Source: Dehalogenimonas sp. 4OHTPN
Lineage (GTDB): Bacteria > Chloroflexota > Dehalococcoidia > Dehalococcoidales > Dehalococcoidaceae
Assembly (NCBI RefSeq): GCF_040448695.1
Contig: NZ_CP159307.1
Span: forward strand, 558,001-622,000
Length of the DNA stretch: 64,000 nucleotides
Direction: 5' to 3'
Position numbers and translations under genes: made by a program. Below the pieces are notes generated by a model. The model saw only the letters and a list, made by a program, of their open reading frames with translations, was not told the DNA's origin and searched no databases. Within the stretch, counting starts at the first letter, position 1. Each line of letters begins with the position of its first letter. Shown in pieces: positions 1 through 64,000 of the stretch.

Positions 1-776
<776 letters not shown>

Positions 777-777
777 T

Positions 778-822
778 TAATGTCTTTGCAAGGACTCGCC
801 CGCACGGCGAGTCCTTGGCAAT
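778..822. repeat. TCTTTGC...GGCAATC palindromic repeat between nrdR and nrdJ
   Basis: GTCTTTGCAAGGACTCGCC, CGCACG, then GCGAGTCCTTGGCAATC forms an 11-bp stem. The end words (TCTTTGC and GGCAATC) recur at 58503-58545 in the capsid island, so this is a dispersed repeat. It sits in the gap between nrdR and nrdJ and could affect mRNA stability; that role is inference. Confidence 0.6.
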
Positions 823-838
823 CTGATTCGGCCTGTCA

Positions 839-1390
839 TCATTTGCCCTGCCCTTTGGCTGACAGCGACAGATGCCGCCCGCCGCGCCCCTGGCCGACGC
901 CGTCCTCTTCGGGCAGCAGCGGCAGCTGGGAGCGGGGCGCCGGATCGCGGTCAATCAGCCGGTCCACCATCTCCTTGAACTCGGTGACATCGGTGAACTT
1001 GCGGTACACCGAGGCGAAGCGGATATAGGCGATATTGTCCGCAACCTTCAACTTCTCCATCACCTTGTCGCCGACAAGCGTCGTCGGTATCTCCGCGCGG
1101 CCGGTCTCGATCAGCTCGGCCTCGATCTCGTCGGCGATACGGTCAACCGTGCCTGCCGGCAGGGGGCGCTTCTCGCAAGCCTTGTGCAGGCCGCCCAGCA
1201 GCTTCTCCTTGCTCCACTCCTCGCGGCGGCCGTCGCGCTTGAGGACGAACAGGGCGGCCGGCTGGATGCGTTCGTAGGTGGTGAAGCGGAAACCGCAGCC
1301 CAGGCACTCGCGGCGGCGGCGGATGCCGTCCTCCACTTCGCGTGAGTCAACCACTTTAAGTTCCGGGTTTTTGCAGTTGGGGCAGTTCAT
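839..1390 (-). CDS. nrdR: Transcriptional repressor NrdR
   Basis: ATP/dATP-sensing repressor of ribonucleotide reductase genes. The 183-residue product has the family layout: an N-terminal zinc ribbon with Cys3, Cys6, Cys29 and Cys32 (MNCPNCK, CLGCGFRFTTYE), an ATP-cone starting FVLKRDGRREEWSKEKL, and the conserved NIAYIRFASVYRKF segment. The C-terminal tail (about 155-183) is longer than usual and low complexity. The ATG at 1390 is chosen because the zinc ribbon begins there; longer forms would read through the operator and promoter. It is followed by nrdJ on the same strand, and its promoter carries two NrdR boxes, so it is probably autoregulated. Confidence 0.97.
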   Translation of the reverse strand: MNCPNCKNPELKVVDSREVEDGIRRRRECLGCGFRFTTYERIQPAALFVLKRDGRREEWSKEKLLGGLHKACEKRPLPAGTVDRIADEIEAELIETGRAEIPTTLVGDKVMEKLKVADNIAYIRFASVYRKFTDVTEFKEMVDRLIDRDPAPRSQLPLLPEEDGVGQGRGGRHLSLSAKGQGK

Positions 1391-1425
1391 CGGCGCTTTC
1401 CGCGGGGCTGTCTTTTGTTCTAAAA

Positions 1426-1481
1426 ACCACAACCTGTTGTGGTCGCCGGTATAAAGTACCACTAGCTGTTGGGTAAGTCAA
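1426..1481 (-). promoter_or_regulatory. nrdR-nrdJ promoter with two NrdR boxes
   Basis: On the minus strand, TTGACT (1481-1476), a 17-bp spacer and TACTTT (1458-1453) form a promoter. Box 1, ACCACAACCTGTTGTGGT (1426-1443), is a palindrome with perfect 8-bp arms. Box 2 (1458-1474, ACCACTAGCTGTTGGGT) fills the -35/-10 spacer. The box centres are 32 bp apart, about three helical turns, the spacing known for NrdR box pairs. Box 1 also matches the NrdR core pattern (CAC-A-A ... T-T-GTG). Confidence 0.85.
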
Positions 1482-1799
1482 TAGGTAAAAAGTATTTTTT
1501 TTGGGAAATGCGCCGTGCCCCTCCCGGAAAAAATTTACCCCTAAAAACGACAAAACCCGCTTGACAGCTTGAAGGAACTGGTGTGCTATAATCCGGCTCC
1601 CCAGTAATACATGAGAGGATTACCCAGCTTGGAAAACACCGCTGCGGCACATATTCGTTCTTTATTTCATCGATTTCCGCCTGCCGCGTTCAGCCTGGAA
1701 AAAGCCAAACGCGGGAAAGCGGTATCGTTTCCATCGATATATAATATTTTCCTTGAAACTAAAAACTATTCACCGCCGGCGCCCGGAGCGCCGTGCTAT
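1482..1799. other. Intergenic region upstream of pheS with extended -10 and hairpin
   Basis: No convincing gene. There is an extended -10 on the plus strand, TGCTATAAT (1584-1592), with a TTGACA at 1561 whose 20-bp spacing is too long. It would transcribe a leader of over 200 nt. The leader has a hairpin with arms CCGCGTT (1684-1690) and AACGCGG (1708-1714), and a GC hairpin CGGCGC-CCGGA-GCGCCG near 1776-1792. An 82-codon reading frame from 1611 overlaps the pheS start and shows no domain and no phenylalanine cluster. I found no T-box signature. Confidence 0.4.
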
Positions 1800-1829
1800 T
1801 TGACCAATCGCGGCGCAAGTGGTTATAAT
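1800..1829 (+). promoter_or_regulatory. pheS promoter
   Basis: TTGACC (1800-1805), an 18-bp spacer and TATAAT (1824-1829) lie 22 nt before the pheS ATG, giving a leader of about 15 nt without an obvious Shine-Dalgarno sequence. Confidence 0.7.
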
Positions 1830-1851
1830 CCAACTCTTGTAAGTAGCTCGA

Positions 1852-2892
1852 ATGACTGAAAATATCTCCCTCGATAATTTAAAGCACAGCGCCCTCGCTG
1901 AGCTGGCCGCGGTCTCCACCGCCGAAGCGCTGGAAGCCTGGCGCGTCGCCTGGCTGGGCAAGAAGAGCCAGTTGAATACCGTCCTGCGCGGCCTGGCCGC
2001 CCTGCCGGTGGAAGAACGAAAAAGCCTGGGCGCGGCGGCCAATGTCGTCCGCCAGAACCTCGAGTCAGCCTTGACCGCCCGTGAACAGGATTTTTCAGAC
2101 CGGCTGTTGGAATCGGCGCCGGGCATAGACATCACCCTGCCCGGACGGCCGTGGCTTTCCGGCCGGCTGCACCCGGTGACCCGGGTGGTCAACGAGATCA
2201 CCGATATCTTTTCCTCGCTTGGCTTTTCCGTCGTCGAAGGCCCGGAAGTCGAATATGACCGCTACAACTTCGACGCGCTGAATATCCCCAAGGAACATCC
2301 GGCCCGTGACACTATGCAGACCTTCTGGGTCGACGACGTGGATGAAAAAGGCGAGCGGCGCGTGCTGCTGCGGACCCACACCTCGCCGATGCAGGTGCGT
2401 TTCATGGAAAAATACAAAGAGCCGCCGATTCGCATCGTGGTGCCGGGACGTGTCTACCGTTATGAAGCCACCGACGCTTCCCATCTGCCGATGTTCCACC
2501 AGGTCGAAGGATTGATGGTTGACCGCAACGTGTCGCTGGCCCAGCTGAAAGGGACGCTTTTTGAGTTCGCCCGGCGCTTTTTCGGCCCGGAGCGGCGGGT
2601 TCGTTTCCGCTGCGACTTCTTCCCCTTCGTCGAACCCGGCGTCGAAATGGCGGTGGAATGCGCTTCCTGCAAGGGCGCCGGCTGCCGCGTCTGCGGCAAT
2701 TCCGGTTGGCTGGAGATTCTGGGCGCGGGCATGGTGCATCCCAAAGTGCTTGAAGGGGTGGGGATAGATTCCACTATTTATTCCGGTTTCGCTTTTGGCA
2801 TGGGTGTTGAGAGGCTGCCGATGCTGCGCTACGGCGTTGATGACATCCGCCTGTTCTATTCTTCAGATTTGCGCTTCTTGAGGCAGTTTTAA
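1852..2892 (+). CDS. pheS: Phenylalanyl-tRNA synthetase alpha subunit
   Basis: Catalytic subunit of the alpha2-beta2 enzyme that charges tRNA-Phe. The 346-residue length is normal. An N-terminal coiled-coil arm (about 1-90) that contacts tRNA precedes a class II synthetase core with motif 2 ([12 protein letters not shown], then [10 protein letters not shown]) and motif 3 ([17 protein letters not shown]) near the C-terminus. A small Cys cluster ([13 protein letters not shown]) is typical of many bacterial PheS. Its stop codon overlaps the pheT start by one base (TAATG), so the subunits are translationally coupled. Confidence 0.98.
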
Positions 2893-5351
2893 TGAAGGCC
2901 CCGATTTCCTGGCTTAAAGAACACACGGATATCGCTATTTCCCCTGAGGAACTGGCGGAGAAGCTGACGCTGGCCGGCAATGAAGTCTCCGGCATCTCAT
3001 CTACCACGCCTGCCTGGACGGGTGTACTGACCGCCGAGGTGGTAGCCGTGGAGGCTCATCCCAACGCCGACCGGCTGAGACTGGTCACCGTCAGCACCGG
3101 GACCTCGGAACAGCCGAAGGTGGTGTGCGGGGCGCCCAATGTTGCCGTCGGCCAGAAGGTGGCTTTCGCCGCTGCCGGCGCCAAACTCATTGACGGTCAC
3201 ACCGGCAAGGAGATGGAACTCAAACCCGCCGTAATCCGCGGCGTTGAATCCCGGGGCATGGTGCTTTCCGAGCGTGAACTGGGATTGTCGGACAACCATG
3301 AAGGTATTCTGGTTCTGCCGGAAAACACGCCCGTCGGCGCGCCGCTGGCCGATGTTCTCGGTGATAAGGTCCTGGAAGTTGATGTCACCCCGAACCGCGT
3401 TGATTGCCTCTCGATCATCGGCCTGGCCCGGGAAGCCGCCGCCGTCATCGGTTTTGAGAAAATCAAGTTAACTGAACCGTTCGGCATCAAGATGCCGGAC
3501 CTGAACTATGAAGAAAAAGGCTCGCCGCTCGCCGATGAGCTTTCGGTTGAAATAGCCGATGCCGAATTGTGCCCGCGTTACACCGCGAGCGTTGTAAAAG
3601 GAATTAAAATCGGCGAATCGCCGGACTGGCTGAAAAAGCGGCTGACGGCAGTCGGAATGCGGCCGATAAACAATATCGTTGATATCACCAACTACGTCAT
3701 GCTGGAGTACGGCCAGCCGCTGCATGCCTTCGACCTCTCGAAGATTGCCGGCGGCAAGATCATAGTCCGCCGCGCCGCAGAAGGAGAGAAATTTTTCACC
3801 TTGGACGGCGAGGAACGGCAGCTTACCGCCGATACACTGATGATCGCCGATGCTGAAAAAGCCGTGGCTATCGGCGGCGTCATGGGCGGCGCCAACTCCG
3901 AGGTATCAGAAACCACCGCCGACGTGGTTATCGAATCTGCCAATTTCAATCCGGTCAGCATCCATCATACGTCTCATCGCCTGAAGCTGATCTCCGAGGC
4001 CTCGATTCGCTTCGAACGCAACATTAACCGCGAAGTGCCGATACACGCACTAAAACGGGCGACTCAATTAATACTGCAGCTCTGCGGCGGGCAGGCTATG
4101 ACCGGGATTATTGATGTCTTCCCGGGGAAGAAGCTCCGTGCCGGAATTCAGGTATCACCCACTCGTTTCAGCACCATTCTCGGCTCCGATATGACCTACG
4201 ACAGAATACTCAAGGCCTTGAAAGCTCTGGGAATCGAATGGTACTGGGAGACGACTGACGAGACCGATTACAGCGGTTCCGAAACCCAATTCCTGCGGGT
4301 TTATCCCCCGTGGTGGCGCACTGACCTGTCAATCCAGGAAGATATCATTGAGGAAGTCGCCCGGATCATCGGTTATGACCAGCTTCCCGCTTCTCCGCTG
4401 TCCGGCGAGATTCCCAAACGGGTCGGCCCGCCGATTATGGCCTTTAAGAAGCTGTTCCGCATGGCGCTGGTCGGTTTCGGCTTTCAGGAAACGCTGTCCC
4501 TGTCACTGTCCAGCCTCGACGCTCTTAAGCGCACAGTGTCGGACGGCAGGCTCGCCTCGGAGCCGGTGATGTTACTCAATCCCATGTCTTCGGAGCAAGA
4601 ATGCCTTCGCACCAACCTGAGAGCGCCGCTGCTGGCCGCCGTGGCTGCCAACCGCCGTTATGAAGAGGGCGGCCTTCGGCTGTTCGAGGTGGGCAGGGCT
4701 TATCACGCCCGGAAAGGCACGCTGCCGAACGAACCGGAGATGGTCTGCGGCATTATCGCCGGCGAGGCTGAACCCAGCGGCTGGCAGCAGTCCAAAAGAC
4801 CCTTCGACTTCTACGACGCTAAAGGTGTTTTGGAAACTATTTTCAGCCGCATGAACCTGGCCTACACTATCGAGCCGGGGAGCGACAGCGGGCTGCGGCC
4901 CGGTCACCAAGCCCAGCTCTCCATCGGCGGTGTGAATTTCGGCGTCTTCGGCGAAGTGCACCCCAGGGTAGCCAAGAATTTCGGCGTAGAAGAGAAGGCC
5001 TTTCTCTTCGAGATCAACCTGTCGGCGCTGATGCCCAAGGTGCGGCCCGGCCGCGCCTACCAGCCACTGCCCAGATATCCGGCGGTGGTCCGGGATATCG
5101 CCCTGGTGCTCGATAGCTCGGTTACTCACCAGAGGGTAAGTGAGGTTCTGTCGGCTTTCCCGCTACTTAAAGAGGTCAGCCTGTTCGACGTTTACAGCGG
5201 CAAACAGGTTTCAGAGGGCAAGAAGTCGCTGGCCTACCGCCTGACATTCCAGTCGCCGACGGCCACCCTGACCGACGCAGAAGTGGACAGGGTCATGGCC
5301 GACATCGTCTCGGCTCTGATGAGCCAGCTGGGGGCGACACTGCGGGCTTAG
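2892..5351 (+). CDS. pheT: Phenylalanyl-tRNA synthetase beta subunit
   Basis: Structural, editing and tRNA-binding subunit of PheRS, 819 residues. In order: an N-terminal domain ([14 protein letters not shown]), an EMAP/OB-type tRNA-binding domain (about 40-150, HPNADRLRLVTV and VVCGAPNVAVGQKVAFA), the B3/B4 editing core (about 210-370, MRPINNIVDITNYVMLEYGQ), the B5 region (about 400-490), the class II-like core, and a C-terminal anticodon-binding ferredoxin-like domain (about 725-819, YPAVVRDIALVLD). It starts on the last base of the pheS stop and is followed by a strong terminator. Confidence 0.98.
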   Translation: MKAPISWLKEHTDIAISPEELAEKLTLAGNEVSGISSTTPAWTGVLTAEVVAVEAHPNADRLRLVTVSTGTSEQPKVVCGAPNVAVGQKVAFAAAGAKLIDGHTGKEMELKPAVIRGVESRGMVLSERELGLSDNHEGILVLPENTPVGAPLADVLGDKVLEVDVTPNRVDCLSIIGLAREAAAVIGFEKIKLTEPFGIKMPDLNYEEKGSPLADELSVEIADAELCPRYTASVVKGIKIGESPDWLKKRLTAVGMRPINNIVDITNYVMLEYGQPLHAFDLSKIAGGKIIVRRAAEGEKFFTLDGEERQLTADTLMIADAEKAVAIGGVMGGANSEVSETTADVVIESANFNPVSIHHTSHRLKLISEASIRFERNINREVPIHALKRATQLILQLCGGQAMTGIIDVFPGKKLRAGIQVSPTRFSTILGSDMTYDRILKALKALGIEWYWETTDETDYSGSETQFLRVYPPWWRTDLSIQEDIIEEVARIIGYDQLPASPLSGEIPKRVGPPIMAFKKLFRMALVGFGFQETLSLSLSSLDALKRTVSDGRLASEPVMLLNPMSSEQECLRTNLRAPLLAAVAANRRYEEGGLRLFEVGRAYHARKGTLPNEPEMVCGIIAGEAEPSGWQQSKRPFDFYDAKGVLETIFSRMNLAYTIEPGSDSGLRPGHQAQLSIGGVNFGVFGEVHPRVAKNFGVEEKAFLFEINLSALMPKVRPGRAYQPLPRYPAVVRDIALVLDSSVTHQRVSEVLSAFPLLKEVSLFDVYSGKQVSEGKKSLAYRLTFQSPTATLTDAEVDRVMADIVSALMSQLGATLRA

Positions 5352-5379
5352 GCCACCGAAAATCGATATTCGAGAGTGA

Positions 5380-5412
5380 AACCGGGGCGCGCCGCGTACG
5401 CCCCGGTTTTTT
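5380..5412 (+). terminator. Terminator after pheST
   Basis: A 10-bp stem, AACCGGGGCG (5380-5389) with CGCCCCGGTT (5399-5408), runs into TTTTTT. It lies 28 bp after pheT and before the convergent proC. Confidence 0.9.
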
Positions 5413-5463
5413 ATAGATGGGAAAACAGGGTTAGCTATAAAACGCTGTCTCTTGCTTAGGGGC

Positions 5464-6264
5464 TTATGAGCCCAGTTCCCGCGCCCGGCGTAAGGCGGCT
5501 TCGACGGACGTGTTCACTAACTCTTTAAATCCGCCGGTCTCAAAGACCTTAAGCGCCTCGGCGGTAGTGCCGCCGGGGGAGGTGACCATCTTCCGGAGTT
5601 CGGCCAGATCTTTACCGGACTGCCGGGCGAATTCTGCGGAGCCGACGGCGGTTTGGAGTGTGAGTTGGCGGGCTGTTTCTGGTGTGAATCCCATCTTGAC
5701 GCCGGCTTCGATGAGCGCCTCCATGAATAGGAAGAAGTAAGCCGGACCGCTGCCAGAGAGGGCGGTGGCTTTATCCATGTCGCCCTCGTCGAGGGTGAAA
5801 AGTTCCTCGCCCATGGCTGATAGGATTCGGCGGGCGGTATCTTTTTGACTATCGGTCACCGCGTCGGTCGCTGTCCAAACGCTCATCCCCTTATTGACCA
5901 TGGCCGGGGTGTTGGGCATGACGCGGACAACCGACTGGTGTTTTAACCCTTCGACAAGAATTTTGGCGGTCTTGCCGGCGATGATCGAAACTACCAGTTG
6001 GCGTGGTTCTAAACGCCCGGATAGGTCAGCGGCGACCTCCGTCAGGTTTTGGGGCTTGACAGCCAGGATGATGACGTCGGCGTTGCGGACGGCTTCGACG
6101 TTTGAGGCCGTAGCCCTGACCCCAAGTTCAAGGATGAGCGCTCGCCGGGACTCTTCGCGGACATCAGCCACGATCATCTCGTCCGGTAGAGCGAGTTCCT
6201 TGCCGATGATGGCGGAGATCATCGCGCGGCCCATGTTGCCGCCGCCGATAAAAGCGATTTTCAT
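5464..6264 (-). CDS. proC: Pyrroline-5-carboxylate reductase
   Basis: Last step of proline synthesis: NAD(P)H-dependent reduction of pyrroline-5-carboxylate in the cytoplasm. The 266-residue length is normal. The N-terminal Rossmann motif MKIAFIGGGNMGRAMI binds the dinucleotide; the middle has VVRVMPNTPAMVNKGMS and ALSGSGPAYFFLFMEAL; the C-terminus carries the family signature MVTSPGGTTAEALKVFE. It is 70 bp downstream of leuS on the same strand, separated by a palindromic repeat, and could be co-transcribed with it. Confidence 0.97.
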   Translation of the reverse strand: MKIAFIGGGNMGRAMISAIIGKELALPDEMIVADVREESRRALILELGVRATASNVEAVRNADVIILAVKPQNLTEVAADLSGRLEPRQLVVSIIAGKTAKILVEGLKHQSVVRVMPNTPAMVNKGMSVWTATDAVTDSQKDTARRILSAMGEELFTLDEGDMDKATALSGSGPAYFFLFMEALIEAGVKMGFTPETARQLTLQTAVGSAEFARQSGKDLAELRKMVTSPGGTTAEALKVFETGGFKELVNTSVEAALRRARELGS

Positions 6265-6282
6265 AAAAACCCTCTCTTTTTT

Positions 6283-6303
6283 CCTCTCCCACTCGGGGAG
6301 AGG
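6283..6303. repeat. CCTCTCCC...GGGAGAGG palindromic repeat
   Basis: CCTCTCCC-ACTCG-GGGAGAGG lies between leuS and proC. The same core arms appear at 57025-57052, 57523-57548 and in the tandem array at 58573-58762, so this is a dispersed intergenic repeat family rather than a gene-specific terminator. Confidence 0.7.
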
Positions 6304-6334
6304 AAAGACGGGGCGGGCGAGTTGTGGGTCGCCC

Positions 6335-8779
6335 CTATATGACGACGATATTTACCAACTTGCCGGGGACATAGACAACGGTCTTGACCGTCTTGCTGGC
6401 GGTAAATTCCTTGACCCGTTCGTTCGACAGCGCCAGGTCGGTGGCCTGGCATTCCGTGATGCTGGCCGGAACCTGGAAGCGCGCTCTCACTTTGCCGTTG
6501 ATCTGTACCACCAGCGTAATCTCCGGCTCCGCTGTCAACGCTTCATCCCATATCGGGAACGATTGGTTATGGACGCTATAAGGATTACCCATCAGCTGCC
6601 ACAACTCCTCAGCGAGATGCGGGGCGGTAGGAGCGAGCAACAGCACCAGGCATTCAACTGCCCTGGTCCAGACTTCCGCCGAGACCTTCCCTGATTCCTT
6701 GACCGGAGCCATGTAGTTGGTGAATTCCATGAGGGCGGCCAGCATGGTGTTGAACTGGAGTTTGTCCAGATCAAGATTGACCTTGCGGATGACCTGATGG
6801 GTCTTGCGGACGAGATCGGCTTCAGCGGCGTTGTCGATGTCGCCGGGGGCGTATTCCTCAAGAGCTAATTTCCAAACGCGGTTGAACCATCGGGACATAC
6901 CTCCGATGCCGGAATCGTTCCAATCGCCGCCCAGTTCCCATGGACCGACGAACATCAGGTAGGCGCGGACGGTGTCGGCGCCCAATTCGCCGACATATTT
7001 ATCGGGGTTCACCACATTGCCCTTGCTCTTGGACATTTTCTGGTGCTGGCTGGTGATGACCCCCTGGTTGAAAAGGCGCTTGAAAGGTTCGCCGAACGGT
7101 AGTCTGCCCATGTCACGCAAAGCCATGGTGAAAAAGCGGGAATAGAAGAGGTGCATTACGGCGTGGTCGGCGCCGCCGGTGTAGATGTCCACCGGCATCC
7201 AGTATTTGGTCTTCTCCGGGTCGAAGGCTTGCGCGGCGTCACGAGGCGAGCAGTAACGCAGGAAGTACCACGAGGAGCACATGAAGGTGTCCATGGTATC
7301 GGTTTCCCGGCGCGCCGGACCGCCGCACTTCGGGCACGTGGTGTTGACGAAACTCTCGACATATTTAAGCGGCGACTCGCCGGTGGGTTTGAACTCGGCG
7401 TCCTCAGGCAGCAGTACCGGCAGGTCCTTTTCCGGCACCGGCACGATGCCGCACCTGTCGCAGTGGATGATGGGGATAGGGGCGCCCCAGTAGCGCTGGC
7501 GAGAGATGAGCCAGTCCCGCAGTTTGTAACTGACGGCGCGTTTGCCAAAATTCTGAGACTCCATCCAATCGATGATACCGCCGAAAGCCTCGGTATTGGG
7601 TTTACCGTTGAACTGCGCCGAGTTGCGCATAAGGCCTTCGCCGATATATGCGGCTTCTATGGGTCCGCCCTCGTAGCCGGGCGGAGAGATAACTACACGC
7701 ACCGGAAGCTTGTATTTTTGGGCGAAGGAGAAATCGCGTTCGTCATGGGCGGGCACAGCCATAACAGCGCCGGTGCCGTAGCTCCAGATAACATAATCCG
7801 CGATCCAGACCGGCACCGGCTCGCCGTTCAGCTGGTTAATCACATTGGCTCCGGTGAAGACGCCGTCTTTTTCCCGTTCGGTGGACAGCCGGTCGATTTC
7901 GGTCAGGCGCCTGGCTTTGTCGACATAAGCCTCGACGGCGGCTTTGTGCGCCGGCGAGGTGATTTTTTCGACCAGGGGGTGTTCGGGAGCCAATACCATG
8001 AAGGTCACGCCGTAAACAGTGTCTGGCCGGGTGGTAAAGACCCTGATCTTCTTCTCCCCGACGCCGGGGATTTCCAGTTTGAAATCGATCTCGGCGCCTT
8101 CGGACCGTCCCACCCAGTTGCGCTGCATGATCTTGATGCGCTCCGGCCAATCCAGGCCATCATGCTGCATCAGTTCATCGGCGTATTTGGTTATCCTGAA
8201 AAACCACTGAACCAGGTCCTTACGGACGACCTGGGTGTCGCACCGCCAGCACTCGCCGCCTCCGATGACCTGCTCATTGGCGAGAACCGCCTGACATGAC
8301 GGGCACCAGTTGACCGGCGCCTTGGCCCGGTAAGCAAGGCCAGCCTCATATAACTTCAGAAAGAACCATTCGGTCCACTTGTAATAATCAGGTCTTGAGG
8401 TGACCACCTCGCGATCCCAGTCGTAACAGCAACCCATGGTCCTGAGTTGCCGGCGCATGTTCTCGATGTTCTTTTCTGTCCACGTGTGGGGGTGGATGCC
8501 GCGCTTGATGGCGGCATTCTCCGCTGGAAATCCGAAGGCGTCGAAACCCATCGGGTGCAACACGTTAAAGCCTTGCATCCGTTTGTACCGGGCGTAGACA
8601 TCCGACGGAGCCATGGCGTACCAGTGGCCGATATGAAGGTCTCCTGACGTATAGGGGAACATGGTCAGGGCGTACCACTTGGATTTAGGCGACTCGTCCA
8701 GGACATGGTAGAGTTTGTCGGCGGCCCAGCGGTCCTGCCATTTTTTTTCAATTGCCTGTGGGTCGTACCTGTCAATCAT
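6335..8779 (-). CDS. leuS: Leucyl-tRNA synthetase
   Basis: Charges tRNA-Leu; class I synthetase, 814 residues, as usual for bacterial LeuRS. The HIGH motif appears as FPYTSGDLHIGHWYAM, the CP1 editing domain spans about 220-415 (VFTTRPDTVYGVTFMVLAPE), and KMSKS occurs as HQKMSKSKGNVVNPDKYV. Zinc-type Cys pairs are present (NWCPSCQAVLANEQV and CDRCG). The anticodon-binding and C-terminal domains are complete (LVVQINGKVRARFQVP). Start ATG at 8779. It is transcribed toward proC. Confidence 0.98.
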   Translation of the reverse strand: MIDRYDPQAIEKKWQDRWAADKLYHVLDESPKSKWYALTMFPYTSGDLHIGHWYAMAPSDVYARYKRMQGFNVLHPMGFDAFGFPAENAAIKRGIHPHTWTEKNIENMRRQLRTMGCCYDWDREVVTSRPDYYKWTEWFFLKLYEAGLAYRAKAPVNWCPSCQAVLANEQVIGGGECWRCDTQVVRKDLVQWFFRITKYADELMQHDGLDWPERIKIMQRNWVGRSEGAEIDFKLEIPGVGEKKIRVFTTRPDTVYGVTFMVLAPEHPLVEKITSPAHKAAVEAYVDKARRLTEIDRLSTEREKDGVFTGANVINQLNGEPVPVWIADYVIWSYGTGAVMAVPAHDERDFSFAQKYKLPVRVVISPPGYEGGPIEAAYIGEGLMRNSAQFNGKPNTEAFGGIIDWMESQNFGKRAVSYKLRDWLISRQRYWGAPIPIIHCDRCGIVPVPEKDLPVLLPEDAEFKPTGESPLKYVESFVNTTCPKCGGPARRETDTMDTFMCSSWYFLRYCSPRDAAQAFDPEKTKYWMPVDIYTGGADHAVMHLFYSRFFTMALRDMGRLPFGEPFKRLFNQGVITSQHQKMSKSKGNVVNPDKYVGELGADTVRAYLMFVGPWELGGDWNDSGIGGMSRWFNRVWKLALEEYAPGDIDNAAEADLVRKTHQVIRKVNLDLDKLQFNTMLAALMEFTNYMAPVKESGKVSAEVWTRAVECLVLLLAPTAPHLAEELWQLMGNPYSVHNQSFPIWDEALTAEPEITLVVQINGKVRARFQVPASITECQATDLALSNERVKEFTASKTVKTVVYVPGKLVNIVVI

Positions 8780-8882
8780 CGGATCTTTTTCTCCGCCGGG
8801 TGATAATCCCGTAATCTTATCCTCATCACCGATGACTCTTCAAGTCGGTGAAGCTGTGGCATTTTCCACCGCCAAGTAAATC

Positions 8883-9413
8883 TTAACGGGTTCCGGCTTC
8901 CAGGCTCTCGACAATTTTGAGGTAGCGTTCTTGGAGGACTCGGCCTTCATATTCGGCATAGTCTCGCAGCATCTTTTCTTGTTCCGCCGGAGAAAAGTAG
9001 TCCAGACAGGGATAGAAAAAGCGGTTGTCCTCTTTATCGATGTGGTTTTTATAGAAAACGGCTATCTCGGCGATGATGCCGGCAAGTTTTTCCCGGCAAG
9101 CGACATCGCCGGGAATCAATTCAGTCCGGGCTTGGTCCAATCGCTTAACCAGATTTCGGCCGGCCACATGCTCTTCGACGAGTTCATCGAGCATACGCCG
9201 GTGTGCAGCGGAAAGCGTTTTGGCTTTTAAATCCCGGAACAGGATATCCTCCTCCTTACCGTGATGGATTTGATCCACAAACGTCTTCATGAAATCGACT
9301 GCGGTTGTCAGGAAGGCAGGATCAGGCTCGGTTAAGGCAATTCTACGTTCCATCACTCGGATCATGCGTTCGATCAGTCGGTGTTCTCTCATCAGCGGTC
9401 CAATTGGTTTCAA
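8883..9413 (-). CDS. Hemerythrin HHE-domain protein
   Basis: A 176-residue four-helix protein expected to hold a non-haem di-iron site that binds oxygen or related small molecules. Candidate ligands are in the family pattern: His11, His50-Glu54 (HHGKEED), His82 and His124-Glu128 (KNHIDKEDNRFFYP). There is no signal peptide or extra domain, so it should be cytoplasmic. It starts 3 bp after the YihY-like gene, so the two are one transcription unit. In an anaerobe such proteins often serve in oxygen, NO or iron stress; which applies here cannot be read from sequence. Confidence 0.88.
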   Translation of the reverse strand: MKPIGPLMREHRLIERMIRVMERRIALTEPDPAFLTTAVDFMKTFVDQIHHGKEEDILFRDLKAKTLSAAHRRMLDELVEEHVAGRNLVKRLDQARTELIPGDVACREKLAGIIAEIAVFYKNHIDKEDNRFFYPCLDYFSPAEQEKMLRDYAEYEGRVLQERYLKIVESLEAGTR

Positions 9414-9416
9414 CTG

Positions 9417-10310
9417 TCAGCCTCCTTGGGTTTTTCTTGAAGTGTTTCCGGTGGCGCTCTGTCGGTGCAATTCCGAATTGATCTCGGCGCCTAAGATTAG
9501 GATTATCGAAGAAATATAGATCCAGAGCAATAAAACGATGACCGAACCCAGAGGCCCGTACACCGTGGTGTAATCCGCGAAATTGGTCAGATAGTAGATG
9601 AATCCCCAGGCGCCCGCTTGAAATAACGCCGCCGAAACCAGAGCCCCCGGCCATATCCCCCGCCACCTGGTTGGTGTATTGGGTATGAACTTGTTGACGA
9701 TCAGGAATACTGAAAGAACGAGCAGGAAGCCTAACAGACGGCTGCCCAGGGCTGCCATATTACTAATGGCCGGCTGGCCATCGGCATTCGGCCAACTGAC
9801 AGCGGCCGACGCTGCCATGGACAGGAGAAACAGGATGCCGGTGGTTAGAACCAGGGCCAGGTCATGCGCCTTGCCGGGTATAAAGCGGCGGTCCCGGCTG
9901 ATGCCCCAGGCCCGGTTGACGGCACGGCGGACGGCGGCGAACATGTTGCTCGCGCTCCACAGCAGAGCGGCGGTGCCGGCAATACCGCCGATTCCCCGCA
10001 ACTCAATGACGGTATCCAGAATATCTTCTATGAAATCGGCGGATCCGGGCAGCGTCCTGATCAGGGCGTCTGATACCGCTTGACGGACTTCGGCGTCGGG
10101 CAAAAAGAATCCGAGTAAAGCAATGCCGCCAAGCATTAGCGGGAATAGAGAAAAGAAGGCATGGTAGGCTACGGCGGCGGCTCGATCCGTGGCGTCATCG
10201 GCGGACCAGTCCGCGGCCAGGTGTTTCAGAAAGCAGTAAAAGGGATATTGTTCCGCCCAGGCCCGGAGCGCTGCAATCTTTTTCTTGATCCCGGTTTGTG
10301 ATTCTCCCAC
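9417..10310 (-). CDS. YihY/UPF0761-family membrane protein
   Basis: Inner-membrane protein of the family once called ribonuclease BN; the molecular function is unsettled. The 297 residues match the family core: a soluble N-terminus, the DRAAAVAYHAFFSLFPLMLG signature, then about six membrane segments (around 50-75, 105-130, 150-175, 190-210, 225-250 and 255-275), with the typical GSVIVLLLWIYISSIILILG near the end. The tail (about 280-297) is polar. It is coupled to the downstream hemerythrin with a 3-bp gap. Confidence 0.85.
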   Translation of the reverse strand: MGESQTGIKKKIAALRAWAEQYPFYCFLKHLAADWSADDATDRAAAVAYHAFFSLFPLMLGGIALLGFFLPDAEVRQAVSDALIRTLPGSADFIEDILDTVIELRGIGGIAGTAALLWSASNMFAAVRRAVNRAWGISRDRRFIPGKAHDLALVLTTGILFLLSMAASAAVSWPNADGQPAISNMAALGSRLLGFLLVLSVFLIVNKFIPNTPTRWRGIWPGALVSAALFQAGAWGFIYYLTNFADYTTVYGPLGSVIVLLLWIYISSIILILGAEINSELHRQSATGNTSRKTQGG

Positions 10311-10415
10311 GCACTGATTATAAAGCCTGAACGGCAGGCGGCGGAAATCGCCCGGTTGCCCGGTGGAATTTTAGACGCAATCCGCTGTTTTCCTCGAGTT
10401 GGGGGTGATCGGTTA

Positions 10416-10444
10416 TTGACGCCGAACCGATCCACTCGTACAAT
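10416..10444 (+). promoter_or_regulatory. Promoter of the FAD oxidoreductase, leaderless
   Basis: TTGACG (10416-10421), a 17-bp spacer and TACAAT (10439-10444). The ATG at 10451 lies 6 nt after the -10, where transcription would begin, so the mRNA should be leaderless. Confidence 0.75.
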
Positions 10445-10450
10445 CGGCGT

Positions 10451-11794
10451 ATGAGTAAATACGATGTCATCATCATTGGCGGCGGGCCGGCCGGGCTCTT
10501 CGCCGCGCTCGAACTGGCACGAAACAGCACCCTGAATGTCCTGCTCTTGGAAAAAGGCAAGGACATCGATGAGCGCAGCAATATCGTCTCCGGGCTCGGC
10601 GGCGCCGGCGCTTTCTCCGACGGCAAGCTGACTCTATCGTCGAAGGCCGGCGGTCACCTTGCTGACTATGTCGGCGAAGCGGCGGCGGAGAAGCTCATCG
10701 AGCAAGTTGACAGGATATGGCTGGATTTCGGCGCGCCGGACAAGGTTTACGGCTTGGGCGAGGCAGTGGCCGGCCTCGAACGGCGGGCATCGCTGGCCGG
10801 TCTTCGATTGGTTCCCCTTCCGGTGCGCCATCTGGGCACCGAACGGTGCCCGGCCGTCCTGCGCGGTATCCGAAACCGGCTGAAAGAGCGTATCGAGATA
10901 CGCACCTCAACCGCAGCCAAGAACATTGTCGTGAGAGACGGGGAAATCACCGGCGTCGAGACATCGGACGGCGAGATAATCAAGGCCAGAAACGTCGTCG
11001 CCGCGCCGGGGCGCGAGGGCGCCGACTGGCTGATGAAACAGGCGAGGAGCCTCGGGCTGTCGCTGGCCACCAATCCAGTGGATGTCGGTGTCAGGGTCGA
11101 ACTGCCCAACGCGGTCATGGACGAACTGACGAGCGTTCTGTATGAGGCCAAGCTGGAATACCTGTCTAAAAGCTTCGACGACCGCATCCGCACCTTCTGC
11201 ATGTGCCCGCAGGGGACGGTGGTGCGGGAAACCACCGGCGGCGAGGACCCGGTGACCACGGTCAACGGCCAGTCCTTCGCTTCCCATGACAGCCCCAACA
11301 CCAACTTCGCCCTGCTGGTCTCCACCCAGTTCACCGAACCGTTCAAGGAGCCCATCGCTTACGGCAAGTACATTGCCCGGCTGGCCAACATCTTAAGCGG
11401 CGGCGTGCTGGTGCAGCGCTTGGGTGATTTATGGAAAGGCCGCCGCTCGACGCCTGAGCGCATCGACCGCGGCCTGGTGCGCCCCACCCTGGAGTCCGCC
11501 ACGCCCGGCGACCTGTCGTTCGTCCTGCCATACCGCCATCTGACCGGGCTTTTAGAGATGCTGGAGGCGATGGACAAACTCTCTCCCGGCGTGGCTTCCG
11601 ACCACACCCTGCTCTATGGTGTGGAAGTGAAGTTCTACTCGTCCCGGCCGAAGCTGACTGCTGGTTTTGAGACGGAACTGCCCGGGCTGTTCGCCATCGG
11701 CGACGGGGCGGGGGTGTCACGGGGACTGGTGCAGGCGAGCGCATGCGGGGTAGTGGCGGCGCGGCAGATATTGAAGAGAAGTGATAACCGATAA
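10451..11794 (+). CDS. NAD(P)/FAD-dependent oxidoreductase (COG2509-like)
   Basis: A 447-residue flavoprotein. The N-terminal Rossmann fold binds FAD (DVIIIGGGPAGLFAALELAR and an acidic LLLEKG strand end). SGLGGAGAFSDGKLTLSSKA is characteristic of the uncharacterised FAD-dependent dehydrogenase group (COG2509). The C-terminal FAD motif is LPGLFAIGDGAGVSRGLVQA. The substrate is not predictable. It starts at a predicted leaderless transcript, and no gene follows close enough on the same strand to give functional context. Confidence 0.85.
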   Translation: MSKYDVIIIGGGPAGLFAALELARNSTLNVLLLEKGKDIDERSNIVSGLGGAGAFSDGKLTLSSKAGGHLADYVGEAAAEKLIEQVDRIWLDFGAPDKVYGLGEAVAGLERRASLAGLRLVPLPVRHLGTERCPAVLRGIRNRLKERIEIRTSTAAKNIVVRDGEITGVETSDGEIIKARNVVAAPGREGADWLMKQARSLGLSLATNPVDVGVRVELPNAVMDELTSVLYEAKLEYLSKSFDDRIRTFCMCPQGTVVRETTGGEDPVTTVNGQSFASHDSPNTNFALLVSTQFTEPFKEPIAYGKYIARLANILSGGVLVQRLGDLWKGRRSTPERIDRGLVRPTLESATPGDLSFVLPYRHLTGLLEMLEAMDKLSPGVASDHTLLYGVEVKFYSSRPKLTAGFETELPGLFAIGDGAGVSRGLVQASACGVVAARQILKRSDNR

Positions 11795-11827
11795 ACTTCA
11801 AAATTGCCGCGTTCACTCGTGATGTAA

Positions 11828-12082
11828 ATGACGGATTACACCAGGGACTGGATGCTGTTTTTAGCCGGAGCCATTGGTTTCGGGATCATTGTTGTGGTAT
11901 TAGCAATCAGATCACCAGAATATCGGGCGTTAGGCATCGCTTTTTTCGCGCTTTTAGCGTTGTTTGGCCTGAGTATGGGGATTGGCGATGGATTTGGGCT
12001 GGGGAGTTGGATGTTCATATACCTCGGGGTATTGGGCATCGTCGCTCTCATATTTATAAAGCCGGTTAAAAAAGTGAAGTAG
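11828..12082 (+). CDS. Small three-helix membrane protein
   Basis: 84 residues with three hydrophobic segments (about 10-28, 35-55 and 60-77) and a lysine-rich end (KPVKKVK). No known family recognised. It is 33 bp after the FAD oxidoreductase and 4 bp before a tiny soluble ORF, so the pair is probably one unit. Confidence 0.6.
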   Translation: MTDYTRDWMLFLAGAIGFGIIVVVLAIRSPEYRALGIAFFALLALFGLSMGIGDGFGLGSWMFIYLGVLGIVALIFIKPVKKVK

Positions 12083-12086
12083 CGAT

Positions 12087-12263
12087 ATGGATAACGAAAA
12101 AGCCATCGAAACCCTGAAGAAAATGCTCGAAAAGCCATCGCTCGACGCGGAGGAGAAGGAAGCGGTGATGACGGCGCTGGGAGTGCTGGGATGGGTCAAA
12201 TTAGCAAAATCACGAGTCCAGGCGGCTAAAGAGAAACGGGATCAGAGCCTTCAGTGGCCCTGA
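12087..12263 (+). CDS. Small charged protein, 58 residues
   Basis: MDNEKAIETLKKMLEKPSLD starts 4 bp after the preceding membrane-protein gene and encodes a highly charged, mostly helical 58-residue protein ending SLQWP. No family recognised. The tight spacing and normal codon use suggest a real gene. Confidence 0.55.
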   Translation: MDNEKAIETLKKMLEKPSLDAEEKEAVMTALGVLGWVKLAKSRVQAAKEKRDQSLQWP

Positions 12264-12287
12264 CCACTGTAAAAACCGCTCGGTATT

Positions 12288-12569
12288 TTAACCTCCCAGG
12301 TTGTTCTCCGAGTACTTTTTAGCCGCGGCGCTGTCAATGGCTTCCTTGACGAACTCCTGGGTTTTATCCGCCATTTCTTCAACTTCGTCCTTGACATCTT
12401 CAAGACAGTCAAGACCGGTGTCCCACATGTCGTCAATTTTATTCTGGATCAGGCGCCGGGTTTTTTTACCGGGATAAGGAGCATAGAGAAGCGACACCAC
12501 GGCGCCAACTGCCGCGCCGGTCAGCAAGCCCAGGGCAAACCCGCCAATAAAATTCCCTTGATTGCTCAT
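12288..12569 (-). CDS. YtxH-like general stress/membrane protein
   Basis: 93 residues. A glycine-rich hydrophobic N-terminal segment (FIGGFALGLLTGAAVGAVVS, about 6-26) is followed by LLYAPYPGKKTRRLIQNKID and an amphipathic helix, the classic YtxH layout, in which one membrane helix leads into a coiled cytoplasmic tail. The ATG at 12569 is preferred over one five codons upstream because GAGGAG sits 7 nt before it. Confidence 0.75.
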   Translation of the reverse strand: MSNQGNFIGGFALGLLTGAAVGAVVSLLYAPYPGKKTRRLIQNKIDDMWDTGLDCLEDVKDEVEEMADKTQEFVKEAIDSAAAKKYSENNLGG

Positions 12570-12701
12570 CTGCTCACTCCTCAACCTGATTTTTTATCAA
12601 ACCTCATCCCTACAGAATTATAGCGCTGAATCAAGGCTGTGAACAGGGTAATTTTACGAAACTTGTTTTGGGTGAGTTGGCGGCTGGATTTTGAGTGTAT
12701 A

Positions 12702-12729
12702 GAGTAGAGGCGCAGGCGCGCCTCTACTC
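12702..12729. repeat. GAGTAGAGGCGC inverted repeat
   Basis: GAGTAGAGGCGC (12702-12713) and GCGCCTCTACTC (12718-12729) form a 12-bp perfect stem with a 4-nt loop, just after the MerR gene on the minus strand. There is no U-tract, so it resembles a dispersed intergenic palindrome more than a terminator. Confidence 0.6.
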
Positions 12730-12739
12730 GTTGGTCTGT

Positions 12740-13519
12740 TTACTTTCTGCGGTCAGCGACATAAAACTCTATAGCGCTGGTCATGAATCCGGGCATCTCC
12801 GGGTGGAATTTCAGGTAGAAGGCGGCGAAGCGCGAGTCTTCTGAATACATCCGCCCCAGGCCGAGAATCATTTCGTCGGTATAGTGGTGGAAGTTCTCCA
12901 TTAGCTGCCGCCAGCGGGCGATCTGTTCCTGGACTTCCTTGCTCTCCGGCCCCTTGCCCATACTGGCGACGATTTTCTGGTAGATCTCGCCGAATTCCGC
13001 CTGTACCGCGTCGAATTTCGCCTTACCCATGGCCACGACTCGGGCTTCGGACTCGGCGACGGTTTTTTCACCATATTTTTCGCGCGCTTCTTTACGCATG
13101 CTGTCGATTTCCTCGTCGGAAAAACCCTTGTAGTAGTCCTTGATTTCCATTTCTTTTTCTCCTTTTAGTCTTCTGATGGTCTTGTCCACCGTAACCAGTA
13201 ACTCGCTGAGACGGTCCGACTTCTTCCGGAGCGCCTCGCGATGCGATTCCATGGCAGATAACAAGTCGAAGTCCGGCTTTTCCATGATGGTCTTGATATC
13301 GGACAACTCAAAACCCAATTCACGGAAGAACAGGATCTGCTGCAGCCTGAGGGCGGCGGAGTCATCGTAGCGGCGGTAGCCGGCCTCCGAATATGACTCA
13401 GGTTTGAGCAACCCGATTTTGTCATAAAACTGCAGGGTACGCGGGCTAACGCCGGACAATTTCGCCAGTTCACCGGTAGCATAGCTGCGCGCGACGGCCA
13501 AGACTGATCTCCTTTCCAT
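12740..13519 (-). CDS. MerR-family regulator with TipAS domain
   Basis: TipAL-type transcriptional activator. Residues about 12-80 form the MerR winged helix (YATGELAKLSGVSPRTLQFY, then GYRRYDDSAALRLQQILFFR); a coiled-coil linker (about 90-120) leads to a C-terminal TipAS-like domain (about 125-259, YYKGFSDEEIDSMRKEAREK and MGKGPESKEVQEQIARW). In the family this domain captures thiopeptides or other multidrug ligands. Its own promoter has a 19-bp spacer with a dyad, so autoregulation is likely. ATG at 13519 is taken; an in-frame alternative is the Val/Ala region before YATGELAKL. Confidence 0.9.
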   Translation of the reverse strand: MERRSVLAVARSYATGELAKLSGVSPRTLQFYDKIGLLKPESYSEAGYRRYDDSAALRLQQILFFRELGFELSDIKTIMEKPDFDLLSAMESHREALRKKSDRLSELLVTVDKTIRRLKGEKEMEIKDYYKGFSDEEIDSMRKEAREKYGEKTVAESEARVVAMGKAKFDAVQAEFGEIYQKIVASMGKGPESKEVQEQIARWRQLMENFHHYTDEMILGLGRMYSEDSRFAAFYLKFHPEMPGFMTSAIEFYVADRRK

Positions 13520-13543
13520 TACTGCTATCGATCGACAAAAAGC

Positions 13544-13574
13544 AGTATAAACTATGACGATACGTAATAGTCAA
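13544..13574 (-). promoter_or_regulatory. MerR-type promoter/operator of the TipAS regulator
   Basis: On the minus strand, TTGACT (13574-13569) and TATACT (13549-13544) are separated by 19 bp, the long spacer typical of MerR-controlled promoters. Most of the spacer is a near-palindrome, ACTATTACG-TAT-CGTCATAGT (13571-13551), with one mismatch in the arms. Confidence 0.8.
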
Positions 13575-13583
13575 GTGGTTGGA

Positions 13584-13618
13584 GAATAAAACAAAGCGCT
13601 CGCCATTGGCGAGCGCTT
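13584..13618 (-). terminator. Terminator after the 59-residue gene
   Basis: An 11-bp stem, AAGCGCTCGCC (13594-13604) with GGCGAGCGCTT (13608-13618), followed on the minus strand by TTGTTTTATT. Confidence 0.8.
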
Positions 13619-13638
13619 GAGTGGTAAACGAATTGGGG

Positions 13639-13818
13639 CTACATCGCCTTTCCCAGTTTATCGATAATCTTATTTAGCATCGCTTCCTGGTCTTTAAGCT
13701 GGGCGCGGTAATCCGGGGTATCGGTCTGGGAGATCTCCATACGGAAGTCGGACAGGTAGTTTTTTAGAATGTCACGCAGCATGTCACGTTCGGTGGCGGT
13801 CAGTTCCAGGTTCGGCAT
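13639..13818 (-). CDS. Small protein of unknown function, 59 residues
   Basis: MPNLELTATERDMLRDILKN begins 8 nt after a GAGGAG ribosome site and ends before a strong terminator. The product is charged and helical (KDQEAMLNKIIDKLGKAM at the end) with no membrane segment. No characterised family recognised. The clear start signal and terminator support a real gene. Confidence 0.7.
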   Translation of the reverse strand: MPNLELTATERDMLRDILKNYLSDFRMEISQTDTPDYRAQLKDQEAMLNKIIDKLGKAM

Positions 13819-13905
13819 GGCAGTCTCCTCGGTTGTTTATTTCAGTTCATTCTAACACCGAAGTCCAGTTAATCAAACATTTTACCGGGCTGCAGCTGGG
13901 ACGAT

Positions 13906-14304
13906 TTAACTCTTGAAGGCTTTATTAGCCAGGCTGTCGGCATCGGAGTTGCGTTCCCTTGGGACATGGCGGTATGTAACCTTGTTAAACTTTGATTCCA
14001 GTATTTTAACCCTGGTGTAGAGCGGTTCAAGACCGGGATTTTTCACCCGGTACCGGCCGGTAAGCTGCTTAACGGCTAATTCAGAATCGGCAATCAGCGT
14101 CAGTTCCACCGCCCTCAGATTTGAGGCTTCCTCCAGCGCCGAGATGATGGCGTGGTATTCGGCCTGGTTGTTGGTCATCCGTCCGATGGCGCGGCTGACG
14201 GTCTTCACCACCTGGCCGGTTGAAGTGCGGATGAGGACGCCGATGGCGGATTCGCCCGGATTGCCGCGGCAGGCGGCGTCGGTGTTGGCGATAAGATAGG
14301 TCAT
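13906..14304 (-). CDS. Ribonuclease HI-family protein
   Basis: 132 residues of the RNase H fold. Acidic catalytic positions are visible: Asp in IANTDAACRGNPGESAIGVL, Glu in MTNNQAEYHAIISALEEA, Asp in LTLIADSELAVKQLTGRY and a late Asp in RERNSDADSLANKA. It resembles the short group that removes RNA from RNA/DNA hybrids and lacks the N-terminal hybrid-binding domain. ATG 14304 is 4 bp after the zinc-ribbon gene; the pairing of these two genes is common in bacteria. Confidence 0.92.
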   Translation of the reverse strand: MTYLIANTDAACRGNPGESAIGVLIRTSTGQVVKTVSRAIGRMTNNQAEYHAIISALEEASNLRAVELTLIADSELAVKQLTGRYRVKNPGLEPLYTRVKILESKFNKVTYRHVPRERNSDADSLANKAFKS

Positions 14305-14308
14305 CCGG

Positions 14309-15001
14309 TCACTCCAGGTATAAAATCCGGGCGCAGTTGGTGCAGCGGACGATTTCACCCGCCTTGGCGCGGTGCAGCCACGCGGAGGTGACGGCGATGC
14401 CGCAGCCGCGGCAGGCACCCTGCTCCACTCTGGCCACGGCGCGGCCTTTCTGCTGCCGCAACAGGCGGTATTGCTCCGCGACGTCGGCCGGGATCTCGGA
14501 TAACAGGGCGGCGCGTTTGGCTTCATGCCCCGACAGTTCGGCGCCGATGGTATGTAATTTCTCGCCGAGTTCCCTGCGGCGAACTTCAAGGGCTTCCCTG
14601 TGGCGCTGCAGTGTTGCCTCAGCCCGGGCGATGCCGTCCTCGGCAGCATCGATAGCCTCCATAAGCTCCAGAGCCCGGTCCTCGTGCGGCGCGCGGTGTC
14701 CTTTCAGAAGTTCGATGTCCTTCTGGAGGGTTGACAGCTCTTTGGGACTGGTGATGCGTCCCGAGTACAGCTTTTCCTCGTAGACTTGAATGCGCGATGT
14801 TAGATCGTCTGCTTGGGAGGTTGTCTCCCGGAGCTGATGGTTAAGGTTCTTCAGGCTGTCCCGCATGTTCTCCAGTATGGCGCGCTCCGGAGCCAGCGGG
14901 TCCGAATTTAATTCCGCACTGATGCGGCCGATTTGGTCCCGGCAGGCATCGGCGGCGAGATCGGCATCCTGGAGTTGACCAAGCAATCGGGGAATGTTCA
15001 T
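14309..15001 (-). CDS. Coiled-coil zinc-ribbon protein (COG1579-like)
   Basis: A long coiled coil (about 5-170) followed by a C4 zinc ribbon (ACRGCGIAVTS, then RCTNCARILYLE), the layout of the COG1579 nucleic-acid-binding family. The start is set at 15001 (MNIPRLLGQL) rather than 15010, because the upstream -10 overlaps the earlier ATG and transcription would begin at about 15002. It is followed at once by the RNase H gene. Confidence 0.85.
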   Translation of the reverse strand: MNIPRLLGQLQDADLAADACRDQIGRISAELNSDPLAPERAILENMRDSLKNLNHQLRETTSQADDLTSRIQVYEEKLYSGRITSPKELSTLQKDIELLKGHRAPHEDRALELMEAIDAAEDGIARAEATLQRHREALEVRRRELGEKLHTIGAELSGHEAKRAALLSEIPADVAEQYRLLRQQKGRAVARVEQGACRGCGIAVTSAWLHRAKAGEIVRCTNCARILYLE

Positions 15002-15008
15002 CGTGCCC

Positions 15009-15038
15009 ATTGTAAGCGGTCATCGGTAAACAATTCAA
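15009..15038 (-). promoter_or_regulatory. Promoter of the zinc-ribbon/RNase H operon, leaderless
   Basis: On the minus strand, TTGAAT (15038-15033), an 18-bp spacer and TACAAT (15014-15009). The chosen ATG (15001) is 7 nt after the -10. Confidence 0.65.
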
Positions 15039-15100
15039 CGCCAACGGCACCCTGGGTGATGGTGATTAAAGGCACAACGAGGGGTTCTCCGCCTTCCGTG

Positions 15101-15129
15101 TTGCAGGGTTTTGTAACATTGCCTATAAT
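15101..15129 (+). promoter_or_regulatory. Promoter in the IS left end driving the passenger ORF
   Basis: TTGCAG (15101-15106), a 17-bp spacer and TATAAT (15124-15129). The -35 lies inside the terminal inverted repeat; the ATG at 15137 follows the -10 by 7 nt, predicting a leaderless mRNA. Confidence 0.7.
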
Positions 15130-15136
15130 CCGGCCT

Positions 15137-15379
15137 ATGGAGTTTTTCCGATTTAACCGGCCTCGCCTTTCATATGCCGTTCTCATCCCAGCTTGGTTTC
15201 TTTGGGTTTGGTTTGATATGAATGTCATTGGAGCACTACTTCCCGAAATATCCTTCGATGCTTACGTTCAAACTATTGGTTTGCAGTTTCTCAACCTCCT
15301 GTTACTCATCGGTGTCTTTATGGGAATATATGGTCTTGTTCGGTGGGCGGATAATAAATGGTGGCATTTCAGCAAGTAA
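15137..15379 (+). CDS. IS passenger: small membrane protein, 80 residues
   Basis: MEFFRFNRPRLSYAVLIPAW has two hydrophobic segments (about 12-34 and 46-68) and an aromatic C-terminus (NKWWHFSK). No family recognised. It lies inside the insertion sequence, on the strand opposite the transposase, and its promoter -35 is supplied by the element's terminal repeat. Transposase-only IS6 elements do not carry such a gene, so it is either passenger cargo or a captured host fragment. Confidence 0.6.
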   Translation: MEFFRFNRPRLSYAVLIPAWFLWVWFDMNVIGALLPEISFDAYVQTIGLQFLNLLLLIGVFMGIYGLVRWADNKWWHFSK

Positions 15380-15499
15380 AACAAGGCACAATCCAACTGC
15401 TGTGGTGATTTGCAGCCAATTCAATAGCCAGCCTTGAGTGCCATAAGCAGACACGAAAAACAACCCAAAGAAGGTTGATACAATCCTCACAGCTTTCAT
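15302..15499 (-). CDS. IS passenger: second small membrane ORF (tentative)
   Basis: 65 residues starting MKAVRIVSTFFGLFFVSAYG, with two hydrophobic segments (about 5-22 and 28-48) and a polar end. It overlaps the transposase stop by 4 bp (co-directional) and the plus-strand passenger ORF by 78 bp (tail to tail). The signal-like N-terminus and translational coupling favour a real gene, but the overlap with another ORF is a warning. No family recognised. Confidence 0.4.
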   Translation of the reverse strand: MKAVRIVSTFFGLFFVSAYGTQGWLLNWLQITTAVGLCLVLLAEMPPFIIRPPNKTIYSHKDTDE

Positions 15500-16494
15500 C
15501 GCAACCCCTTCGGCATCCGGTTTACCATTCCGATTGCCTGTTTGATATGGGTTGGAATGCGCCCGCGCAATTCGGGTGGCGGTTTTTCAAGCCAAGTGAC
15601 TGTTTCTACTTTGACTGGTGTATTTCGCACTACCCCGTGCCAGTTATGGCTTGGCATTTGAGTACCCGCGCGGTCTGCCGGTGTCTTTCCGTGTAATGAC
15701 TCGTGCGGGCGCATGAAGTTGTAGAAGATTAGCCAGCCCGCCGTGAACAACTTGGCTGACTCGTATCCCTTCAACCCGCGCATCACCTTCGTCCGTGCCT
15801 TCAGCGTCCCGTGGAAACGTTCAAGGATGTTGTTGTTCGGGGTTTGGGTTATCCCCTTGTACTTGATATGGCGGGTTGAAGTACCGAATACGTCCCCGAT
15901 GGCTTGGGGATAGCTGTTGAGACTATCGGTAATGACTACCTTTGGTTTCTTGCCCGCCTTATTGCCTGCGCGGTTCAAGACCATCCGCGCATCCCCAAGA
16001 TACCGTTTGTCCGCAATATGGGACGCCAGCAGGAAACGGGTCTTTACGTCGATGATGTCATAGAACCAAACGTTTTTCCCGCCAATCTTTAAGACCGTTT
16101 CATCGCACAGCCAAACATCGCCAACTGCCGGTTTGATGTCCTTCGTCCTGTCGATGGCTTCACGGGTGTACTTGGTAATCCATCGGTAAACCGTCCCATC
16201 CGAAGGCTCATAACCATGTATCTGTTTCATCTGCCGACAGATAGCAGTAAGGCTCAACCCTTCGTAGAACATCGACACCGCCGACGCTACTTGATCGGGC
16301 GGGACGCGCATTCCAGGTTGTGCGTCTGACTCGATGAAGGTATGGCAACAGTCATTACAAAGCCAACGTTGTTTTTGAGCCTTGCTATGTCCATACCTTC
16401 GGGTACGCCTAGAGCCACAATGCTTACATTCGCAGGGTATCAATTCATTTAGAGTCATAGCCAACACCTTCTCGAACCGTTCGATTTGTCCCAT
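15496..16494 (-). CDS. IS6-like DDE transposase with zinc ribbon
   Basis: Catalyses transposition of the surrounding element. The 332 residues contain an N-terminal zinc ribbon (Cys23, Cys26, Cys46, Cys49), a helix-turn-helix region (about 66-110, TAICRQMKQIHGYEPSDGTV) and a catalytic core with Asp131 (WLCDETVLKIGG), Asp190 (VVITDSLNSY) and Glu225 (NNNILERFHGTLKART). The second Asp to Glu interval is about 34 residues, as in IS6. The frame is intact. The start could be the second Met (16458), which has AAGGTG upstream; the first ATG sits directly after a terminator hairpin. Confidence 0.93.
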   Translation of the reverse strand: MGQIERFEKVLAMTLNELIPCECKHCGSRRTRRYGHSKAQKQRWLCNDCCHTFIESDAQPGMRVPPDQVASAVSMFYEGLSLTAICRQMKQIHGYEPSDGTVYRWITKYTREAIDRTKDIKPAVGDVWLCDETVLKIGGKNVWFYDIIDVKTRFLLASHIADKRYLGDARMVLNRAGNKAGKKPKVVITDSLNSYPQAIGDVFGTSTRHIKYKGITQTPNNNILERFHGTLKARTKVMRGLKGYESAKLFTAGWLIFYNFMRPHESLHGKTPADRAGTQMPSHNWHGVVRNTPVKVETVTWLEKPPPELRGRIPTHIKQAIGMVNRMPKGLR

Positions 16495-16523
16495 GAAAAA
16501 ACCCTCCAGCCCTTACTGGAGGG
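16495..16523 (-). terminator. Terminator hairpin just before the transposase start
   Basis: On the minus strand, CCCTCCAG-TAAGGG-CTGGAGGG then TTTTTT, ending one base before the transposase ATG. It would stop transcripts entering from outside the element, a known way for insertion sequences to avoid activation by host transcription. Confidence 0.85.
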
Positions 16524-16640
16524 TAGTCTAAAGATTTTTCCGAAAACCCTGCAACACCATTGCAGGAGAACCCAACGAGGGCATTCTTGATAATAAAGGT
16601 TGTTTTAAGGTAGTCTATCGGGAAGGAGACTGCAAAATTT

Positions 16641-16847
16641 ATGTTAGAAAACATACTGAGTTTTTTCTTCGGCGGGTTTTTCGGTTTTGTGAGCCTGCTG
16701 CTAAGTGCTGTGCTTTACTTTTTGCCGACCATTATCGCCCTTGCCGGGCACCGCCGTAATACACTTTCCATCTTTCTGCTCAACTTGCTGCTGGGCTGGA
16801 CTTTTATCGGTTGGGTAGTAGCTCTGGTATGGTCAGTCAAAAAGTAG
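16641..16847 (+). CDS. Superinfection-immunity-like small membrane protein
   Basis: 68 residues with two membrane segments (about 8-34 and 44-63). The core YFLPTIIALAGHRRN, then LLLGWTFIGWVVALVW, matches the family that includes the phage T4 Imm protein, which blocks DNA entry of a second phage; cellular members have unknown roles. It lies just outside the insertion sequence, with an AAGGAG about 11 nt before the ATG, and is followed by a terminator. Confidence 0.75.
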   Translation: MLENILSFFFGGFFGFVSLLLSAVLYFLPTIIALAGHRRNTLSIFLLNLLLGWTFIGWVVALVWSVKK

Positions 16848-16873
16848 ATTGAACCAGGGTTTTGAGTGACTGA

Positions 16874-16903
16874 AGGCGGGCGAAAGCCCGCCTCCTTATT
16901 TTT
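16874..16903 (+). terminator. Terminator before mraZ
   Basis: AGGCGGGC-GAAA-GCCCGCCT (16874-16893), then CCTTATTTTT. It separates the immunity-like gene from the division cluster. Confidence 0.85.
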
Positions 16904-16971
16904 CGCCCGACCTTTCGCCTGAGCAGGGCGCCGATAAATGCGCGCGTTCTAAAATATTTCCAAAAAAAGTA

Positions 16972-17024
16972 TTGACAACGATTATATGCGCCCATAAAAT
17001 GGGTAAACGTGGTAATTTGTGGGA
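16972..17024 (+). promoter_or_regulatory. mraZ promoter with three MraZ boxes
   Basis: TTGACA (16972-16977), a 17-bp spacer and TAAAAT (16995-17000). Three direct repeats follow with an exact 10-bp period: TGGGT (17000), TGGTA (17010) and TGGGA (17020). MraZ is known to bind such TGGG(A) repeats upstream of its own operon, so this is a candidate autoregulatory site. Confidence 0.85.
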
Positions 17025-17046
17025 GATAGGGGGCCCACGGGGCGAC

Positions 17047-17475
17047 ATGTTTTTTGGTGAGTTCCATTATAAGATTGACGAAAAGGGTCGGCTTCCTGTG
17101 CCGCCCCGCTTCCGGCCGCAGCTAAAGGACGGAGTTATCCTATCCCCCGGACCTGACGGCAATCTCAACGCCTACTCCGCCGAGGCGTGGCATCAGTTTA
17201 CGGCGGCGATTTCCACCGCTACCACGAGCCATTCCAAATTACGCAAGCTGAAGCGCACCGTTTTCGGGCAAGCCTTTCCAGCTTTAATGGACAACCAGGG
17301 CCGTTTGGCGCTGCCTGAACCGCTCCGAATCGGCGCCGGCATCGGCTCGGATGCAGTGGTGGTCGGCGTTTCCGACCACCTTGAGATTTGGGACAAAGCG
17401 GCTTGGGACACCGAGAAGGCGGAGGACCTGGCCCAGGCCTGGCAAATTATGGAAAGCCTCGAGAAGCGCGCATGA
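17047..17475 (+). CDS. mraZ: Division/cell-wall cluster transcriptional regulator MraZ
   Basis: DNA-binding protein with two SpoVT/AbrB-like halves, 142 residues. The first half begins [20 protein letters not shown]; the second has [17 protein letters not shown]. The start is set at 17047: family members begin with this M-F-x-G-E, the GGGGC upstream can serve as ribosome site, and the longer form would start inside the promoter. It overlaps rsmH by 4 bp (ATGA). Confidence 0.95.
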
Positions 17476-18533
17476 AGGACATGCTTCATATTCCGGTGAT
17501 GCTGGAGGAAACGCTTCAAGCCCTGGCGGTCGGGCCGGGCGGCCGTTATATTGACGGGACGGTCGGCGCCGGGGGTCACGCCAGCGCTATTCTGGAACTT
17601 TCGGCGCCGGGCGGACAACTTCTGGGGTTCGACGCCGATCCGGCCAGCCTGGCGGTCGCCCGCCAGAACCTGCGGTATTCCGAAGGCTCGTATTTACTGG
17701 TCAACCGCAACTTCGACCAGATGGAAGCGGTGGCCCGCAGCAACGACTTCTACCCGGTTCACGGCGTACTCCTCGATCTGGGATTGGTATCGATGCAGCT
17801 GACCGAAGCCGGGCGCGGCTTTTCTTTCCAGCACGGCCAGCCGCTGGATATGAGATTCTCGCCGGAGCAGAAACTCACCGCCGCCGACATCATCAACACC
17901 TATGCCGAAGCCGACATCGCCGATATCCTGTGGCGCTACGGTGAAGAACGGAAGAGCCGGATTATCGCCCGGCGCATCGTCGAGCATCGGCCTTTCAAGA
18001 CAACCACTGAACTAGCAGCTATGATCTCGCGGGCTGTCGGCCGGCACGAGGACATTCACCCGGCCACCCGCAGTTTCCAGGCACTCAGGATCGCGGTCAA
18101 TGATGAACTGGCAAACCTGGAGCGCGCTTTGAACCAGGCGACCAGGCTGCTTGGCTTTGGTGGGCGCCTGGTGGTTATTTCGTATCACTCCCTTGAGGAT
18201 CGTATCGTCAAGCGCTTCATGCAGCAGGAATCGGCTGAGTGCATCTGCCCGCCGGAACTGCCGGAGTGCCGCTGCGGGCATGCGGCCCGGCTGCGGCTTC
18301 TGAATAGGAAGGTGATTACACCTTCGCCGGAAGAGATACGGGACAACCCGCGAAGCCGCAGCGCCAAGCTGCGGGCGGCGGAACGGATTCTAAGCCGTGA
18401 GGAGGCCGCGCCGCTCGAGACGCATTTTTTTCTGAGTCCAAAACAACCCGTGATAGCCGAAGAGCATAGTGAGGTGGGCAGCCTAACCCCTGAACCCTCA
18501 GGGACCCCCTTGAGAAGGAGGTTGGCGATGTGA
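17472..18533 (+). CDS. rsmH: 16S rRNA (cytosine-1402-N4)-methyltransferase RsmH
   Basis: SAM-dependent methylation of 16S rRNA C1402. 353 residues: N-terminal [13 protein letters not shown], the SAM loop [35 protein letters not shown], a helical insertion, and [19 protein letters not shown]. After the conserved [16 protein letters not shown] there is an extra tail of about 35 residues without a recognised domain. It is coupled to mraZ; ftsA follows after 74 bp. Confidence 0.97.
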
Positions 18534-18607
18534 GAGAGGCGAAACGCCGAGCAACATAATATACCAATCGAATATTAGAAACGCGAATCAGATCAAAGGA
18601 GGAGGAA

Positions 18608-19819
18608 ATGAAACGCAGGGTAATTACGGCGATTGACGTCGGTACAACTAAGATTTGTACCGCCATCGCTGAAATCACCGAGAACGGCTCAACGCAGGTA
18701 ATCGGCGTCGGTATCACCCCGTCGCACGGCTTGCATAAGGGTCTGGTGGTCAATATCAACGATGCCGCGGCATCGATCAAGGAATCAATCAGGAAGGCTG
18801 AACAAGCCGCCAATTACAAGGTCGAAAGCGCCTATGTCGGCGTTACCGGCCGGCACGTCAGCTCGGTCAACAACAAGGGCGTGGTGGCCATCACCCGCAA
18901 CGACCGGTTGGTACGCCCTGATGACCTAAAGCGCGTGCTTTCCAGCGCCCAGTCCATCAAAGTCCCCAATGACCGCAAATTGCTCCACGTTATCCCCCGC
19001 CAGTACGCCGTCGACGGCCAGGTGGGCGTCAGGAATCCGGTGGGCATGCACGGCTTCCGCCTGGACGTGGAAACGCACGTCATCACCGCGGCTGCCGCCT
19101 CAGTCCAGAACCTGGTCAAATGCATCCGCGGACTGGGCATCGAGATCGATGATCTCGTCCTGGAGCCGCTGGCTTCGTCCGAGGCGGTGTTGACCGAGGA
19201 CGAAAAACAGGTCGGCGTCGTTCTAGCCGACATCGGCGGCGGTACAACCGACGTCTGCATCTTCAAAGACGGCGCCATCTGGCACACCGCAATTTTACCG
19301 GTAGCCGGTTACCAGCTCACCCGCGACGTGGCTATCGGCCTTGGCTTGCCGTTTGACGTAGCCGAAGAGATGAAGAAGCGCTACGGTTCCTGCATGCCTG
19401 TCTACGAGAGCCGGATGGAGCAGAGCCCCATCTCCGAAGACGGCCACGGCATCTCTTACCAGGACCTGTGCGACATCCTGCGTGCCCGTATCGAAGAGAT
19501 CACCAGGTTGATCCTGCTCGAACTCCCCCGCTCGGACTACGAAAGTGTCGTACCGGCGGGCATCGTCTTCACCGGCGGTTCGTCCAACATCGCCGGCCTG
19601 GAAACGCTGGGCCGGGATATCTCCCGCCTGCCGGTCAGGGTCGGTATGCCGGGTAATATCTACGGTCTGACCGATGCCCTGAGAGACCCGGCTTATGCCA
19701 CCGGCGTCGGTCTTCTGCTCTGGGGCGCCAAAAACGCGCCGAAAAAACAGAGCTGGGGCGGTTTCGGTTTCTTCAACCGGATGAAAGGCATGCTTTCAAA
19801 ATTCTTCGGCAATAACTAG
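18608..19819 (+). CDS. ftsA: Cell division protein FtsA
   Basis: Actin-like ATPase that tethers FtsZ to the membrane. 403 residues: phosphate-1 ITAIDVGTTKICTAIAEI, the 1C/SHS2 insertion region, phosphate-2 VVLADIGGGTTDVCIFKDG, and the adenosine motif GIVFTGGSSNIAGLETLG. The C-terminus (GGFGFFNRMKGMLSKFFGNN) is a good amphipathic membrane-anchoring helix. A strong AAAGGAGGAGG ribosome site precedes the ATG. It is followed by ftsZ after 42 bp. Confidence 0.96.
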   Translation: MKRRVITAIDVGTTKICTAIAEITENGSTQVIGVGITPSHGLHKGLVVNINDAAASIKESIRKAEQAANYKVESAYVGVTGRHVSSVNNKGVVAITRNDRLVRPDDLKRVLSSAQSIKVPNDRKLLHVIPRQYAVDGQVGVRNPVGMHGFRLDVETHVITAAAASVQNLVKCIRGLGIEIDDLVLEPLASSEAVLTEDEKQVGVVLADIGGGTTDVCIFKDGAIWHTAILPVAGYQLTRDVAIGLGLPFDVAEEMKKRYGSCMPVYESRMEQSPISEDGHGISYQDLCDILRARIEEITRLILLELPRSDYESVVPAGIVFTGGSSNIAGLETLGRDISRLPVRVGMPGNIYGLTDALRDPAYATGVGLLLWGAKNAPKKQSWGGFGFFNRMKGMLSKFFGNN

Positions 19820-19861
19820 AAAATAATTGAAACTGAAAATATAGCGAGGAGAAAAAAGAAT

Positions 19862-20986
19862 ATGGCTAAGACGAGCTACGTTCCCAATCCGGCCAGGATC
19901 AAGGTTTTCGGCTGCGGCGGCGGCGGCTGCAATGCTATTACCCGCATGGTTCGGGAAGAGATCCAGGGCGTTGAATTCATCGCATTGAATACCGACGCCC
20001 AGGCTTTGGCGATCACCGAAGCTCCGGTTCGCGTTCAGTTGGGTGAAAGGGTTACCCGCGGCCTCGGCGCCGGCGGCGACCACACCATGGGTCAAAAGGC
20101 AGCTGAGGAGTCCCGGGATGACATCCGCGAATTGGTTGGCGGTTCCGATATGGTCTTCGTCACCGCCGGCATGGGCGGCGGCACCGGTACTGGTTCTGCC
20201 CCTATAGTCGCTGAAGAGGCCAAGAAGAGCGGCGCCCTGACCATCGCCGTAGTTACCAAACCTTTTGGCTTTGAGGGTTCGCACCGCACCAAGACTGCCA
20301 AAGAGGGCATCCAGAAATTGCTTGGCAAAGTCGATACCCTGATCATCATCCCGAACGATCGACTGCTAGAACTGTGCGATGCCAAAACCGGCGTCGATGC
20401 CGCCTTCAAGATGGCGGATGACGTGCTGCGCCATGGTGTCCAGGCTATTTCCGAGGTTATCACCGTTCCGGGCACCATCAACCTGGACTTCGCCGATGTC
20501 AAAGCGGTGATGAAGGATGCCGGGCCAGCCTGGATGAGCATTGGACGCGGCACCGGCAAGAACCGCGCTATGGATGCCGCCCGTGAGGCTTTGGCCTCCC
20601 CGCTGCTGGATGTCTCGGTAACCGGTTCCCGCGGCGTCCTGTTCAACATTGTCGGCCCCTCCGACCTGTCCCTCTTCGAGGTCAATGAAGCCGCTGAGGT
20701 CATCCGTAAATCAGTTGATCCTGATGCCAATATCATCTTCGGCGTGGGCACCAATAGCAATATGGGCAGTGATGTCCGCATCACCCTTATCGCCACCGGT
20801 TTCCACACCAATACTGAGGACGGCGGTATGGACGACGAACTGACCAACCAGCTGCGCGGCATCAAGAGCGAGGATGAATTAGATGTCCCGTCCTTCCTGC
20901 GCCGCCCGCTGTTTTCCCAGAATCGGGCCCCGGCCCCTGAAACCGTAAGGTCCAATCGGCCGCCGGTTCGCAATTCCTGGCGGTAA
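19862..20986 (+). CDS. ftsZ: Cell division GTPase FtsZ
   Basis: Tubulin-like GTPase that forms the Z-ring; 374 residues. It shows KVFGCGGGGCNAITRM, the GTP signature AGMGGGTGTGSAPIVAE and the T7 synergy loop INLDFADVKAVM. LDVPSFLRR near residue 345 resembles the conserved C-terminal peptide that binds FtsA or SepF, here followed by a short extra tail. GAGGAG lies upstream of the ATG, and a strong terminator follows. Confidence 0.98.
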   Translation: MAKTSYVPNPARIKVFGCGGGGCNAITRMVREEIQGVEFIALNTDAQALAITEAPVRVQLGERVTRGLGAGGDHTMGQKAAEESRDDIRELVGGSDMVFVTAGMGGGTGTGSAPIVAEEAKKSGALTIAVVTKPFGFEGSHRTKTAKEGIQKLLGKVDTLIIIPNDRLLELCDAKTGVDAAFKMADDVLRHGVQAISEVITVPGTINLDFADVKAVMKDAGPAWMSIGRGTGKNRAMDAAREALASPLLDVSVTGSRGVLFNIVGPSDLSLFEVNEAAEVIRKSVDPDANIIFGVGTNSNMGSDVRITLIATGFHTNTEDGGMDDELTNQLRGIKSEDELDVPSFLRRPLFSQNRAPAPETVRSNRPPVRNSWR

Positions 20987-21005
20987 TTTACCGAAGCGAA
21001 GCTTA

Positions 21006-21045
21006 CAGCGGCGTTCTCCTTAAGGAGAACGCCGCTGACTTTTTC
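21006..21045 (+). terminator. Terminator after ftsZ
   Basis: A 14-bp perfect stem, CAGCGGCGTTCTCC (21006-21019) with GGAGAACGCCGCTG (21024-21037), then ACTTTTT. It ends the mraZ-rsmH-ftsA-ftsZ unit. Confidence 0.93.
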
Positions 21046-21083
21046 CCGCCTGGTGATGCATCTTTGATATACTGATACCAGAA

Positions 21084-22493
21084 ATGCCGGAAATCAAGAA
21101 ACAGGACTACTGCAAGGCGCTGCGGCAAGCAATTACCGCAGCTTCTTCCAGCAATTCACTGAAGAATAAACTGACTGCCCTGACTAGAATCACCTCGCGC
21201 TGTTTCGGGGCGGGTAGCGCCGTTGCCCTGCTGGATGCCACCGGCAGCCGTCTGATACATACGGCCCACTCACGGCTGCCGCCTTTTTATATCCAGAAGG
21301 GATTAATTGATGCTAGAAAAAGCTTGAATGAGACTGCTTTAGAAGAGATTGTCCATATCAAGGATGCAAAGTCGGACTCCAGGGTAGAATATCCTGAACC
21401 GGCCGCCAAGGCAGGGATCGTTGCTATTGTTGGCGTACCAGTCTTCACTCTGGGGCGTTGCACCGGCACGCTGAGGGTATACTTCCAGGATACCGCCTCG
21501 TTAACGACCCAGGATATGAGTTTTCTCAAAGCTATTGCCCAGCTGGCCGGGATGACCCTCGCCCACCAACCTGAAGAACGGACTGGCCAAACGAAAGACG
21601 CTTCGGTGGTGACCAAACCCTCTGAACTGGTGAACTTCGCCCATCCCAGCGAAGCTGAGTTTGCACACATCCTTGATTTCTATGGCGTTCCATGGTTTTA
21701 TGAACCGCGTTCTTTCCCAATCGGAAGAGAAATCAAAGGACCTCCGGAGATGTTTACACCGGACTTCTATTTACCGAGTTTTGATCTGTATGTTGAGCTA
21801 ACCACGATGAAGCAGTCGCTGGTAACTCAAAAAAACCGGAAACTGCGGCGGCTCAAGGACCTGTACCCGGAAATTAAAATCAGCCTTCTTTACAAAAATG
21901 ACTACGAACGCTTACTGGCCAAATACGGCATCGGACCGCTGGCTGAAACCCGCGCCCACGGGGTCAGCCGCATCCTGTATTCTGCGCCGGATATCGAAAT
22001 CCGGGTAAAAGAACTTGCCGGGCTTATTTCGGCTGACTACCATGACCGGCGGCCGGTACTGCTGGGCGTTCAGCGGGGATTTCTTTGCTTCATGGCCGAT
22101 CTAATCCGGCAAATAACGGTGCCGATGGACCTGGACTTCATCGCCATCAACTATTACGGCGGCACCAAGGAGGCGGGTGTGCGGGTGACCAAAGATGCCG
22201 ACCTGAATCTGACCGGCCGTCACATCCTGCTGGTCGAAGATATCGTGGATACCGGCATCACCCTGAACTATGTTCTGGAATATCTGAAATCCAAAAAGCC
22301 CCGGAGCCTGGCTGTCTGCGCGCTCCTCGACCGCAGGGCCAGGCGGCTCATGAACATAGAGTTAAATTATGTCGGTTTTGAAGTCCCTGATGAATTTGTC
22401 ATCGGCTACGGTCTCGATTATCACGAGGAATACCGCAACCTGCCGTTTATCGCTGTGCCGAAAATAAGCGGTCCGGAAAAAGCGGGATCATGA
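21084..22493 (+). CDS. GAF / PD-(D/E)XK-like / hypoxanthine phosphoribosyltransferase fusion
   Basis: 469 residues, three parts. About 20-165: GAF-like sensor fold (LTRITSRCFGAGSAVALLDA, then GIVAIVGVPVFTLGRCTGTL). About 185-275: a segment with Glu190/192, Asp227 (TPDFYLPSFDLYVELTTMK), Glu238 and nearby lysines, resembling a PD-(D/E)XK nuclease core; ELT replaces the usual ExK. About 300-460: a type I phosphoribosyltransferase of the HPRT group, with the PRPP loop LLVEDIVDTGITLNYVLEYL (382-401) and FVIGYGLDYHEEYRNLPFI. The PRTase should salvage purine bases; the nuclease-like assignment is inference. The ATG follows an extended -10 (TGATATACT) by 10 nt, so the transcript is nearly leaderless. 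Confidence 0.75.
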   Translation: MPEIKKQDYCKALRQAITAASSSNSLKNKLTALTRITSRCFGAGSAVALLDATGSRLIHTAHSRLPPFYIQKGLIDARKSLNETALEEIVHIKDAKSDSRVEYPEPAAKAGIVAIVGVPVFTLGRCTGTLRVYFQDTASLTTQDMSFLKAIAQLAGMTLAHQPEERTGQTKDASVVTKPSELVNFAHPSEAEFAHILDFYGVPWFYEPRSFPIGREIKGPPEMFTPDFYLPSFDLYVELTTMKQSLVTQKNRKLRRLKDLYPEIKISLLYKNDYERLLAKYGIGPLAETRAHGVSRILYSAPDIEIRVKELAGLISADYHDRRPVLLGVQRGFLCFMADLIRQITVPMDLDFIAINYYGGTKEAGVRVTKDADLNLTGRHILLVEDIVDTGITLNYVLEYLKSKKPRSLAVCALLDRRARRLMNIELNYVGFEVPDEFVIGYGLDYHEEYRNLPFIAVPKISGPEKAGS

Positions 22494-22847
22494 CGGGGAT
22501 TCCGGGGCAAAAAAGGGATCCCAGGTAGCCTTTGCCCCCGGGTCTTAATCAGCCGAACTCCCTGACAGGACCTGCAAAGTTTTCAATAACGCTCCCAGGA
22601 CGGACCTTGGGTTGATTAAGTTTCCCTTTCAGGTATCCCATCAGGTAACCGCTCAGGCGATTTCCCCCATTGCATCGGTTACCTGGGACAGCTACTATGA
22701 TTTCACAGCGATGCAGCCAGTGTCAAAGATATTCAGGAGGAAACAGGCTAAGATAACTCGCATATACTTGCTGTTAAAACCTTGTATCTTCCAAAAATCA
22801 CACTATTTGGACACTGACAAAGGCAAGATAGGGAAATATTCCCCTTT
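22494..22847. other. Non-coding region with strong hairpins
   Basis: No convincing gene; the only open frame uses a TTG start without a domain. CAGGTAACCG (22642-22651) and CGGTTACCTG (22676-22685) form a perfect 10-bp stem around a 24-nt loop. Directly after the phosphoribosyltransferase stop, CCGGGGCAAA and TTTGCCCCCGG can pair imperfectly. The region lies between convergent transcription units. It could hold a small RNA or unusual terminators; I see no known riboswitch. Confidence 0.4.
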
Positions 22848-23156
22848 TTAACGGCGCGATAAAAGGAGCATGGTCAATCCGGCAAAAAGGATTAAAACCG
22901 CCCAGATGAATATCTTGGCGATGCCGATGAAGATGATGTATCCGGCCGCCAGCAGTCCAAGCCCGCCCAGTACCAGCACCAGGCCGATATCCCATAACCG
23001 GGAGCGCGGCGGCGGTTCAGCCGCAGGCTCACCTTCGGCGCCGTCTGCCTCATCTGCAGTGTCATATCCGCGCCCCTCGCCCAGCCAGCGCCAGATATAA
23101 GCCGCCGCTGAGATCACGGCAATAATCAGGATTATCTCGAACGCGCCGATTCTCAT
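22848..23156 (-). CDS. Membrane protein of unknown function, 102 residues
   Basis: Hydrophobic segments at about 4-22, 55-75 and 78-98, separated by a Glu/Asp/Pro-rich stretch (EADGAEGEPAAEPPPRSR). No family recognised. It is the last gene of the minus-strand ABC transporter operon, 45 bp after another small membrane protein, so it may accompany the exporter. Confidence 0.6.
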   Translation of the reverse strand: MRIGAFEIILIIAVISAAAYIWRWLGEGRGYDTADEADGAEGEPAAEPPPRSRLWDIGLVLVLGGLGLLAAGYIIFIGIAKIFIWAVLILFAGLTMLLLSRR

Positions 23157-23201
23157 ACCGCCAGCTTAACGGCAGGAGAGCGGCGGTGTCAATACGGCGG
23201 T

Positions 23202-23438
23202 TTAGAGCAGCAGCCCAAGCCCGATGCCGCCGAAGATAAGGGCTATGATGCCCAGGAAAATGACCGTCCCTTTTTCACCGAAGAGTTTTACAAAAGCCTG
23301 AATCTTGCCGGTGCGCCAGACAGGGGAGGGTTTGAAGGCGGCTATGATCAACGTGAGCACGGCATAAGCCAGCAGACCGATGCCCCACCAGGTCGAAGCG
23401 GCCATTCCATTTAACTCGATTCTCTGATTGTTAGGCAT
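23202..23438 (-). CDS. Small membrane protein in ABC operon
   Basis: 78 residues with two membrane segments (about 17-35 and 56-76) and a basic loop (KPSPVWRTGKIQAFVKLFGE). Its ATG overlaps the end of the upstream ABC permease by 8 bp, indicating translational coupling. No family recognised; possibly an accessory subunit. Confidence 0.65.
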   Translation of the reverse strand: MPNNQRIELNGMAASTWWGIGLLAYAVLTLIIAAFKPSPVWRTGKIQAFVKLFGEKGTVIFLGIIALIFGGIGLGLLL

Positions 23439-24501
23439 TGAGCCGGAGCGCCTGGGTGGACAGCCGCCGCACTACGGAGGCGACCGCCAAGCCTCCCAGA
23501 ACCACGATCGCGCTCAATACGCCGATAAACACGGCCACATCGCCAACTGACGCGCCGTTAACCGCCAGATCGACCACCGGACGGATCACGTAATAGGTCG
23601 GGAAAACATAACCCACCCATGACGGGATTTGCGGGAACATAAAAACGATGGCCGGGCCGAAGAGCAGGATGCCGCCCGCCTTCAAGACGGCGAATAGGCT
23701 GTTCATATCGCCGACCCAGGCGCCGGCAAGAAGGCCGATCTCGGTGGCCATCATCGCTCCCAGGAAAAGAACCAGGACGATGAGAGGTGCCGGGCCGCTG
23801 AATGAACCTGACAGGACCAGGGTCAGTACGCCCATGACGGTCGCCAGGGCGACAGCGATGATCCCTTTGGACAGGAAGATATCGCCCAGTGTCGCCGGAG
23901 TAACATACAGGGCTTCCAGCGTCCGGTGCTGTTTTTCATTGATAAGGGCTGATGACGGTATCATCAGGCCGGAGTAAAAGACGCCCATCAGGACGATGAG
24001 CGGCAGTAACCGGTCGCTCCATGGCAATGAAGCCTCGTCGCCGAGGGCGACGGTGTCAATGGTTACCGGCAATTCCGAACCTGCGGCGGCGCGCACCGCG
24101 TCGGCCAGCGCAATCGGAATGAGCGCCCGGTTCTTGGCCTGGCTTTCGCCCCAGATGAAAGCCTTCAAGCTGACGGTTCCCGTGCCGAGGACAATGTCGA
24201 AATCACCCGGCAGGACAATTCCCATATCGATTGCCCCGTCGGCGGCAGCGGCGCGCAGGGCCAGTTCGCTATTGAACGATTTGTAGATTATGGTGTCCGA
24301 TGATTCGAGGATAGGCACCACCCGGGAGGTGCCCTGGTCGTAAATGCCGAGTTTGGCTTTATCGGTGAAAATGTTGCCGAAGGCAAGGTTGATAAAAAGG
24401 GCAGCCAGGATGGGAAAGACCACCGCGATTACCAGCATGACGTCCTTAGGTCCGTGCAGGACTTCGTTTTTGACCAGTATGCCCACCCGGTTAAATTTCA
24501 C
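23431..24501 (-). CDS. ABC-2 type transporter permease (set 2, second)
   Basis: Membrane subunit of a YhgE/CcmB-type ABC-2 exporter, 356 residues: one N-terminal membrane segment (VMLVIAVVFPILAALFINLA), a large extracytoplasmic domain (about 50-180), then five C-terminal segments from about 185 (LIVLMGVFYSGLMIPSSALI and LEALYVTPATLGDIFLSKGI are typical). The GTG at 24501 is chosen because it overlaps the upstream permease stop (GTGA); a longer frame has no upstream signal. Substrate unknown. Confidence 0.85.
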   Translation of the reverse strand: MKFNRVGILVKNEVLHGPKDVMLVIAVVFPILAALFINLAFGNIFTDKAKLGIYDQGTSRVVPILESSDTIIYKSFNSELALRAAAADGAIDMGIVLPGDFDIVLGTGTVSLKAFIWGESQAKNRALIPIALADAVRAAAGSELPVTIDTVALGDEASLPWSDRLLPLIVLMGVFYSGLMIPSSALINEKQHRTLEALYVTPATLGDIFLSKGIIAVALATVMGVLTLVLSGSFSGPAPLIVLVLFLGAMMATEIGLLAGAWVGDMNSLFAVLKAGGILLFGPAIVFMFPQIPSWVGYVFPTYYVIRPVVDLAVNGASVGDVAVFIGVLSAIVVLGGLAVASVVRRLSTQALRLNA

Positions 24502-25553
24502 TGGAATCGCCTCCTCAACACCGCAAGTCCGGCGCCAAGTAGGACGGCGGTAATCCCGCTCATGACCAGGAGGTTGCCGCTTACGTCCCCCCAACCAGCG
24601 CCGTAGTTGACCACCCGGTTGACCGTGTCGATGAGATAATAGGAGGGGATAGCCTTCGCCCAATCAGCCAGGAGTCCCGGCACGACGGCGCCGAAGCCCG
24701 GCACCGCCAGCAGGATCAGGACCATGATGCCCCAACCGGTGACGGCGTTGGTATCCCGCGCCAGCGAAGCCAGCAGGAAGCCGGCGCCGACCACGAAGAT
24801 GCTGGCGAGTATCAGCGTGGTGAGTATGAGGATTGGCTGATGGCTGAAACCGCCGACCAGGCCCATGAAAATGACCGCCTGCCCCAGAGCCAGACCGACA
24901 CCTAAAATGCCCTTGGCGGCGAAAAGGTCCGAGGTACGCATCGGCGTGACCAGGAGCGCCCGAGCGGTGCCCTGCTCTATCTCCACGGCGATCAAAGCAG
25001 CCAGCGTCATCACCTCGGTAAGCAATATCAATACCGCCAGCATCGGGCGCATGCGGTCCCGCAGCGCTATCTGGGCGCCGAGCAGATCCGGGCCCAGAAT
25101 CTCTTCGGTGGTATCGAATTGCAGTGCCTGGCCGGTCTGGATGTAGGAAAGTTCCTTGATTAACGTGACGATGGCCTCGGCTATCTCCGGGGGAGCTGTG
25201 GCGGAGTAGTAAACGGTGATGTCGGGTTTGCCGCCGGCATTCCAGATATCCATTATGTCGGCTGGAAGTGACACGCCCACCTGGTGGTCCCCGTCAAGAA
25301 CGACTTGTTTGAGTGCCTCCTCTGTTTCGAAGAAATCAATTTCGGCGCCTTGGGCGGTAAGTTGTTCAAAGGCGGGCGGCACGACCGGGGCGTACATTCC
25401 CAGTGACAGTTTTTCATCTACCTTCGAGGGCAAGATCAGATAAATGGCGATATAAAAGATCAGGCCTATAACGGTTATAAGCAGGTAGAAACGGTTGCCG
25501 GTGAACAGGGCGATATCCTTCTTCAATAACGCCTTGATAGTCCGGGGGCTCAT
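24498..25553 (-). CDS. ABC-2 type transporter permease (set 2, first)
   Basis: 351 residues with the same plan as its downstream partner: an N-terminal membrane helix (FYLLITVIGLIFYIAIYLIL), an extracytoplasmic domain (about 45-170), and a five- to six-helix C-terminal domain containing EIEQGTARALLVTPMRTSDL. Start and stop overlap both neighbours by 4 bp (ATGA and GTGA), so ATPase and both permeases are coupled. The two permeases probably form a heterodimer. Confidence 0.87.
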   Translation of the reverse strand: MSPRTIKALLKKDIALFTGNRFYLLITVIGLIFYIAIYLILPSKVDEKLSLGMYAPVVPPAFEQLTAQGAEIDFFETEEALKQVVLDGDHQVGVSLPADIMDIWNAGGKPDITVYYSATAPPEIAEAIVTLIKELSYIQTGQALQFDTTEEILGPDLLGAQIALRDRMRPMLAVLILLTEVMTLAALIAVEIEQGTARALLVTPMRTSDLFAAKGILGVGLALGQAVIFMGLVGGFSHQPILILTTLILASIFVVGAGFLLASLARDTNAVTGWGIMVLILLAVPGFGAVVPGLLADWAKAIPSYYLIDTVNRVVNYGAGWGDVSGNLLVMSGITAVLLGAGLAVLRRRFQ

Positions 25554-26422
25554 ACGGTCAGCCTCCGCCCCGTGACCTTGATGAAGATGTCCTCCAGGGT
25601 AGCTTCTTCGGAGTGGATGGTGACTACTTTGCCTCCGGCGAAAAGATCCCGTACCTCCTCGGCGGTGCCTTCCGCGTCCAGGGTGATCTCCCGTTTATCG
25701 AGGCGCCCGCCGGCGGCGGCGATTTCGGCCACCAGCGAGCGCTTACCGTACTTTTGTTTTAGGTTGCGGGGCGTATCGAGGGCGGCGATCTTGCCGCTGT
25801 CCATGAAAGCGACGCGGTCGCACAGCTTGTCCGCTTCCCACATGTCATGGGTCGTTAAAAACACGGTGGCGCCCCGGTCCCGCTCTTCCAGGATTATTTG
25901 GCGGATGGCTTCGGAGGACACCGGGTCCAACCCGCTGGTCGGTTCGTCCATAAAAAGGATTTCCGGCCGGTTAACCATACTTCTGGCTACCATCAGGCGC
26001 TGTTTCATGCCTTTGGAGTAGCTGGAGACCTTATCTTTCTCCCGGCCGGGCAGCCCGACACGCTTTAACAGGGCATATCCGTCAAAGTCCGGTACGCCGA
26101 AAAGATCGGCGAACAGCCTCAAGTTATCGATGGCGGTCATCTGCTCGTAAAGATTGGTCTGCTCAAAACATACCCCGATCCGGGACTGTACTTCCAACGT
26201 CTGCGCAGCCACGTCGAAACCGAGCAGGCTGGCGCGGCCCTCTTTTGGCAGAAGCTGGCCGGTGAGCATCTTCTGGGTGGTAGTCTTGCCGGCGCCGTTC
26301 GGACCCAGAAATCCCAGGATCTCACCCTTGCCGACCGTGAAGTTCACGTGATCTACGGCAATCAGATCGCCGTAACTGTAGGTCAGGTTTTCAACGACAA
26401 TGGACCTGGCGGTGACGCTCAT
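25550..26422 (-). CDS. ABC transporter ATP-binding protein (set 2)
   Basis: 290 residues. Walker A is GFLGPNGAGKTTTQKMLTG, the Q-loop VCFEQTNLYEQM, the signature SSYSKGMKQRLMVARSM, Walker B ILFMDEPTSGLDPVSS, and the switch His in FLTTHDMWEADKLC. The C-terminal extension (about 225-290) is typical of DrrA/YhaQ-type exporters. Its ATG overlaps the TetR stop (ATGA), so it sits directly under the regulator. Confidence 0.93.
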   Translation of the reverse strand: MSVTARSIVVENLTYSYGDLIAVDHVNFTVGKGEILGFLGPNGAGKTTTQKMLTGQLLPKEGRASLLGFDVAAQTLEVQSRIGVCFEQTNLYEQMTAIDNLRLFADLFGVPDFDGYALLKRVGLPGREKDKVSSYSKGMKQRLMVARSMVNRPEILFMDEPTSGLDPVSSEAIRQIILEERDRGATVFLTTHDMWEADKLCDRVAFMDSGKIAALDTPRNLKQKYGKRSLVAEIAAAGGRLDKREITLDAEGTAEEVRDLFAGGKVVTIHSEEATLEDIFIKVTGRRLTV

Positions 26423-27078
26423 GCGCTCTCCTTTTTCCCGAAAAGATCGATTTCTTTTGTCAGAAAACCGTAAAAAGTCAGGCGGGTCAGCTGCTCGATT
26501 AATTCCATATTGGATTTCCAGTCGCGGGCCAGTTCGGGAAGCGCGGCGTAGCCCGCCCGGAGCACATCCAGATAAACCGTGAAGGCATCAGGATCAACCG
26601 AGGCATCTATGTATCCCTGGCGTTTCCCCTCTTCCAGCAGTTCGACCCAGAGCGGTTTTACCTCCCGCCGGAACAATTCCTCAATAAACGGGGCAATGTC
26701 CCTGTCCTGGCTGATGATCTTGGCAACCACTTCGTCCGGGGCTTGAGAAGCCCGGCGGATTTTACCCGAGATCAGCCCGGTCAACTTCAGGGCGAAAGGC
26801 AGGTCCGACTTAAGGACGCCCTGGGCAAAGGCGACAGTGTCCAGGATAAGACTTCTGGCGGCTTCGCCTATCAGCGCCTCACGGCTGCCGAACTGGTTGT
26901 AGACCGTTGTCGGTGAAACGCTGGCGGCCTGGGCGATATCACCGATGGATACTTTGCGTACATCGTGAGCCCGGCGGAAAAGCTCGACCGTGGTCTCGAT
27001 GATAAGCTCCCGCTTGGGCCGGCGGCCGGCTGCGCTCAATTTTCTTCCGGTCTTGTTCACCTTCATCGCTCCGCCCAT
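26419..27078 (-). CDS. TetR-family transcriptional regulator
   Basis: 219 residues. The N-terminal HTH (about 20-65) reads KRELIIETTVELFRRAHDVR and IGDIAQAASVSPTTVYNQFG; the C-terminal ligand-binding domain is divergent, so the ligand is unknown. It sits between two ABC exporter gene sets, coupled to the second, and probably controls both. The first ATG (27078) has GGAGG 7 nt upstream and is preferred over the second Met five codons in. Confidence 0.92.
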   Translation of the reverse strand: MGGAMKVNKTGRKLSAAGRRPKRELIIETTVELFRRAHDVRKVSIGDIAQAASVSPTTVYNQFGSREALIGEAARSLILDTVAFAQGVLKSDLPFALKLTGLISGKIRRASQAPDEVVAKIISQDRDIAPFIEELFRREVKPLWVELLEEGKRQGYIDASVDPDAFTVYLDVLRAGYAALPELARDWKSNMELIEQLTRLTFYGFLTKEIDLFGKKESA

Positions 27079-27096
27079 CGCCTCGCCTCCATCCGC

Positions 27097-27888
27097 TTAA
27101 AGATCTTTCACCGCTACCAGCCGGTAGGCTCCGCCGAAGAAGCCGATGGCAAGCAGCGGCACGGCGATAAAGCCGAAGACTTCGAGATCTGTACCCTGGA
27201 CCACCGCGGCGGCGGGGAAATACTCAAACGGAGAAAAATACTTTAAGAACTCGACATCCTCATTCAGCTTGGAGAAGAAAGACAGCAAATAAACTCCGAT
27301 AATGACCGCGGCAACGATCATCCCGGTCCGCTTGTGTCGCCTGGATAATGACGAGACAAAAAAGCCAAAAAGTAGAAACAGCATCTGAAGCGCCAGGATG
27401 ACCAGCATGAATTTTCCAACCCCGGTGATGAAGTCCGCCCCTATACCGAAGCGGGCGAAGGCACCCAGGGAACCGGCAAAAGTCACCGCCGTCAGGATGA
27501 CGCAATTAAGGGCGGCCGCGGCCAGCTTCATGGAGACAATCCTCTGCCGGGTTACCGGCAGGGCAAAGGTGGTTTCTGAGGTTTTCTTATTGATCTCTTT
27601 AGATAATATCTGAGCTCCAGCCAGGCCGGCAAAAATAACGGAAGCCAGCACCAAGAAGCCGCCGATATAGCTGAAGTAACCCTCAGGGATGTCCAGGCGC
27701 ACTGTATCGAGGGAAAAAGCCTGTTTCAAAGCCTCCGGCAATGAATTCAAGAAGGCGTTGACTTCGTCTGCCTGACCGTTATAAACCGCGAATTCGGAGG
27801 ACGCCAGCGCCATCATTGCCAGATAGCTGACGCACCAGATGACCAAGGATTTTAAATTCGAGCTGAATTCCCGTTTGAAGATGTTCAT
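27097..27888 (-). CDS. ABC-2 type transporter permease (set 1, second)
   Basis: 263 residues with six predicted membrane segments and no large external domain, as in the ABC-2 family: MNIFKREFSSNLKSLVIWCV at the N-terminus, KEINKKTSETTFALPVTRQR in the cytoplasmic coupling helix region. It starts 12 bp after its sister permease and is followed by the TetR gene after 18 bp. It is probably a heterodimer partner of the neighbouring permease. Confidence 0.85.
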   Translation of the reverse strand: MNIFKREFSSNLKSLVIWCVSYLAMMALASSEFAVYNGQADEVNAFLNSLPEALKQAFSLDTVRLDIPEGYFSYIGGFLVLASVIFAGLAGAQILSKEINKKTSETTFALPVTRQRIVSMKLAAAALNCVILTAVTFAGSLGAFARFGIGADFITGVGKFMLVILALQMLFLLFGFFVSSLSRRHKRTGMIVAAVIIGVYLLSFFSKLNEDVEFLKYFSPFEYFPAAAVVQGTDLEVFGFIAVPLLAIGFFGGAYRLVAVKDL

Positions 27889-27900
27889 TGACGCTCCCGG

Positions 27901-28695
27901 TCACATTGCGGTGGCGATGTTCCGCCGGTTGTAAAGAGCGTATCCGGCGATGAGACTTACGGCGATGACGCCCAGGCTCAAAGCCAGCCCCGAAGCTTTG
28001 AAGGCGCCGTTCTCGATGATGTAACCCAGATCAAAATAATCGTAAGGCACCAGGTATTTGAGGGGCGTGTCTCGTAATAGACTGTCAAATGAATACAAGA
28101 TGAAGAGGCCGATGGACAGCCCCAATGAAAATGGCAGCGGCGAGTCCATCCGTTTAAGCGTTACCGAGAGCAGGAAACTGAAGCTAAAAAACAAGACCTG
28201 GAAAATAAACAGGCCGGCGATGATGAGGAGGAACGTCGTCATCGAGTACTCTTGGCCGCCTTTGAAGGACTCCATTCCCAGGAACGAGACCAATCCCATA
28301 GAAGCATTGAAAATGAGGAGGTGGCCGAGCCCGGCCAGGATTTTGGCGGTCACAATGCGGTTCCGGGTCACCGGTTTGGCGATTAAAAAATCAGCCGTGA
28401 GGTCTCTTTCTTCGACCGATACGGCATTAAAGGCCAGGTGTGATGAGAAAATGGCTCCGGCCAGGAAGAGGTAAATGCCGACAAAGGCAAAATAACCCAA
28501 GATGGTTGTCAGGTCCTGGTCCAAGCCGAAGGCTTTTTTCAGGGCGTCGGGGAAGCTGTCGAGGAGGTCCAGCATTCCAGTCCCCGAGAACGATTCGAAG
28601 AAGGCAAAGGTGAAGTAGACATAAACGCCCAGCGAGACCACCCAGATGAGGGTCGAAACCAGCCTTTTACGGAACTCGTAGCGGAAAATGTTCAT
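27901..28695 (-). CDS. ABC-2 type transporter permease (set 1, first)
   Basis: 264 residues, homologous in layout to the next gene: MNIFRYEFRKRLVSTLIWVV, six membrane segments, and VSVEERDLTADFLIAKPVTR as the coupling region. The two permeases look like a duplicated pair. It lies 21 bp downstream of the cognate ATPase. Substrate unknown. Confidence 0.85.
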   Translation of the reverse strand: MNIFRYEFRKRLVSTLIWVVSLGVYVYFTFAFFESFSGTGMLDLLDSFPDALKKAFGLDQDLTTILGYFAFVGIYLFLAGAIFSSHLAFNAVSVEERDLTADFLIAKPVTRNRIVTAKILAGLGHLLIFNASMGLVSFLGMESFKGGQEYSMTTFLLIIAGLFIFQVLFFSFSFLLSVTLKRMDSPLPFSLGLSIGLFILYSFDSLLRDTPLKYLVPYDYFDLGYIIENGAFKASGLALSLGVIAVSLIAGYALYNRRNIATAM

Positions 28696-28716
28696 CCTGT
28701 TCCAGTCTAGTTCAAG

Positions 28717-29595
28717 CTACTCGTAGTAATGCATGAAGATCTCTTCCAGCGTCGGCTCAAGAATCTGGATATCGGTTACGTGGTGACGGGCGATCAGTTT
28801 CAATACGGTGTCGATATCGCCGCGGAAGAGGAATGACAGTTCGCCGCCGTCCTGATGAATGTCGCTGACCTCCGCCGCCGGCAGGTCGGCGACATTCAGA
28901 TCGGTCGAGGTTATCCGGAACTGCTTGTATGCCTGGCGGTTGATGGCGGCTACCTCGTCAATCCTGATAATCGAACCTTCTTTGATGATCGCCACCCGGT
29001 GACACAGGCGCTGCACCTCTGAGAGGATGTGGGATGAAAACAGGACTGTCGCTCCACGTTGGTTTTCTTCCCGGATGATATCGAAAAACTCCCGCTGCAT
29101 CAGAGGGTCCAGGCCGGAGGTGGGCTCATCGAGGATGATGAGTTTCGGGGAATGCAGCAAGCCCTGGACGATGCCGACTTTCTTTTTGTTGCCGTAAGAC
29201 AATTCATCGATCTTGCGTGAGGTGTCAAGCTCCAGCCGTTCGGCAAGTTCCCGCATCCGCTTTGAGCTGTCCCTGCGGTAGAAGCTGGCAGAGTATCTTA
29301 GAAGGTCGATTACCTTCATATTTTCATAGTAGAAAACCTCGGACGGCAGGTAGCCGATATCAGCCCGGATGACGTTGCCTTCCCTGACTGCGTCTTTGCC
29401 GAAGATTCGGGCGCTGCCGCCGGAAGGGAAGATGAGGCCGACTAAAAGCCTCAGCGTCGTCGTTTTTCCGGCACCGTTGGGGCCGATAAAGCCGTAGATT
29501 TCTCCTTCCTGAACATTGAACGAGACATCGGTAATGCCCCGGTTCTTGCCGTACATCTTGGTCAGGTGGTCAATCTGGATTACATCGGGTCTCAT
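28717..29595 (-). CDS. ABC transporter ATP-binding protein (set 1)
   Basis: 292 residues. Walker A GFIGPNGAGKTTTLRLLVG, signature LSYGNKKKVGIVQGLLH (a divergent LSxGx variant), Walker B LIILDEPTSGLDPLMQ, and the switch His in VLFSSHILSEVQRLC. The C-terminal domain (about 220-292) matches the bacitracin/antibiotic-exporter type. It is the first gene of the nine-gene minus-strand operon. The signature LSYGN instead of LSGGQ is notable but seen in this subfamily. Confidence 0.92.
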   Translation of the reverse strand: MRPDVIQIDHLTKMYGKNRGITDVSFNVQEGEIYGFIGPNGAGKTTTLRLLVGLIFPSGGSARIFGKDAVREGNVIRADIGYLPSEVFYYENMKVIDLLRYSASFYRRDSSKRMRELAERLELDTSRKIDELSYGNKKKVGIVQGLLHSPKLIILDEPTSGLDPLMQREFFDIIREENQRGATVLFSSHILSEVQRLCHRVAIIKEGSIIRIDEVAAINRQAYKQFRITSTDLNVADLPAAEVSDIHQDGGELSFLFRGDIDTVLKLIARHHVTDIQILEPTLEEIFMHYYE

Positions 29596-29623
29596 CCGCG
29601 CCTCGCAAAACCGGTCGAAATAT

Positions 29624-29668
29624 TTGTATAAATATAGTTATACACTACAATTATACAACTACTGTCAA
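29624..29668 (-). promoter_or_regulatory. AT-rich promoter/operator region of the exporter operon
   Basis: TTGTATAA (29624-29631) and TTATACAA (29651-29658) form an inverted repeat flanking a second one, GTATAA with TTATAC. On the minus strand, TTGACA (29668-29663) lies 20 bp upstream of TATAAC (29642-29637), so the promoter itself is non-ideal. The nested palindromes are candidate sites for the operon's TetR regulator; that link is inference. Confidence 0.45.
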
Positions 29669-29727
29669 TTGTTTGGAGGTCGGCTTTTTCGGTGAGACAA
29701 TAGGATTAGAGGGTAAAAGGAGGGCGT

Positions 29728-30108
29728 ATGAACGAGTTGGATCACCGGAAGCTGATTGCCGATATTGCCGCGCAATTTGCGCCTGTGCTGGAGAAGTCGT
29801 CTCAGGCGGTTTACCTTTACCTTGACGACACTCACAAAGTCTGCAACAAAAAGTTTGCCGATGTCTTCGGATATGAATCGCCGGATGAGTGGGCTGAGAT
29901 GGAAGCTCCGCTGGCTGACGTCGCCGCCGAAGACCAATCTATGGTAGTCAGGGCGTACCGGGCCGCGGTTCAGAAATTCAAGACCACCACCTTGAGCGTC
30001 AGGTTCCACAACGTGAAAACCCACCGCGCCTTCCGCCGCCGGCTGACCGTCGTTCCGCTGCCGTTCAAGGGGCAGTTGTTTACCGCCAATTTCATTGACA
30101 AGGCCTGA
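29728..30108 (+). CDS. PAS-like domain protein
   Basis: 126 residues, a single small domain: SSQAVYLYLDDTHKVCNKKF, then FGYESPDEWAEME, then a C-terminal beta region (LTVVPLPFKGQLFTANFIDK). This matches a PAS fold without an output domain; the ligand or partner is unknown. Good ribosome site AGGAGG 5 nt before the ATG. It is divergent from the exporter operon, so it might share its regulatory region. Confidence 0.7.
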   Translation: MNELDHRKLIADIAAQFAPVLEKSSQAVYLYLDDTHKVCNKKFADVFGYESPDEWAEMEAPLADVAAEDQSMVVRAYRAAVQKFKTTTLSVRFHNVKTHRAFRRRLTVVPLPFKGQLFTANFIDKA

Positions 30109-30240
30109 TTTCAAGACGTTGCCCTGATTTCATGCCGGGTCGGGTGGGATCGTGGCCGCTCCACGCAGGTGCGTTTTCGCGGGCTGCCGGCGGGGGTATA
30201 TGGGGATAATAACCGTCAGCCGTGTTAAAATACGCCTGTT

Positions 30241-32934
30241 ATGACTGAAAATTGGCACGCCCTTTCCGCGCTCGAATCGCTGGCCAGGCTGGAAAGCCGC
30301 GCTTCCGGCCTGACCGAGGCCGAGGCTAAAGAGCGGCTGTCCAAATTCGGCGCCAATACCCTGGAAGAGAAGGCCGGCAAGTCGCCGGTTCTCATGTTTC
30401 TCTCTCAATTCGCCAGCCCGCTGGTCTACGTCCTTTTGGCGGCGGCGGCCGTTTCCGCATTCACCGGTCATCCTGTGGACACACTGACCATCCTCGGCGT
30501 GCTGCTGGCTAATGCTGTTATCGGCTATATCCAGGAGAGTAAGGCGGAGAAAGCCATGGCCGCGCTGCGGGAGATGGCGGCGCCGCGGGCTAAAGTGCGC
30601 CGGGCCGGCAAATTGAGGGATATCACCGCGGCTGACCTGGTGCCGGGTGATGTCATCATTATCGAAGAGGGCGACCGGGTGCCAGCCGACGCCCGGCTGC
30701 TGGAACTAGCCGGCTTGCGGGTCAATGAGTCCTCCCTCACCGGGGAATCCGAGCCGGTCGAAAAAGCCCTGAGCGCGCTCCAGGCCGAGGTCACCGTCGG
30801 CGACCGGACCAACATGGTCTTTCAGAGCACCGCCGCCACCCAGGGCAAAGCCGTTGCCGTCGTTGCCGCCACCGGCATGAATACCGAACTGGGACGCATC
30901 GCCGGCAGCCTTTCCGGCATCACTGAAGAAAAGACCCCCCTTCAAAAGGGCATCGCCCGGCTGTCCAATTACCTGGTCATCATTTTGCTGGCGGTGTGCG
31001 GCCTCATCCTGGGAGTCGGCTTGATCCGCGGCCTGGAGCCGGTGGAAATGTTCCTGCTGGCGGTAGCCGCCGCGGTATCAGCTATCCCGGAAGGCTTGCC
31101 TGCCGTGGTCACCGTCGTGCTGGCCATCGGCATGCGCATGATGGCTCAGCGCAACGCCATTATCCGCAAGCTCGTTGCCGTCGAGACCCTTGGTTCAGCC
31201 ACGGTCATCTGCTCTGACAAGACCGGCACGCTGACCTTGAACCAGATGACCATGCGTCAGTTGTTCGCGGACGGCCGCACCGTGGACATCACCGGCGAGG
31301 GCTACCGGCCGGATGGCGGGTTCCAGGAGGGCGGCAAGGTTATTGCCGCCGATGACGAACCACTGCGGCTGGCGCTGCGCATCGGCGCGCTGTGTAATAA
31401 CGCCACGGTGACCACCGGCCAGGAGTGCTGTTCCCTCTTCGGCGATCCCACCGAGGGCGCGCTGCTGGTGGCCGCGGCTAAGGCAGGGCTTTTCAAGGAA
31501 GATCTGGATAAAGAATACCGGCGCTTGGATGAGATACCATTCTCCTCCGAGCGGCAGTACATGGCCACTCTAAACGACGCCGGCAAGGTTCACATAACCC
31601 ACGCCAAGGGTGCCGCCGAAAAACTGCTGGGCATGTGTTCTCATATCTATAACGGCGGCCGGCCGGTGGCGCTCGATGAAGTTACCCGCCTTGAGGTCAG
31701 GCGCCAGATAGAAACAATGGCCAGCCAGGCGATGCGCGTCCTCGCCCTGGCTTACGCCGAATTACCCACGGCTGTTACCCGGCTTAAAGAAGAACATATC
31801 TCCGGCAAGCTGGTGCTGGCCGGGTTGGCCGGCATTGCCGATCCGCCGCGGCCGGAAGCCCGGGAAGCGGTGGCGGCCGCCCTGGGGGCCGGAATCCGGG
31901 TGATCATGATCACCGGCGATCACGCCGCCACCGCCCAGGCGATCGCCCGGGAAGTGGGCATCGCCGGTGGCCGGGCGATGACCGGCGCCGATGTCGCCGC
32001 GCTGTCCGACGCCGAACTGGCCGCTGAGGTCAAAGACGTCTCGGTCTTCGCCCGCATCGAACCGCTGCAGAAACTGCGTATTGTCCGCGCCTGGAAGTCC
32101 CACGGTGAAGTGGTGGCCGTCACCGGCGACGGCGTCAATGACGCCCCGGCGCTCAAGGCAGCCGATATCGGCGTGGCCATGGGCAAGTCCGGCACCGACG
32201 TCGCCCGTGAAGCCGCCGACATGGTCCTGGCTGACGACAACTTCGCTTCGGTGGTTGCCGCTGTCGAAGAAGGCCGCGGCATCTTTAACCGCCTCCGCGC
32301 CGTCATTTATTTCCTTCTGGCCAGCAACATCGGGGAACTGATGGCGCTGGCGGCGGCCATTGCCATCCTCGGCGATGCCCCGCTCCTGGCCGCCCAGATA
32401 CTCTGGATCAACGTGGTTACCGACGCCACCATTACCGTGCCGCTGGCGATGGAACCCCGGCGCGGCGATGAACTCAAGAGCCCGCCGCGGTCGCCCGAAG
32501 TAAGCATTATCTATCCTGGTCTGATGTGGAGGGTCGGTTATACCGCGCTTATCATGGCGGCGGTGGTTTTCGGCATTTTCTACTGGGCTGAACAGCGCTT
32601 CACCGTGGAAGAAGCGCGGACACTCGTTTTTTGTACCGTCGTCAGCTTCGAACTCTGGAAGGGATTCATCGCCCGCAGCGATGAACTGCCGGCTATTAAA
32701 ATCGGCTTTTTCTCCAACCGCTGGCTGCTGCTGGCAATGGGCATCGCCGTCCTGCTGCAATTGGCGGCGGTATACCTGCCCTTCCTGCAGGCAGCCTTCC
32801 GCACCGTGCCGCCGACGCCGCAGATGTGGGCCATCGCCGTGGGCGCGGGCTTCTCTATTTTCGCCGTCGAGGAGTTGCGGAAAATCTTCTTCCCCAGGCT
32901 GTTCTCCCGCGGCAAATGGCGGCGGGGAGAATAG
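30241..32934 (+). CDS. Cation-transporting P-type ATPase (P2A, calcium-type)
   Basis: 897 residues. An N-terminal cation ATPase domain (WHALSALESLARLESRASGL), the actuator motif SSLTGESEPVEKAL, AAVSAIPEGLPAVVTVVLAI in M4, the phosphorylated Asp in VICSDKTGTLTLNQMT, hinge VTGDGVNDAPALKAADIG, and ILWINVVTDATITVPLAMEP in M6, keeping the Asn and Asp of SERCA-like pumps. Ten membrane segments are expected. It probably exports Ca2+; Mn2+ or other P2-type substrates remain possible. The ATG is 9 nt after an extended -10 (TGTTAAAAT), so the leader is nearly absent. Confidence 0.93.
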   Translation: MTENWHALSALESLARLESRASGLTEAEAKERLSKFGANTLEEKAGKSPVLMFLSQFASPLVYVLLAAAAVSAFTGHPVDTLTILGVLLANAVIGYIQESKAEKAMAALREMAAPRAKVRRAGKLRDITAADLVPGDVIIIEEGDRVPADARLLELAGLRVNESSLTGESEPVEKALSALQAEVTVGDRTNMVFQSTAATQGKAVAVVAATGMNTELGRIAGSLSGITEEKTPLQKGIARLSNYLVIILLAVCGLILGVGLIRGLEPVEMFLLAVAAAVSAIPEGLPAVVTVVLAIGMRMMAQRNAIIRKLVAVETLGSATVICSDKTGTLTLNQMTMRQLFADGRTVDITGEGYRPDGGFQEGGKVIAADDEPLRLALRIGALCNNATVTTGQECCSLFGDPTEGALLVAAAKAGLFKEDLDKEYRRLDEIPFSSERQYMATLNDAGKVHITHAKGAAEKLLGMCSHIYNGGRPVALDEVTRLEVRRQIETMASQAMRVLALAYAELPTAVTRLKEEHISGKLVLAGLAGIADPPRPEAREAVAAALGAGIRVIMITGDHAATAQAIAREVGIAGGRAMTGADVAALSDAELAAEVKDVSVFARIEPLQKLRIVRAWKSHGEVVAVTGDGVNDAPALKAADIGVAMGKSGTDVAREAADMVLADDNFASVVAAVEEGRGIFNRLRAVIYFLLASNIGELMALAAAIAILGDAPLLAAQILWINVVTDATITVPLAMEPRRGDELKSPPRSPEVSIIYPGLMWRVGYTALIMAAVVFGIFYWAEQRFTVEEARTLVFCTVVSFELWKGFIARSDELPAIKIGFFSNRWLLLAMGIAVLLQLAAVYLPFLQAAFRTVPPTPQMWAIAVGAGFSIFAVEELRKIFFPRLFSRGKWRRGE

Positions 32935-32943
32935 ATTACGTAA

Positions 32944-32973
32944 TTGCCCCCTCGCCGCCGCCCGTGCTAAACT
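32944..32973 (+). promoter_or_regulatory. Promoter of the dUTPase gene, leaderless
   Basis: TTGCCC (32944-32949), an 18-bp spacer and TAAACT (32968-32973) with TG one base upstream. The GTG start at 32981 follows after 7 nt. Confidence 0.55.
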
Positions 32974-32980
32974 TCCCGCC

Positions 32981-33496
32981 GTGACCGCCCTCGCCAAAGC
33001 TGAACTGTTACGCCTTATCGGCAGCGAGCCGCCGCTATTGACCGGGTTTATTGACCTCGGCGACCAGGTGCAGCCCAACGGCATTGACCTGACGCTGAAA
33101 GAGGTTTTCACTCTGGAAGGGGCGGGTGTCATCCCTGCCGAAAATGCCGGCCGGAAATTATCGGCACTCGTCCCCGCGCCTTTCGATTCATCAGGCCGCA
33201 TCCATCTGGCTGCCGGAAACTATCTCATCACCTATAACGAGATCGTCAGCCTACCTAAAGACGTGATGGCATTGGGCAGGACGCGCTCCAGCCTGCTGCG
33301 CTGCGGAGCCGCCATTCACACCGCGGTCTGGGACGCCGGCTATTCCGGGCGGTCGCAGTCGCTGGTCGTCGTTTACCACCCTGAAGGCATTGTCATTGAA
33401 AGAAACGCCAAGGTGATGCAGCTGGTGTTTTTCAGACTTGACTCCCTGACCGATGGGTACGGCGGCATTTACCAGGGTGAGGGTACGAACCGGTAG
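32981..33496 (+). CDS. dut: dUTP diphosphatase / dCTP deaminase-like protein
   Basis: 171 residues of the trimeric dUTPase fold. Recognisable motifs: QPNGIDLTLKEVF, GRTRSSLLRCGAAIHTAVWD (uracil pocket and catalytic region), then AGYSGRSQSLVVVYHPEGIV. This form is closer to dCTP-deaminase-like dUTPases than to the short E. coli Dut; dUTP hydrolysis to dUMP is the most likely reaction. GTG is taken as start because it sits at the predicted transcription start; longer forms would lie within the ATPase gene. A terminator follows. Confidence 0.82.
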   Translation: MTALAKAELLRLIGSEPPLLTGFIDLGDQVQPNGIDLTLKEVFTLEGAGVIPAENAGRKLSALVPAPFDSSGRIHLAAGNYLITYNEIVSLPKDVMALGRTRSSLLRCGAAIHTAVWDAGYSGRSQSLVVVYHPEGIVIERNAKVMQLVFFRLDSLTDGYGGIYQGEGTNR

Positions 33497-33516
33497 TTCA
33501 CAGTATCGGTAGAATG

Positions 33517-33544
33517 AAAAGGGAGGCAAGTTTGCCTCCCTTTT
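33517..33544. terminator. Bidirectional terminator
   Basis: AAAAGGGAGGCAA (33517-33529) pairs with TTGCCTCCCTTTT (33532-33544). It lies between the convergent dUTPase gene and the 33565 gene and has T-runs both ways. Confidence 0.88.
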
Positions 33545-33564
33545 CACGATAGAATTTACATCCG

Positions 33565-34449
33565 TTACTTCTGCTGGAGGTTCCAAACCCAGCTTACCGA
33601 GGCCGACTTGTATTCGGCTCTGAGAACGCCGCCCGAGAATGTCCCGGTCATCGGGTACGAGGCGCCATCCTGGGTGTGAGCTTCGCCGGTGAAGGTGTTG
33701 TTGCTGATCTTGCCGAAAAGCACCGGCCCCAGGACATTGCCCGAGGCGTCGATGTTGACGCTGGCGGGACCGGTGGCGATGTTTGGGCTGCCGCCCAGAG
33801 CGGAGAATATGGTGAATGTTTGGGTACCCTCGTAATTAGACATGCCGTTATTGGCTGTCGCGGATGGAGAACCAAGAAGGGAGTCTATCAAGCCATACTG
33901 CTGGTCCATGTAATAGAAAAAGAAGCCGATGGCCCCGAACATAACCAGGGTCATTAAAAATCGGGCCGCGGCCGGCGCGCCCCTCTGAGCCGCCGGCGCG
34001 CCCATCTTGCCAGGCGCAGGCCTAACCGCGGCGGCTTTTTTCCCGCCTGTCGCTACAGGTTCCGCCTGCATGGGTCCCTGTCCGCCGCCGGAGTGTTGCG
34101 GCTGGTCTTTTTGGGAAGGCGCCGGAGTTACCACTACCGTGACCGCCGCTTCCGATGTCTTGAAGGTGCCAGCCGTTGTCCCCTGCACCCCGATCAAATA
34201 GCTGCCAGGGGGAGTCGTCGCCGAGACGACTACGTGGAGCATCGCTGAACCGCCTGCCCCGACGACACTGGGCGCTACCTGGGCGGCGACTCCGGCATTG
34301 CCCCAGTCTGTAGCTACTGAAAGCTGTACAGGCTGCGGCTGGCCTTTGATTCCGACGGTGATGGGGACCGAAGACGAGCCGCCGGGGGCGACGGTGACTA
34401 CCGGACTACCGACACGGACGGAAAAATCGAAGTCCCAGACGCCTTTCAT
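33565..34449 (-). CDS. Ig-like/transmembrane protein of unknown function
   Basis: 294 residues. About 8-105: a beta-rich domain like a NEW3/Ig fold (VTVAPGGSSSVPITVGIKGQ, LHVVVSATTPPGSYLIGVQG). About 105-160: a low-complexity Pro/Gly/Ala linker. About 165-185: a membrane segment (FLMTLVMFGAIGFFFYYM). After that a C-terminal beta domain (SALGGSPNIATGPASVNIDA, ending VSWVWNLQQK). No signal peptide is obvious. The start at 34449 (MKGVWDFDF) has GGGAGG 6 nt upstream. Function unknown; the C-terminal half may lie outside the cell. Confidence 0.65.
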   Translation of the reverse strand: MKGVWDFDFSVRVGSPVVTVAPGGSSSVPITVGIKGQPQPVQLSVATDWGNAGVAAQVAPSVVGAGGSAMLHVVVSATTPPGSYLIGVQGTTAGTFKTSEAAVTVVVTPAPSQKDQPQHSGGGQGPMQAEPVATGGKKAAAVRPAPGKMGAPAAQRGAPAAARFLMTLVMFGAIGFFFYYMDQQYGLIDSLLGSPSATANNGMSNYEGTQTFTIFSALGGSPNIATGPASVNIDASGNVLGPVLFGKISNNTFTGEAHTQDGASYPMTGTFSGGVLRAEYKSASVSWVWNLQQK

Positions 34450-34620
34450 AAATACCTCCCAGGTGGCAGGCATCGGAAAAGCAGGTAGATGGCAGAATCC
34501 TATTCCCCGTGAGCGTTATTGTCAAATATACCGAGCCGGCCGGATAGAAAAGAAAAACCTATCGATATCCGGCAGGCGGAGTATAATAATTCCCAAGATT
34601 GAGGGGTAAATCGCCGGAAC

Positions 34621-35088
34621 ATGGGGCTTTTTCTAAAGAATCTGGCCTTCCTGGTTTTCATCCAGCTTACCGCGATGGCGTATGTCCCGCTTTTCGTTCT
34701 GCCCCGCCAGAGCGTCTCTTTCACTGATTGCCGGTGGGTTGGGCTCATCCTGCTGGTTACCGGGGCGATGATGGTGATGTGGTGCAACTGGGACTTCTGG
34801 CGAACCGGGCGCGGCACGCCAGCTCCCATCGACCCCCCGAAAGTCCTTGTCAGGCGGGGTCTGTACCGGTACACCCGCAACCCGATATACTTCGGGGTGT
34901 TGCTTGTACTTACCGGCGAGTCAATCCTGTTTGCATCCTGGCCGATCGCCCTGTACGCTTTTGTGGCAGGCTTCGGATTTAACCTTTTTGTGATGCTGTA
35001 TGAAGAGCCGGCACTTAAACACAGGTTTGGCGCAGTTTATGATGAATACTCGCGGGATGTACCGCGGTGGATACCCCGGTTCAAATAA
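34621..35088 (+). CDS. Isoprenylcysteine methyltransferase-family membrane protein
   Basis: 155 residues with about four membrane segments. The C-terminal half has the family signature LVRRGLYRYTRNPIYFGVLL and YEEPALKHRFGAVYDEYSRD, the SAM-binding core of the ICMT/phospholipid methyltransferase superfamily. In bacteria the substrate is usually unknown. A TATAAT lies about 33 nt upstream. Complete and of normal length for the short bacterial group. Confidence 0.85.
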   Translation: MGLFLKNLAFLVFIQLTAMAYVPLFVLPRQSVSFTDCRWVGLILLVTGAMMVMWCNWDFWRTGRGTPAPIDPPKVLVRRGLYRYTRNPIYFGVLLVLTGESILFASWPIALYAFVAGFGFNLFVMLYEEPALKHRFGAVYDEYSRDVPRWIPRFK

Positions 35089-35104
35089 CGCCGCGATTGA
35101 AGGG

Positions 35105-36304
35105 ATGACATTGAAGTACGATTTCGGCCGCCTGATAGACCGCCGCGGCACCGGCGCTGTCAAGTGGGACATGAGGCAGCAGCTGTTCGGGCGCGATGTT
35201 TTGCCGATGTGGGTGGCGGATATGGATTTTGCCATCGCCGACCCGATCACCGCCGCCCTTGAAAAGCGCATCGCCCATCCGGTTTACGGCTACGCCGCCG
35301 TCAGCCCCTCACTCGTTGAGGCAGTTGTCGCCCGGCTGGAGCGCAAATACAACTGGCCCGTCAAGGCGGAATGGCTGGTGTTCACTCCCGGAGTTATCTC
35401 GGCCCTGGCCGCGGCGCTAAAGGCTTTCACCCATCCCGGCGATGCCGTGGTCATCAACGACCCGGTTTATCACCCTTTCTGGAGTCTGGTGCCCGGCGCA
35501 GGCTGCCGCGCCGCTGCCAGTCCCCTCAAGTTCGAAACCGGAGAGTACCGTTTCGACGTTAAGGACTTGAAAAAGAGCTTTGCTCCGCCCGGTTCCGGTT
35601 TCATGGCAGCGCCGCGGCCCAAAGCGATGATCCTGTGCAGCCCGCACAACCCGGTCGGCAGCGTTTGGACGCGGCAGGAATTAGTTGATGTCGGCAAGAT
35701 CGCCATTGACGCCGGCGCTGTCGTCATCTCCGACGAAGTGCACTGCGAACTGCTCTTCGACGGCCTGAAGCATACGCCCTTTGCCTCGATTTCCGAGGAA
35801 TTCGCCCAGAACTCGGTGGTCTGCATGTCGGCCAGTAAAACATTCAACCTGGCCGGGCTGGCGGCATCGGTCATCATCATTCCCAGTCCGCGCCTCCGCG
35901 CCGATTTTCAGGCGGCCAGATCCGGCATACTGCCCAACCCTGATATCCTGTCAATGACAGCTCTTGAGGCCGCTTTCCGCGACGGCGACGAGTGGCTTGA
36001 GCAGTTGCTAGTCTACCTCCAGGGCAACCTTGATTTCTTGGCCGATTTCTTTGAAAAGCGCATTCCGCGGATTAAAGTAATACGGCCGCAGGGGACATAT
36101 CTGGTATGGCTGGACTGCCGCGGCCTGGGGCTGGACCGGAAAGGGTTGCGCGAATTCTTTATCCAAAAGTCGGGGATCGGTTTGGATGAGGGTCATCGGT
36201 TCGGCGCGGCGGGCGAGGGCTTCATGCGGATGAACATCGCCTGCCCGAGGAGTGTTTTAGAAGAGGCGTTGCGGAAAATCGAGATTGCTGCGATAGGCAG
36301 CTAA
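35105..36304 (+). CDS. PatB/MalY-family PLP aminotransferase or C-S lyase
   Basis: 399 residues, fold-type I. MWVADMDFAIADPITAALEK, VYGYAAVSPSLVEAV, the SPHNPVGSVWTRQEL loop, ISDEVHCELLFDG, and the PLP lysine in CMSASKTFNLAGLAAS match the PatB/MalY group, which usually cleaves cystathionine or cysteine C-S bonds. It ends with the Arg that binds carboxylate (FMRMNIACPRSVLEEALRKI). Start: ATG at 35105 is listed, but AAGGG is better spaced for the TTG at 35111, so translation might begin two codons later. The stop overlaps the convergent lipid kinase gene by 4 bp. Confidence 0.92.
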   Translation: MTLKYDFGRLIDRRGTGAVKWDMRQQLFGRDVLPMWVADMDFAIADPITAALEKRIAHPVYGYAAVSPSLVEAVVARLERKYNWPVKAEWLVFTPGVISALAAALKAFTHPGDAVVINDPVYHPFWSLVPGAGCRAAASPLKFETGEYRFDVKDLKKSFAPPGSGFMAAPRPKAMILCSPHNPVGSVWTRQELVDVGKIAIDAGAVVISDEVHCELLFDGLKHTPFASISEEFAQNSVVCMSASKTFNLAGLAASVIIIPSPRLRADFQAARSGILPNPDILSMTALEAAFRDGDEWLEQLLVYLQGNLDFLADFFEKRIPRIKVIRPQGTYLVWLDCRGLGLDRKGLREFFIQKSGIGLDEGHRFGAAGEGFMRMNIACPRSVLEEALRKIEIAAIGS

Positions 36305-37215
36305 ACGATCACGCTCAGCGCCCCCGGCAGCAGCGAAAACCGGAACGCCCCTTCGCCGATGATCTCGCCGTCGGCCTGGAGCAGCAGGCGTTCAGTAGAA
36401 GACAGGGACACGGTGGAAGCCTGGTCCACCCTGACCTTGGGGTGGGTTATGTGGGTGCCTTTATAGACCCGGGGGAAGGCCTGGATCAGTTCGAACTTGC
36501 CGATATCTCCAATGGTCAGCACCTCGAAAAGCTGGTCCGCCAGTTCCGCGCCGGGGGCTACTTTCATCCCGCCGCCGAAGTAGCAGCCGTTGGCAACAAT
36601 GACTGAAAGGGCTTTGCGGCTGATTTCGGCGGATTCGTCCAGCTTAAGGCTGATACGTTTATTGCGGTATCCCGCCAGCGTCTTGAACATACCGACGACG
36701 TATGACACTGGACCGCGGAAGATTTTGGGCAATTTGCGGCGGGTTTCCACCGCTTCGGCGTCGAAGCCGACGCCGGCGGCGTTCACAAAGTAGCGGCGGC
36801 CGGCGTCGTCGCCGCCCCACTCGATGACGCCCACATCCACCAGCAGCCTTTTGTCGGAGAGCAGGTGGTGGCAGGCGCGGTCAGGATTCCTGGGGATTCC
36901 CAGCGACCGCACAAAATCGGAGCCGGAGCCGGTGTTGACCACCCCCAGGGAGAGCTGGTGGCCGGGCGTGGCCAGCAGGCCGTTAACCACCTCGTTGATG
37001 GTGCCGTCGCCGCCGACAGCCACGATGTAGCGGTAATCCTGGGCGGCGGTCTCGCGCGCCAGTTCGATGCCGTGGCCGACCCGCTCGGTGAAAACGACAT
37101 CGTATTTAATGCCCAGCTTATCCATCTGCCGTTTAATGTGCGGCCAGTGCTTGATGGATTTGCCCGCGCCGGCGACGGGATTCACGATTACTTTGGCGAT
37201 AGCCTGGTGGGTCAT
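36301..37215 (-). CDS. Diacylglycerol kinase-family lipid kinase
   Basis: 304 residues, DagK/YegS type. N-terminal VIVNPVAGAGKSIKHWP, the nucleotide-binding VAVGGDGTINEVVNGLL, NTGSGSDFVRSLGIPRN and NAAGVGFDAEAVETRR all match. A C-terminal beta-sandwich includes LLLQADGEIIGEGAFRF. It should phosphorylate diacylglycerol or a related lipid at the inner membrane. ATG 37215 is preferred over one five codons upstream because GAGGAG lies 4 nt before it. Confidence 0.93.
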   Translation of the reverse strand: MTHQAIAKVIVNPVAGAGKSIKHWPHIKRQMDKLGIKYDVVFTERVGHGIELARETAAQDYRYIVAVGGDGTINEVVNGLLATPGHQLSLGVVNTGSGSDFVRSLGIPRNPDRACHHLLSDKRLLVDVGVIEWGGDDAGRRYFVNAAGVGFDAEAVETRRKLPKIFRGPVSYVVGMFKTLAGYRNKRISLKLDESAEISRKALSVIVANGCYFGGGMKVAPGAELADQLFEVLTIGDIGKFELIQAFPRVYKGTHITHPKVRVDQASTVSLSSTERLLLQADGEIIGEGAFRFSLLPGALSVIV

Positions 37216-37462
37216 GCCGCTCCTCAGCAAGAAAAGACTGAGCTATTTTACCATAACGCCTCGAAGTAAGGAGATTTTGACAGTGCCGAGGTCCACTTTC
37301 TGGCTGTCGAGGCGCGGAGATTCGCCGCTCTTTATCGAACGGCTCACAAAATGATATTTCGGGAACCTGACATAACGCCGGTTTTCTCGTTGTTATCAAT
37401 GAAAAGCCTGCTCGGGGCTGTGGTATATTATCCTAAAACGGTCGCGCAATCCCGAGAGGCTG

Positions 37463-37975
37463 ATGCAGAAGTCGGATTCCTTAAGGCAAAAAGAGAATAA
37501 GCTGGCCGGGCTGTTTGACGAGTATTATGATCGCATCGCCCGTTACGCCTTCACCCGCGTCGGAAACCGGCAGGAGGCCGAAGACCTGGCCTCGGAAGTC
37601 TTCGCCCGGGCGCTGAAATCCCTTGACAGCTTTGAGGAACGCGGTCTGCCGATGGGCGCCTGGTTGTTCAAGATCGCCCATAACCTGGTGGTGGATTTCC
37701 ACCGGCGTCGGGCGGAGCGGAAGACAGTCAACGTCGAAGACATTGAGATTGAGTCAGACGACAGTCCGGCTGAAGCAGCCGAAAGAAAACTGGAGATGGA
37801 ACGGGTACAGCGCGCCATGGAAAACCTGACCGAGGAACAGCGGGAGATTATCCGGTTGCGGTTCTTCGCCGGACTATCCTCCGCGGAAGTAGGCACCCTT
37901 ATGGGCAAGAGCGACGGCGCGGTGCGCGAAGGCCAGTCCGCCGCGCTTAAGAAACTGCGGATTAAACTGCTATAG
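37463..37975 (+). CDS. ECF-type RNA polymerase sigma factor
   Basis: 170 residues with region 2 (LFDEYYDRIARYAFTRVGNR, QEAEDLASEVFARALKSLDS, WLFKIAHNLVVDFHRRR) and region 4 (LTEEQREIIRLRFFAGLSSA, EVGTLMGKSDGAVREGQSAA). No region 3, as in extracytoplasmic-function sigma factors. The next gene begins 2 bp later and encodes a membrane protein with a short cytoplasmic N-terminus, the expected place of an anti-sigma factor. The cell-surface lipoprotein at 38919 is a plausible target gene. Confidence 0.95.
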   Translation: MQKSDSLRQKENKLAGLFDEYYDRIARYAFTRVGNRQEAEDLASEVFARALKSLDSFEERGLPMGAWLFKIAHNLVVDFHRRRAERKTVNVEDIEIESDDSPAEAAERKLEMERVQRAMENLTEEQREIIRLRFFAGLSSAEVGTLMGKSDGAVREGQSAALKKLRIKLL

Positions 37976-37977
37976 AG

Positions 37978-38811
37978 ATGAAAATGACCAAAGATTTCAA
38001 TACCATCCTCGATGAATGCCTCGACCGGGTAACCCGGGGCGAAGGCATTGAGACCTGCATCGCCGATTATCCCGAGCAGGCCGCTGAACTCCGGCCGCTG
38101 GTGGAAGCCGCGGCGAGGTTGCAATCTAGCCAGTTCACGCCATCGGCTAACGCTAAGCGGCAGGCCAGGCTGCGTTTCCACGAGGCGCTCGACCATCGTC
38201 GGCGGAAACTATTCTGGACGCGGGTACCGGCCTGGGCGGCCGCGGCAGCGGGGGTGGTGCTCCTGGCCGTTATCGGGCTGGCGGGACTGAATGTCATTAA
38301 TCCCCCGGGTGATGGATTGCCGACCATTGTCGTCTCCACTCCGGCCTCGGGCGACGCCGTCAATTTCCGCTTTCTAGTTTCCGACGCGCCCAACGACATC
38401 GGTGACTTCAGCAGCCTCGTGGTGACGGTTGACCGGGTGGCGCTGCTCAAGAAGGGCGGCGACGGCGAATCCTGGGTCACCTTCACCCCGGAAGTGAAAG
38501 AGTTTGATCTCACCCAACTTATCGGAGCCGCCTCTCAGCAGTTGTGGCAGGGCCAGGTGCCGGAAGGGGAATATGCCAAAGTTGAACTCATCGCCAGCGG
38601 CCTAAGGGGAACACTTAAATCCGGCGAAACGATTGATATTAAACTACCGAGCAACAAGCTGCAGATCGGTATTCCCTTTACCGTCGGTGCCGATACCGTA
38701 ACCTCATTCACCTTCGATATTACTGTCAACAAGACCGGGCAGGGTTCCGGTAAATATATCCTCAGCCCTCAGGCTGCCGAAAGCGGTGCCGCCTACGAAA
38801 AGAAGCCCTGA
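37978..38811 (+). CDS. Putative anti-sigma membrane protein with DUF4382 domain
   Basis: 277 residues. About 1-75: a cytoplasmic, helical, acidic/basic region (LDECLDRVTRGEGIETCIAD), of the kind often found in sigma-regulating membrane proteins. About 82-105: one membrane helix (VPAWAAAAAGVVLLAVIGLA). About 120-265: a DUF4382-like domain (FRFLVSDAPNDIGDFSSLVV, VPEGEYAKVELIASGLRG, FTFDITVNKTGQGSGKYILS) outside. No zinc anti-sigma motif is seen. It is 2 bp after the sigma factor and shares its outer domain type with the next gene, suggesting one surface-sensing module. Confidence 0.75.
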   Translation: MKMTKDFNTILDECLDRVTRGEGIETCIADYPEQAAELRPLVEAAARLQSSQFTPSANAKRQARLRFHEALDHRRRKLFWTRVPAWAAAAAGVVLLAVIGLAGLNVINPPGDGLPTIVVSTPASGDAVNFRFLVSDAPNDIGDFSSLVVTVDRVALLKKGGDGESWVTFTPEVKEFDLTQLIGAASQQLWQGQVPEGEYAKVELIASGLRGTLKSGETIDIKLPSNKLQIGIPFTVGADTVTSFTFDITVNKTGQGSGKYILSPQAAESGAAYEKKP

Positions 38812-38918
38812 ATCCGTTCAAGTTGGGGCTGGTACTATCGTTTATGAAGCTTTTTCCTGACGCTTTGCCCGGAAGGGCGTTATTCCAGATGAAACCATCA
38901 GTCAAAGGAGACATCAAT

Positions 38919-40082
38919 ATGAAAAAAAGCATTATCGCAAAGGCAGCGGGCGTTCTGGCCGCTCTGGCGGTCGTCCTGGCCGGCTGCGCCCAGCTCGGCA
39001 TTCCGTCCCCAGGCGATGTTCTTGGCAGCCAGCCGACCACCGGCAAACTTGAAGTCCGCGTCACCGACGCCCCGCCGCAGAAAGTCATTACGGCGGTCAA
39101 TGTGACTGTGGCTTCAGTGGAGATCAATAAATCGGGCACCGCGGAGGCTGATGGCGGCTGGATGACCCTGGACTTTGCCGGCCCGGCGACCTTCGACCTC
39201 CTTAAGGTCCAGGACCGGGAGCAGCTGCTGGCGGTCAAAGACCAGCTTGAACCGGGCAAATACGGTCAGATCCGCATGGAAGTGACTAGAGTGCAAGTCA
39301 CCTTCGACAACAATGGAACTCCGGAAGTGGTAGACGCCAAGTTACCCAGCGGCAAACTCAAATTCATCAAAGGTTTTGAGATCGCAGCCGGGCAGACCAC
39401 GGTGCTGCTGTTTGATTTCATCGCCTCTGAATCCATCCATACCGCCGGCAATTCCGGTCAGGTCATCTTCCAGCCGGTCATCAAGCTTTCGGTGACCCAG
39501 GTTCCCGGCGCAATGGAAATCACCACACCAGGCCTGCCTAACGGCATGGCGGGGCAGCCTTATACCGCTCCGATGGCTGCCATGGGCGGCACCGCGCCTT
39601 ATACCTGGAGCATCGCCACCGGCGCCCTGCCGGCCGGCCTTGCTATCGATGCCGCCACCGGCGCCATCACCGGCACGCCGTCTGCAGCCGGCCTCTCGAC
39701 CTTCAGAGTCAGGGTTGTGGACAGCTCGGCCGATGCCAAAAAAGCGGCCGAAAGGGTCTTTACCATAGACATCGCCGCGGCTGGGACCATTCAAATCGTG
39801 GAGACCAGCCTGGCTGAAGGCACTGTCGGCGTTGCCTACAGCGCGCAGTTGAATGCTCTCGGCGGCACCGCCACTCGGACCTGGGCGGTCACCTCAGGGA
39901 CGCTGCCGGCCGGACTGGTCATTGATGCAACCACCGGCATTATCTCCGGCACGCCGTCCGCCGCCGGAGAAACGTCCATCACCGTGACTGTCACCGACAC
40001 TACAGCGCCGACGCCGCTGACTGACTCCCAGGCGTTCCTCCTGCGCGTCGTAGCCGCTCCGGCGCCGCCGCCGACAACCTAG
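38919..40082 (+). CDS. DUF4382 lipoprotein with two putative Ig repeats
   Basis: 387 residues. A signal peptide ends in a lipobox (VVLAGC, Cys23). DUF4382-like domain about 40-195 (KLEVRVTDAPPQKVITAVNV, LEPGKYGQIRMEVTRVQVTF). Two He_PIG-type Ig repeats follow, about 200-290 and 292-380, each with GGTAPYTWSIATGALPAGLA-like wording and a TGTPSAAG motif. It ends in a Pro/Thr tail. ATG 38919 is chosen because AAGGAG lies 8 nt upstream and the signal peptide starts there. Probably a surface protein under the neighbouring sigma factor. Confidence 0.85.
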   Translation: MKKSIIAKAAGVLAALAVVLAGCAQLGIPSPGDVLGSQPTTGKLEVRVTDAPPQKVITAVNVTVASVEINKSGTAEADGGWMTLDFAGPATFDLLKVQDREQLLAVKDQLEPGKYGQIRMEVTRVQVTFDNNGTPEVVDAKLPSGKLKFIKGFEIAAGQTTVLLFDFIASESIHTAGNSGQVIFQPVIKLSVTQVPGAMEITTPGLPNGMAGQPYTAPMAAMGGTAPYTWSIATGALPAGLAIDAATGAITGTPSAAGLSTFRVRVVDSSADAKKAAERVFTIDIAAAGTIQIVETSLAEGTVGVAYSAQLNALGGTATRTWAVTSGTLPAGLVIDATTGIISGTPSAAGETSITVTVTDTTAPTPLTDSQAFLLRVVAAPAPPPTT

Positions 40083-40102
40083 CGTTATTGTCATCGGGAT
40101 AT

Positions 40103-40138
40103 AGAAAGACAGCCCCTCACTGGAGGGGCTGTCTTTCT
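40103..40138 (+). terminator. Terminator after the DUF4382 lipoprotein
   Basis: A 16-bp perfect stem: AGAAAGACAGCCCCTC (40103-40118), loop ACTG, GAGGGGCTGTCTTTCT (40123-40138), followed by ATTTG. Confidence 0.88.
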
Positions 40139-40226
40139 ATTTGTAAAACTGTTCCTTCGGCCAGCTTGAATCCAGTCATCCGGCGGTTATGCCCGGCGGG
40201 ATATAGCGGTATAGTATTGGCAAATG

Positions 40227-40255
40227 TTGACAGGTTTACGGTTGGACGATAATAT
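40227..40255 (+). promoter_or_regulatory. Promoter of the HIT-PLDc_N-ABC operon
   Basis: TTGACA (40227-40232), a 17-bp spacer and TAATAT (40250-40255). It lies after an earlier in-frame ATG (40224), so the HIT start must be the later ATG at 40302. Confidence 0.82.
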
Positions 40256-40301
40256 TTCGGTGGTTGGCGAAATACCGAAAAATATTGCGAGAGAGATACA
40301 G

Positions 40302-40778
40302 ATGGAGCAGCTTTGGGCCCCCTGGCGGGGTAAGTTGATCGAAGGCCCGAAACCGGACGGTTGTATCTTCTGCGACCTGCCGCGAGCCGGAAATGATAAA
40401 AAAACGCTGATTCTCTACCGCGGCGCCGAGGCCTTCGTCATTATGAACGCCTATCCTTACGCCGCCGGGCACCTGATGGTGGCGCCGTTCCGCCACGCCG
40501 CCCGGCTGGCCGACCTCAGCCGCAGCGAACGCGCCGAGATCATGGACCTGGCCGCCCGGTGTGAAGCCGCGCTGACCTCGGCCATGAAGCCGGAAGGCTT
40601 CAACGCCGGCTTCAACCTGGGCAAAGCGGCCGGCGCTGGGGTGGAGGCGCACCTGCACTGCCATATTGTGCCGCGGTGGGTGGGGGACACCAACTTCATG
40701 CCGGTCCTCTCGGATACCAGGGTCATCAACCAGTCGCTTGAAGAAATCTACGATAGATTAAAGGAGTACTTCAAATGA
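40302..40778 (+). CDS. HIT-family (Ap4A phosphorylase/hydrolase-like) protein
   Basis: 158 residues. It begins MEQLWAPWRGKLIEGPKPDG with a CIFCDLPRAG zinc-type Cys pair, and has the catalytic triad AHLHCHIVPRWVGDTNF near residue 117. This matches the HIT proteins that hydrolyse or phosphorolyse dinucleoside polyphosphates such as Ap4A. The ATG at 40302 is chosen because the promoter -10 lies between it and the earlier ATG. It overlaps the next gene by 4 bp. Confidence 0.93.
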   Translation: MEQLWAPWRGKLIEGPKPDGCIFCDLPRAGNDKKTLILYRGAEAFVIMNAYPYAAGHLMVAPFRHAARLADLSRSERAEIMDLAARCEAALTSAMKPEGFNAGFNLGKAAGAGVEAHLHCHIVPRWVGDTNFMPVLSDTRVINQSLEEIYDRLKEYFK

Positions 40779-41032
40779 CCGACGCCGACATCCAGCTGCT
40801 CAAAGACCTGCTGCCGTTCCTCATCCCGGTGATGATCGTCGAACTGATACTGATCGTTGCTTCTCTCGTTGACCTTTCCAAACGACAGCGGGTCAAGGGC
40901 GAAAGCAAGGTCGTCTGGGCTCTGGTGATTATCTTCCTCAATCTTATCGGCCCTATCGTGTACCTGGTCTGGGGCCGCCATGCCGACCCCGGGCAGGAGG
41001 AGAACAAGAATGACTCCGGCTATACGAACTGA
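40775..41032 (+). CDS. PLDc_N-type small membrane protein
   Basis: 85 residues with two membrane segments (about 13-33 and 47-67). The wording VELILIVASLVDLSKRQRVK and ALVIIFLNLIGPIVYLVWGR is the phospholipase D nuclease N-terminal (PLDc_N) motif, often found alone next to ABC exporter genes. It overlaps the HIT gene (ATGA) and the following ATPase by 23 bp, so it is likely a small accessory of the exporter. Confidence 0.85.
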   Translation: MTDADIQLLKDLLPFLIPVMIVELILIVASLVDLSKRQRVKGESKVVWALVIIFLNLIGPIVYLVWGRHADPGQEENKNDSGYTN

Positions 41033-41942
41033 GAAGCTGACCAAACGCTTCGGCGACATCGCCGCGGTGGAGAATCTCGATCTGGCGGTGCCGGAGCGCG
41101 CCGTCTTCGGCTTTCTCGGCCCGAACGGTGCCGGCAAGACGACCACGGTCAAGATGCTGACCGGGCTGTCGCGGCCGACCGGGGGGCGGGCCTTCATTTG
41201 CGGCGAAGAAGTTGTCCCGGACTCGGTCACGGTGCGCCGTCATTTCGGCTTCCTGCCGGACGTACCGGCCTTTTATGAATGGATGACCGGCGAGGAGTAC
41301 CTCAAATTCGCCGGCCGGCTTTACGGCATGGATATCGCATCTATCGACCGGCGGGCGGCTGAACTGCTGGACCTGGTCGAACTAAAAAAAGCCGCCCGGC
41401 GCAAGGTCGGCGGCTACTCCCGCGGCATGAAGCAGCGCCTCGGCATCGCCCAGGCCATGCTCAACCACCCGAAGGTGCTCTTCCTGGACGAACCGACTTC
41501 TGCGCTGGACCCTATCGGCCGCCGCGACGTGCTTGATTTAATTGGCCGGTTAAAGGAGGAGGCCACGGTTTTCATGTCTACCCACATCCTGTCTGATGTA
41601 GAACGGGTATGCGATTCCGTTGGCATCATCAACAAGGGGCGGCTGGTGGTGACCGCCACTGTGGAAGAGCTGCGCAATAAATACACCCGTTCGGTCTTTG
41701 AAATCGAATTCGACGAAGCTGATTCGGGTTTCTTGCGTACCATCGAGGCTAGGCCGTGGTTCGCCAAAGCGGAACGGGCGGTAAACGGCGGCCCGTCGCT
41801 CCGGATCACCGCCGGGGATGTGACCGCGGCGCGCAGGGAATTACCGGCCCTTGTCGCCGCCAGCGGCCTGACGCTTCTGCGTTACGAATTGGCCCAGCCC
41901 AGCCTGGAGGACATCTTCATGGAGGTGGTGAAAACCTCATGA
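41010..41942 (+). CDS. ABC transporter ATP-binding protein (third exporter)
   Basis: 310 residues. Walker A GFLGPNGAGKTTTVKMLTG, signature VGGYSRGMKQRLGIAQAML, Walker B VLFLDEPTSALDPIGRRD, switch His in VFMSTHILSDVERVC, plus a C-terminal DrrA-like domain. ATG 41010 has GGAGGAG about 9 nt upstream and lies inside the previous gene. The permease follows with a 4-bp overlap. Confidence 0.93.
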   Translation: MTPAIRTEKLTKRFGDIAAVENLDLAVPERAVFGFLGPNGAGKTTTVKMLTGLSRPTGGRAFICGEEVVPDSVTVRRHFGFLPDVPAFYEWMTGEEYLKFAGRLYGMDIASIDRRAAELLDLVELKKAARRKVGGYSRGMKQRLGIAQAMLNHPKVLFLDEPTSALDPIGRRDVLDLIGRLKEEATVFMSTHILSDVERVCDSVGIINKGRLVVTATVEELRNKYTRSVFEIEFDEADSGFLRTIEARPWFAKAERAVNGGPSLRITAGDVTAARRELPALVAASGLTLLRYELAQPSLEDIFMEVVKTS

Positions 41943-42703
41943 CCGGTTTTAAGACGCTGCTGTTCAAGGAGCTGCGGGAGCAGTTCAAGACCTTTCGCCT
42001 GCTTATCGTCGGCGGGGTGTTCCTCTTTTTCGGCCTGAGCACGCCGCTGATGATCCGGTACCTGCCGGAGATTATCAAACTGGCCGGCGGCGAGAACGCC
42101 GTGCCCATCGAACTGCCGCCGCCGACAGCGCTGCAGGCTCTGGCCGAGTATTCAGCCACGGCGCTTCAGATCGGGCTCTTGATCGCCGTGCTGGTGACCA
42201 TGGGCGCCATCGCCGGGGAACGCAAGAGCGGCACGGCGCTGATGACCCTGTCCAAGCCGGTCTCCGCCGGAGCCTTCGTCACCTCCAAACTCATCGCTAT
42301 CAGCGCCACTTTCGCCGCGGGCCTCGCCCTCGGCGGCCTCGGCGCTTTCGGCTACACCTGGCTGCTTTTTGAGGACGGTGATCTCGGCGGCTTCATCGCC
42401 CAAACCGGGTTGCTGGCGGTCTACATGACCTTCTGCGTCGCCGTGACCCTGGTCTTTTCAGCCGTCTTCCGCAACTCGCTGGCCGCCGGCGGCGTAGCTA
42501 TCGGTGCTCTCATCGCCGGCACGGCTCTGACGGCGGTTCCGTATCTCGGCCGGGTGCTGCCGGGTGCCATCACCAGCTGGGGCAACCACCTCACCGCCGG
42601 TGAAGCCGGGGGCGAGGAATGGCTGGCGCTTGGGGTGACTCTGGCGCTGATCGCCGCGTCGGGCTGGCTGGCTACGGGCATTCTTAAGAACAAGGAAATC
42701 TAG
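41939..42703 (+). CDS. ABC-2 transporter permease (third exporter)
   Basis: 254 residues with six membrane segments: FKTLLFKELREQFKTFRLLI, AIAGERKSGTALMTLSKPVS (coupling region) and a final LALIAASGWLATGILKNKEI. Single-permease ABC-2 exporter, probably a homodimer. ATG overlaps the ATPase stop. Its 3' end is 7 bp from the convergent gene at 42711. Substrate unknown. Confidence 0.87.
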   Translation: MTGFKTLLFKELREQFKTFRLLIVGGVFLFFGLSTPLMIRYLPEIIKLAGGENAVPIELPPPTALQALAEYSATALQIGLLIAVLVTMGAIAGERKSGTALMTLSKPVSAGAFVTSKLIAISATFAAGLALGGLGAFGYTWLLFEDGDLGGFIAQTGLLAVYMTFCVAVTLVFSAVFRNSLAAGGVAIGALIAGTALTAVPYLGRVLPGAITSWGNHLTAGEAGGEEWLALGVTLALIAASGWLATGILKNKEI

Positions 42704-42710
42704 GCGGCGC

Positions 42711-42935
42711 TCACTCCACCTTAATCCGAGTCCGGTCTTCGGCCGTCGCGGCGTGGGCGTCAGTACGGGAAATAGCTTCGTCAAGCAGGCTGCGGAGGGC
42801 CAGCAGCATCTCTTTTCTGGCGCCCATCAGGTGCTGAACCGTTTCGCCTTTGAACATTTTCAGGTCTGGCGCCCGGAGCTTGATAACCACTTCCTCGCCG
42901 GGCTGAATGGAAATCTCGAACATGCTGTCGCTCAT
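42711..42935 (-). CDS. Small protein coupled to the ArsA ATPase
   Basis: 74 residues, soluble: a beta-rich start (MFEISIQPGEEVVIKLRAPD) and a helix (MLLALRSLLDEAISRTDAHA). Its ATG overlaps the stop of the upstream ArsA-type ATPase by 4 bp, so the two are co-translated. No family recognised. The coupling suggests a partner of the ATPase. Confidence 0.7.
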   Translation of the reverse strand: MSDSMFEISIQPGEEVVIKLRAPDLKMFKGETVQHLMGARKEMLLALRSLLDEAISRTDAHAATAEDRTRIKVE

Positions 42936-44155
42936 TGGCTGGCCTCCTCTTTTTGCCCGTGTTTTTTAACCGCCGGCTCTTTGGCCGCGGACGGCTGCAA
43001 GAAATGAACGCGCAGCGTCTGGTCGTCCATTTTGGCGTCGCCGACCTTGAGACTGGTCAGGATGTGCGGCAAGGCCACAGTACGGCGGTAGCTGCCGACC
43101 TTAATATTCAGTTCGTCGCGGCTGTGGATTAAGGAGACCTGCTCCTTGCTGGCGAACGGCAGCTTCAGGTTGAGCAGGTAGCCGTCATCTGTTTTGTCGA
43201 TCGTCTGAACTTGGCCCCGAAAAAAGAAGGCCGCCGGGTCCGCCTCGCCGTAAACCGCCGCCGCCATGCGCCGCAGCATCTCCACCCCGACCACCTCCTG
43301 GTCTAAAAGCGGCATGTTGAGAATCGGCAGCGGCGAGAACGCTTCCTTGATGTACTTGAGGTATTTGCGCTGGCTTTCCTTCCAGCCGGCGAAGTAGTCA
43401 TCGCTGACTGACTGGGGCAAGATGCGGTTGACGATAACGGCGTCGGTCGAGTAGCCGAACAGGTTCAAGTAGGTCAGGGTGCGCTGGGCTTCCTTGATGA
43501 CCATTTTCTCCGGATTGACCACCAGCCTGATGGAAGACTGTTCGGCATCCAGCAGGAGTTTATGGACATCCTCCAGTTCGGCATAGAGTTCGGCCACCGC
43601 GTCCAGCACCGAATTGGAGGGCAGCGGGATATCGGAAATGGCGCCCACCACCGGCCGCATCACCGCGGCCACTTTCCGCTGGATGGGGAACAGCCGGTTC
43701 ATCCACCAGTGCAGCATATCCGGGAAAGACAGCAGCCTGAGCGTTTCCCCGGTCGGCGCCGAATCAACGATTACCAGGTCGTAGTTCCCTTCGCGCCGGT
43801 ATCTCTCGATGTAGAGCAGGTTGGCCAGTTCTTCCATGCCGGGCAAGATGGCTACTTCGTCGGCCACGATGCCGCTCATGCCGCGCCAGGACATAAGCGC
43901 GGCGATATACCGCTGGATGGCGCCCCAGTAAGTTTCCAGCGTTTTATAGATCTCGGTCTCCTGGCCCCAGAGATTGGCGATTATCTGCCGCGGCTCGTTG
44001 GCCAGTTCGACATCGAAGGAATCGGCCAGGCTGTGGGCGATGTCGGTTGAGAGCACCAGGGTGCGCCGGCCCATATCCGCGGCGCGGACAGCGGTGGCGG
44101 CAGCCAGCGATGTCTTGCCGACGCCGCCCTTGCCGGTAAACAGGATGACCCGCAT
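42932..44155 (-). CDS. ArsA/Get3-type ATPase with C-terminal HSP20-like domain
   Basis: 407 residues. Deviant Walker A FTGKGGVGKTSLAAATAVRA (residues 7-26), switch LSTDIAHSLADSFD, and DSAPTGETLRLLSFP. The last 80-90 residues have a beta-sandwich (VQTIDKTDDGYLLNLKLPFA, ELNIKVGSYRRTVALPHIL) matching the ArsA HSP20-like domain, then a charged tail. Cys ligands for arsenite are not evident, and no arsenic genes are near. A tail-anchored-protein or metallochaperone-like role is possible; neither is shown. GGAGG lies 6 nt before the ATG. Confidence 0.9.
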   Translation of the reverse strand: MRVILFTGKGGVGKTSLAAATAVRAADMGRRTLVLSTDIAHSLADSFDVELANEPRQIIANLWGQETEIYKTLETYWGAIQRYIAALMSWRGMSGIVADEVAILPGMEELANLLYIERYRREGNYDLVIVDSAPTGETLRLLSFPDMLHWWMNRLFPIQRKVAAVMRPVVGAISDIPLPSNSVLDAVAELYAELEDVHKLLLDAEQSSIRLVVNPEKMVIKEAQRTLTYLNLFGYSTDAVIVNRILPQSVSDDYFAGWKESQRKYLKYIKEAFSPLPILNMPLLDQEVVGVEMLRRMAAAVYGEADPAAFFFRGQVQTIDKTDDGYLLNLKLPFASKEQVSLIHSRDELNIKVGSYRRTVALPHILTSLKVGDAKMDDQTLRVHFLQPSAAKEPAVKKHGQKEEASQ

Positions 44156-44168
44156 GCGGGACCTCCGA

Positions 44169-44198
44169 TTGACAGCCTGTCTTTAAGGTAAGTATAAT
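44169..44198 (+). promoter_or_regulatory. tRNA-Leu promoter
   Basis: TTGACA (44169-44174), an 18-bp spacer and TATAAT (44193-44198), 26 bp before the tRNA. On the minus strand, TATACT (44196-44191) in the same place could serve the divergent ArsA gene. Confidence 0.75.
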
Positions 44199-44224
44199 TG
44201 ACACTTGCCTGTAATCACAACCGC

Positions 44225-44310
44225 GCCGAAGTGGCGGAACGGCAGACGCGCTACGTTCAGGGCGTAGTGTCCGTAAGGGCATGAGAGTTCAAATCTCTCC
44301 TTCGGCACCA
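44225..44310 (+). tRNA. tRNA-Leu (anticodon CAG)
   Basis: Acceptor GCCGAAG pairs with CTTCGGC; the anticodon loop TTCAGGG gives CAG; a long variable arm (TGTCCGTAAGGGCAT) marks a class II tRNA, consistent with Leu. T-arm GAGAG-TTCAAAT-CTCTC. CCA is encoded (44308-44310). Confidence 0.96.
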
Positions 44311-44328
44311 TTTATTTTCATGGTTCGG

Positions 44329-44405
44329 GCGCTTGTAGCTCAGTTGGATAGAGCGCAGCCCTGCGAAGGCTGAGGTCGTGGGTTCGAGCCCCGCCAAGCG
44401 CGCCA
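44329..44405 (+). tRNA. tRNA-Arg (anticodon GCG)
   Basis: Acceptor GCGCTTG pairs with CAAGCGC; stem CAGCC/GGCTG encloses the loop CTGCGAA, so the anticodon is GCG, decoding CGC/CGU. T-loop TTCGAGC. CCA is encoded. Most bacteria read these codons with ACG; a GCG form is less usual. It is 18 bp after tRNA-Leu, in one transcript. Confidence 0.95.
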
Positions 44406-44588
44406 TCGCCAGGGTTCCATCCGGCTGAACCGCCGCCGCTTCCCCTCCGGGACTGTTTTCCTCTCATCAGTACCGCGCAAAGCAACCGGAACGTCTTTTC
44501 CGTTGCGAAAATTACCCGTACTTGCTAATATTGAATGTTTGTTATCCTTACGTGAATCTTTATCCGCGTTAACTTTCGGGAGGGCATC

Positions 44589-45248
44589 TTGACTCAGGTT
44601 GTGACTTCGTGGAGCGGCGGCAAGGACAGCTGCCTGGCTCTGGCCATGGCCCGTGAATCCGGCATGAAGGTTACCCATCTCCTGAATATCCTCAACGAGG
44701 ACGGCCGCACCTCCTGCACCCACGGCCTGTCGTCCGACCTGATGCAGGCTCAGGCCCGGAGCATGGGTATACCGCTGATCCAGCTGGTGACCAACGGCTT
44801 TCGCTACGAAGCCGATTTCAAGAAATGCCTCAAAGAGCTTCACAAGCAGGGCGTGGAGGGCGGTATTTTCGGCAACGGCGACGTGGAACGCCAGTGGATA
44901 GACTCGGTCTGCCGCGAGGTCGGCATCGCCGCCCACCTGCCGCTGGAAGGCATGACCAAGGACCGCATCCTCCGCGAGTTCATCAGCCGCGGTTTTGAAG
45001 CCATCGTCGTCACCACCCGCGCCGATGTCATGGGTGAAGAATGGCTGGGCCGCAAGCTGGACGCCGCGTTCCTTCGTGACTGGGACGAAATCCGCCGCGA
45101 AAAGAAAATCTCCCGCGCCGCCGAGGCCGGGGCTTATCACACCACCGTTCTGGGCGGGCCTGCTTTCAAGAAAAACCTGGAGATCGTCGAAAGCAACAAA
45201 GTATTGCAGGACGGCTTCTGGTACCTTAACATCTTGAAGGTCGAGTAG
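44589..45248 (+). CDS. Diphthine-ammonia ligase-like ATP pyrophosphatase (Dph6/DUF71)
   Basis: 219 residues. It begins VVTSWSGGKDSCLALAMARE, the PP-loop of ATP pyrophosphatases, and has the DUF71 hallmarks HGLSSDLMQAQARSMGIPL, GIFGNGDVERQWIDSVC and LPLEGMTKDRILREFISRGF. In archaea and eukaryotes the family amidates diphthine on EF-2; bacteria lack diphthamide, so the role here is open. TTG is the start codon, with GGGAGGG 4 nt upstream. It is 6 bp before the second ribonucleotide reductase. Confidence 0.87.
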   Translation: MTQVVTSWSGGKDSCLALAMARESGMKVTHLLNILNEDGRTSCTHGLSSDLMQAQARSMGIPLIQLVTNGFRYEADFKKCLKELHKQGVEGGIFGNGDVERQWIDSVCREVGIAAHLPLEGMTKDRILREFISRGFEAIVVTTRADVMGEEWLGRKLDAAFLRDWDEIRREKKISRAAEAGAYHTTVLGGPAFKKNLEIVESNKVLQDGFWYLNILKVE

Positions 45249-45254
45249 ATTACC

Positions 45255-47051
45255 ATGCCTCTCGATGCCGGTTCTAAAGCGGCGCCGCAGCCGGAGATCG
45301 AACTCACCGCCAATGCCCGGCGCGTCCTGCAAAAGCGTTACCTGCGTAAGGACGCCGCGGGCCGGGTCATGGAGACGCCGGCGGAGATGTTTCGCCGCGT
45401 CGCCGGGGCGCTGGCCGCCGCCGAGCTTCAATACGATGCCAGCTCCGACGTCGCCGCCAAAGAAGCCGAATTCTACGGCGTCATGTCGCGCCTGGAATTC
45501 CTGCCTAATTCGCCGACGCTTTTAAACGCCAGTAAAAAGAACGGCCAGCTGGCCGCCTGCTTCGCCCTGCCGGTGGAAGACTCCGTCGAGGGCATTTTCG
45601 ATGCCATGAAGTACACCGCCCTGATCCACAAGAGCGGCGGAGGTACCGGCTACTCCCTGTCCCGGCTGCGTCCGGCGGGCGACATGGTTGACGGCGTCGC
45701 CGGCATCGCTGGCGGGCCGGTCAACTTCCTCTCGGCTCTGTCAGCCGCCTCTGACGTCATCCGGCAGGGGGGGGTGCGCCGGGGCTGCAGCATCGGCCTG
45801 TTGTCGGTGCACCATCCGGACATTTTAAAATTCATTGTCGCCAAAGACGACCCGCTGGCGCTGACCAATTTCTGCATCTCGGTCGCCGTGACCGATGACT
45901 TCATGAAAGCCCTGGAATCGGGGAGCGATTACGATCTCATCAACCCTCGGACAGGCAAACTGACCGGGCGCCTCAACGCCGTCGAGGTTTTTAAGAAGAT
46001 TGTCGCCCAATCCTGGAAGACCGGGGACCCCGGCCTGGTCTTTATCGACCGCGTCAACCGCGGCAATCCCACCCCCAACCTCGGTCCCATCGAGACAGTC
46101 ACCGGCTGTGCCGAGCAGGCCCTTCTGCCCTACGAATCCTGCAACCTGGGTTCGGTCAATCTGGCTAAAATGGTCAAACAGGCCGGCGAAAAGATGGTTG
46201 TCGACTACGATAAACTGGCCGCGGCGGTAAAGACCGGCGTGAACCTCCTTGATAACGTCATCGACGTCAACTGCTACCCGCTGCCGCAGGTCGAGGAAGT
46301 GACCAAACAGACCCGCAAGATCGGCCTGGGGGTTATGGGCTTTGCCGATATGCTGGTTCTTTTAGGCGTCCCCTACGATTCCTTCGAGGCGGTCAAGATC
46401 GCCGAGTACGTCATGGGCTTCGTCACCGAAAAGGCGCGGGACGCCTCGGAGGAGCTGGCTGAAAAACGAGGCGTCTTCCCGGCTTTTAAGGGCAGCGTCC
46501 ACGACGCCCCCGGCGGCCGCAGGCAGCGACACGCCTCCTGCACCACGGTCGCCCCCACCGGCACCATCTCGCTTATCGCCGGCTGCAACGTCGGCATTGA
46601 GCCGTTCTATGCCACCGTTTTCGTCAGGAACGTCCTGGACGGCGAGAATTTACTCGAGATTAATCCGTACTTCGAAGCCGCCGCCCGCCGCGAAGGCTTC
46701 TACTCCGGCGAGCTATTGCAGAAACTAGTGTCTTGCATTGACCTCACGCGGATTGACGGCGTGCCGGAGCGCATCAAGCGCGTCTACGTCACCTCAAACC
46801 GCATCAAGCCGGAATGGCACGTTCGCATCCAGGCCGCCTTTCAGCGCCACACCGACGGCGCCGTGTCCAAGATGACCAACGTACCCAATTCAACTACGCC
46901 CCAGGAGCAGGCAGACATCTTTCTCTTCGGCTACCGCGAGGGGGTCAAGGGCATCACCCTTTACCGGGATTCAAGCCGGGAGCTGGAATCGCTCTGCGCT
47001 GACGAAAAGGCTCACAAGCTGGTCGCTGAATACGTCGCCGCCAATCCTTGA
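45255..47051 (+). CDS. nrdJ: Class II ribonucleotide reductase, second copy, short form
   Basis: 598 residues, complete. It begins directly with the reductase domain: [40 protein letters not shown], then KSGGGTGYSLSRLRPAGDMV, the active-site strand LLPYESCNLGSVNLAKMV and VAPTGTISLIAGCNVGIEPF. No N-terminal cone-like domain is present, and the product stops at KGITLYRDSSRELES...AANP without the C-terminal Cys-pair tail common in class II enzymes for thioredoxin re-reduction. It may be reduced another way or use a partner. It is 6 bp after the Dph6-like gene and has no NrdR boxes upstream that I can see. Confidence 0.93.
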   Translation: MPLDAGSKAAPQPEIELTANARRVLQKRYLRKDAAGRVMETPAEMFRRVAGALAAAELQYDASSDVAAKEAEFYGVMSRLEFLPNSPTLLNASKKNGQLAACFALPVEDSVEGIFDAMKYTALIHKSGGGTGYSLSRLRPAGDMVDGVAGIAGGPVNFLSALSAASDVIRQGGVRRGCSIGLLSVHHPDILKFIVAKDDPLALTNFCISVAVTDDFMKALESGSDYDLINPRTGKLTGRLNAVEVFKKIVAQSWKTGDPGLVFIDRVNRGNPTPNLGPIETVTGCAEQALLPYESCNLGSVNLAKMVKQAGEKMVVDYDKLAAAVKTGVNLLDNVIDVNCYPLPQVEEVTKQTRKIGLGVMGFADMLVLLGVPYDSFEAVKIAEYVMGFVTEKARDASEELAEKRGVFPAFKGSVHDAPGGRRQRHASCTTVAPTGTISLIAGCNVGIEPFYATVFVRNVLDGENLLEINPYFEAAARREGFYSGELLQKLVSCIDLTRIDGVPERIKRVYVTSNRIKPEWHVRIQAAFQRHTDGAVSKMTNVPNSTTPQEQADIFLFGYREGVKGITLYRDSSRELESLCADEKAHKLVAEYVAANP

Positions 47052-47057
47052 CAGATT

Positions 47058-47086
47058 TTTACATCACTCAATAGTTAGTCTACAAT
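47058..47086 (+). promoter_or_regulatory. tRNA-Val promoter
   Basis: TTTACA (47058-47063), a 17-bp spacer and TACAAT (47081-47086), 10 bp before the mature tRNA end. Confidence 0.7.
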
Positions 47087-47096
47087 AAGTCTTCAC

Positions 47097-47173
47097 GGGC
47101 GGTTAGCTCAGCTGGTTAGAGCACCTGCTTTACACGCAGGGTGTCACAGGTTCGAATCCTGTACTGCCCACCA
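47097..47173 (+). tRNA. tRNA-Val (anticodon TAC)
   Basis: Acceptor GGGCGGT pairs with ACTGCCC; stem CCTGC/GCAGG encloses TTTACAC, giving TAC. T-arm ACAGG-TTCGAAT-CCTGT. CCA is encoded at 47171-47173. Confidence 0.97.
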
Positions 47174-47203
47174 CCCGCCCCCCCACCGTCCGTCGGAAAC
47201 CCG

Positions 47204-47941
47204 TTACTTCACCTGGAAACATTCGCAATCGCCTGGCAAACCGGGTGTTACCGGGATTTCTTCAGGCAAAGGTTCGTTTAAAAACCACCGGCTGATTACC
47301 AGCCGGTGGTCTATGTCATCTTTCACAATGCCAGCCAGCTTGAGCGACCGCATCACATTGGTGATCATGACCCTGGAAGCCCCAACCAGCGCGCCTAGGT
47401 CGTCATGGGTCAGCCGGAAATTTAGCTTCATCCCGTCGGATGTTTCCCGCCCGTGTTCTTTAGCCAGCCTGGCCAGCGTCCGGCACAGGCTGGAACGGGT
47501 GTCGTAGATGGCGACATCGGCTAACTGTTCTGTGATCCGCCTGATTTTATCGCCCAGGCTCTTGATCACTTTGAGTGATAACTGACTATTCTGGGCCAGC
47601 AGGGTTTCAAAGCTGCTCTTGTAACAGGCGCATAGCCGGGTATCCTCGACGGCGATGGCGGCAAATGACCTCCGGCTTTCATCGAACAGAACTTCCTCCC
47701 CGAACATCTGGTTGGCGGTGAGGTATCCCAGGACAATTTCTCGGCCGTCTTCGGAGGTCTTGATAAGCTTGACCCGGCCTTTGGTGACGATGAACACGGA
47801 ATTGGCCGGTTCGCCTTCGTTGAAGAGGTATTCATTTTTCAGGTATTCGGGGCGCTGAAACAGCCGGCGGATATCGGCTTTTTCCTTTTCGTCCAACGCG
47901 TCGAACAACCACATATCCGCCATACAGCTTAGCGACGTCAT
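47204..47941 (-). CDS. Crp/Fnr-family transcriptional regulator
   Basis: 245 residues. An N-terminal cyclic-nucleotide-binding-like domain (about 10-125, EYLFNEGEPANSVFIVTKGR and FGEEVLFDESRRSFAAIAV), a long connecting helix and a winged helix (about 150-225, RLTHDDLGALVGASRVMITN). FNR-type Cys clusters are absent, and the residues that bind cAMP cannot be confirmed, so the effector is unknown. It is divergent from a small membrane gene, with a palindrome between. Confidence 0.93.
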   Translation of the reverse strand: MTSLSCMADMWLFDALDEKEKADIRRLFQRPEYLKNEYLFNEGEPANSVFIVTKGRVKLIKTSEDGREIVLGYLTANQMFGEEVLFDESRRSFAAIAVEDTRLCACYKSSFETLLAQNSQLSLKVIKSLGDKIRRITEQLADVAIYDTRSSLCRTLARLAKEHGRETSDGMKLNFRLTHDDLGALVGASRVMITNVMRSLKLAGIVKDDIDHRLVISRWFLNEPLPEEIPVTPGLPGDCECFQVK

Positions 47942-47993
47942 TTCAATCCTCCGTAACCATCCTCATTTTACATCACACCGCCGGGGTTTGTTG

Positions 47994-48007
47994 GTAAAGT
48001 ATTTTAC
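47994..48007. promoter_or_regulatory. Palindrome between crp/fnr and the divergent small genes
   Basis: GTAAAGTATTTTAC: 5-bp arms GTAAA/TTTAC around GTAT, in the divergent region. A candidate site for the adjacent Crp/Fnr protein; its similarity to the FNR or CRP consensus is only loose. Confidence 0.35.
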
Positions 48008-48057
48008 AGACTTCCCGCCGCGGCGATGCCACAATAAAGAAAAAATTGGAGGTAAGC

Positions 48058-48225
48058 ATGGCGACACTAGCATTTGTGTTCATCCTGGCGGCCGGCGTCT
48101 GCGGCTTCACGTTAAAAACGGCTCACAATCCGCTGAAAGGTTTTATCACTGCCAAATTGTTCTGGGTCCACCTGCTTCTTGGCGTCACGGCGATGACCCT
48201 GGCCGTGATTTCGCTTCTAGATTAA
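48058..48225 (+). CDS. Small membrane protein, 55 residues
   Basis: MATLAFVFILAAGVCGFTLK starts 5 nt after TTGGAGG. Two membrane segments (about 3-20 and 32-52) with a loop TAHNPLKGFITAKLFWVH. No family recognised. It is 16 bp before the flavin-type gene and probably co-transcribed. The clear ribosome site supports it. Confidence 0.6.
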   Translation: MATLAFVFILAAGVCGFTLKTAHNPLKGFITAKLFWVHLLLGVTAMTLAVISLLD

Positions 48226-48241
48226 ATTGAGGAGGTTTGTT

Positions 48242-48661
48242 ATGGCTAAATTGCTGCCGGAGGTTATCGCGCTGTTTCAGGATCCCGCGGTTCCCAAAAT
48301 GGTAGCGACCGTAAGCCGCGATGGCGAATTGAACGTCACTCCCAAGACGAGTATGACCGCGGTCGACGACGAGACCCTTGCCTTTGCCGATCTTTACGGG
48401 CGAACCACTAGGACCTTCAAGAACTTGGAGGAAACCGGGAAGGTAGCCATCGTCGCTATGAAAGTGCCGGTCGCCCCGCCATTCACCACTTACCAGGTTA
48501 AGGGGACTTTCCGCCAGTACCTGACCTCCGGGCCGGTGTTTGATCAATTCGCCGCTGCGTTGAAGGCGGCGATGGGCGTCGTCATCAGCGGCGTCGGCAC
48601 GGTAAAAGTAGACGCGGTTTATTCCCAGGCGCCTCAGGATAAAGGGAAGCAGATTGTGTGA
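48242..48661 (+). CDS. Pyridoxamine 5'-phosphate oxidase-like FMN-binding protein
   Basis: 139 residues of the split-barrel fold: MVATVSRDGELNVTPKTSMT, LAFADLYGRTTRTFKNLEET, KVAIVAMKVPVAPPFTTYQV. This group binds FMN or F420-like cofactors; the substrate is unknown. GGAGG lies 8 nt before the ATG. Together with the 55-residue protein it is divergent from the Crp/Fnr gene. Confidence 0.8.
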   Translation: MAKLLPEVIALFQDPAVPKMVATVSRDGELNVTPKTSMTAVDDETLAFADLYGRTTRTFKNLEETGKVAIVAMKVPVAPPFTTYQVKGTFRQYLTSGPVFDQFAAALKAAMGVVISGVGTVKVDAVYSQAPQDKGKQIV

Positions 48662-48733
48662 GTCTTAGATTATAAAAACCGTAGATCCTGTTTCGCGCCG
48701 GAATTTCAGTGGTCTTGTCAGGACGAGCATAAC

Positions 48734-48761
48734 AAGCGCGGCCGCCCGGGCGGCCGCGCTT
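48734..48761 (+). terminator. Hairpin after the flavin-type gene
   Basis: AAGCGCGGCCGCC (48734-48746) and GGCGGCCGCGCTT (48749-48761) form a 13-bp stem. No strong T-run follows (CTGTGCC), so termination may be weak. The core GCGCGGCCGC recurs in the hairpin after rsgA. Confidence 0.6.
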
Positions 48762-48869
48762 CTGTGCCTTTACTGGTCAATCAGGCAACGCCATCACGGC
48801 GAAGCATCAGTTATTTGAAGTCTCAGGGGCTGTTGATGGTCAATTGAATTTCGTCTCTGTTCACCGGTC

Positions 48870-48898
48870 TTGACTCCCGCCGGATGCGGTGCTAGTAT
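48870..48898 (+). promoter_or_regulatory. Promoter of a short leader RNA upstream of rsgA
   Basis: TTGACT (48870-48875), a 17-bp spacer and TAGTAT (48893-48898). Transcription from about 48905 would cover a 17-codon ORF and two terminator-like hairpins before rsgA. Confidence 0.72.
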
Positions 48899-48931
48899 TC
48901 CCCAGGATTAAGGTATAAAGGAGGGGTGTTG

Positions 48932-48985
48932 ATGCCTGTCATGTTGTTAGTTCTGGATGTCACGCCCCGGCGTGTTTTAGGCTAA
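48932..48985 (+). CDS. Possible 17-residue leader peptide
   Basis: MPVMLLVLDVTPRRVLG follows an AGGAGGGG ribosome site by 6 nt and ends 32 nt before a strong terminator. It is rich in Leu/Val with an Arg-Arg pair. The layout (promoter, strong ribosome site, tiny ORF, terminator, gene) is that of transcription attenuation. No peptide family recognised. Confidence 0.5.
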   Translation: MPVMLLVLDVTPRRVLG

Positions 48986-49017
48986 CCAGAAATTCCTGTC
49001 TGATCGAGCAGGTTGAT

Positions 49018-49049
49018 AGCCGTTCCACCGGGAACGGCTTTTTTGTTTC
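49018..49049 (+). terminator. Terminator between leader peptide and rsgA
   Basis: AGCCGTTCC-ACCG-GGAACGGCT (49018-49039), then TTTTTGTTT. It would end the leader transcript before rsgA unless relieved. Confidence 0.88.
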
Positions 49050-49072
49050 TTCCTGTCTTAAGAGAGTAGAAC

Positions 49073-49108
49073 GGCCGCGGGGTGTGAACCGCGGTTTTCT
49101 GTTTTTAT
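49073..49108 (+). terminator. Second terminator-like hairpin before rsgA
   Basis: CCGCGG (49075-49080) and CCGCGG (49089-49094), extended by two G-T pairs, followed by TTTTCTGTTTTT. In tandem with the hairpin at 49018. Confidence 0.55.
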
Positions 49109-49151
49109 AGATTTATCCTATCGCTTTGCTAAAAATACAGGAGTAAAACTA

Positions 49152-50258
49152 GTGAATGACCAACCAACCGATTCGCGGTCACAGGACCTTCGGGTTCTTG
49201 GCTGGAATCCTTTTTTTAAGGAACACTTTCAACAATTGAATATCCCTGACACGGTGCCTGCCAGGGTCATATCTGAGTCTAAAGACCTGTTCCAGGTACA
49301 AGGCGCCTTCGGTGTATTTTCGGCGGAAATCGCCGGCAAAATGCGGTATCTGCTCGAGGCGGACAGTCTGTACCCTGCGGTGGGGGACTGGGTGGCGGTT
49401 AAACCGCTGGCTGGTGAGAATAAAGCCGTGATCCAGTCGGTACTGCCGAGGAAAAGCAAGTTTTCCAGACAAGCAGCCGGCGAGCGTACCGCGGAACAGA
49501 TTGTCGCCGCCAATATCGACACCGTTTTTATCGTCAGCGGCCTGGACGGCGGCAGGAGCTTCAACCTTCGGCGCATCGAGCGTTACCTGACCCTCGCCTG
49601 GAGCAGCGGCGCCGCGCCGGTCATGGTGCTTAACAAAGCCGATGTGTGCCCAGGCGTTGAAAAGTTCATCCTTGAGGTTGAAGCTATCGCCCCCGGAGTG
49701 CCGGTTCACGCCGTCAGTGCCTGGGAGCGCACCGGCCTGGAAGCGCTGGCGCCGTACCTGTCCGAAGGCAGCGCCGTCGCGTTTTTGGGATCTTCCGGCG
49801 TAGGCAAATCCGCTTTAATCAACGCTTTGCTTGGTCAGGAAAAACAACAGACTGGAGAGGTTCGCCCGGACGACCGCATGGGCCGTCACACCACCACCCG
49901 CCGGGAACTCATGCTTGTCCCATCGGGCGGTATGGTCATCGATACGCCGGGGATGAGGCAGATCCAGATGTGGGCCGGAGAAGATGATCTCCAGGGTGCG
50001 TTTGCCGATATCGAGATGCTGGCGCGGGAATGTCGCTACGCCGATTGCGGCCATAGCGGGGAGCCGGGTTGCGCGGTCAGGGCGGCCATGGAACAGGGGG
50101 AACTCCACCCCGCCAGGTTAGCAAGCTACCGTAAGCTGGGGAATGAGATAAATTACCTGGCCGCCAGAGAAATGCAGAGCGCCCGCCAGTACGAGAAGCA
50201 GAAATGGAAACCCATAGCTAAACTCGTAAAAGAAATCAAAAGATCCGAGTCGGATTAA
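49152..50258 (+). CDS. rsgA: Ribosome small subunit-dependent GTPase RsgA
   Basis: Circularly permuted GTPase that helps mature the 30S subunit. 368 residues: an N-terminal OB fold (about 40-110, GDWVAVKPLAGENKAVIQSV), then G4 (MVLNKADVC), G5 region (HAVSAWERTGLEAL), G1 (FLGSSGVGKSALINALLG), the GRHTTTRRELM switch, G3 (IDTPGMRQIQ), and a C-terminal zinc site (ECRYADCGHSGEPGCAVRAA). Start GTG with AGGAG upstream. A strong hairpin follows. Confidence 0.96.
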   Translation: MNDQPTDSRSQDLRVLGWNPFFKEHFQQLNIPDTVPARVISESKDLFQVQGAFGVFSAEIAGKMRYLLEADSLYPAVGDWVAVKPLAGENKAVIQSVLPRKSKFSRQAAGERTAEQIVAANIDTVFIVSGLDGGRSFNLRRIERYLTLAWSSGAAPVMVLNKADVCPGVEKFILEVEAIAPGVPVHAVSAWERTGLEALAPYLSEGSAVAFLGSSGVGKSALINALLGQEKQQTGEVRPDDRMGRHTTTRRELMLVPSGGMVIDTPGMRQIQMWAGEDDLQGAFADIEMLARECRYADCGHSGEPGCAVRAAMEQGELHPARLASYRKLGNEINYLAAREMQSARQYEKQKWKPIAKLVKEIKRSESD

Positions 50259-50322
50259 CCGATTCAAGAGGCCCAACTGATAACCTCACTGGCTGGGGTA
50301 GGATGCGCTGGTGCTTGAAAAT

Positions 50323-50352
50323 GAATCGCGGCCGCTTGGGCGGCCGCGATTC
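50323..50352 (+). terminator. Hairpin after rsgA
   Basis: GAATCGCGGCCGC-TTGG-GCGGCCGCGATTC, a 13-bp perfect stem, followed by ACTCTTTA. It lies between rsgA and the convergent multicopper oxidase gene. Confidence 0.75.
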
Positions 50353-50372
50353 ACTCTTTACACGATTGCAGG

Positions 50373-52655
50373 CTAGAAATCCGTTCCTATCTCAAAGTCC
50401 CGGGTCGCCCCGGTCTTGGGCTGGATCTGGTCCGGCCGCATCATCTCGTTGTCCTCGTGGTCGGTGATGTGGCAGTGCCAGACGTACACCCCGTTGCCCG
50501 CCGCCGGGTCGAACGGGAAGCTGCCGGAAGTCCCGGCCGGCACGTCCTGCGGCGCCCAGCGGACGGCGATCCGTGTGATCTCTCCCATCCGCATGATGAC
50601 CGTGTCTTTCCAGCCGGCTTCGTAAGCCAGCGGAGGCGTCGGTTGCCCCAGCAGGAAATTGGTATAGTCCGGGTTCCCGCCCCATTTGTTGCCCTGCAAA
50701 ACCGCGTCGTACCCGTCAAGATCCGGCGAGTACGGCAGCGGCGGGCCGTGGCCCGGCATGAACATGCCGCCGGGGAATGCCATGTCGTAAGCGGCCATGA
50801 ACGCCTTCATGTCGAAAGGCTGCCGGCTGAGAAGCTGGAACTGGACCGCATGGAGGTGGATGGGGTGGGAGTCCATGGTCATGTTGGCGATCTCCCAGAT
50901 CTCTGTATCGCCTTCATTTGGTAGTTCCGTCAACCAGTTGGGTGCGACGAATGTCGAGCCAGGGATTGGCTCTGGCGGCCCGCCGCCCATGCCGTGTCGC
51001 AGCCCGCTCCACTTGGTGTTGTTGACCAGCGCTTCCAGCGGCCCGCCAGCCCCGACAATTTCGTTGAGTGTCAGGAAGCGGGTTTTCGCCTGCGCAACTC
51101 CAGCCAGCCGAACCATCGGCGGCCGCAAAGCGATGCCTGAGGCTGGATCGTAACTGGTATCCGTCGCCGGTGCGACTGTGGACACCCTGAACTGCATGAT
51201 CCGGCCTTCGGTCGAAGCCTTGGGATTGCCGTTGACCGTCGGGGCGGTGTTCCGCAGCGTCAGGTTCAGCGGGAACCGTATTCCACGAGCCGCCAGCAGG
51301 CCGCGCCACACCGGGTCGGCGAAGTCAACGATGATCTCGTAGCGTTCGCCGGGCATCATCATCAGGCTGGTCTGCTGGCCTGCTTTAATCTGCTGGCCGT
51401 TGGCGTTGGGATCGATCAGCACCGGCGCGTCCAGGTAGCCGCCGTCGGTGGCGATGACCCACATCCGTGGCCCCTTGATGCCGGAAGTTGTGTCCTGCAG
51501 GAACATGTCGTAAGCCCTGGAGTTGGAACCGTTGATCAGGAAGAAGCGGTAGCGCTTCTGTTCCACCGCCAGATACGGCCAGACTTTGCCGTTCACGATG
51601 ATGGTGTCGCCGACGAACTCAGGCACCCAGTAGGGGTGCTCCGGGTTGACACCGACGTTTGGCATCAAGAGTTGCCCGTTGGTGTCGAACATCCGGTCCT
51701 GGATGACTAACGGGATGAGGTAATCTATCGTCTCGCCCCGTTTTAGGCCGACCGGGTGCAGTCCGGCAGGCAGTGTTAAGTTTGGATCGATAAGCGCATA
51801 AGCCCCGGCCAGCCCACCGAAGGTGGCGTTCAGCCGGGTGCCGCCCAGCAGATGGTCGTGGAACCACAGCGGCGCCGCTTCCTGGCTGTTGGGGTAAGTG
51901 TAAATGCACTCGTTGGCTGCTGCGCCTGCCTTCGAATAATACGCAGGTCCCTTGTCTTTGGTAATAGCGGCGTTTCCGGGCACATCGCTGGCAAACCAGG
52001 CCTCCGGCCCGCCGTCCACCACCGCCGGGACCTCGCCACCGTGCAGATGGGGCACCGCCAGTACCGGCCCGTCGTAATGGGCTTGGGCGTCGGCGGGGAT
52101 CGGCATCATCGCATCTTTAGCCTGATGGAAGGCGGAATGCAGCGTCTGATCCGTCCAGTCACGCCAATGAATAGTGTTCGCGCTGGCTTCGAGGTTGTTG
52201 ACGTAGCGGATCTGCGTCGGCGTGCCGCGGCTGGCCACAATGACCGGCCCGACGTTCGTCTCGACTGTTCCAGGCGCTGTCGCCTCATTGACTCGGTAGC
52301 CGAAAGTCCACGTCCCGGTGTAGCCCGGGTTGGCCGCCGCCCAGGTGGAGGGCATGATGTTAGCTTTGAAGGTGTGCATGTTCAATACTAGCTCATTCGC
52401 GCCGGCGACCACGGTAGGGATGCCGGTGGTCGACTGGGGGTTCAAGTCCAGCACCGGCAGCGGGTCAATGAACTGCGGTATCTTGTTCCCCGGCAGCGGC
52501 ACCTGGCCTGCCGGCGGCGGCTTGGGCGCCGCGAATAAAGTCATGCCTCGTATCAATGCGCTTTCCGCCAGCAGGACACCGCCAGCTCCCGCCGCGGTCA
52601 GCCCGGCCCGCCGCATAAATTCGCGCCGGCTGATGCCTGTTTTTTGGTTTTCCAT
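50373..52655 (-). CDS. Tat-exported multicopper oxidase
   Basis: 760 residues. A twin-arginine signal (SRREFMRRAGLTAAGAGGVL, residues 9-28) targets it outside the membrane. Copper motifs in family order: VPHLHGGEVP and LWFHDHLLGGTR in domain 1 (T2/T3), then HPIHLHAVQFQL and VYVWHCHITDHEDNEMM near the C-terminus (T1 and T2/T3). Axial Met is present. This is the CotA/bilirubin-oxidase-like group, which oxidises phenols, bilirubin or Mn(II) with O2. The ATG 52655 has GGAG 6 nt upstream. An O2-using enzyme is unexpected if this is a strict anaerobe. Confidence 0.93.
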   Translation of the reverse strand: MENQKTGISRREFMRRAGLTAAGAGGVLLAESALIRGMTLFAAPKPPPAGQVPLPGNKIPQFIDPLPVLDLNPQSTTGIPTVVAGANELVLNMHTFKANIMPSTWAAANPGYTGTWTFGYRVNEATAPGTVETNVGPVIVASRGTPTQIRYVNNLEASANTIHWRDWTDQTLHSAFHQAKDAMMPIPADAQAHYDGPVLAVPHLHGGEVPAVVDGGPEAWFASDVPGNAAITKDKGPAYYSKAGAAANECIYTYPNSQEAAPLWFHDHLLGGTRLNATFGGLAGAYALIDPNLTLPAGLHPVGLKRGETIDYLIPLVIQDRMFDTNGQLLMPNVGVNPEHPYWVPEFVGDTIIVNGKVWPYLAVEQKRYRFFLINGSNSRAYDMFLQDTTSGIKGPRMWVIATDGGYLDAPVLIDPNANGQQIKAGQQTSLMMMPGERYEIIVDFADPVWRGLLAARGIRFPLNLTLRNTAPTVNGNPKASTEGRIMQFRVSTVAPATDTSYDPASGIALRPPMVRLAGVAQAKTRFLTLNEIVGAGGPLEALVNNTKWSGLRHGMGGGPPEPIPGSTFVAPNWLTELPNEGDTEIWEIANMTMDSHPIHLHAVQFQLLSRQPFDMKAFMAAYDMAFPGGMFMPGHGPPLPYSPDLDGYDAVLQGNKWGGNPDYTNFLLGQPTPPLAYEAGWKDTVIMRMGEITRIAVRWAPQDVPAGTSGSFPFDPAAGNGVYVWHCHITDHEDNEMMRPDQIQPKTGATRDFEIGTDF

Positions 52656-52810
52656 AATTCTCCTCATCCCGGTTAAGGGAGTGTTTCCCTTTCCGATAAA
52701 TTCTTTAATATTATTTTCACCCCCTCGACGGTAATTGTGCATTAGTACTATTACTTGGTATTTGATGATTGAGCCCCTAATTTTTACTTGCCTTTATACT
52801 TATCGATTAC

Positions 52811-52840
52811 AAAAAAAAGCGCCCCCGACCAGGGGCGCTT
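52811..52840 (-). terminator. Terminator after the IPT/TIG-repeat protein gene
   Basis: On the minus strand, AAGCGCCCC pairs with GGGGCGCTT, then a run of T (52818-52811). Confidence 0.88.
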
Positions 52841-52863
52841 CTTTAAGGGTTGCGAGTTTCGCG

Positions 52864-54951
52864 TTAGTACATTGACCTGCGGCGGGTGAAGTAGTACAGC
52901 AGGCCGCCGACGATCACCACGACAAAGAAGCCGCCGGTGATCCAGGCCCACATCGGGATGTCCTCAAGGGAGAAGCCGACGGTGAAGGTGAAGGCCGATC
53001 CCGCGGCGCCGACGTTGCCCGCGCCGTCCCTGGCGATGACCCGCCAGTAGTACGGGGCTTTCTTGGGCACCGTTTCCAGTTTTTCAGCCTCGGTCATTGT
53101 ATATTTGGATGATGTCAGGCCGTCCTTTTTAAGCGCCAGTTTGGTGAAGCTGGAATCCAGCGCCACTTCCAGTGTGTAGGTAACGCCGGAGGGGTCGGAA
53201 ACATCGTTCCAGTCAAAGACTACCGGCTGCTCCGCTTTGGCATCCCTGGCCGGAGTCACCAGCGTCGGCGCCGCCGGGGCGTTGCCTTCCATGATATAGT
53301 CAAATTGCTTGGTTGTGGTGCCGTCTGAGATAAAGATAACGTATGCTCCTGCTGGGATAGCGTCAATTTTGAACTTAATACTAAAAGTCCCGGTGGCGTT
53401 TGCTACGACTGAACCCATTGGGGTATTGCCCAATCGAATCGTAACAGTCGAATTTGGCATGAAACCAGTACCAGCCGCGGTGATTTCCTGACCGACAAAG
53501 CCTGGTTCTAAGGTATTTGTTAGGGGCGTGAGAGTTGCGGTGATGGTGGAGATGAAGCTGGCGGTAGCCACGTTGCCCATACCGTCTACGGCGTAAATGG
53601 TGTGCGTGGCGGCGGCGGCGCCGGGGATGACTACCTGGGCGGAGAAAGTGCCGTTAGCCTGGATGGTCGGTGTTGCCGGGGAACTGGCCAGCGGCGTGGC
53701 GTCGTAGGTGAAGCTCATGACCCCGGCTGGGGAGAAGCCGGAGCCGGTGATGGTTACCGTCGTCCCGGCGGTGCCGGTGGTCGGCGTGATGACAATCCTT
53801 GAATTCACCGTAAACGTGGCGTTGGCAAACACGGTGGGATCCGAAGTCACCCTGGCGGTGATGGTATGCGCCCCGGCCGAAGTTGTCGGGATGATCACCG
53901 CCGTCTTGGTAAAGGTGCCGTTGGCCGCCGCGGTGATCGAGGTGACGCCGGTGAAGGCCGCGCCGTCGAACTCGAAGTCAATCACCCCGCCGGAGTTGAA
54001 GCCGTTGCCTGAAATGGTCACCGATGTCCCCACCTGCCCTGAAGTGGGGCTGACGGTGATCTTGGACACATTGATGGTATACAGCCGGGTAACCGAAATG
54101 GCGGTGGCGGTGTTGTCCCTGACGATGATGGTATGAACACCCCTGGCCGCGGTGGGGATGGTAATAGTGGTTGCCGGGATGATACCGGAGGCGTTGGCCG
54201 TCACCGTGGTCAGGGCGGTGGTGGTGTCGCTGTCGAAGAAGAAGCTGACTGAACCCAGGGCGGTGAAGCCGTCGCCGTTGATGGTGACAGTGTCGCCAAC
54301 ACCGCCGGTCTCAGCAGAAATGGCAGTGATACGGGGGGTGACGGCAAACAAAATATTTGCCGATGCTGGAGTAGTGAAAGCGTCGGTGGCTGTGATGAAA
54401 TAGTTGGCGCGTGGAGCCTGGGGCACCAGGAATTGTTTAGAGAAACTTCCGTTTGTATTTTCTAAAGAAGTTACCTGTGCAACAGGAGTTGTCAATGCGC
54501 CAAAATAGACGTTAACGGCAACATTTGGATTGAAGCCGTAACCGTTTACCGTTACAGTCGCACCGATAGGAGCGTTAGCAACTGAAGTTAATATAGTTTG
54601 ATTTACGGTAAAAGTGCCTGCTGCGACAGCTGGATCAGCTGATGAATCATCTACAGTGACGGCATATGCCCCCTTTGGAAGGGCTGGCACTACGAATGTC
54701 ACATTTAGCGCGCCGCCTGCTGGTATCGTGCCGCTATTAACTACCGTTGCGTTGAATAGTATTGTGTAGGCGCCAGGCGCAAAGCCGGTGCCGGCGATAC
54801 TTACCTGTGTTATGGCGGGTGAACCTGAAGTCGGTGTGATAGTCTGGGTGATTGTTCCCGCCGCCCCCACCGGCGCCGCCAGCGCGCCGATGCCCAGCAG
54901 GGCGGTGATGAGCATGATGGGAAGAGTCCGCAGGAAAATTTTCAGTCTCAT
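52864..54951 (-). CDS. Large cell-surface protein with IPT/TIG-like repeats and C-terminal anchor
   Basis: 695 residues. A signal peptide (LPIMLITALLGIGALAAPVG, about 12-31) is followed by about six IPT/TIG-like beta repeats of about 85 residues, each with the GTTVTITGSGFSPAG-type motif. A fibronectin-III-like domain (about 570-655, VVFDWNDVSDPSGVTYTLEV and APYYWRVIARDGAGNVG) precedes a C-terminal membrane helix (WAWITGGFFVVVIVGGLLYY) and basic tail (TRRRSMY). The N-out/C-in anchor suggests an S-layer-like or adhesive envelope protein, relevant in a cell without murein. ATG 54951 with AAGG upstream; a start 8 codons earlier is possible. Confidence 0.82.
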   Translation of the reverse strand: MRLKIFLRTLPIMLITALLGIGALAAPVGAAGTITQTITPTSGSPAITQVSIAGTGFAPGAYTILFNATVVNSGTIPAGGALNVTFVVPALPKGAYAVTVDDSSADPAVAAGTFTVNQTILTSVANAPIGATVTVNGYGFNPNVAVNVYFGALTTPVAQVTSLENTNGSFSKQFLVPQAPRANYFITATDAFTTPASANILFAVTPRITAISAETGGVGDTVTINGDGFTALGSVSFFFDSDTTTALTTVTANASGIIPATTITIPTAARGVHTIIVRDNTATAISVTRLYTINVSKITVSPTSGQVGTSVTISGNGFNSGGVIDFEFDGAAFTGVTSITAAANGTFTKTAVIIPTTSAGAHTITARVTSDPTVFANATFTVNSRIVITPTTGTAGTTVTITGSGFSPAGVMSFTYDATPLASSPATPTIQANGTFSAQVVIPGAAAATHTIYAVDGMGNVATASFISTITATLTPLTNTLEPGFVGQEITAAGTGFMPNSTVTIRLGNTPMGSVVANATGTFSIKFKIDAIPAGAYVIFISDGTTTKQFDYIMEGNAPAAPTLVTPARDAKAEQPVVFDWNDVSDPSGVTYTLEVALDSSFTKLALKKDGLTSSKYTMTEAEKLETVPKKAPYYWRVIARDGAGNVGAAGSAFTFTVGFSLEDIPMWAWITGGFFVVVIVGGLLYYFTRRRSMY

Positions 54952-55346
54952 GGTCCGGCCTTCATTCCTCCTCATGGTTTATTAGGCTTGTTTAGCGTTC
55001 AGGCGCAATTATAGCACACGGATATGGCTCTGTATCCTGTTTTTTTGCTTTTATTACGATTGTACCGGCACTACCCCTCCGGGCTGACCCCGGCTATACC
55101 TGATACAACGATGCCAGCCGGCCGCGGATAGCGGCCCGCCGCCGGGCAGAAAATTATTTTTCGCCGGGCCGGCCAAAAACGATAAAAGTCGCTTGACAGA
55201 ACGCAGAACGCGCGTGCTATCATGATTGGGCGACTGCAGGACAGGTCCCGCCTGAAAAATCCCCCGGATCCTTGACCTGCCGGCCTGTTGCCTGGTATTA
55301 GAACAAATGAGCGTTATACGGCGCCGCCGTGCGTTAAAGGTGCGTC
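54952..55346. other. Divergent intergenic region with promoters both ways
   Basis: Minus strand: an extended -10, TGCTATAAT (-10 at 55013-55008), for the surface protein, giving about a 50-nt leader. Plus strand: TTGACA (55193-55198) with a 19-bp spacer to an extended TGCTATCAT (-10 at 55218-55223), and TTGACC (55272-55277) with an 18-bp spacer to TATTAG (55296-55301). Both plus-strand promoters could drive the capsid-gene island. No gene is seen; about 55050-55190 has no feature I can name. Confidence 0.55.
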
Positions 55347-55673
55347 TTGAAAGAAGGAACGAGCCATGACTGGATGGCAGACCCGCTGCCGGAATATGTC
55401 CGCTACCAGGACGAGGGCTGCGAGCTGTCCAATTCCTGTCTCAACTGCCCCTTCCCCCGCTGCATTTATGAAGTGCCGGGCGGCCTGCAGCGCTACCGGC
55501 AGGACAAGAAAGCGCGGGAGATCGTCTTCCAGCACGGCCGAGGGCTGTCCGCCAAGCAGATCGCCCGGCTGCTGGGTGAAAGCCTGCGTTCTGTCCAGCG
55601 GGTCATCCGGGAGTTCAAGCTCCGGACACAGCTTGAGTTAGATGAAAATCAAAGAGAGGTCTGGGATGAATAA
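55347..55673 (+). CDS. Cys-cluster/helix-turn-helix protein, first gene of capsid island
   Basis: 108 residues. Cys25, Cys31, Cys34 and Cys39 (GCELSNSCLNCPFPRCIYEV) look like a metal site; about 66-90 is an HTH (GLSAKQIARLLGESLRSVQR). It could be a regulator or an analogue of a terminase small subunit; the position before the portal gene is where such a gene would lie. TTG start with AAAGGTG 4 nt upstream. The stop overlaps the portal start by 8 bp. Confidence 0.65.
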   Translation: MKEGTSHDWMADPLPEYVRYQDEGCELSNSCLNCPFPRCIYEVPGGLQRYRQDKKAREIVFQHGRGLSAKQIARLLGESLRSVQRVIREFKLRTQLELDENQREVWDE

Positions 55674-57000
55674 TTTGAGCCTGTCGGCGAATAATGAATT
55701 GGATGACCGCGGGCGGCGTTACCGCGGCCTGCTGGACTTCTACCGCGGCAAGCAGTGGCCCGCTGCCCGGCGGGAGGACAGGAGGCTGACTTTCAATTAC
55801 GCCGCGGCGGTGGTGGACAAACTGACCGCCTACCTTTTAAGCGGCCTGTCTGTCCGGGCTGTTGCCCTCGACGAGTCGGCACAGTCTAAAAGCCGCGCCG
55901 GGCGGGCGCAGTGCCTCCTCGACAAGACCCGCAGTGGCAATTTTCTCGACCGCCTGGACTATGAGACAGAAATCGATGCCGCGGTTTTGGGCGACGGCTG
56001 CTACCGGCTGGGCTGGGACGCCGTCTCGGCGTCGGTGCGCGTCACCTCGCCGGATGTTGCCGCTATCGAGGTCGGCTATAGCTTTGACGGCGTGACCGCC
56101 GAGCGGGTGACCCATGCCTACGCCGTAGATAAAGAGACGGCGCGCCGTGCCTGGGATTTCGACTGCCTTAACCCGGTGGTTGATGTCCTTGAGACCTGGA
56201 CCGCCGCCGAATATCAGGTCGCCTGTGGCGGCGAGGTTGTCGCCGGCGGCTTGAATCCCTACGGCTTTATTCCCTTCATCGTTTTCCCCAACCTGCCGCG
56301 GCCAAAGTCACCGTGGGGCGCCTCAGACCTGGAGAACCTTATCGAGGTGCAGCGGGAACTGAACCGATCGACCAGCCAATTGTCGCGTATCCTCGAACTG
56401 TCGGGTAACCCCATTGCCGTCCTGGAGAACGTCGAATCATCGCAGGACATCGCCGTATCGCCCGGCGCGGTGTGGCACGTTCCCGAGGAAGCTAAGGCTT
56501 ACCTGCTGGATCTGTTACAGGGCGGCGGCGCCCAGCTTCATCTGGATTACATTGAACTGCTGTTCCGCGTCCTGCATGACCTCTCGGAGATGCCGCGGGC
56601 GGTCTTCGGCGGCCTGGGGCGGGACGTCTCCGGCGTAGCGCTGGAACTGGAGATGCAGCCTCTGCTGCACCGCGTCTGGCGCAAAAGGCTCATCCGTACC
56701 GGCGTTTACCGCAGGCGCGCCGAGCTGATGCTGGCCCTGTATTCGAAGTACCTCGGTGAGAGCTTCGGCGGCGTCGGCATCGAGGTGACCTGGGCGCCGG
56801 TGCTGCCGCGGGACACGGCCGCTGCCGTGGCCGCCGAACAGGCGCTGGTCCAGTCCGGCATCCACTCCCGCAAACGGGCGATGGTTGGATTGGGCGTCGA
56901 CGACCCGGCAAAGGAGTTTTCGGACTGGCTGGCCGAGCGTGAATCTATTTTGAAGATGAACCGGAGCAATAACCTGAAGGCGGGAGAGAGCGCGGTGTAG
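55666..57000 (+). CDS. Phage portal protein (SPP1 gp6-like)
   Basis: 444 residues. In phages it forms the dodecameric portal at one vertex of the head through which DNA is packaged. Features of the SPP1-gp6 family: an early aromatic segment (YRGLLDFYRGKQWPAARRED), FNYAAAVVDKLTAYLLSGL, a central VVDVLETWTAAEYQV beta region, PWGASDLENLIEVQRELNRS (conserved helix) and SEMPRAVFGGLGRDVSGVAL. ATG 55666 overlaps the preceding gene; GAGAGG lies upstream. Codon use is like the neighbours, suggesting long residence. Confidence 0.85.
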   Translation: MNNLSLSANNELDDRGRRYRGLLDFYRGKQWPAARREDRRLTFNYAAAVVDKLTAYLLSGLSVRAVALDESAQSKSRAGRAQCLLDKTRSGNFLDRLDYETEIDAAVLGDGCYRLGWDAVSASVRVTSPDVAAIEVGYSFDGVTAERVTHAYAVDKETARRAWDFDCLNPVVDVLETWTAAEYQVACGGEVVAGGLNPYGFIPFIVFPNLPRPKSPWGASDLENLIEVQRELNRSTSQLSRILELSGNPIAVLENVESSQDIAVSPGAVWHVPEEAKAYLLDLLQGGGAQLHLDYIELLFRVLHDLSEMPRAVFGGLGRDVSGVALELEMQPLLHRVWRKRLIRTGVYRRRAELMLALYSKYLGESFGGVGIEVTWAPVLPRDTAAAVAAEQALVQSGIHSRKRAMVGLGVDDPAKEFSDWLAERESILKMNRSNNLKAGESAV

Positions 57001-57024
57001 GTGACGGCGCCGGTAATACTTAAC

Positions 57025-57052
57025 CTCCTCGCCCGCGGCCTCGCGGGAGAGG
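57025..57052. repeat. CTCGCCCGCG...CGCGGGAGAG palindrome
   Basis: CTCGCCCGCG-GCCT-CGCGGGAGAG in the gap between portal and scaffold-like genes, of the same family as 6283-6303 and 57523-57548. Confidence 0.7.
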
Positions 57053-57087
57053 ATAAAAGGTGAGGGCAGCAACAATCAAGGAGAAAC

Positions 57088-57519
57088 ATGGAAACCGAAT
57101 TGGAGACCACAATCAAAGAAGAAGCGGAACTTTCCGAAACAGAGGCGGCTGCGCCCGGATCCGCCGCCGAACTGACGGCAAGGCTCATCTCGCGGGAGGC
57201 CGAAGTCGCCCGCTTGAACCGGGAACTGGCGGATAAGGATGACCTCATCGTGAGGCTGAATAAGAGCCTCAACGCCGCTGTCGGCGCCTACCGCGGCTCG
57301 ACCGCCGCGCTGCATCCCGGTCTGCCGGAGGAACTCATCGAGGGTGACAGTGTTTCCGCCGTAGACGAATCGCTCCGCAAGGCGATGGACCTGGTGGCGC
57401 GGGTGAAATCAGCGCTGGCGCGGGCCGCCCCGCCCCTGGTCGCCGCCTCCCGCTCCCGCCTCGCCGACGGCGTTAGCCTGTCGCCGGAGGACAAGATCCG
57501 GCGGGGTTTGGCGTTGTAA
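57088..57519 (+). CDS. Scaffold-like coiled-coil protein
   Basis: 143 residues, acidic at the N-terminus with a coiled coil about 25-65 (LTARLISREAEVARLNRELA). No sequence family is certain; the place between portal and capsid, the length and the coiled coil are those of capsid scaffolding proteins. A small protein associated with capsid assembly is the best guess. AAGGAGAAAC precedes the ATG. Confidence 0.5.
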   Translation: METELETTIKEEAELSETEAAAPGSAAELTARLISREAEVARLNRELADKDDLIVRLNKSLNAAVGAYRGSTAALHPGLPEELIEGDSVSAVDESLRKAMDLVARVKSALARAAPPLVAASRSRLADGVSLSPEDKIRRGLAL

Positions 57520-57522
57520 TCT

Positions 57523-57548
57523 CCTCTCCCGCGGCCTCGCGGGAGAGG
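57523..57548. repeat. CCTCTCCCGCG...CGCGGGAGAGG palindrome
   Basis: CCTCTCCCGCG-GCCT-CGCGGGAGAGG between scaffold-like and capsid genes; near-identical to the copy at 57025. Two copies in successive gaps of one gene island. Confidence 0.72.
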
Positions 57549-57575
57549 AAAAAAGAAGAATAGGAGAAAAAGAAT

Positions 57576-58496
57576 ATGGCACTGACACTGGCAGAAGCAT
57601 CCAAACTGTCCAATGACCTCCTGATGCAGGGCGTGGTGGAGACGATGATCAAAGAATCACCCGTCCTCCGCCGCCTGCCGTTTATTGAGATCGTCGGCAA
57701 CGGCCTGACCTACAACCAGGAGAAGACCCTACCGGACATCGCCTTCTACGATGTCGGCGAAGAGTGGGCCGAAAGCACCCCGGAGTTCGAGCAGAAGACG
57801 GCGCACCTGAAGATCATGGGCGGCGACGCCGATGTGGACAATTTCCTGAAGACGACGCGTTCCAACCTCCAGGATCTCCAGGCTGCCGTCATTCAGCAGA
57901 AAGCCAAGGCCCTCAAGGACAAGTTCGAGCAGGTCTTCATCTACGGCGACGAGACAGGAAACCCTAAGGAGTTCGACGGCCTTAAAAAGCTCATCGATAC
58001 CGGGACGGCCGGGACGCAGCTCATCGCCATGGGCGCTGCCGGGGCGGCGCTTACTCTCGAAAAGCTGGACGAACTGATCGATGCTGTCAAGGGCGGCAAG
58101 CCGGACCTGCTGCTCATGAGCCGGCGCACCCGCCGCAAGCTGAACGCCCTGCTGCGCGCCTCCGGCGGCGTCATCGAGACCGACCGGGACAGCTTCGGCA
58201 ATTCCGTCCAGTACTGGGACGGCGTAGCGATTGGCGTCAATGACTGGATTCTGGATACCCATATCGTCGCCGGGTCCGTCGAAACGGCCGCGGTCGGCGG
58301 GGATTGCTCGACGGTGTATGCCGTCCAGTTCGGCGAGGGCGCCCTGTCCGGCCTATCCGCCCCCGGCTTCATCCAGGTGGAAAACCTTGGCTCGCTGGAG
58401 GACAAGGACGCCGTCCGCACCCGGGTCAAGTGGTACGCCTCTCTGGCGCTCTTCTCCGCGGTCAAAGCGGCGGCTCTCATCGGGGTAAAAGATTAA
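57576..58496 (+). CDS. Major capsid protein (HK97-fold)
   Basis: 306 residues. It begins MALTLAEASKLSNDLLMQGV, an N-terminal arm typical of phage capsid proteins, followed by a spine/peripheral region (LLLMSRRTRRKLNALLRASG, IYGDETGNPKEFDGLKKLID) and ending RVKWYASLALFSAVKAAALIG. It matches the HK97-fold group without a long delta (scaffold) domain. No crosslinking or protease gene is adjacent. AGGAG lies before the ATG. Confidence 0.85.
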   Translation: MALTLAEASKLSNDLLMQGVVETMIKESPVLRRLPFIEIVGNGLTYNQEKTLPDIAFYDVGEEWAESTPEFEQKTAHLKIMGGDADVDNFLKTTRSNLQDLQAAVIQQKAKALKDKFEQVFIYGDETGNPKEFDGLKKLIDTGTAGTQLIAMGAAGAALTLEKLDELIDAVKGGKPDLLLMSRRTRRKLNALLRASGGVIETDRDSFGNSVQYWDGVAIGVNDWILDTHIVAGSVETAAVGGDCSTVYAVQFGEGALSGLSAPGFIQVENLGSLEDKDAVRTRVKWYASLALFSAVKAAALIGVKD

Positions 58497-58502
58497 TGAG
58501 CG

Positions 58503-58545
58503 CGTCTTTGCGAGGCTTTGCCCTGAATGGCAAGCCCGTGGCAAT
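58503..58545. repeat. TCTTTGC...GGCAATC repeat copy
   Basis: CGTCTTTGCGAGGCTTTGCC and GGCAAGCCCGTGGCAATC form an imperfect palindrome of the family seen at 778-822. Confidence 0.55.
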
Positions 58546-58572
58546 CGCCTCCGAATTGTCCGAGATCCAACC

Positions 58573-58762
58573 CCTCTCCCATCGCCTGATGGGAGAGGGC
58601 AGGGTGAGGGCGAGGCAAAGCGGCCGGAACTTGTTCCATTCCAACCTCCTCTCCCATCGCCTGATGGGAGAGGGCAGGGTGAGGGCGAGGCAAAGCGGCC
58701 GGAACTTGTTCCATTCCAACCTCCTCTCCCATCGCCTGATGGGAGAGGGCAGGGTGAGGGCG
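58573..58762. repeat. 75-bp perfect tandem repeat, 2.5 copies
   Basis: Units start at 58573, 58648 and 58723 with an exact 75-bp period; copies 1 and 2 are identical and copy 3 is cut after about 40 bp. Each begins with the palindrome CCTCTCCCATCGCCTGATGG (then GAGAGG), the intergenic family of 6283 and 57523. It lies between capsid and connector genes and has a period divisible by three, but no supported start or ribosome site. Confidence 0.9.
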
Positions 58763-58784
58763 GCATAAAGGAAAGGAGCATACG

Positions 58785-59417
58785 ATGAACCACACTGAAA
58801 TGCGCAACCTGGTGCGCCAGGACCTTAAAGACACCATCCCCGCCACCTACCGCTGGACGGACGACACCCTTGACCGCCACGTCCGCCGCGCCGTGGCCGA
58901 ATACTCGGCGGCGGCCCCGCGTCAGATGAAGACCGCCTTCGTCACCGTCCTCGGCTGCATGGAGTTGGACATCTCCTCGCTCCTCGACCGCACCGTCGTC
59001 CTGGGCGTGGAGTACCCCATAGATCTGAAGCCCCGGAAGTTCCGGCCTTACACCGTCTGGGCCGACAGGCTGACGCTGGAGAACTGCCCTGCCCCGGACG
59101 GCGGCGACCTGGCCGTCTACTGGGGCTGCCTGCATACCCTGGATGCCTCGTCGACGACTATCCCGTCGCAGCACCACGACCTCATCGCCGCCGGCGCCGC
59201 GGCTTATGCCGCTATCGAGTGGGCGGCCTACGCGGTGAACCGCATCAACTCCGGCTCTAACGCCGCGGCGGACTATCTCCGCTGGGGCAAGGAGCGCATG
59301 AGCGTCTTCCGCGACGAACTCAGGCGCCTGTCCCGCCGGAGCGAGTTCCGCGCCGGCAAGTTCTTCCGGCCGGTGGAGGATTATTCCTGCCCGGACGACA
59401 CGCACTTCTGGGGGTGA
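58785..59417 (+). CDS. Phage head-tail connector-like protein
   Basis: 210 residues. N-terminal helical part (MNHTEMRNLVRQDLKDTIPA, YRWTDDTLDRHVRRAVAEYS) resembles connector/adaptor proteins that dock below the portal; the rest has a beta region (YPIDLKPRKFRPYTVWADRL) and a C-terminal helix. Assignment rests on position after the capsid gene and the N-terminal pattern. AAAGGAG lies upstream. Confidence 0.6.
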   Translation: MNHTEMRNLVRQDLKDTIPATYRWTDDTLDRHVRRAVAEYSAAAPRQMKTAFVTVLGCMELDISSLLDRTVVLGVEYPIDLKPRKFRPYTVWADRLTLENCPAPDGGDLAVYWGCLHTLDASSTTIPSQHHDLIAAGAAAYAAIEWAAYAVNRINSGSNAAADYLRWGKERMSVFRDELRRLSRRSEFRAGKFFRPVEDYSCPDDTHFWG

Positions 59418-59423
59418 ACGAGC

Positions 59424-59474
59424 CAAATCCGAAGCACGAAATCGAATTTCGATATTCGGATTACGAATTTCCGC
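59424..59474. repeat. AAATCCGAAGCACGAAATCG-type repeat
   Basis: AAATCCGAAGCACGAAATCG then TTTCGATATTCGGATTACG, an imperfect palindrome between connector and membrane-protein genes. The same words, reversed, are found in frame inside nrdJ (308-355). Confidence 0.6.
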
Positions 59475-59490
59475 GACAAAGGAGAGGAAG

Positions 59491-59739
59491 ATGGATTTAT
59501 ATCGAATGTTATGGTCGCGGCTGGGCGGCCGGCCGTGGACCTATATCCTCCGCGACCTATGGCACCGCTACGAGTGGCTGTGGATCGCCGGGCTGATGCT
59601 GGGCGGCTACGTTATCGGCAAGAACGGTTTCGACTATCTGCTGGGCTGGCTGTTCAGTTTCACCATCGGCTACGTGGCCGGGCACCTGTTCTGGGGCAAG
59701 GACTATGTCCCCGGCCAGCAAGGAGACGCCGATGCGTGA
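59491..59739 (+). CDS. Small membrane protein in capsid island
   Basis: 82 residues with two membrane segments (about 30-46 and 48-68) and an aromatic N-terminus (MDLYRMLWSRLGGRPWTYIL). Too unspecific to call a holin. AAAGGAG precedes the ATG. It overlaps the next gene by 8 bp. Confidence 0.6.
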   Translation: MDLYRMLWSRLGGRPWTYILRDLWHRYEWLWIAGLMLGGYVIGKNGFDYLLGWLFSFTIGYVAGHLFWGKDYVPGQQGDADA

Positions 59740-61669
59740 ACTTTCGCCGTCGCTCCTCGCCGCCCAGGCTTCGCCGTCACGCCAGGGCATCGTTTCAATC
59801 GTTTTACGCAAAAGGCGCCCGGCCTGGCAGACCTTATACTCCGGCGCCGAGCCGGACTATTTTCACGCCGCAACGCTGGCCGGCGACGGCTCGCGTATCC
59901 GCGCCCGCCTCGGCCCCGCCGCCGATTCCCGCAGGCTCTACCGGCAGCGGATTGTTACACCGGACGAGTCGAGCGATTTTTCCCAGTGGACCTACGCCAA
60001 TGAGTACAACGCCGTGGCTGTTGCCTGCGCCGCGCTTTCCGCGGAGGTCTCCATCTGCTGGATCAAGAGCGACCGCAGCATCCGCCGTATCAAATCGGTG
60101 AACTACGGCGCAATCTTCGGCGCGCCGGAGCTTATAGACTACTCGCCGACCACCGCCTGCGGCGGCATCGCCGCCGCCTACAAACCCAACGGAGATCTGG
60201 CGCTCTTCTTCGCCGACCAGTCCGCCCTCTACGTCAAGAAGCGCGTCAACGGGGCGTGGCAGGCCAAAGCCGCCTGGAACAAGTCAACCGGCGCCCTGTC
60301 CGGCGTGGCCTGCGTCTATGACGGCGACTGGAACCTCGTGCTCACCGGCCGCGATTCGTCCGGCAACTTCCGCCTGTGGTCTCTGGTTTGCGGCGACGGC
60401 GGGGCCCTGCCGGCCGGTGCCTGGGGCGAACTCATTGAGCTGGCCGCCTCGCCCGCCGCCGAGGGTTTCGAGTTCCGCGCCGCGTTTCTCGACCGTGATG
60501 ATGTTTACCGCTGCGCCTATGTCGAAAAGTTCACCGGCGCCGAGGCCTGTTCCCGAGTTTACATGACCGCCGCGGCGCCCGGCGCCGCCTTTGATTCCGG
60601 ACTATGGACCGAGCCGGAGCCCCTCGAAATCACCGGCGACTACGGCGTCACTATCGTTCATTCGGCCGGTGCCCTCTGGCTGTCTTCGGCCAACTCGGTG
60701 CGGCGGGCGGTCTTCAACAATGCCGAAACCGATCTGATCGCCTCGGCCGCCGGCGTCAGCCTCGACCTGGCTGAGACCGAAGGCAAGGCGGTCATCGAAC
60801 TGGATAATTCTGCCCTCGGCCCGCCGCCTGCCGCCCCCGGCGATGAAATCCAGGTTAGCCCCGGCTATATTACCGAAAGCGGCGCCGAGACCGGCGGCAG
60901 CCTGTCGTTTACCGTGCGCCGCGTTGAACGCCGCGGCGGCAAAATTATCATCGAGGCGTCGGACGGCTGGCAGGCGCTCAAGGACTGGCGCTCCCGCAAC
61001 CTGCTGCGCTGGAACGCCTCGGCCTCAACCCACAGCGTCCGCGACATCATCGCCTGGCTGGCAGTCCGCTGCGGCCTGAGGCTGGAGACCATCTCGGCCT
61101 CTTCGTCCCTAACCTCGCTCTACCCTGACTTCTGCTTGAGCCCCGGCGCCGACGCCCTTTCGGCCGTCCGCCGCCTGCTGTCTTTCGTGCCTGACCGGCT
61201 GTTCGTCGAGGCCGGTATCATCTACTTGAAGCACCCGGTGGAAGATGAGGCGGCGGTTTATGGATACGGCCTCGACCATCAGATCGCCGCCTGCCGCGCC
61301 GCCGAAGCCGCAATAGAGTTCAACCACCTGCGTTTGGCCGGAGCCGGCGGCCTGGTGGTTGAGGCCTTCGACTGGCCGTCGCTGGTTTCTTCCGGCGCCC
61401 GCAGCCGCAGCCGTTATGACCGCGGCCTGGTGACAGCGCCGTCTTTGCATGACTGGGCTGATGCCCTGCTGCGTGAAGCGTCGGCCGCCGCTTCCGGCTG
61501 CGAGATTACCGTTCCGCCCAACTGCGGCCAGCAGCTCTATGACGTGGTTGAGGTCACCGACGAAGCGACGGGCCTGTCCGCCGCCCGATACCGGGTAGTT
61601 GCCATAGAGCTTGACTATCAGGCGATGAGCGGCAAATACGAGATGAAACTGAAACTCAGCGGGGTGTGA
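59732..61669 (+). CDS. Tail-hub-like protein with N-terminal propeller-like domain
   Basis: 645 residues. About 40-290: repeated beta units with aromatic-Asp patterns (DLALFFADQSALYVKKRVNG, GDWNLVLTGRDSSGNFRLWS), suggesting a beta-propeller. About 370-640: a hub-like region (SGAETGGSLSFTVRRVERRG, IIEASDGWQALKDWRSRNLL, HSVRDIIAWLAVRCGLRLET, VPDRLFVEAGIIYLKHPVED), similar in layout to phage tail hub (gpD/gp27-type) proteins. ATG 59732 has AAGGAG 7 nt upstream and overlaps the previous stop. Domain calls are by pattern only. Confidence 0.6.
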   Translation: MRELSPSLLAAQASPSRQGIVSIVLRKRRPAWQTLYSGAEPDYFHAATLAGDGSRIRARLGPAADSRRLYRQRIVTPDESSDFSQWTYANEYNAVAVACAALSAEVSICWIKSDRSIRRIKSVNYGAIFGAPELIDYSPTTACGGIAAAYKPNGDLALFFADQSALYVKKRVNGAWQAKAAWNKSTGALSGVACVYDGDWNLVLTGRDSSGNFRLWSLVCGDGGALPAGAWGELIELAASPAAEGFEFRAAFLDRDDVYRCAYVEKFTGAEACSRVYMTAAAPGAAFDSGLWTEPEPLEITGDYGVTIVHSAGALWLSSANSVRRAVFNNAETDLIASAAGVSLDLAETEGKAVIELDNSALGPPPAAPGDEIQVSPGYITESGAETGGSLSFTVRRVERRGGKIIIEASDGWQALKDWRSRNLLRWNASASTHSVRDIIAWLAVRCGLRLETISASSSLTSLYPDFCLSPGADALSAVRRLLSFVPDRLFVEAGIIYLKHPVEDEAAVYGYGLDHQIAACRAAEAAIEFNHLRLAGAGGLVVEAFDWPSLVSSGARSRSRYDRGLVTAPSLHDWADALLREASAAASGCEITVPPNCGQQLYDVVEVTDEATGLSAARYRVVAIELDYQAMSGKYEMKLKLSGV

Positions 61670-61710
61670 TCGTCTAGTCATTCCCCCTTGAGAGCGGAAA
61701 TCTAAAAAAA

Positions 61711-61743
61711 CCGTTCGCCCTGAGCTCGTCGAAGGGTGAACGG
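61711..61743. repeat. CCGTTCG...CGAACGG-type palindromic repeat
   Basis: CCGTTCGCCCTGAGCTCGTC then GAAGGGTGAACGG; second copy of the element found inside the nrdJ linker at 455-487. Confidence 0.8.
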
Positions 61744-61757
61744 AAGTGGAGGGAAAA

Positions 61758-61967
61758 ATGTACACCAGGCAGGCGATTTTGAAAAGTTTCAACGGCACGA
61801 ATTACTCCGCCACGGTGCAGCTCGTTGGCTCGTCGCAGGCGTACCTTGAGAACCTGACGGTCGCCCGCAACATCCCGGCGGCGGAGATGACCCAGGGCCG
61901 CGAGGTGGCGGTGATGTTCTTTGATCTGATGCGGGCGTCGGACGCGGTGGTGGCGGCAGTGTGGTGA
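61758..61967 (+). CDS. Small beta-rich protein, baseplate-like
   Basis: 69 residues: AILKSFNGTNYSATVQLVGS and LENLTVARNIPAAEMTQGRE, an OB-like strand pattern seen in small phage spike/baseplate (gpV N-terminal type) proteins. GGAGGG lies 4 nt before the ATG. It follows the hub-like gene, which supports a tail-end role; no firm family match. Confidence 0.5.
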   Translation: MYTRQAILKSFNGTNYSATVQLVGSSQAYLENLTVARNIPAAEMTQGREVAVMFFDLMRASDAVVAAVW

Positions 61968-62023
61968 GTCTAAATACTATGCGGTAATATAAGAAGACTC
62001 TGTAACAAGGATGGGCTCGCTAT

Positions 62024-62152
62024 ATGACCGAGGAATCTATACTCCAGGAACTTTCGGACAAGCTGGACGTGACAAATTCCCTCTTAAGATTGCTGGTGGT
62101 GGCGGTAATAGCCACTGGAGTTGTCATCACGCTGGCGGTGGCGGTGTTCTAG
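62024..62152 (+). CDS. Tiny membrane-anchored protein, 42 residues
   Basis: MTEESILQELSDKLDVTNSL then one membrane helix (LLVVAVIATGVVITLAVAVF) to the end. An AAGGATG lies upstream but is poorly spaced. It could belong to the capsid island as its last gene. Function unknown. Confidence 0.45.
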   Translation: MTEESILQELSDKLDVTNSLLRLLVVAVIATGVVITLAVAVF

Positions 62153-62178
62153 GCTGTCCCGGCCTCAACCCGCGGCTC

Positions 62179-62529
62179 TTACTTCCGTAAAATCTTCTCC
62201 ATCGCCCTGCCCTTTGCCAGCTCATCCACCAGCTTATCCAGGTAGCGGATCTCCCGCATCGTCGGCTCTACTATGTCCTCCACCCGGACGCCGCAGATCA
62301 GGCCTTTGATCAGGCTCCTTGACGGATTCGGTCGGGGCGCCTCTGCAAAGAAGGTCTCAAAATCGGTCTTGTCTTTAAGCCGCGCCTCCAACTCGTTCTG
62401 GCTGTAGCCGGTCAGCCAGCGGATAGTCTCATCCACTTCAGCTCTGGTGCGTCCTTTTTTCTCTGCTTTGGCAATATAAAGGGGATAAACGCTCCCGACG
62501 CTCATCGTATAGATCTTGTGCTTGGCCAC
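62179..62529 (-). CDS. DUF2200-family protein
   Basis: 116 residues. [40 protein letters not shown] and [20 protein letters not shown] are the DUF2200 signature. GTG at 62529 gives the family's usual N-terminus; earlier Met codons would add an unrelated extension. Function unknown. Confidence 0.85.
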
Positions 62530-62680
62530 GGCCGTTATCCTCGGTGCAGTTTCGCATAATCTACCACGCCGCCCGGCAAAGGCAAAACTGGAACCAAATT
62601 GACACAACCCGGCGCCCGGGCTAAAGTGAAATTGAGTCCCTTCGAATTATGAAGTGACATCCTCGCCGAGTGGAGATTAT

Positions 62681-63103
62681 ATGGCTGAAAAGAAGGCTGT
62701 GCAGTTATCGGAAGATGAAAAGGCGGCTATGAAAGAGCGCCTTGATGAACTGAAGGCCGGCAAAGCGGCGGAAGGGGAAGGCGCCGTTTTGGCTAAAATC
62801 AATGAGATGCCGGAGCCGGACAGGACCGTGGCCCGGCGCATCCACGGGCTCGTCATGGCCGCCGCCCCCGGCCTTAAACCCCGGACCTGGTACGGTATGC
62901 CGGCCTGGGCCACCAAAGACGGCAAGGTCATCTGCTTCTTCCAGGGCGCCTCCAGGTTCAAAGCCCGCTACTCCACCCTCGGCTTCAACGATTCGGCCAA
63001 ACTGGATGACGGCAACCTTTGGCCGACCTCCTTCGCCCTGAAGGAACTTACCCCCGCCGAAGAGGCAAGGATCAGCGCTTTGGTGAAGAAGGCGGTAAGT
63101 TAG
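62681..63103 (+). CDS. DUF1801/YdhG-like protein
   Basis: 140 residues. A charged helix N-terminus, then [40 protein letters not shown] and [20 protein letters not shown], as in the DUF1801 superfamily (YdhG/YjhQ-type fold). Function unknown. The ATG at 62681 is preferred because GGAG lies upstream and the domain starts soon after. Confidence 0.8.
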
Positions 63104-63113
63104 CCGTTATTCG

Positions 63114-63344
63114 TTATTTTGAGGCTTCCGCCTGCCGCCAGCACCTTTTGCACAATAATTTGCAGTTGTGCATTTCCGGCGGCTCTTTGGGGTTAATCGG
63201 CACGTAGTAAGCGTCATGATACGACCAGTAAAGCGTATCGCAGCGTTTGCCGGCATGGCTGCCGCAGGTGGTGCATTCGCACCGGCCGTCAACGCGGCGG
63301 TGCGCCGCTTGCTTGACGTAGTCCGGGAAGAAGTAGTCGGGCAT
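63114..63344 (-). CDS. Cys-rich HNH-like small protein
   Basis: 76 residues with RCECTTCGSHAGKRCDTLYW and HNCKLLCKRCWRQA, i.e. two CxxC-type pairs around a DAYYVPINPKE strand, resembling a small HNH/zinc-finger fold. The HNH catalytic His pair is not clear, so nuclease activity is doubtful. It converges with the DUF1801 gene, 10 bp apart. Confidence 0.6.
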   Translation of the reverse strand: MPDYFFPDYVKQAAHRRVDGRCECTTCGSHAGKRCDTLYWSYHDAYYVPINPKEPPEMHNCKLLCKRCWRQAEASK

Positions 63345-63428
63345 CGCCTTCCTTTGTCCAGATTATAGGCGCTTTTATCCCTAAGTCAACGATTATTTTT
63401 ACCCTGGTGTGTTATAATCAGTCCGATT

Positions 63429-63629
63429 ATGGAAGTACTCTATACCGCTTTTCTGCTCCTCCTGCTGGTTCTCGTGGTATGGGTGATCATGCTACACACC
63501 GCCGATGCCGAACGGCGGGGTTTCAGCCGGCTGCAAGTTTTTCTCATCCGCGCCGGATCATTCATCTTTTTCCCCTTCGGCTTTTTTGCCTATCTTATCC
63601 TCCGCCCTTCGATAAAAGGTGACCGGTAG
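63429..63629 (+). CDS. Small membrane protein, nearly leaderless
   Basis: 66 residues with two membrane segments (about 4-20 and 42-60; MEVLYTAFLLLLLVLVVWVI). No family recognised. TATAAT (63413-63418) with TG one base upstream lies 10 nt before the ATG, so the leader is nearly absent. Confidence 0.6.
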   Translation: MEVLYTAFLLLLLVLVVWVIMLHTADAERRGFSRLQVFLIRAGSFIFFPFGFFAYLILRPSIKGDR

Positions 63630-63771
63630 TCAGATGATGGTTGACAGACGAAACCCCCGGCTGGCGTACCACAATTTCTGGGACTGGTGTAGACCGGTAT
63701 CAATCCGTTCTAGGTAATCGCTGTCATCTTCGCCTACTGGTATTACCTGATATCCACGGAGGAGGTTTAAG

Positions 63772-64000
63772 ATGGCAGAAAGACCGCCCGGGGCTTTTCG
63801 TATTCAGCAATCGGAGAAGAAACAAATGCGGAAAGCATTCCCTTCAGGAATGTTTTCAAAACTTGCCGTCATCGGAGCCGGAGTGCTGATGATGGCTTTC
63901 GGGATAATGACTGAGATGTCCGTCGCGATGTTCGTTGGTCTTGTTATGGTGATCGTGGGCGTTTTCCTGAATTTGAAATTCTTATGGCGTAACGATGAGA
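63772..64000 (+). CDS. Membrane protein, 5' part
   Basis: At least 76 residues, running off the window: a polar N-terminus (MAERPPGAFRIQQSEKKQMR) and two membrane segments (about 31-48 and 51-68). A strong GGAGGAGG ribosome site 7 nt before the ATG fixes the start. No family recognised. Confidence 0.7.
   Translation, partial: MAERPPGAFRIQQSEKKQMRKAFPSGMFSKLAVIGAGVLMMAFGIMTEMSVAMFVGLVMVIVGVFLNLKFLWRNDE

Follow-up and report, generated by a model that had tools for sequence, protein, structure and literature searches.

The described elements closest to the one reported here belong to the IS6 family of insertion sequences or have been grouped with it. In the strict definition of Harmer and Hall 2019, IS6/IS26 ends have GG first and a G at position seven, and the same source proposes splitting the long zinc-domain elements off from the family (PMC6807381). 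The strict members IS26 and IS257 share with our element the DDE core, the 8-bp duplication and ends starting with GG, but they are described as 789-880 bp long with a transposase of 213-254 aa that has no zinc ribbon (PMC6807381, PMC7986276). Clade h / VII (ISCpe7, ISCbo1, ISNth1) likewise has a zinc-finger transposase, of 340-353 aa, and an 8-bp duplication where recorded. Unlike our element, its members are found in Clostridia and measure 1226-1349 bp, which leaves little room beyond the transposase, and the passages on this clade mention no passenger (PMC6807381, PMC7986276). In clade i / VIII (ISTet2, ISHahy6, ISHco2; 1713-1761 bp) the transposase also has a zinc finger, together with an extra N-terminal part with a signal peptide that is comparable to a fusion in one relative described below; this clade differs from our element in its length and in carrying the extra part inside the transposase (PMC6807381). 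ISDsp3 from Dehalococcoides sp. BAV1 is 1456 bp long, with a 319-aa transposase, an 8-bp duplication and one hypothetical passenger gene (PMC6807381, PMC7986276), and it is the single IS6-family member for which the review text names a passenger gene (PMC7986276). Compared by description only, it resembles our element in its long terminal repeats, 8-bp duplication, passenger and related host group, and differs in that it is said to have no intact zinc finger (PMC6807381), which our transposase has. Tn3-family transposons likewise hold exchangeable accessory genes in one position with the transposition module, but they form an unrelated transposon family and the cargo described for them is of toxin-antitoxin type, against mostly membrane proteins here (PMC7157771). 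Searches of the open-licence literature found ISDsp3 named in two papers only and no report of cargo exchange or membrane-protein association in long IS6-like elements; a recent comparison of Dehalogenimonas genomes refers to IS21 elements and a genomic island and not to long IS6-like elements (PMC13390414).

The element described here lies in a 64,000-nucleotide stretch of the Dehalogenimonas sp. 4OHTPN genome (contig NZ_CP159307.1), referred to below as the window, where it adjoins a bacterial cell-division gene cluster. We consider it probable that it is an intact, single-copy, cargo-carrying insertion sequence (“tIS”) from a Dehalococcoidia lineage of long IS6-like elements. Its features, in window coordinates and with the evidence for each in brackets, are:

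15075-15082, no strand: left copy of the target-site duplication, CAACGAGG (sequence; single CAACGATG at the empty site in genome G007)
15083-16572, minus strand: complete insertion element, 1490 bp (boundaries and empty site)
15083-15112, plus strand: terminal inverted repeat on the cargo side, in inward orientation (24/30 bases shared with its counterpart)
15101-15129, plus strand: putative promoter, with TTGCAG in the repeat, 17 nt and TATAAT, leaderless-like (sequence)
15137-15379, plus strand: 80-aa ORF, probable small membrane protein with a predicted two-helix hairpin (hydrophobicity, codon-usage z 2.56, pLDDT 81.7)
15302-15499, minus strand: 65-aa hydrophobic ORF, its ATG overlapping the transposase stop as ATGA (hydrophobicity, codon-usage z 2.06)
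15496-16494, minus strand: transposase, 332 aa (NF033587, NF050000, invariant columns, DDE fold)
16501-16524, minus strand: intrinsic-terminator hairpin, the 3' arm holding GGAGG before the transposase ATG (folding z -2.7)
16543-16572, minus strand: terminal inverted repeat on the transposase side, in inward orientation (sequence)
16573-16580, no strand: right copy of the target-site duplication, CAACGAGG (sequence)

The exact 8-bp duplication and the matching ends claimed in a first-pass annotation of this DNA are both borne out: CAACGAGG stands on either side of the element, and the two termini (GGTTCTCC) agree at 8/8 of the first and at 24/30 of the first thirty bases. The annotation had also predicted that a relative should have an empty site with a single copy of the duplicated sequence. 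Such a site is seen in the closest same-genus genome (G007, locus L034), in which the flanks are contiguous, 94% identical to those of the window and separated by one CAACGATG, which differs by one base from the window duplication. The insertion had been called fresh; it is clean and absent from G007, but because the G007 flanks are only 94% identical the word can be taken in a relative sense only. Insertion would have proceeded through a replicative cointegrate of the IS6 type and a subsequent recombination step. It has one match only in its own 1.75-Mb genome and is in this sense single copy; a search of that genome with the end motif located the ends of the window element and of a second, divergent one, and no others. 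A second transposase in the same genome, 41% identical, belongs to a 1789-bp element (G000:C1:986587-988375, locus L045) with the duplication GGATACCG and small membrane ORFs of its own. The GC content is 49.6% for the window element, 44.6% for its cargo part and 58.1% for the window. About 60 bp from the element lies a 68-aa gene of the PF14373 superinfection immunity family (16641-16847, E 5e-20), which is found in the same place in G007 and is therefore resident and not cargo.

The transposase, which had been described as intact, is encoded by an uninterrupted frame. It scores 154.9 bits against the IS6 model NF033587 (cut-off 125) and has a DDE triad of D131, D190 and E225 (DD34E), invariant in six aligned sequences and followed by K232; together with the 8-bp duplication, these are features of the broad IS6 family in NCBIfam/ISfinder usage. 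Foldseek places the predicted structure with DDE transposases, among them that of ISCth4, and with the integrases of retroviruses (E about 3e-8). The strict IS6/IS26 group, however, has a short transposase with no extra N-terminal domain, against 332 aa here with an N-terminal zinc ribbon (C23/C26/C46/C49; NF050000, IS1/IS1595-type zinc domain), and the end GGTTCTC has GG first but C instead of G at position seven. The earlier label of an IS6-like element thus holds for a complete element that passes NF033587, and does not extend to membership of the simple IS6/IS26 group, from which length, zinc domain and the seventh end base set it apart. The window element is a long zinc-ribbon IS6-like element of the ISDsp3-type group, a placement made by described anatomy, that is, 1490 bp, a 332-aa transposase, the 8-bp duplication and two small ORFs.

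Directly before the transposase ATG, at 16524-16501, stands a terminator-like hairpin of 10 pairs followed by T residues, in agreement with the protective terminator proposed at first pass. It would stop read-through transcripts entering from outside the element, and the transposase transcript itself may start from a weak promoter at the element's own end, inside the first arm of the hairpin, and so escape the terminator. Similar devices that block read-through are found in IS10 and IS200. Among the 45 bounded elements of the lineage (see below), a fold z below -2 is found at 22 of the left ends versus 4 of the right ends.

At the other end of the element, the first-pass annotation had placed two small membrane ORFs in about 400 bp, in contrast to simple IS6 elements, which are without such ORFs. 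This is confirmed by the left 413 bp (15083-15495), the passenger region, with its two small hydrophobic ORFs. The 80-aa ORF reads inward from the terminal repeat, and its two-helix model was obtained from the single sequence. The further claim that the repeat provides its -35 is upheld in part: TTGCAG does lie in the repeat, 17 nt from a perfect TATAAT that the ATG follows after 7 nt, but only 3/6 of the -35 positions match, and a consensus promoter scan did not list this pair. From here, the 80-aa cargo gene would be transcribed from the end opposite the transposase promoter.

A search of 393 genomes of the class found the 80-aa ORF in one genome, namely its own, and the 65-aa ORF in four, the other three being weak matches (E about 0.001-0.01) inside long unrelated frames. 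Neither ORF has a match in Pfam or NCBIfam, and the 80-aa model matches none of the viral structures compared at E <= 0.001. Since homologues are missing, the coding status of the two ORFs rests on moderate statistics, and since they overlap by 78 nt on opposite strands, one may be the shadow of the other. A shuffle test covering 21 elements and 29 regions gave, for the window passenger region, p=0.147 for the longest ORF, p=0.030 for hydrophobicity and p=0.007 for both jointly; the codon-usage z is 4.09 for the transposase, next to the 2.56 and 2.06 of the two small ORFs. If the 413 bp were non-coding or decayed, the small ORFs would be products of chance and the region would matter only as spacing or as antisense RNA. 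The longest-ORF test taken alone would allow this, and so would the missing homologues and the opposite-strand overlap, but the joint test and the codon usage of both ORFs argue for coding sequence. The lineage moreover has real ORFs in the same places, and the arrangement of a -35 in the terminal repeat, a start codon 6-11 nt after the -10 and a downstream inward ORF is present in 8/45 bounded elements against 0.09 in shuffles, a count that does not include the window element, whose end-borne promoter is weaker at the -35. We therefore regard a non-coding region as improbable. The inward-reading small proteins of the window element, L022 and L045 were also compared with each other, and the case for homology among them was not convincing.

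The annotation had further named a passenger standing alone as a chromosomal gene as a finding that would speak against its reading, and none was found in the 393 class genomes. This bears as well on the origin of the region, which could in principle be neighbouring chromosomal DNA trapped between two copies of an ordinary IS6 element to give a small composite. Members of the IS6 family are described as forming composite-like structures (PMC7986276), but the window element has one transposase and two ends only, there is no second copy of it in the genome and no further match to the end motif nearby, and the search of the class did not find the passenger ORFs elsewhere. As G007 has none of the 1490 bp at its empty site, we rejected a composite origin, which we hold to be very improbable.

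The collection of related transposases drew on 101 near genomes, 393 class genomes, 301 phylum genomes and a named-genome scan with an alignment. At E <= 1e-50, 8/301 genomes of the phylum sample matched, each belonging to the same genus or class as the window, and the nearest matches in the named-genome scan are mostly labelled Dehalococcoidia, Dehalococcoidales, Dehalococcoides or Chloroflexi. A scan of genome contigs and viral contigs with the single transposase sequence gave no confirmed relative, whereas the alignment query did find relatives; plasmids gave only distant IS6, with at most 31% identity among the matches listed. The 108 distinct transposase hits include 45 elements bounded by inverted repeats and an 8-bp duplication. 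The boundary caller was run with a cut-off of 39 (the window element scores 42), which was reached by 0/299 decoys made of the left flank of one locus and the right flank of another, and by 0/250 in a wide search. The other 63 hits are unbounded, many of them truncated or decayed, and are uninformative either way; L018 has plausible ends that score below the cut-off and was left out of the 45, and for L069 the narrower call was used, the 2875-bp boundary from the wide search being regarded as spurious. The bounded elements are 1282-3738 bp long, with an exact 8-bp duplication in 44/45 and GG at both ends in 40/45. At two loci (L101:144-3730 and L117:752-3647), two different elements of the family abut exactly, with one common 8-bp duplication between them (GGATTGGC; CTTCTTGC); one pair is in opposite orientation and the other in the same orientation. 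This arrangement suggests that the flank of a resident element is a preferred target.

The larger non-transposase stretch is at least 291 nt long in all 45 bounded elements, so that no copy lacking the passenger region, the other observation that would have told against the first-pass reading, is found among them. In the full shuffle test (45 elements, 65 regions), an ORF of at least 100 aa is present in 46 of the 65 regions against 2.9 expected, and a membrane ORF is predicted in 38 of the 45 elements against 4.7 expected. An upstream same-strand ORF of at least 90 aa is found in 31 elements (32 before a 120-aa ORF in L140 was dropped as a frame-shifted piece of its own transposase), a downstream same-strand ORF in 22 and a downstream opposite-strand ORF in 17. 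Each of the 45 has at least one class of extra ORF, which makes passenger carriage the rule in this lineage. Most of the cargo has no family match; exceptions are a GIY-YIG/DUF7508 protein in L064 and a DUF2283 protein in L090. Of eight cargos tested, six have no defence-like match, and the matches of the other two are weak: L072 to PycTM (E 2e-5), which is the membrane component of an anti-phage system, and L146 to gop (E 0.0028). The DUF2283 protein of L090 is downstream cargo and lies beside a 76-aa ORF with no Pfam or NCBIfam match, possibly as a toxin-antitoxin-like pair; we take this ORF to resemble DUF4258-type toxins. The downstream cargo of L053 matches LAPAL (NF053583), a putative phage structural family, with E 1.4e-28.

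Comparison of the elements with each other reveals that the cargo turns over on a conserved chassis. In L131 and L155, from one named genome, the transposases have 94% protein and 91% DNA identity, with an upstream cargo that is only 24% identical; the first 52 nt and the last 24 nt of the two elements are identical, and the agreement ends shortly before the start codon of the cargo. Each of the two cargos has a weak match to that of L006, and they may therefore be remotely homologous and not unrelated proteins. The pairs L070/L084, L005/L014 and L112/L108 (transposases 82-84% identical in amino acids) also have different upstream cargo, a 71-residue stretch at 32% in L005/L014 being the exception, and in L046/L121 (transposases 84%) the upstream cargo is present in one and absent in the other. 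Conversely, related cargo is found on distant transposases: L112 and L053 share it with transposases 44% identical, L053 and L120 have downstream cargo of 298 and 316 aa that is 49% identical on transposases 48% identical, and the downstream cargo of L012 is 39% identical to the upstream cargo of L020. There is an exception in L108 and L046, whose upstream cargo is still related (50%) on transposases 78% identical. Mapped on the tree of the transposases, the upstream-ORF label takes 10 changes versus 12.8 after shuffling, as counted with L101 and its second element scored without their upstream ORF and L140 scored with one. Cargos 24% alike on transposases 94% alike, and homologous cargo on distant transposases, indicate that ends and transposase are conserved and cargo is exchangeable; as the relatives always have an extra region but with swapped content, the region counts as exchangeable cargo and not as a fixed component. 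The ends and the transposase are thus the chassis; on one or both sides of the transposase the element has a filled slot whose genes, mostly for small membrane proteins, are replaced over time.

The upstream ORF is absent in 14 elements and the downstream in 12, and both are absent in 0/45 (Fisher p=0.0085, with relatedness ignored). In 26/31 cases the upstream ORF stops at most 30 nt from an in-frame transposase ATG, an ATG that near being not rare by chance. In L077 (G336), a 1940-bp element, the transposase frame is 512 aa long; it opens with an N-terminal membrane segment, fused in frame to the transposase and preceding the zinc ribbon. On account of the never-empty slots, the abutting upstream ORFs and this fusion, we have kept as the main rival a reading in which the small membrane proteins are partners of the transposase and not cargo, tethering the transposition complex to the membrane or regulating it, with many unrelated proteins able to serve. 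The signal peptide and extra N-terminal domain described for clade VIII transposases (PMC6807381) are also in its favour. Against it, the cargo changes far faster than the transposase, the non-membrane proteins of L064 and L090 are among it, and 7/45 elements have no membrane ORF in the same test; we find this reading unlikely.

Returning to the exchangeable cargo that we prefer, it may be retained for a benefit to the element or to the host, and would most likely consist of membrane proteins that serve exclusion, defence or addiction, which is a guess from their class. The never-empty slots and the fusion of transposase and membrane segment nonetheless suggest a tie to transposition closer than that of plain cargo. 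Only tentatively do we put forward the stronger proposal that the lineage is a chassis with obligately occupied, exchangeable membrane-protein slots, whose protein is functionally tied to transposition, whether abutting upstream, overlapping downstream or fused.

Passenger carriage, so far named for one IS6-family member, is found to be general and modular in this Dehalococcoidia lineage, and a load of extra, swappable genes, most of them for membrane proteins, is out of the ordinary for elements of this type. At 1.3-3.7 kb, elements that exchange their cargo at the boundary of a gene would be very small vehicles for shuttling genes, in a host class that includes organohalide-respiring bacteria. 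Should the membrane protein prove to be tied to transposition, this would amount to membrane-associated transposition. The elements would also lend themselves well to the question of why a transposase keeps company with membrane proteins.

Follow-up and report, generated by a model that had tools for sequence, protein, structure and literature searches.

A GAF, PD-(D/E)XK-like and HPRT fusion protein of Dehalogenimonas and the linkage of its nuclease-fold domain to HPRT in Chloroflexota

What is the role of a purine phosphoribosyltransferase that shares one polypeptide with a sensor domain and a nuclease-like segment? The question is raised by a gene of Dehalogenimonas sp. 4OHTPN, which has a genome of 1.75 Mb in a single contig. 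The gene lies in the window analyzed here, i.e., the whole 64-kb stretch of DNA, and starts 97 bp after the end of ftsZ. The initial annotation described it as a three-part fusion next to ftsZ, consisting of a GAF-type sensor, a segment with residues spaced like a PD-(D/E)XK core, and a hypoxanthine phosphoribosyltransferase (HPRT), which might couple purine state to nucleic acid cleavage. The three-part architecture is confirmed: the gene is one intact ORF, the GAF and HPRT domains score above the Pfam cut-offs, and a nuclease fold is predicted between them (Table 1).

Table 1. Features of the fusion gene and its neighbor, with positions in the window
Feature	Position	Strand	Evidence
ftsZ, upstream neighbor of the fusion gene	19862..20986	+	TIGR00065, 6.9e-124
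GAF - PD-(D/E)XK-like - HPRT fusion gene, 469 aa	21084..22493	+	Single uninterrupted ORF; full-length orthologues in Dehalococcoidia
GAF domain (residues 30-159), lowest conservation in the protein	21171..21560	+	PF01590, 5.6e-8; PF13185, 3.9e-7
T7 endonuclease I-like middle domain (residues 183-285), predicted PD-(D/E)XK nuclease fold	21630..21938	+	AF2 and profile matches
Glu190, opposite T7 endonuclease I Glu20 (metal ligand)	21651..21653	+	126/126
Asp227 of the PD motif, opposite T7 Asp55	21762..21764	+	126/126
Glu238, opposite T7 Glu65	21795..21797	+	126/126
Thr240, at the site of the catalytic Lys67 of T7 endonuclease I (ExK to ExT)	21801..21803	+	Thr in 126/126
Lys250-x-x-Lys253, helix after the ExT strand	21831..21842	+	126/126 and 125/126
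HPRT domain, residues 298-458	21975..22457	+	TIGR01203, 9.2e-53; PDB HPRT 1r3u, 8e-49
HPRT catalytic loop II region, shortened, Ser-Ser-Tyr to Asn-Tyr-Tyr	22143..22190	+	Comparison with lone HPRTs
PRPP-binding loop LVEDIVDTGITL, catalytic Asp389 kept	22230..22268	+	Sequence, alignment

Domain architecture and the predicted nuclease fold

Besides its own genome, 17 related genomes contain long matches to the fusion gene, 16 of which are nearly full-length. The family alignment of the fusion protein has 90 members, and the dN/dS of the nuclease domain is ~0.03 between the fusion gene and its 90%-identical orthologue; the fusion is thus not a product of chance. The closest named homologues are from MAGs of Dehalococcoidia (Chloroflexota). 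The GAF domain reaches 33.8 bits with PF01590 (cut-off, 22.4 bits), and the HPRT domain exceeds both the Pfam cut-off of PF00156 (1.3e-26) and the equivalog cut-off of TIGR01203 (178.4 bits vs 150).

No Pfam family is found in residues 180 to 290 of the fusion gene's own protein. The AlphaFold (AF2) model of this middle domain, based on a 58-sequence alignment, has a pLDDT of 87 and takes the shape of an alpha-beta-beta-beta-alpha-beta PD-(D/E)XK core, so that the fold predicted for residues 180 to 280, where a nuclease core had been supposed, is indeed nuclease-like. The modeled elements of the middle domain are a helix (11-23), two strands (51-53 and 58-63), a helix (67-83), a strand (89-93), and a helix (94-103); two further, short strands occupy 27-28 and 34-35. 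The top structural neighbors in the Foldseek/VIA comparison are mostly nuclease folds (Bax1, VRR-NUC, I-Bth0305I, Vsr, and Hjc). The Bax1 nuclease (Z = 7.9, rmsd = 2.8 over 86 residues), VRR-NUC (Z = 7.4, rmsd = 3.6 over 87 residues), and I-Bth0305I (Z = 7.1, rmsd = 3.1 over 83 residues) are 10-21% identical to the middle domain, and since their Z values are below 8, the structure alone indicates only a common fold.

Sequence matches to PF05367, the PDB, and the PHROGs support the nuclease relation independently of the structural comparison. The best of them is T7 endonuclease I, which has the same order of helix-Glu, PD, and E; its structures (PDB 3cae) match the middle-domain profile with an E value of 8e-4, or 1e-5 when a broader profile is used. 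PF05367 (Phage_endo_I) is matched by 36 of 58 middle-domain members (best E value, 2e-6). The fusion gene's own middle domain does not match this family, the search of its own genome at an E value of 1 also gave no match, and the curated cut-off is not reached by the middle domain. All 44 members compared with PHROG 9019 ("Holliday junction resolvase") match it, and 42 match PHROG 945 (endonuclease). The phage matches are weak only, several of them being annotated as endonuclease I. On the structural side, the viral library gives 48 matches to the middle domain below 1e-3; many of those that have a name are nucleases, endonuclease I and a Holliday junction resolvase among them. T7 endonuclease I is not among the structural matches listed for the middle domain, which is no argument against the relation. 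From the profiles and the model, the middle domain is predicted to belong to the PD-(D/E)XK nuclease fold and to be T7 endonuclease I-like.

Active site of the nuclease-fold domain

In the family alignment of the fusion protein, conservation is highest in the nuclease domain, with a mean entropy of 0.89 bits per site vs 1.07 for HPRT and ~2 for GAF. Single residues were assessed on 126 middle domains obtained by sampling 400 Chloroflexota genomes evenly. Glu190, Asp227, and Glu238, which by alignment match the metal ligands of T7 endonuclease I, are invariant, and the conservation of Asp227 and Glu238 in orthologues, on which the first suggestion of a nuclease core depended, is complete in the 126 Chloroflexota homologues. 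Glu207 is also invariant in these domains. On the other hand, the catalytic lysine of the ExK motif is absent in all 126 members, in which Thr240 takes its place. Of the PD-(D/E)XK-like spacing proposed at first, the three acidic residues therefore stand, whereas the ExK lysine is a threonine and Glu192 is Glu or Asp in most members.

Cleavage by T7 endonuclease I needs Lys67, and the middle domain may therefore only bind its substrate; with threonine at this site in every member, either a lysine has migrated to serve catalysis or there is no catalysis. Lys250 and/or Lys253 are candidates that could stand in for the missing residue. The catalytic lysine shifts its sequence position among PD-(D/E)XK nucleases, and in influenza PA the catalytic Lys134 belongs to the helix that follows the E strand (PMC3893164). 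In an ungapped alignment that is not significant (E value, 0.85), D108, E119, and K134 of influenza PA are opposite Asp227, Glu238, and Lys253, and this cap-snatching endonuclease is a geometric precedent only and no proof of activity. The invariant Glu190, Asp227, Glu238, and Lys250, together with the nearly invariant Lys253, argue against a decayed nuclease.

Linkage to HPRT, gene neighborhood, and drift of the fused HPRT

The 126 domains comprise 21 GAF-nuclease-HPRT and 39 nuclease-HPRT proteins (60 fused) and 51 separate genes directly upstream of HPRT, which were defined by the same strand and an HPRT within 1 kb downstream, some pairs overlapping by a few bases; the other 15 are followed by no HPRT within 1 kb, and some of these are at contig ends. 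The core unit is nuclease plus HPRT, and the GAF domain, present in 21 of the 126 and absent outside Dehalococcoidia in the sample, is an addition limited to that class. In a tree of 85 HPRT sequences, the linked HPRTs cluster, with 2 changes between linked and lone (shuffling gives ~25 for the lone group) and 1 change between fused and adjacent, and a single fusion event followed by vertical inheritance is consistent with this tree.

The middle-domain gene is nearly always present in one copy per genome. The fusion gene is absent from 4 of 8 genomes of the Dehalogenimonas strain's genus and is therefore dispensable there. The best 80 contig matches are all titled Chloroflexi or Chloroflexota or bear a Dehalococcoidia name. 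Plasmid matches are found on the Thermomicrobium roseum megaplasmid, weakly inside a Miltoncostaea dnaE, and weakly in actinobacteria, and 2.9 million viral contigs contain 1 distant match. The GAF-less fusion of T. roseum DSM 5159 (TRD_RS14335) is annotated as hypoxanthine phosphoribosyltransferase (hpt) only. More remote relatives were also observed. Diverged homologues of the nuclease (L159:5971-6780 and L238:4511-4804, family f109) have no adjoining HPRT, and a lone HPRT is located elsewhere in the genome. A DnaE ORF of 2180 aa (L157:3461-10003) has seeming intein insertions, one of which contains a related PD-(D/E)XK domain with a classic ExK, and the match in dnaE of Miltoncostaea oceani is similar to it. 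A UvrD-like helicase (L158:4410-7238) carries an insertion that is remotely related to the nuclease domain and has ExF in place of ExK.

Although ftsZ does adjoin the fusion gene here, as first pointed out, it is not a typical neighbor, because in Dehalococcoidia the fusion usually follows nrdR-nrdJ. Of the 64 GAF fusions in the best-hit set, 42 are immediately preceded by nrdJ, the gene for the vitamin B12-dependent ribonucleotide reductase; most of these loci have nrdR ahead of nrdJ, and some have ftsZ farther upstream. An immediately preceding nrdJ is also found for 7 of the 21 GAF fusions in the phylum draw, 8 others having too little upstream sequence. In the genus of the fusion gene, the gene comes after ftsZ, directly or with a gap, and nrdJ is ~20 kb away, at the start of the window; in one genome of the sister genus (G008), ftsZ-nrdR-nrdJ is kept and the fusion gene is located elsewhere. 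Three paired loci have a Cytidylate_kin2 (cytidylate-kinase-like) gene upstream. Eight ORFs of the genome resemble class II ribonucleotide reductase (NrdJ), one being of ~920 aa and seven of ~600 aa; of the eight, two are in the window (45291-47018 on the + strand and 1-320 on the - strand) and six elsewhere; the window copy is without the TSCPD region, and related genomes of the genus have 2 to 11 NrdJ-like matches. A second FtsZ paralogue (G000:C1:1315948-1317030) is 71% identical to the FtsZ beside the fusion gene, and each of ten genomes searched has two FtsZ matches.

The PRPP loop was initially described as intact, and the E-D-x-x-D-T-G motif is present (EDIVDTG, residues 385-391, within VEDIVDTG, 384-391); a normal HPRT enzyme does not follow from it, because the catalytic loop is altered in fusions. 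Ser-Ser-Tyr of loop II is present in all 37 lone HPRTs and in none of 38 GAF fusions, and the Ser-Ser-Tyr/Phe motif is found in 48 of 51 nuclease-adjacent HPRTs and in 3 of 40 GAF-less fusions; this stretch is ~1-6 residues shorter in most fusions. The catalytic Asp is kept in the lone (37/37) and adjacent (51/51) HPRTs and in the GAF fusions, and is replaced by Asn, in one branch, in 29 of 40 GAF-less fusions; the cultured T. roseum has this Asn as well. Otherwise, the PRPP loop of the fusions is largely preserved. Given Asp389, the fusion gene's own HPRT may be enzymatically active. During catalysis, the HPRT active site is covered by loop II, whereas loops I and III bind (p)ppGpp, and an HPRT with a partial deletion of loop II still binds pppGpp (PMC6783271). 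The changes in the fusions would thus be more damaging to turnover than to the binding of ligands.

Among the 44 nuclease-linked genomes that were checked, the linked HPRT is altered in 30 of the 32 in which it is not the sole copy and in 0 of the 12 in which it is. The Fisher test for a canonical loop in sole HPRTs gives 4e-9 with relatedness ignored and a loop definition of our own, and since only one to two contrasts are independent, the association is a suggestive pattern only. In one nuclease-HPRT fusion (L233:3894-4823), the HPRT part is strongly degenerate (ADVVSTG in the PRPP loop) and the nuclease core is intact. In two genomes with GAF-less fusions (L280 and L281), some second HPRT copies are in open frames of ~670-715 aa and therefore are probably fused to another domain.

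Proposed function and comparison with known systems

The best explanation, to which we give slightly less than an even chance, is a metal-dependent nuclease in which an HPRT domain sensing purine, PRPP, or (p)ppGpp gates nucleic-acid cleavage. The coupling of purine state to cleavage that had been supposed is still the best-supported reading on the basis of the fold, the invariant triad, and the HPRT linkage, but the threonine in place of the ExK lysine counts against it. The nuclease-fold domain would bind nucleic acid, and branched or nicked DNA is a first guess from the relation to T7 endonuclease I, which cuts four-way junctions as a dimer. A metal would be held by Glu190, Asp227, and Glu238, and a lysine from the next helix (Lys250 or Lys253) would assist in cutting the nucleic acid. 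In the fusions, the main role of the HPRT domain would be to sense a ligand (PRPP, purine nucleotides, or (p)ppGpp) and so to gate the nuclease-fold domain, and GAF would provide a second input in Dehalococcoidia. The full-length model has a pTM of 0.42 and thus offers no domain contact in support of gating. The best reading would be a nuclease, or failing that a module that binds nucleic acid, with an HPRT domain that became or is becoming a purine, PRPP, or (p)ppGpp sensor; most simply, a nuclease or nucleic-acid binder may be under the control of a purine-type ligand. That a sensor derived from a salvage enzyme switches DNA or RNA cleavage throughout the phylum, and is tied to the ribonucleotide reductase operon in Dehalococcoidia, so that the supply of nucleotides would gate nucleic-acid processing directly, is a bolder proposal that we think doubtful, although its chance is appreciable.

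Thr240 makes a serious rival of a pseudo-nuclease that binds DNA or RNA and does not cut it, its HPRT-like domain controlling binding as in PyrR and PurR. The ExK lysine is lost in every member, the altered loop II and the Asp-to-Asn change in one branch are as expected of a ligand-binding regulator, and the conserved place after nrdR-nrdJ would fit a regulator of nucleotide supply; however, the three metal-ligand positions, which pure binders usually lose, are invariant, and the invariant helix lysines could substitute for the strand lysine, so we consider pure binding unlikely, if by no means negligible. The HPRT could also work as an enzyme in bifunctional salvage, in which the nuclease frees nucleotides, HPRT recycles purine bases, and the neighboring kinases and ribonucleotide reductase use the products. 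In families f67, f79, and f98, the genome has no HPRT other than the paired one, whose active site is fully canonical, and Cytidylate_kin2 and nrdJ are suitable neighbors. Nevertheless, HPRT is not the next step after a nuclease, because nucleases yield nucleotides and not free bases, and fused HPRTs have altered catalytic loops, with a second HPRT in nearly all those genomes; such an enzyme seems improbable to us.

A cellular Holliday-junction or flap resolvase with HPRT as a structural passenger would agree with the nearest relatives, T7 endonuclease I and phage Holliday junction resolvases, but RuvC is present in 10 of 10 genomes tested, on which ground a vacant Holliday resolvase role was rejected, and a passenger would not stay beside the nuclease, both fused and separate, across the phylum; this leaves the explanation a slim chance. 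Slimmer still, to the point of being hardly credible, is an anti-phage or mobile nuclease system. Such systems often contain PD-(D/E)XK domains, and the PADLOC defense profiles gave no clear match, the sole one being weak (E value, 0.0085 over 21 residues), whereas about one copy per genome, the vertical tree pattern, housekeeping neighbors, and the near absence from viral contigs all stand against it.

The initial remark that no named family has this GAF/nuclease/HPRT architecture agrees with our searches, which found neither such a family nor a paper on it; in the open-access literature (subscription papers and preprints being outside the search), no paper joins HPRT with such a domain in Chloroflexota. 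The single domains are known, whereas no description was found of the family, the nuclease-HPRT pairing, or its pattern. A nuclease-fold protein is tied genetically to HPRT across much of Chloroflexota under the sole annotation "hpt", and fused "hpt" genes in Chloroflexota genomes may be misannotated as salvage enzymes. The linkage suggests that the processing of DNA or RNA is connected with the state of the purine nucleotides. Should the HPRT domain be a sensor, purine or alarmone state would be linked to nucleic-acid cleavage directly at the protein level.

Compared with T7 endonuclease I, the middle domain has threonine for the ExK lysine and a fused or paired HPRT. The fusion HPRT resembles bacterial HPRT (TIGR01203) in keeping the PRPP loop and the purine-pocket residues, and differs from it in the short loop II without Ser-Ser-Tyr and in the attached nuclease and GAF domains. 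PyrR and PurR are phosphoribosyltransferase folds that serve as regulators, and by analogy the fusion may likewise use this fold as a nucleotide-responsive control domain; the output here, however, is a nuclease-fold domain, and homology is claimed for the phosphoribosyltransferase fold only.
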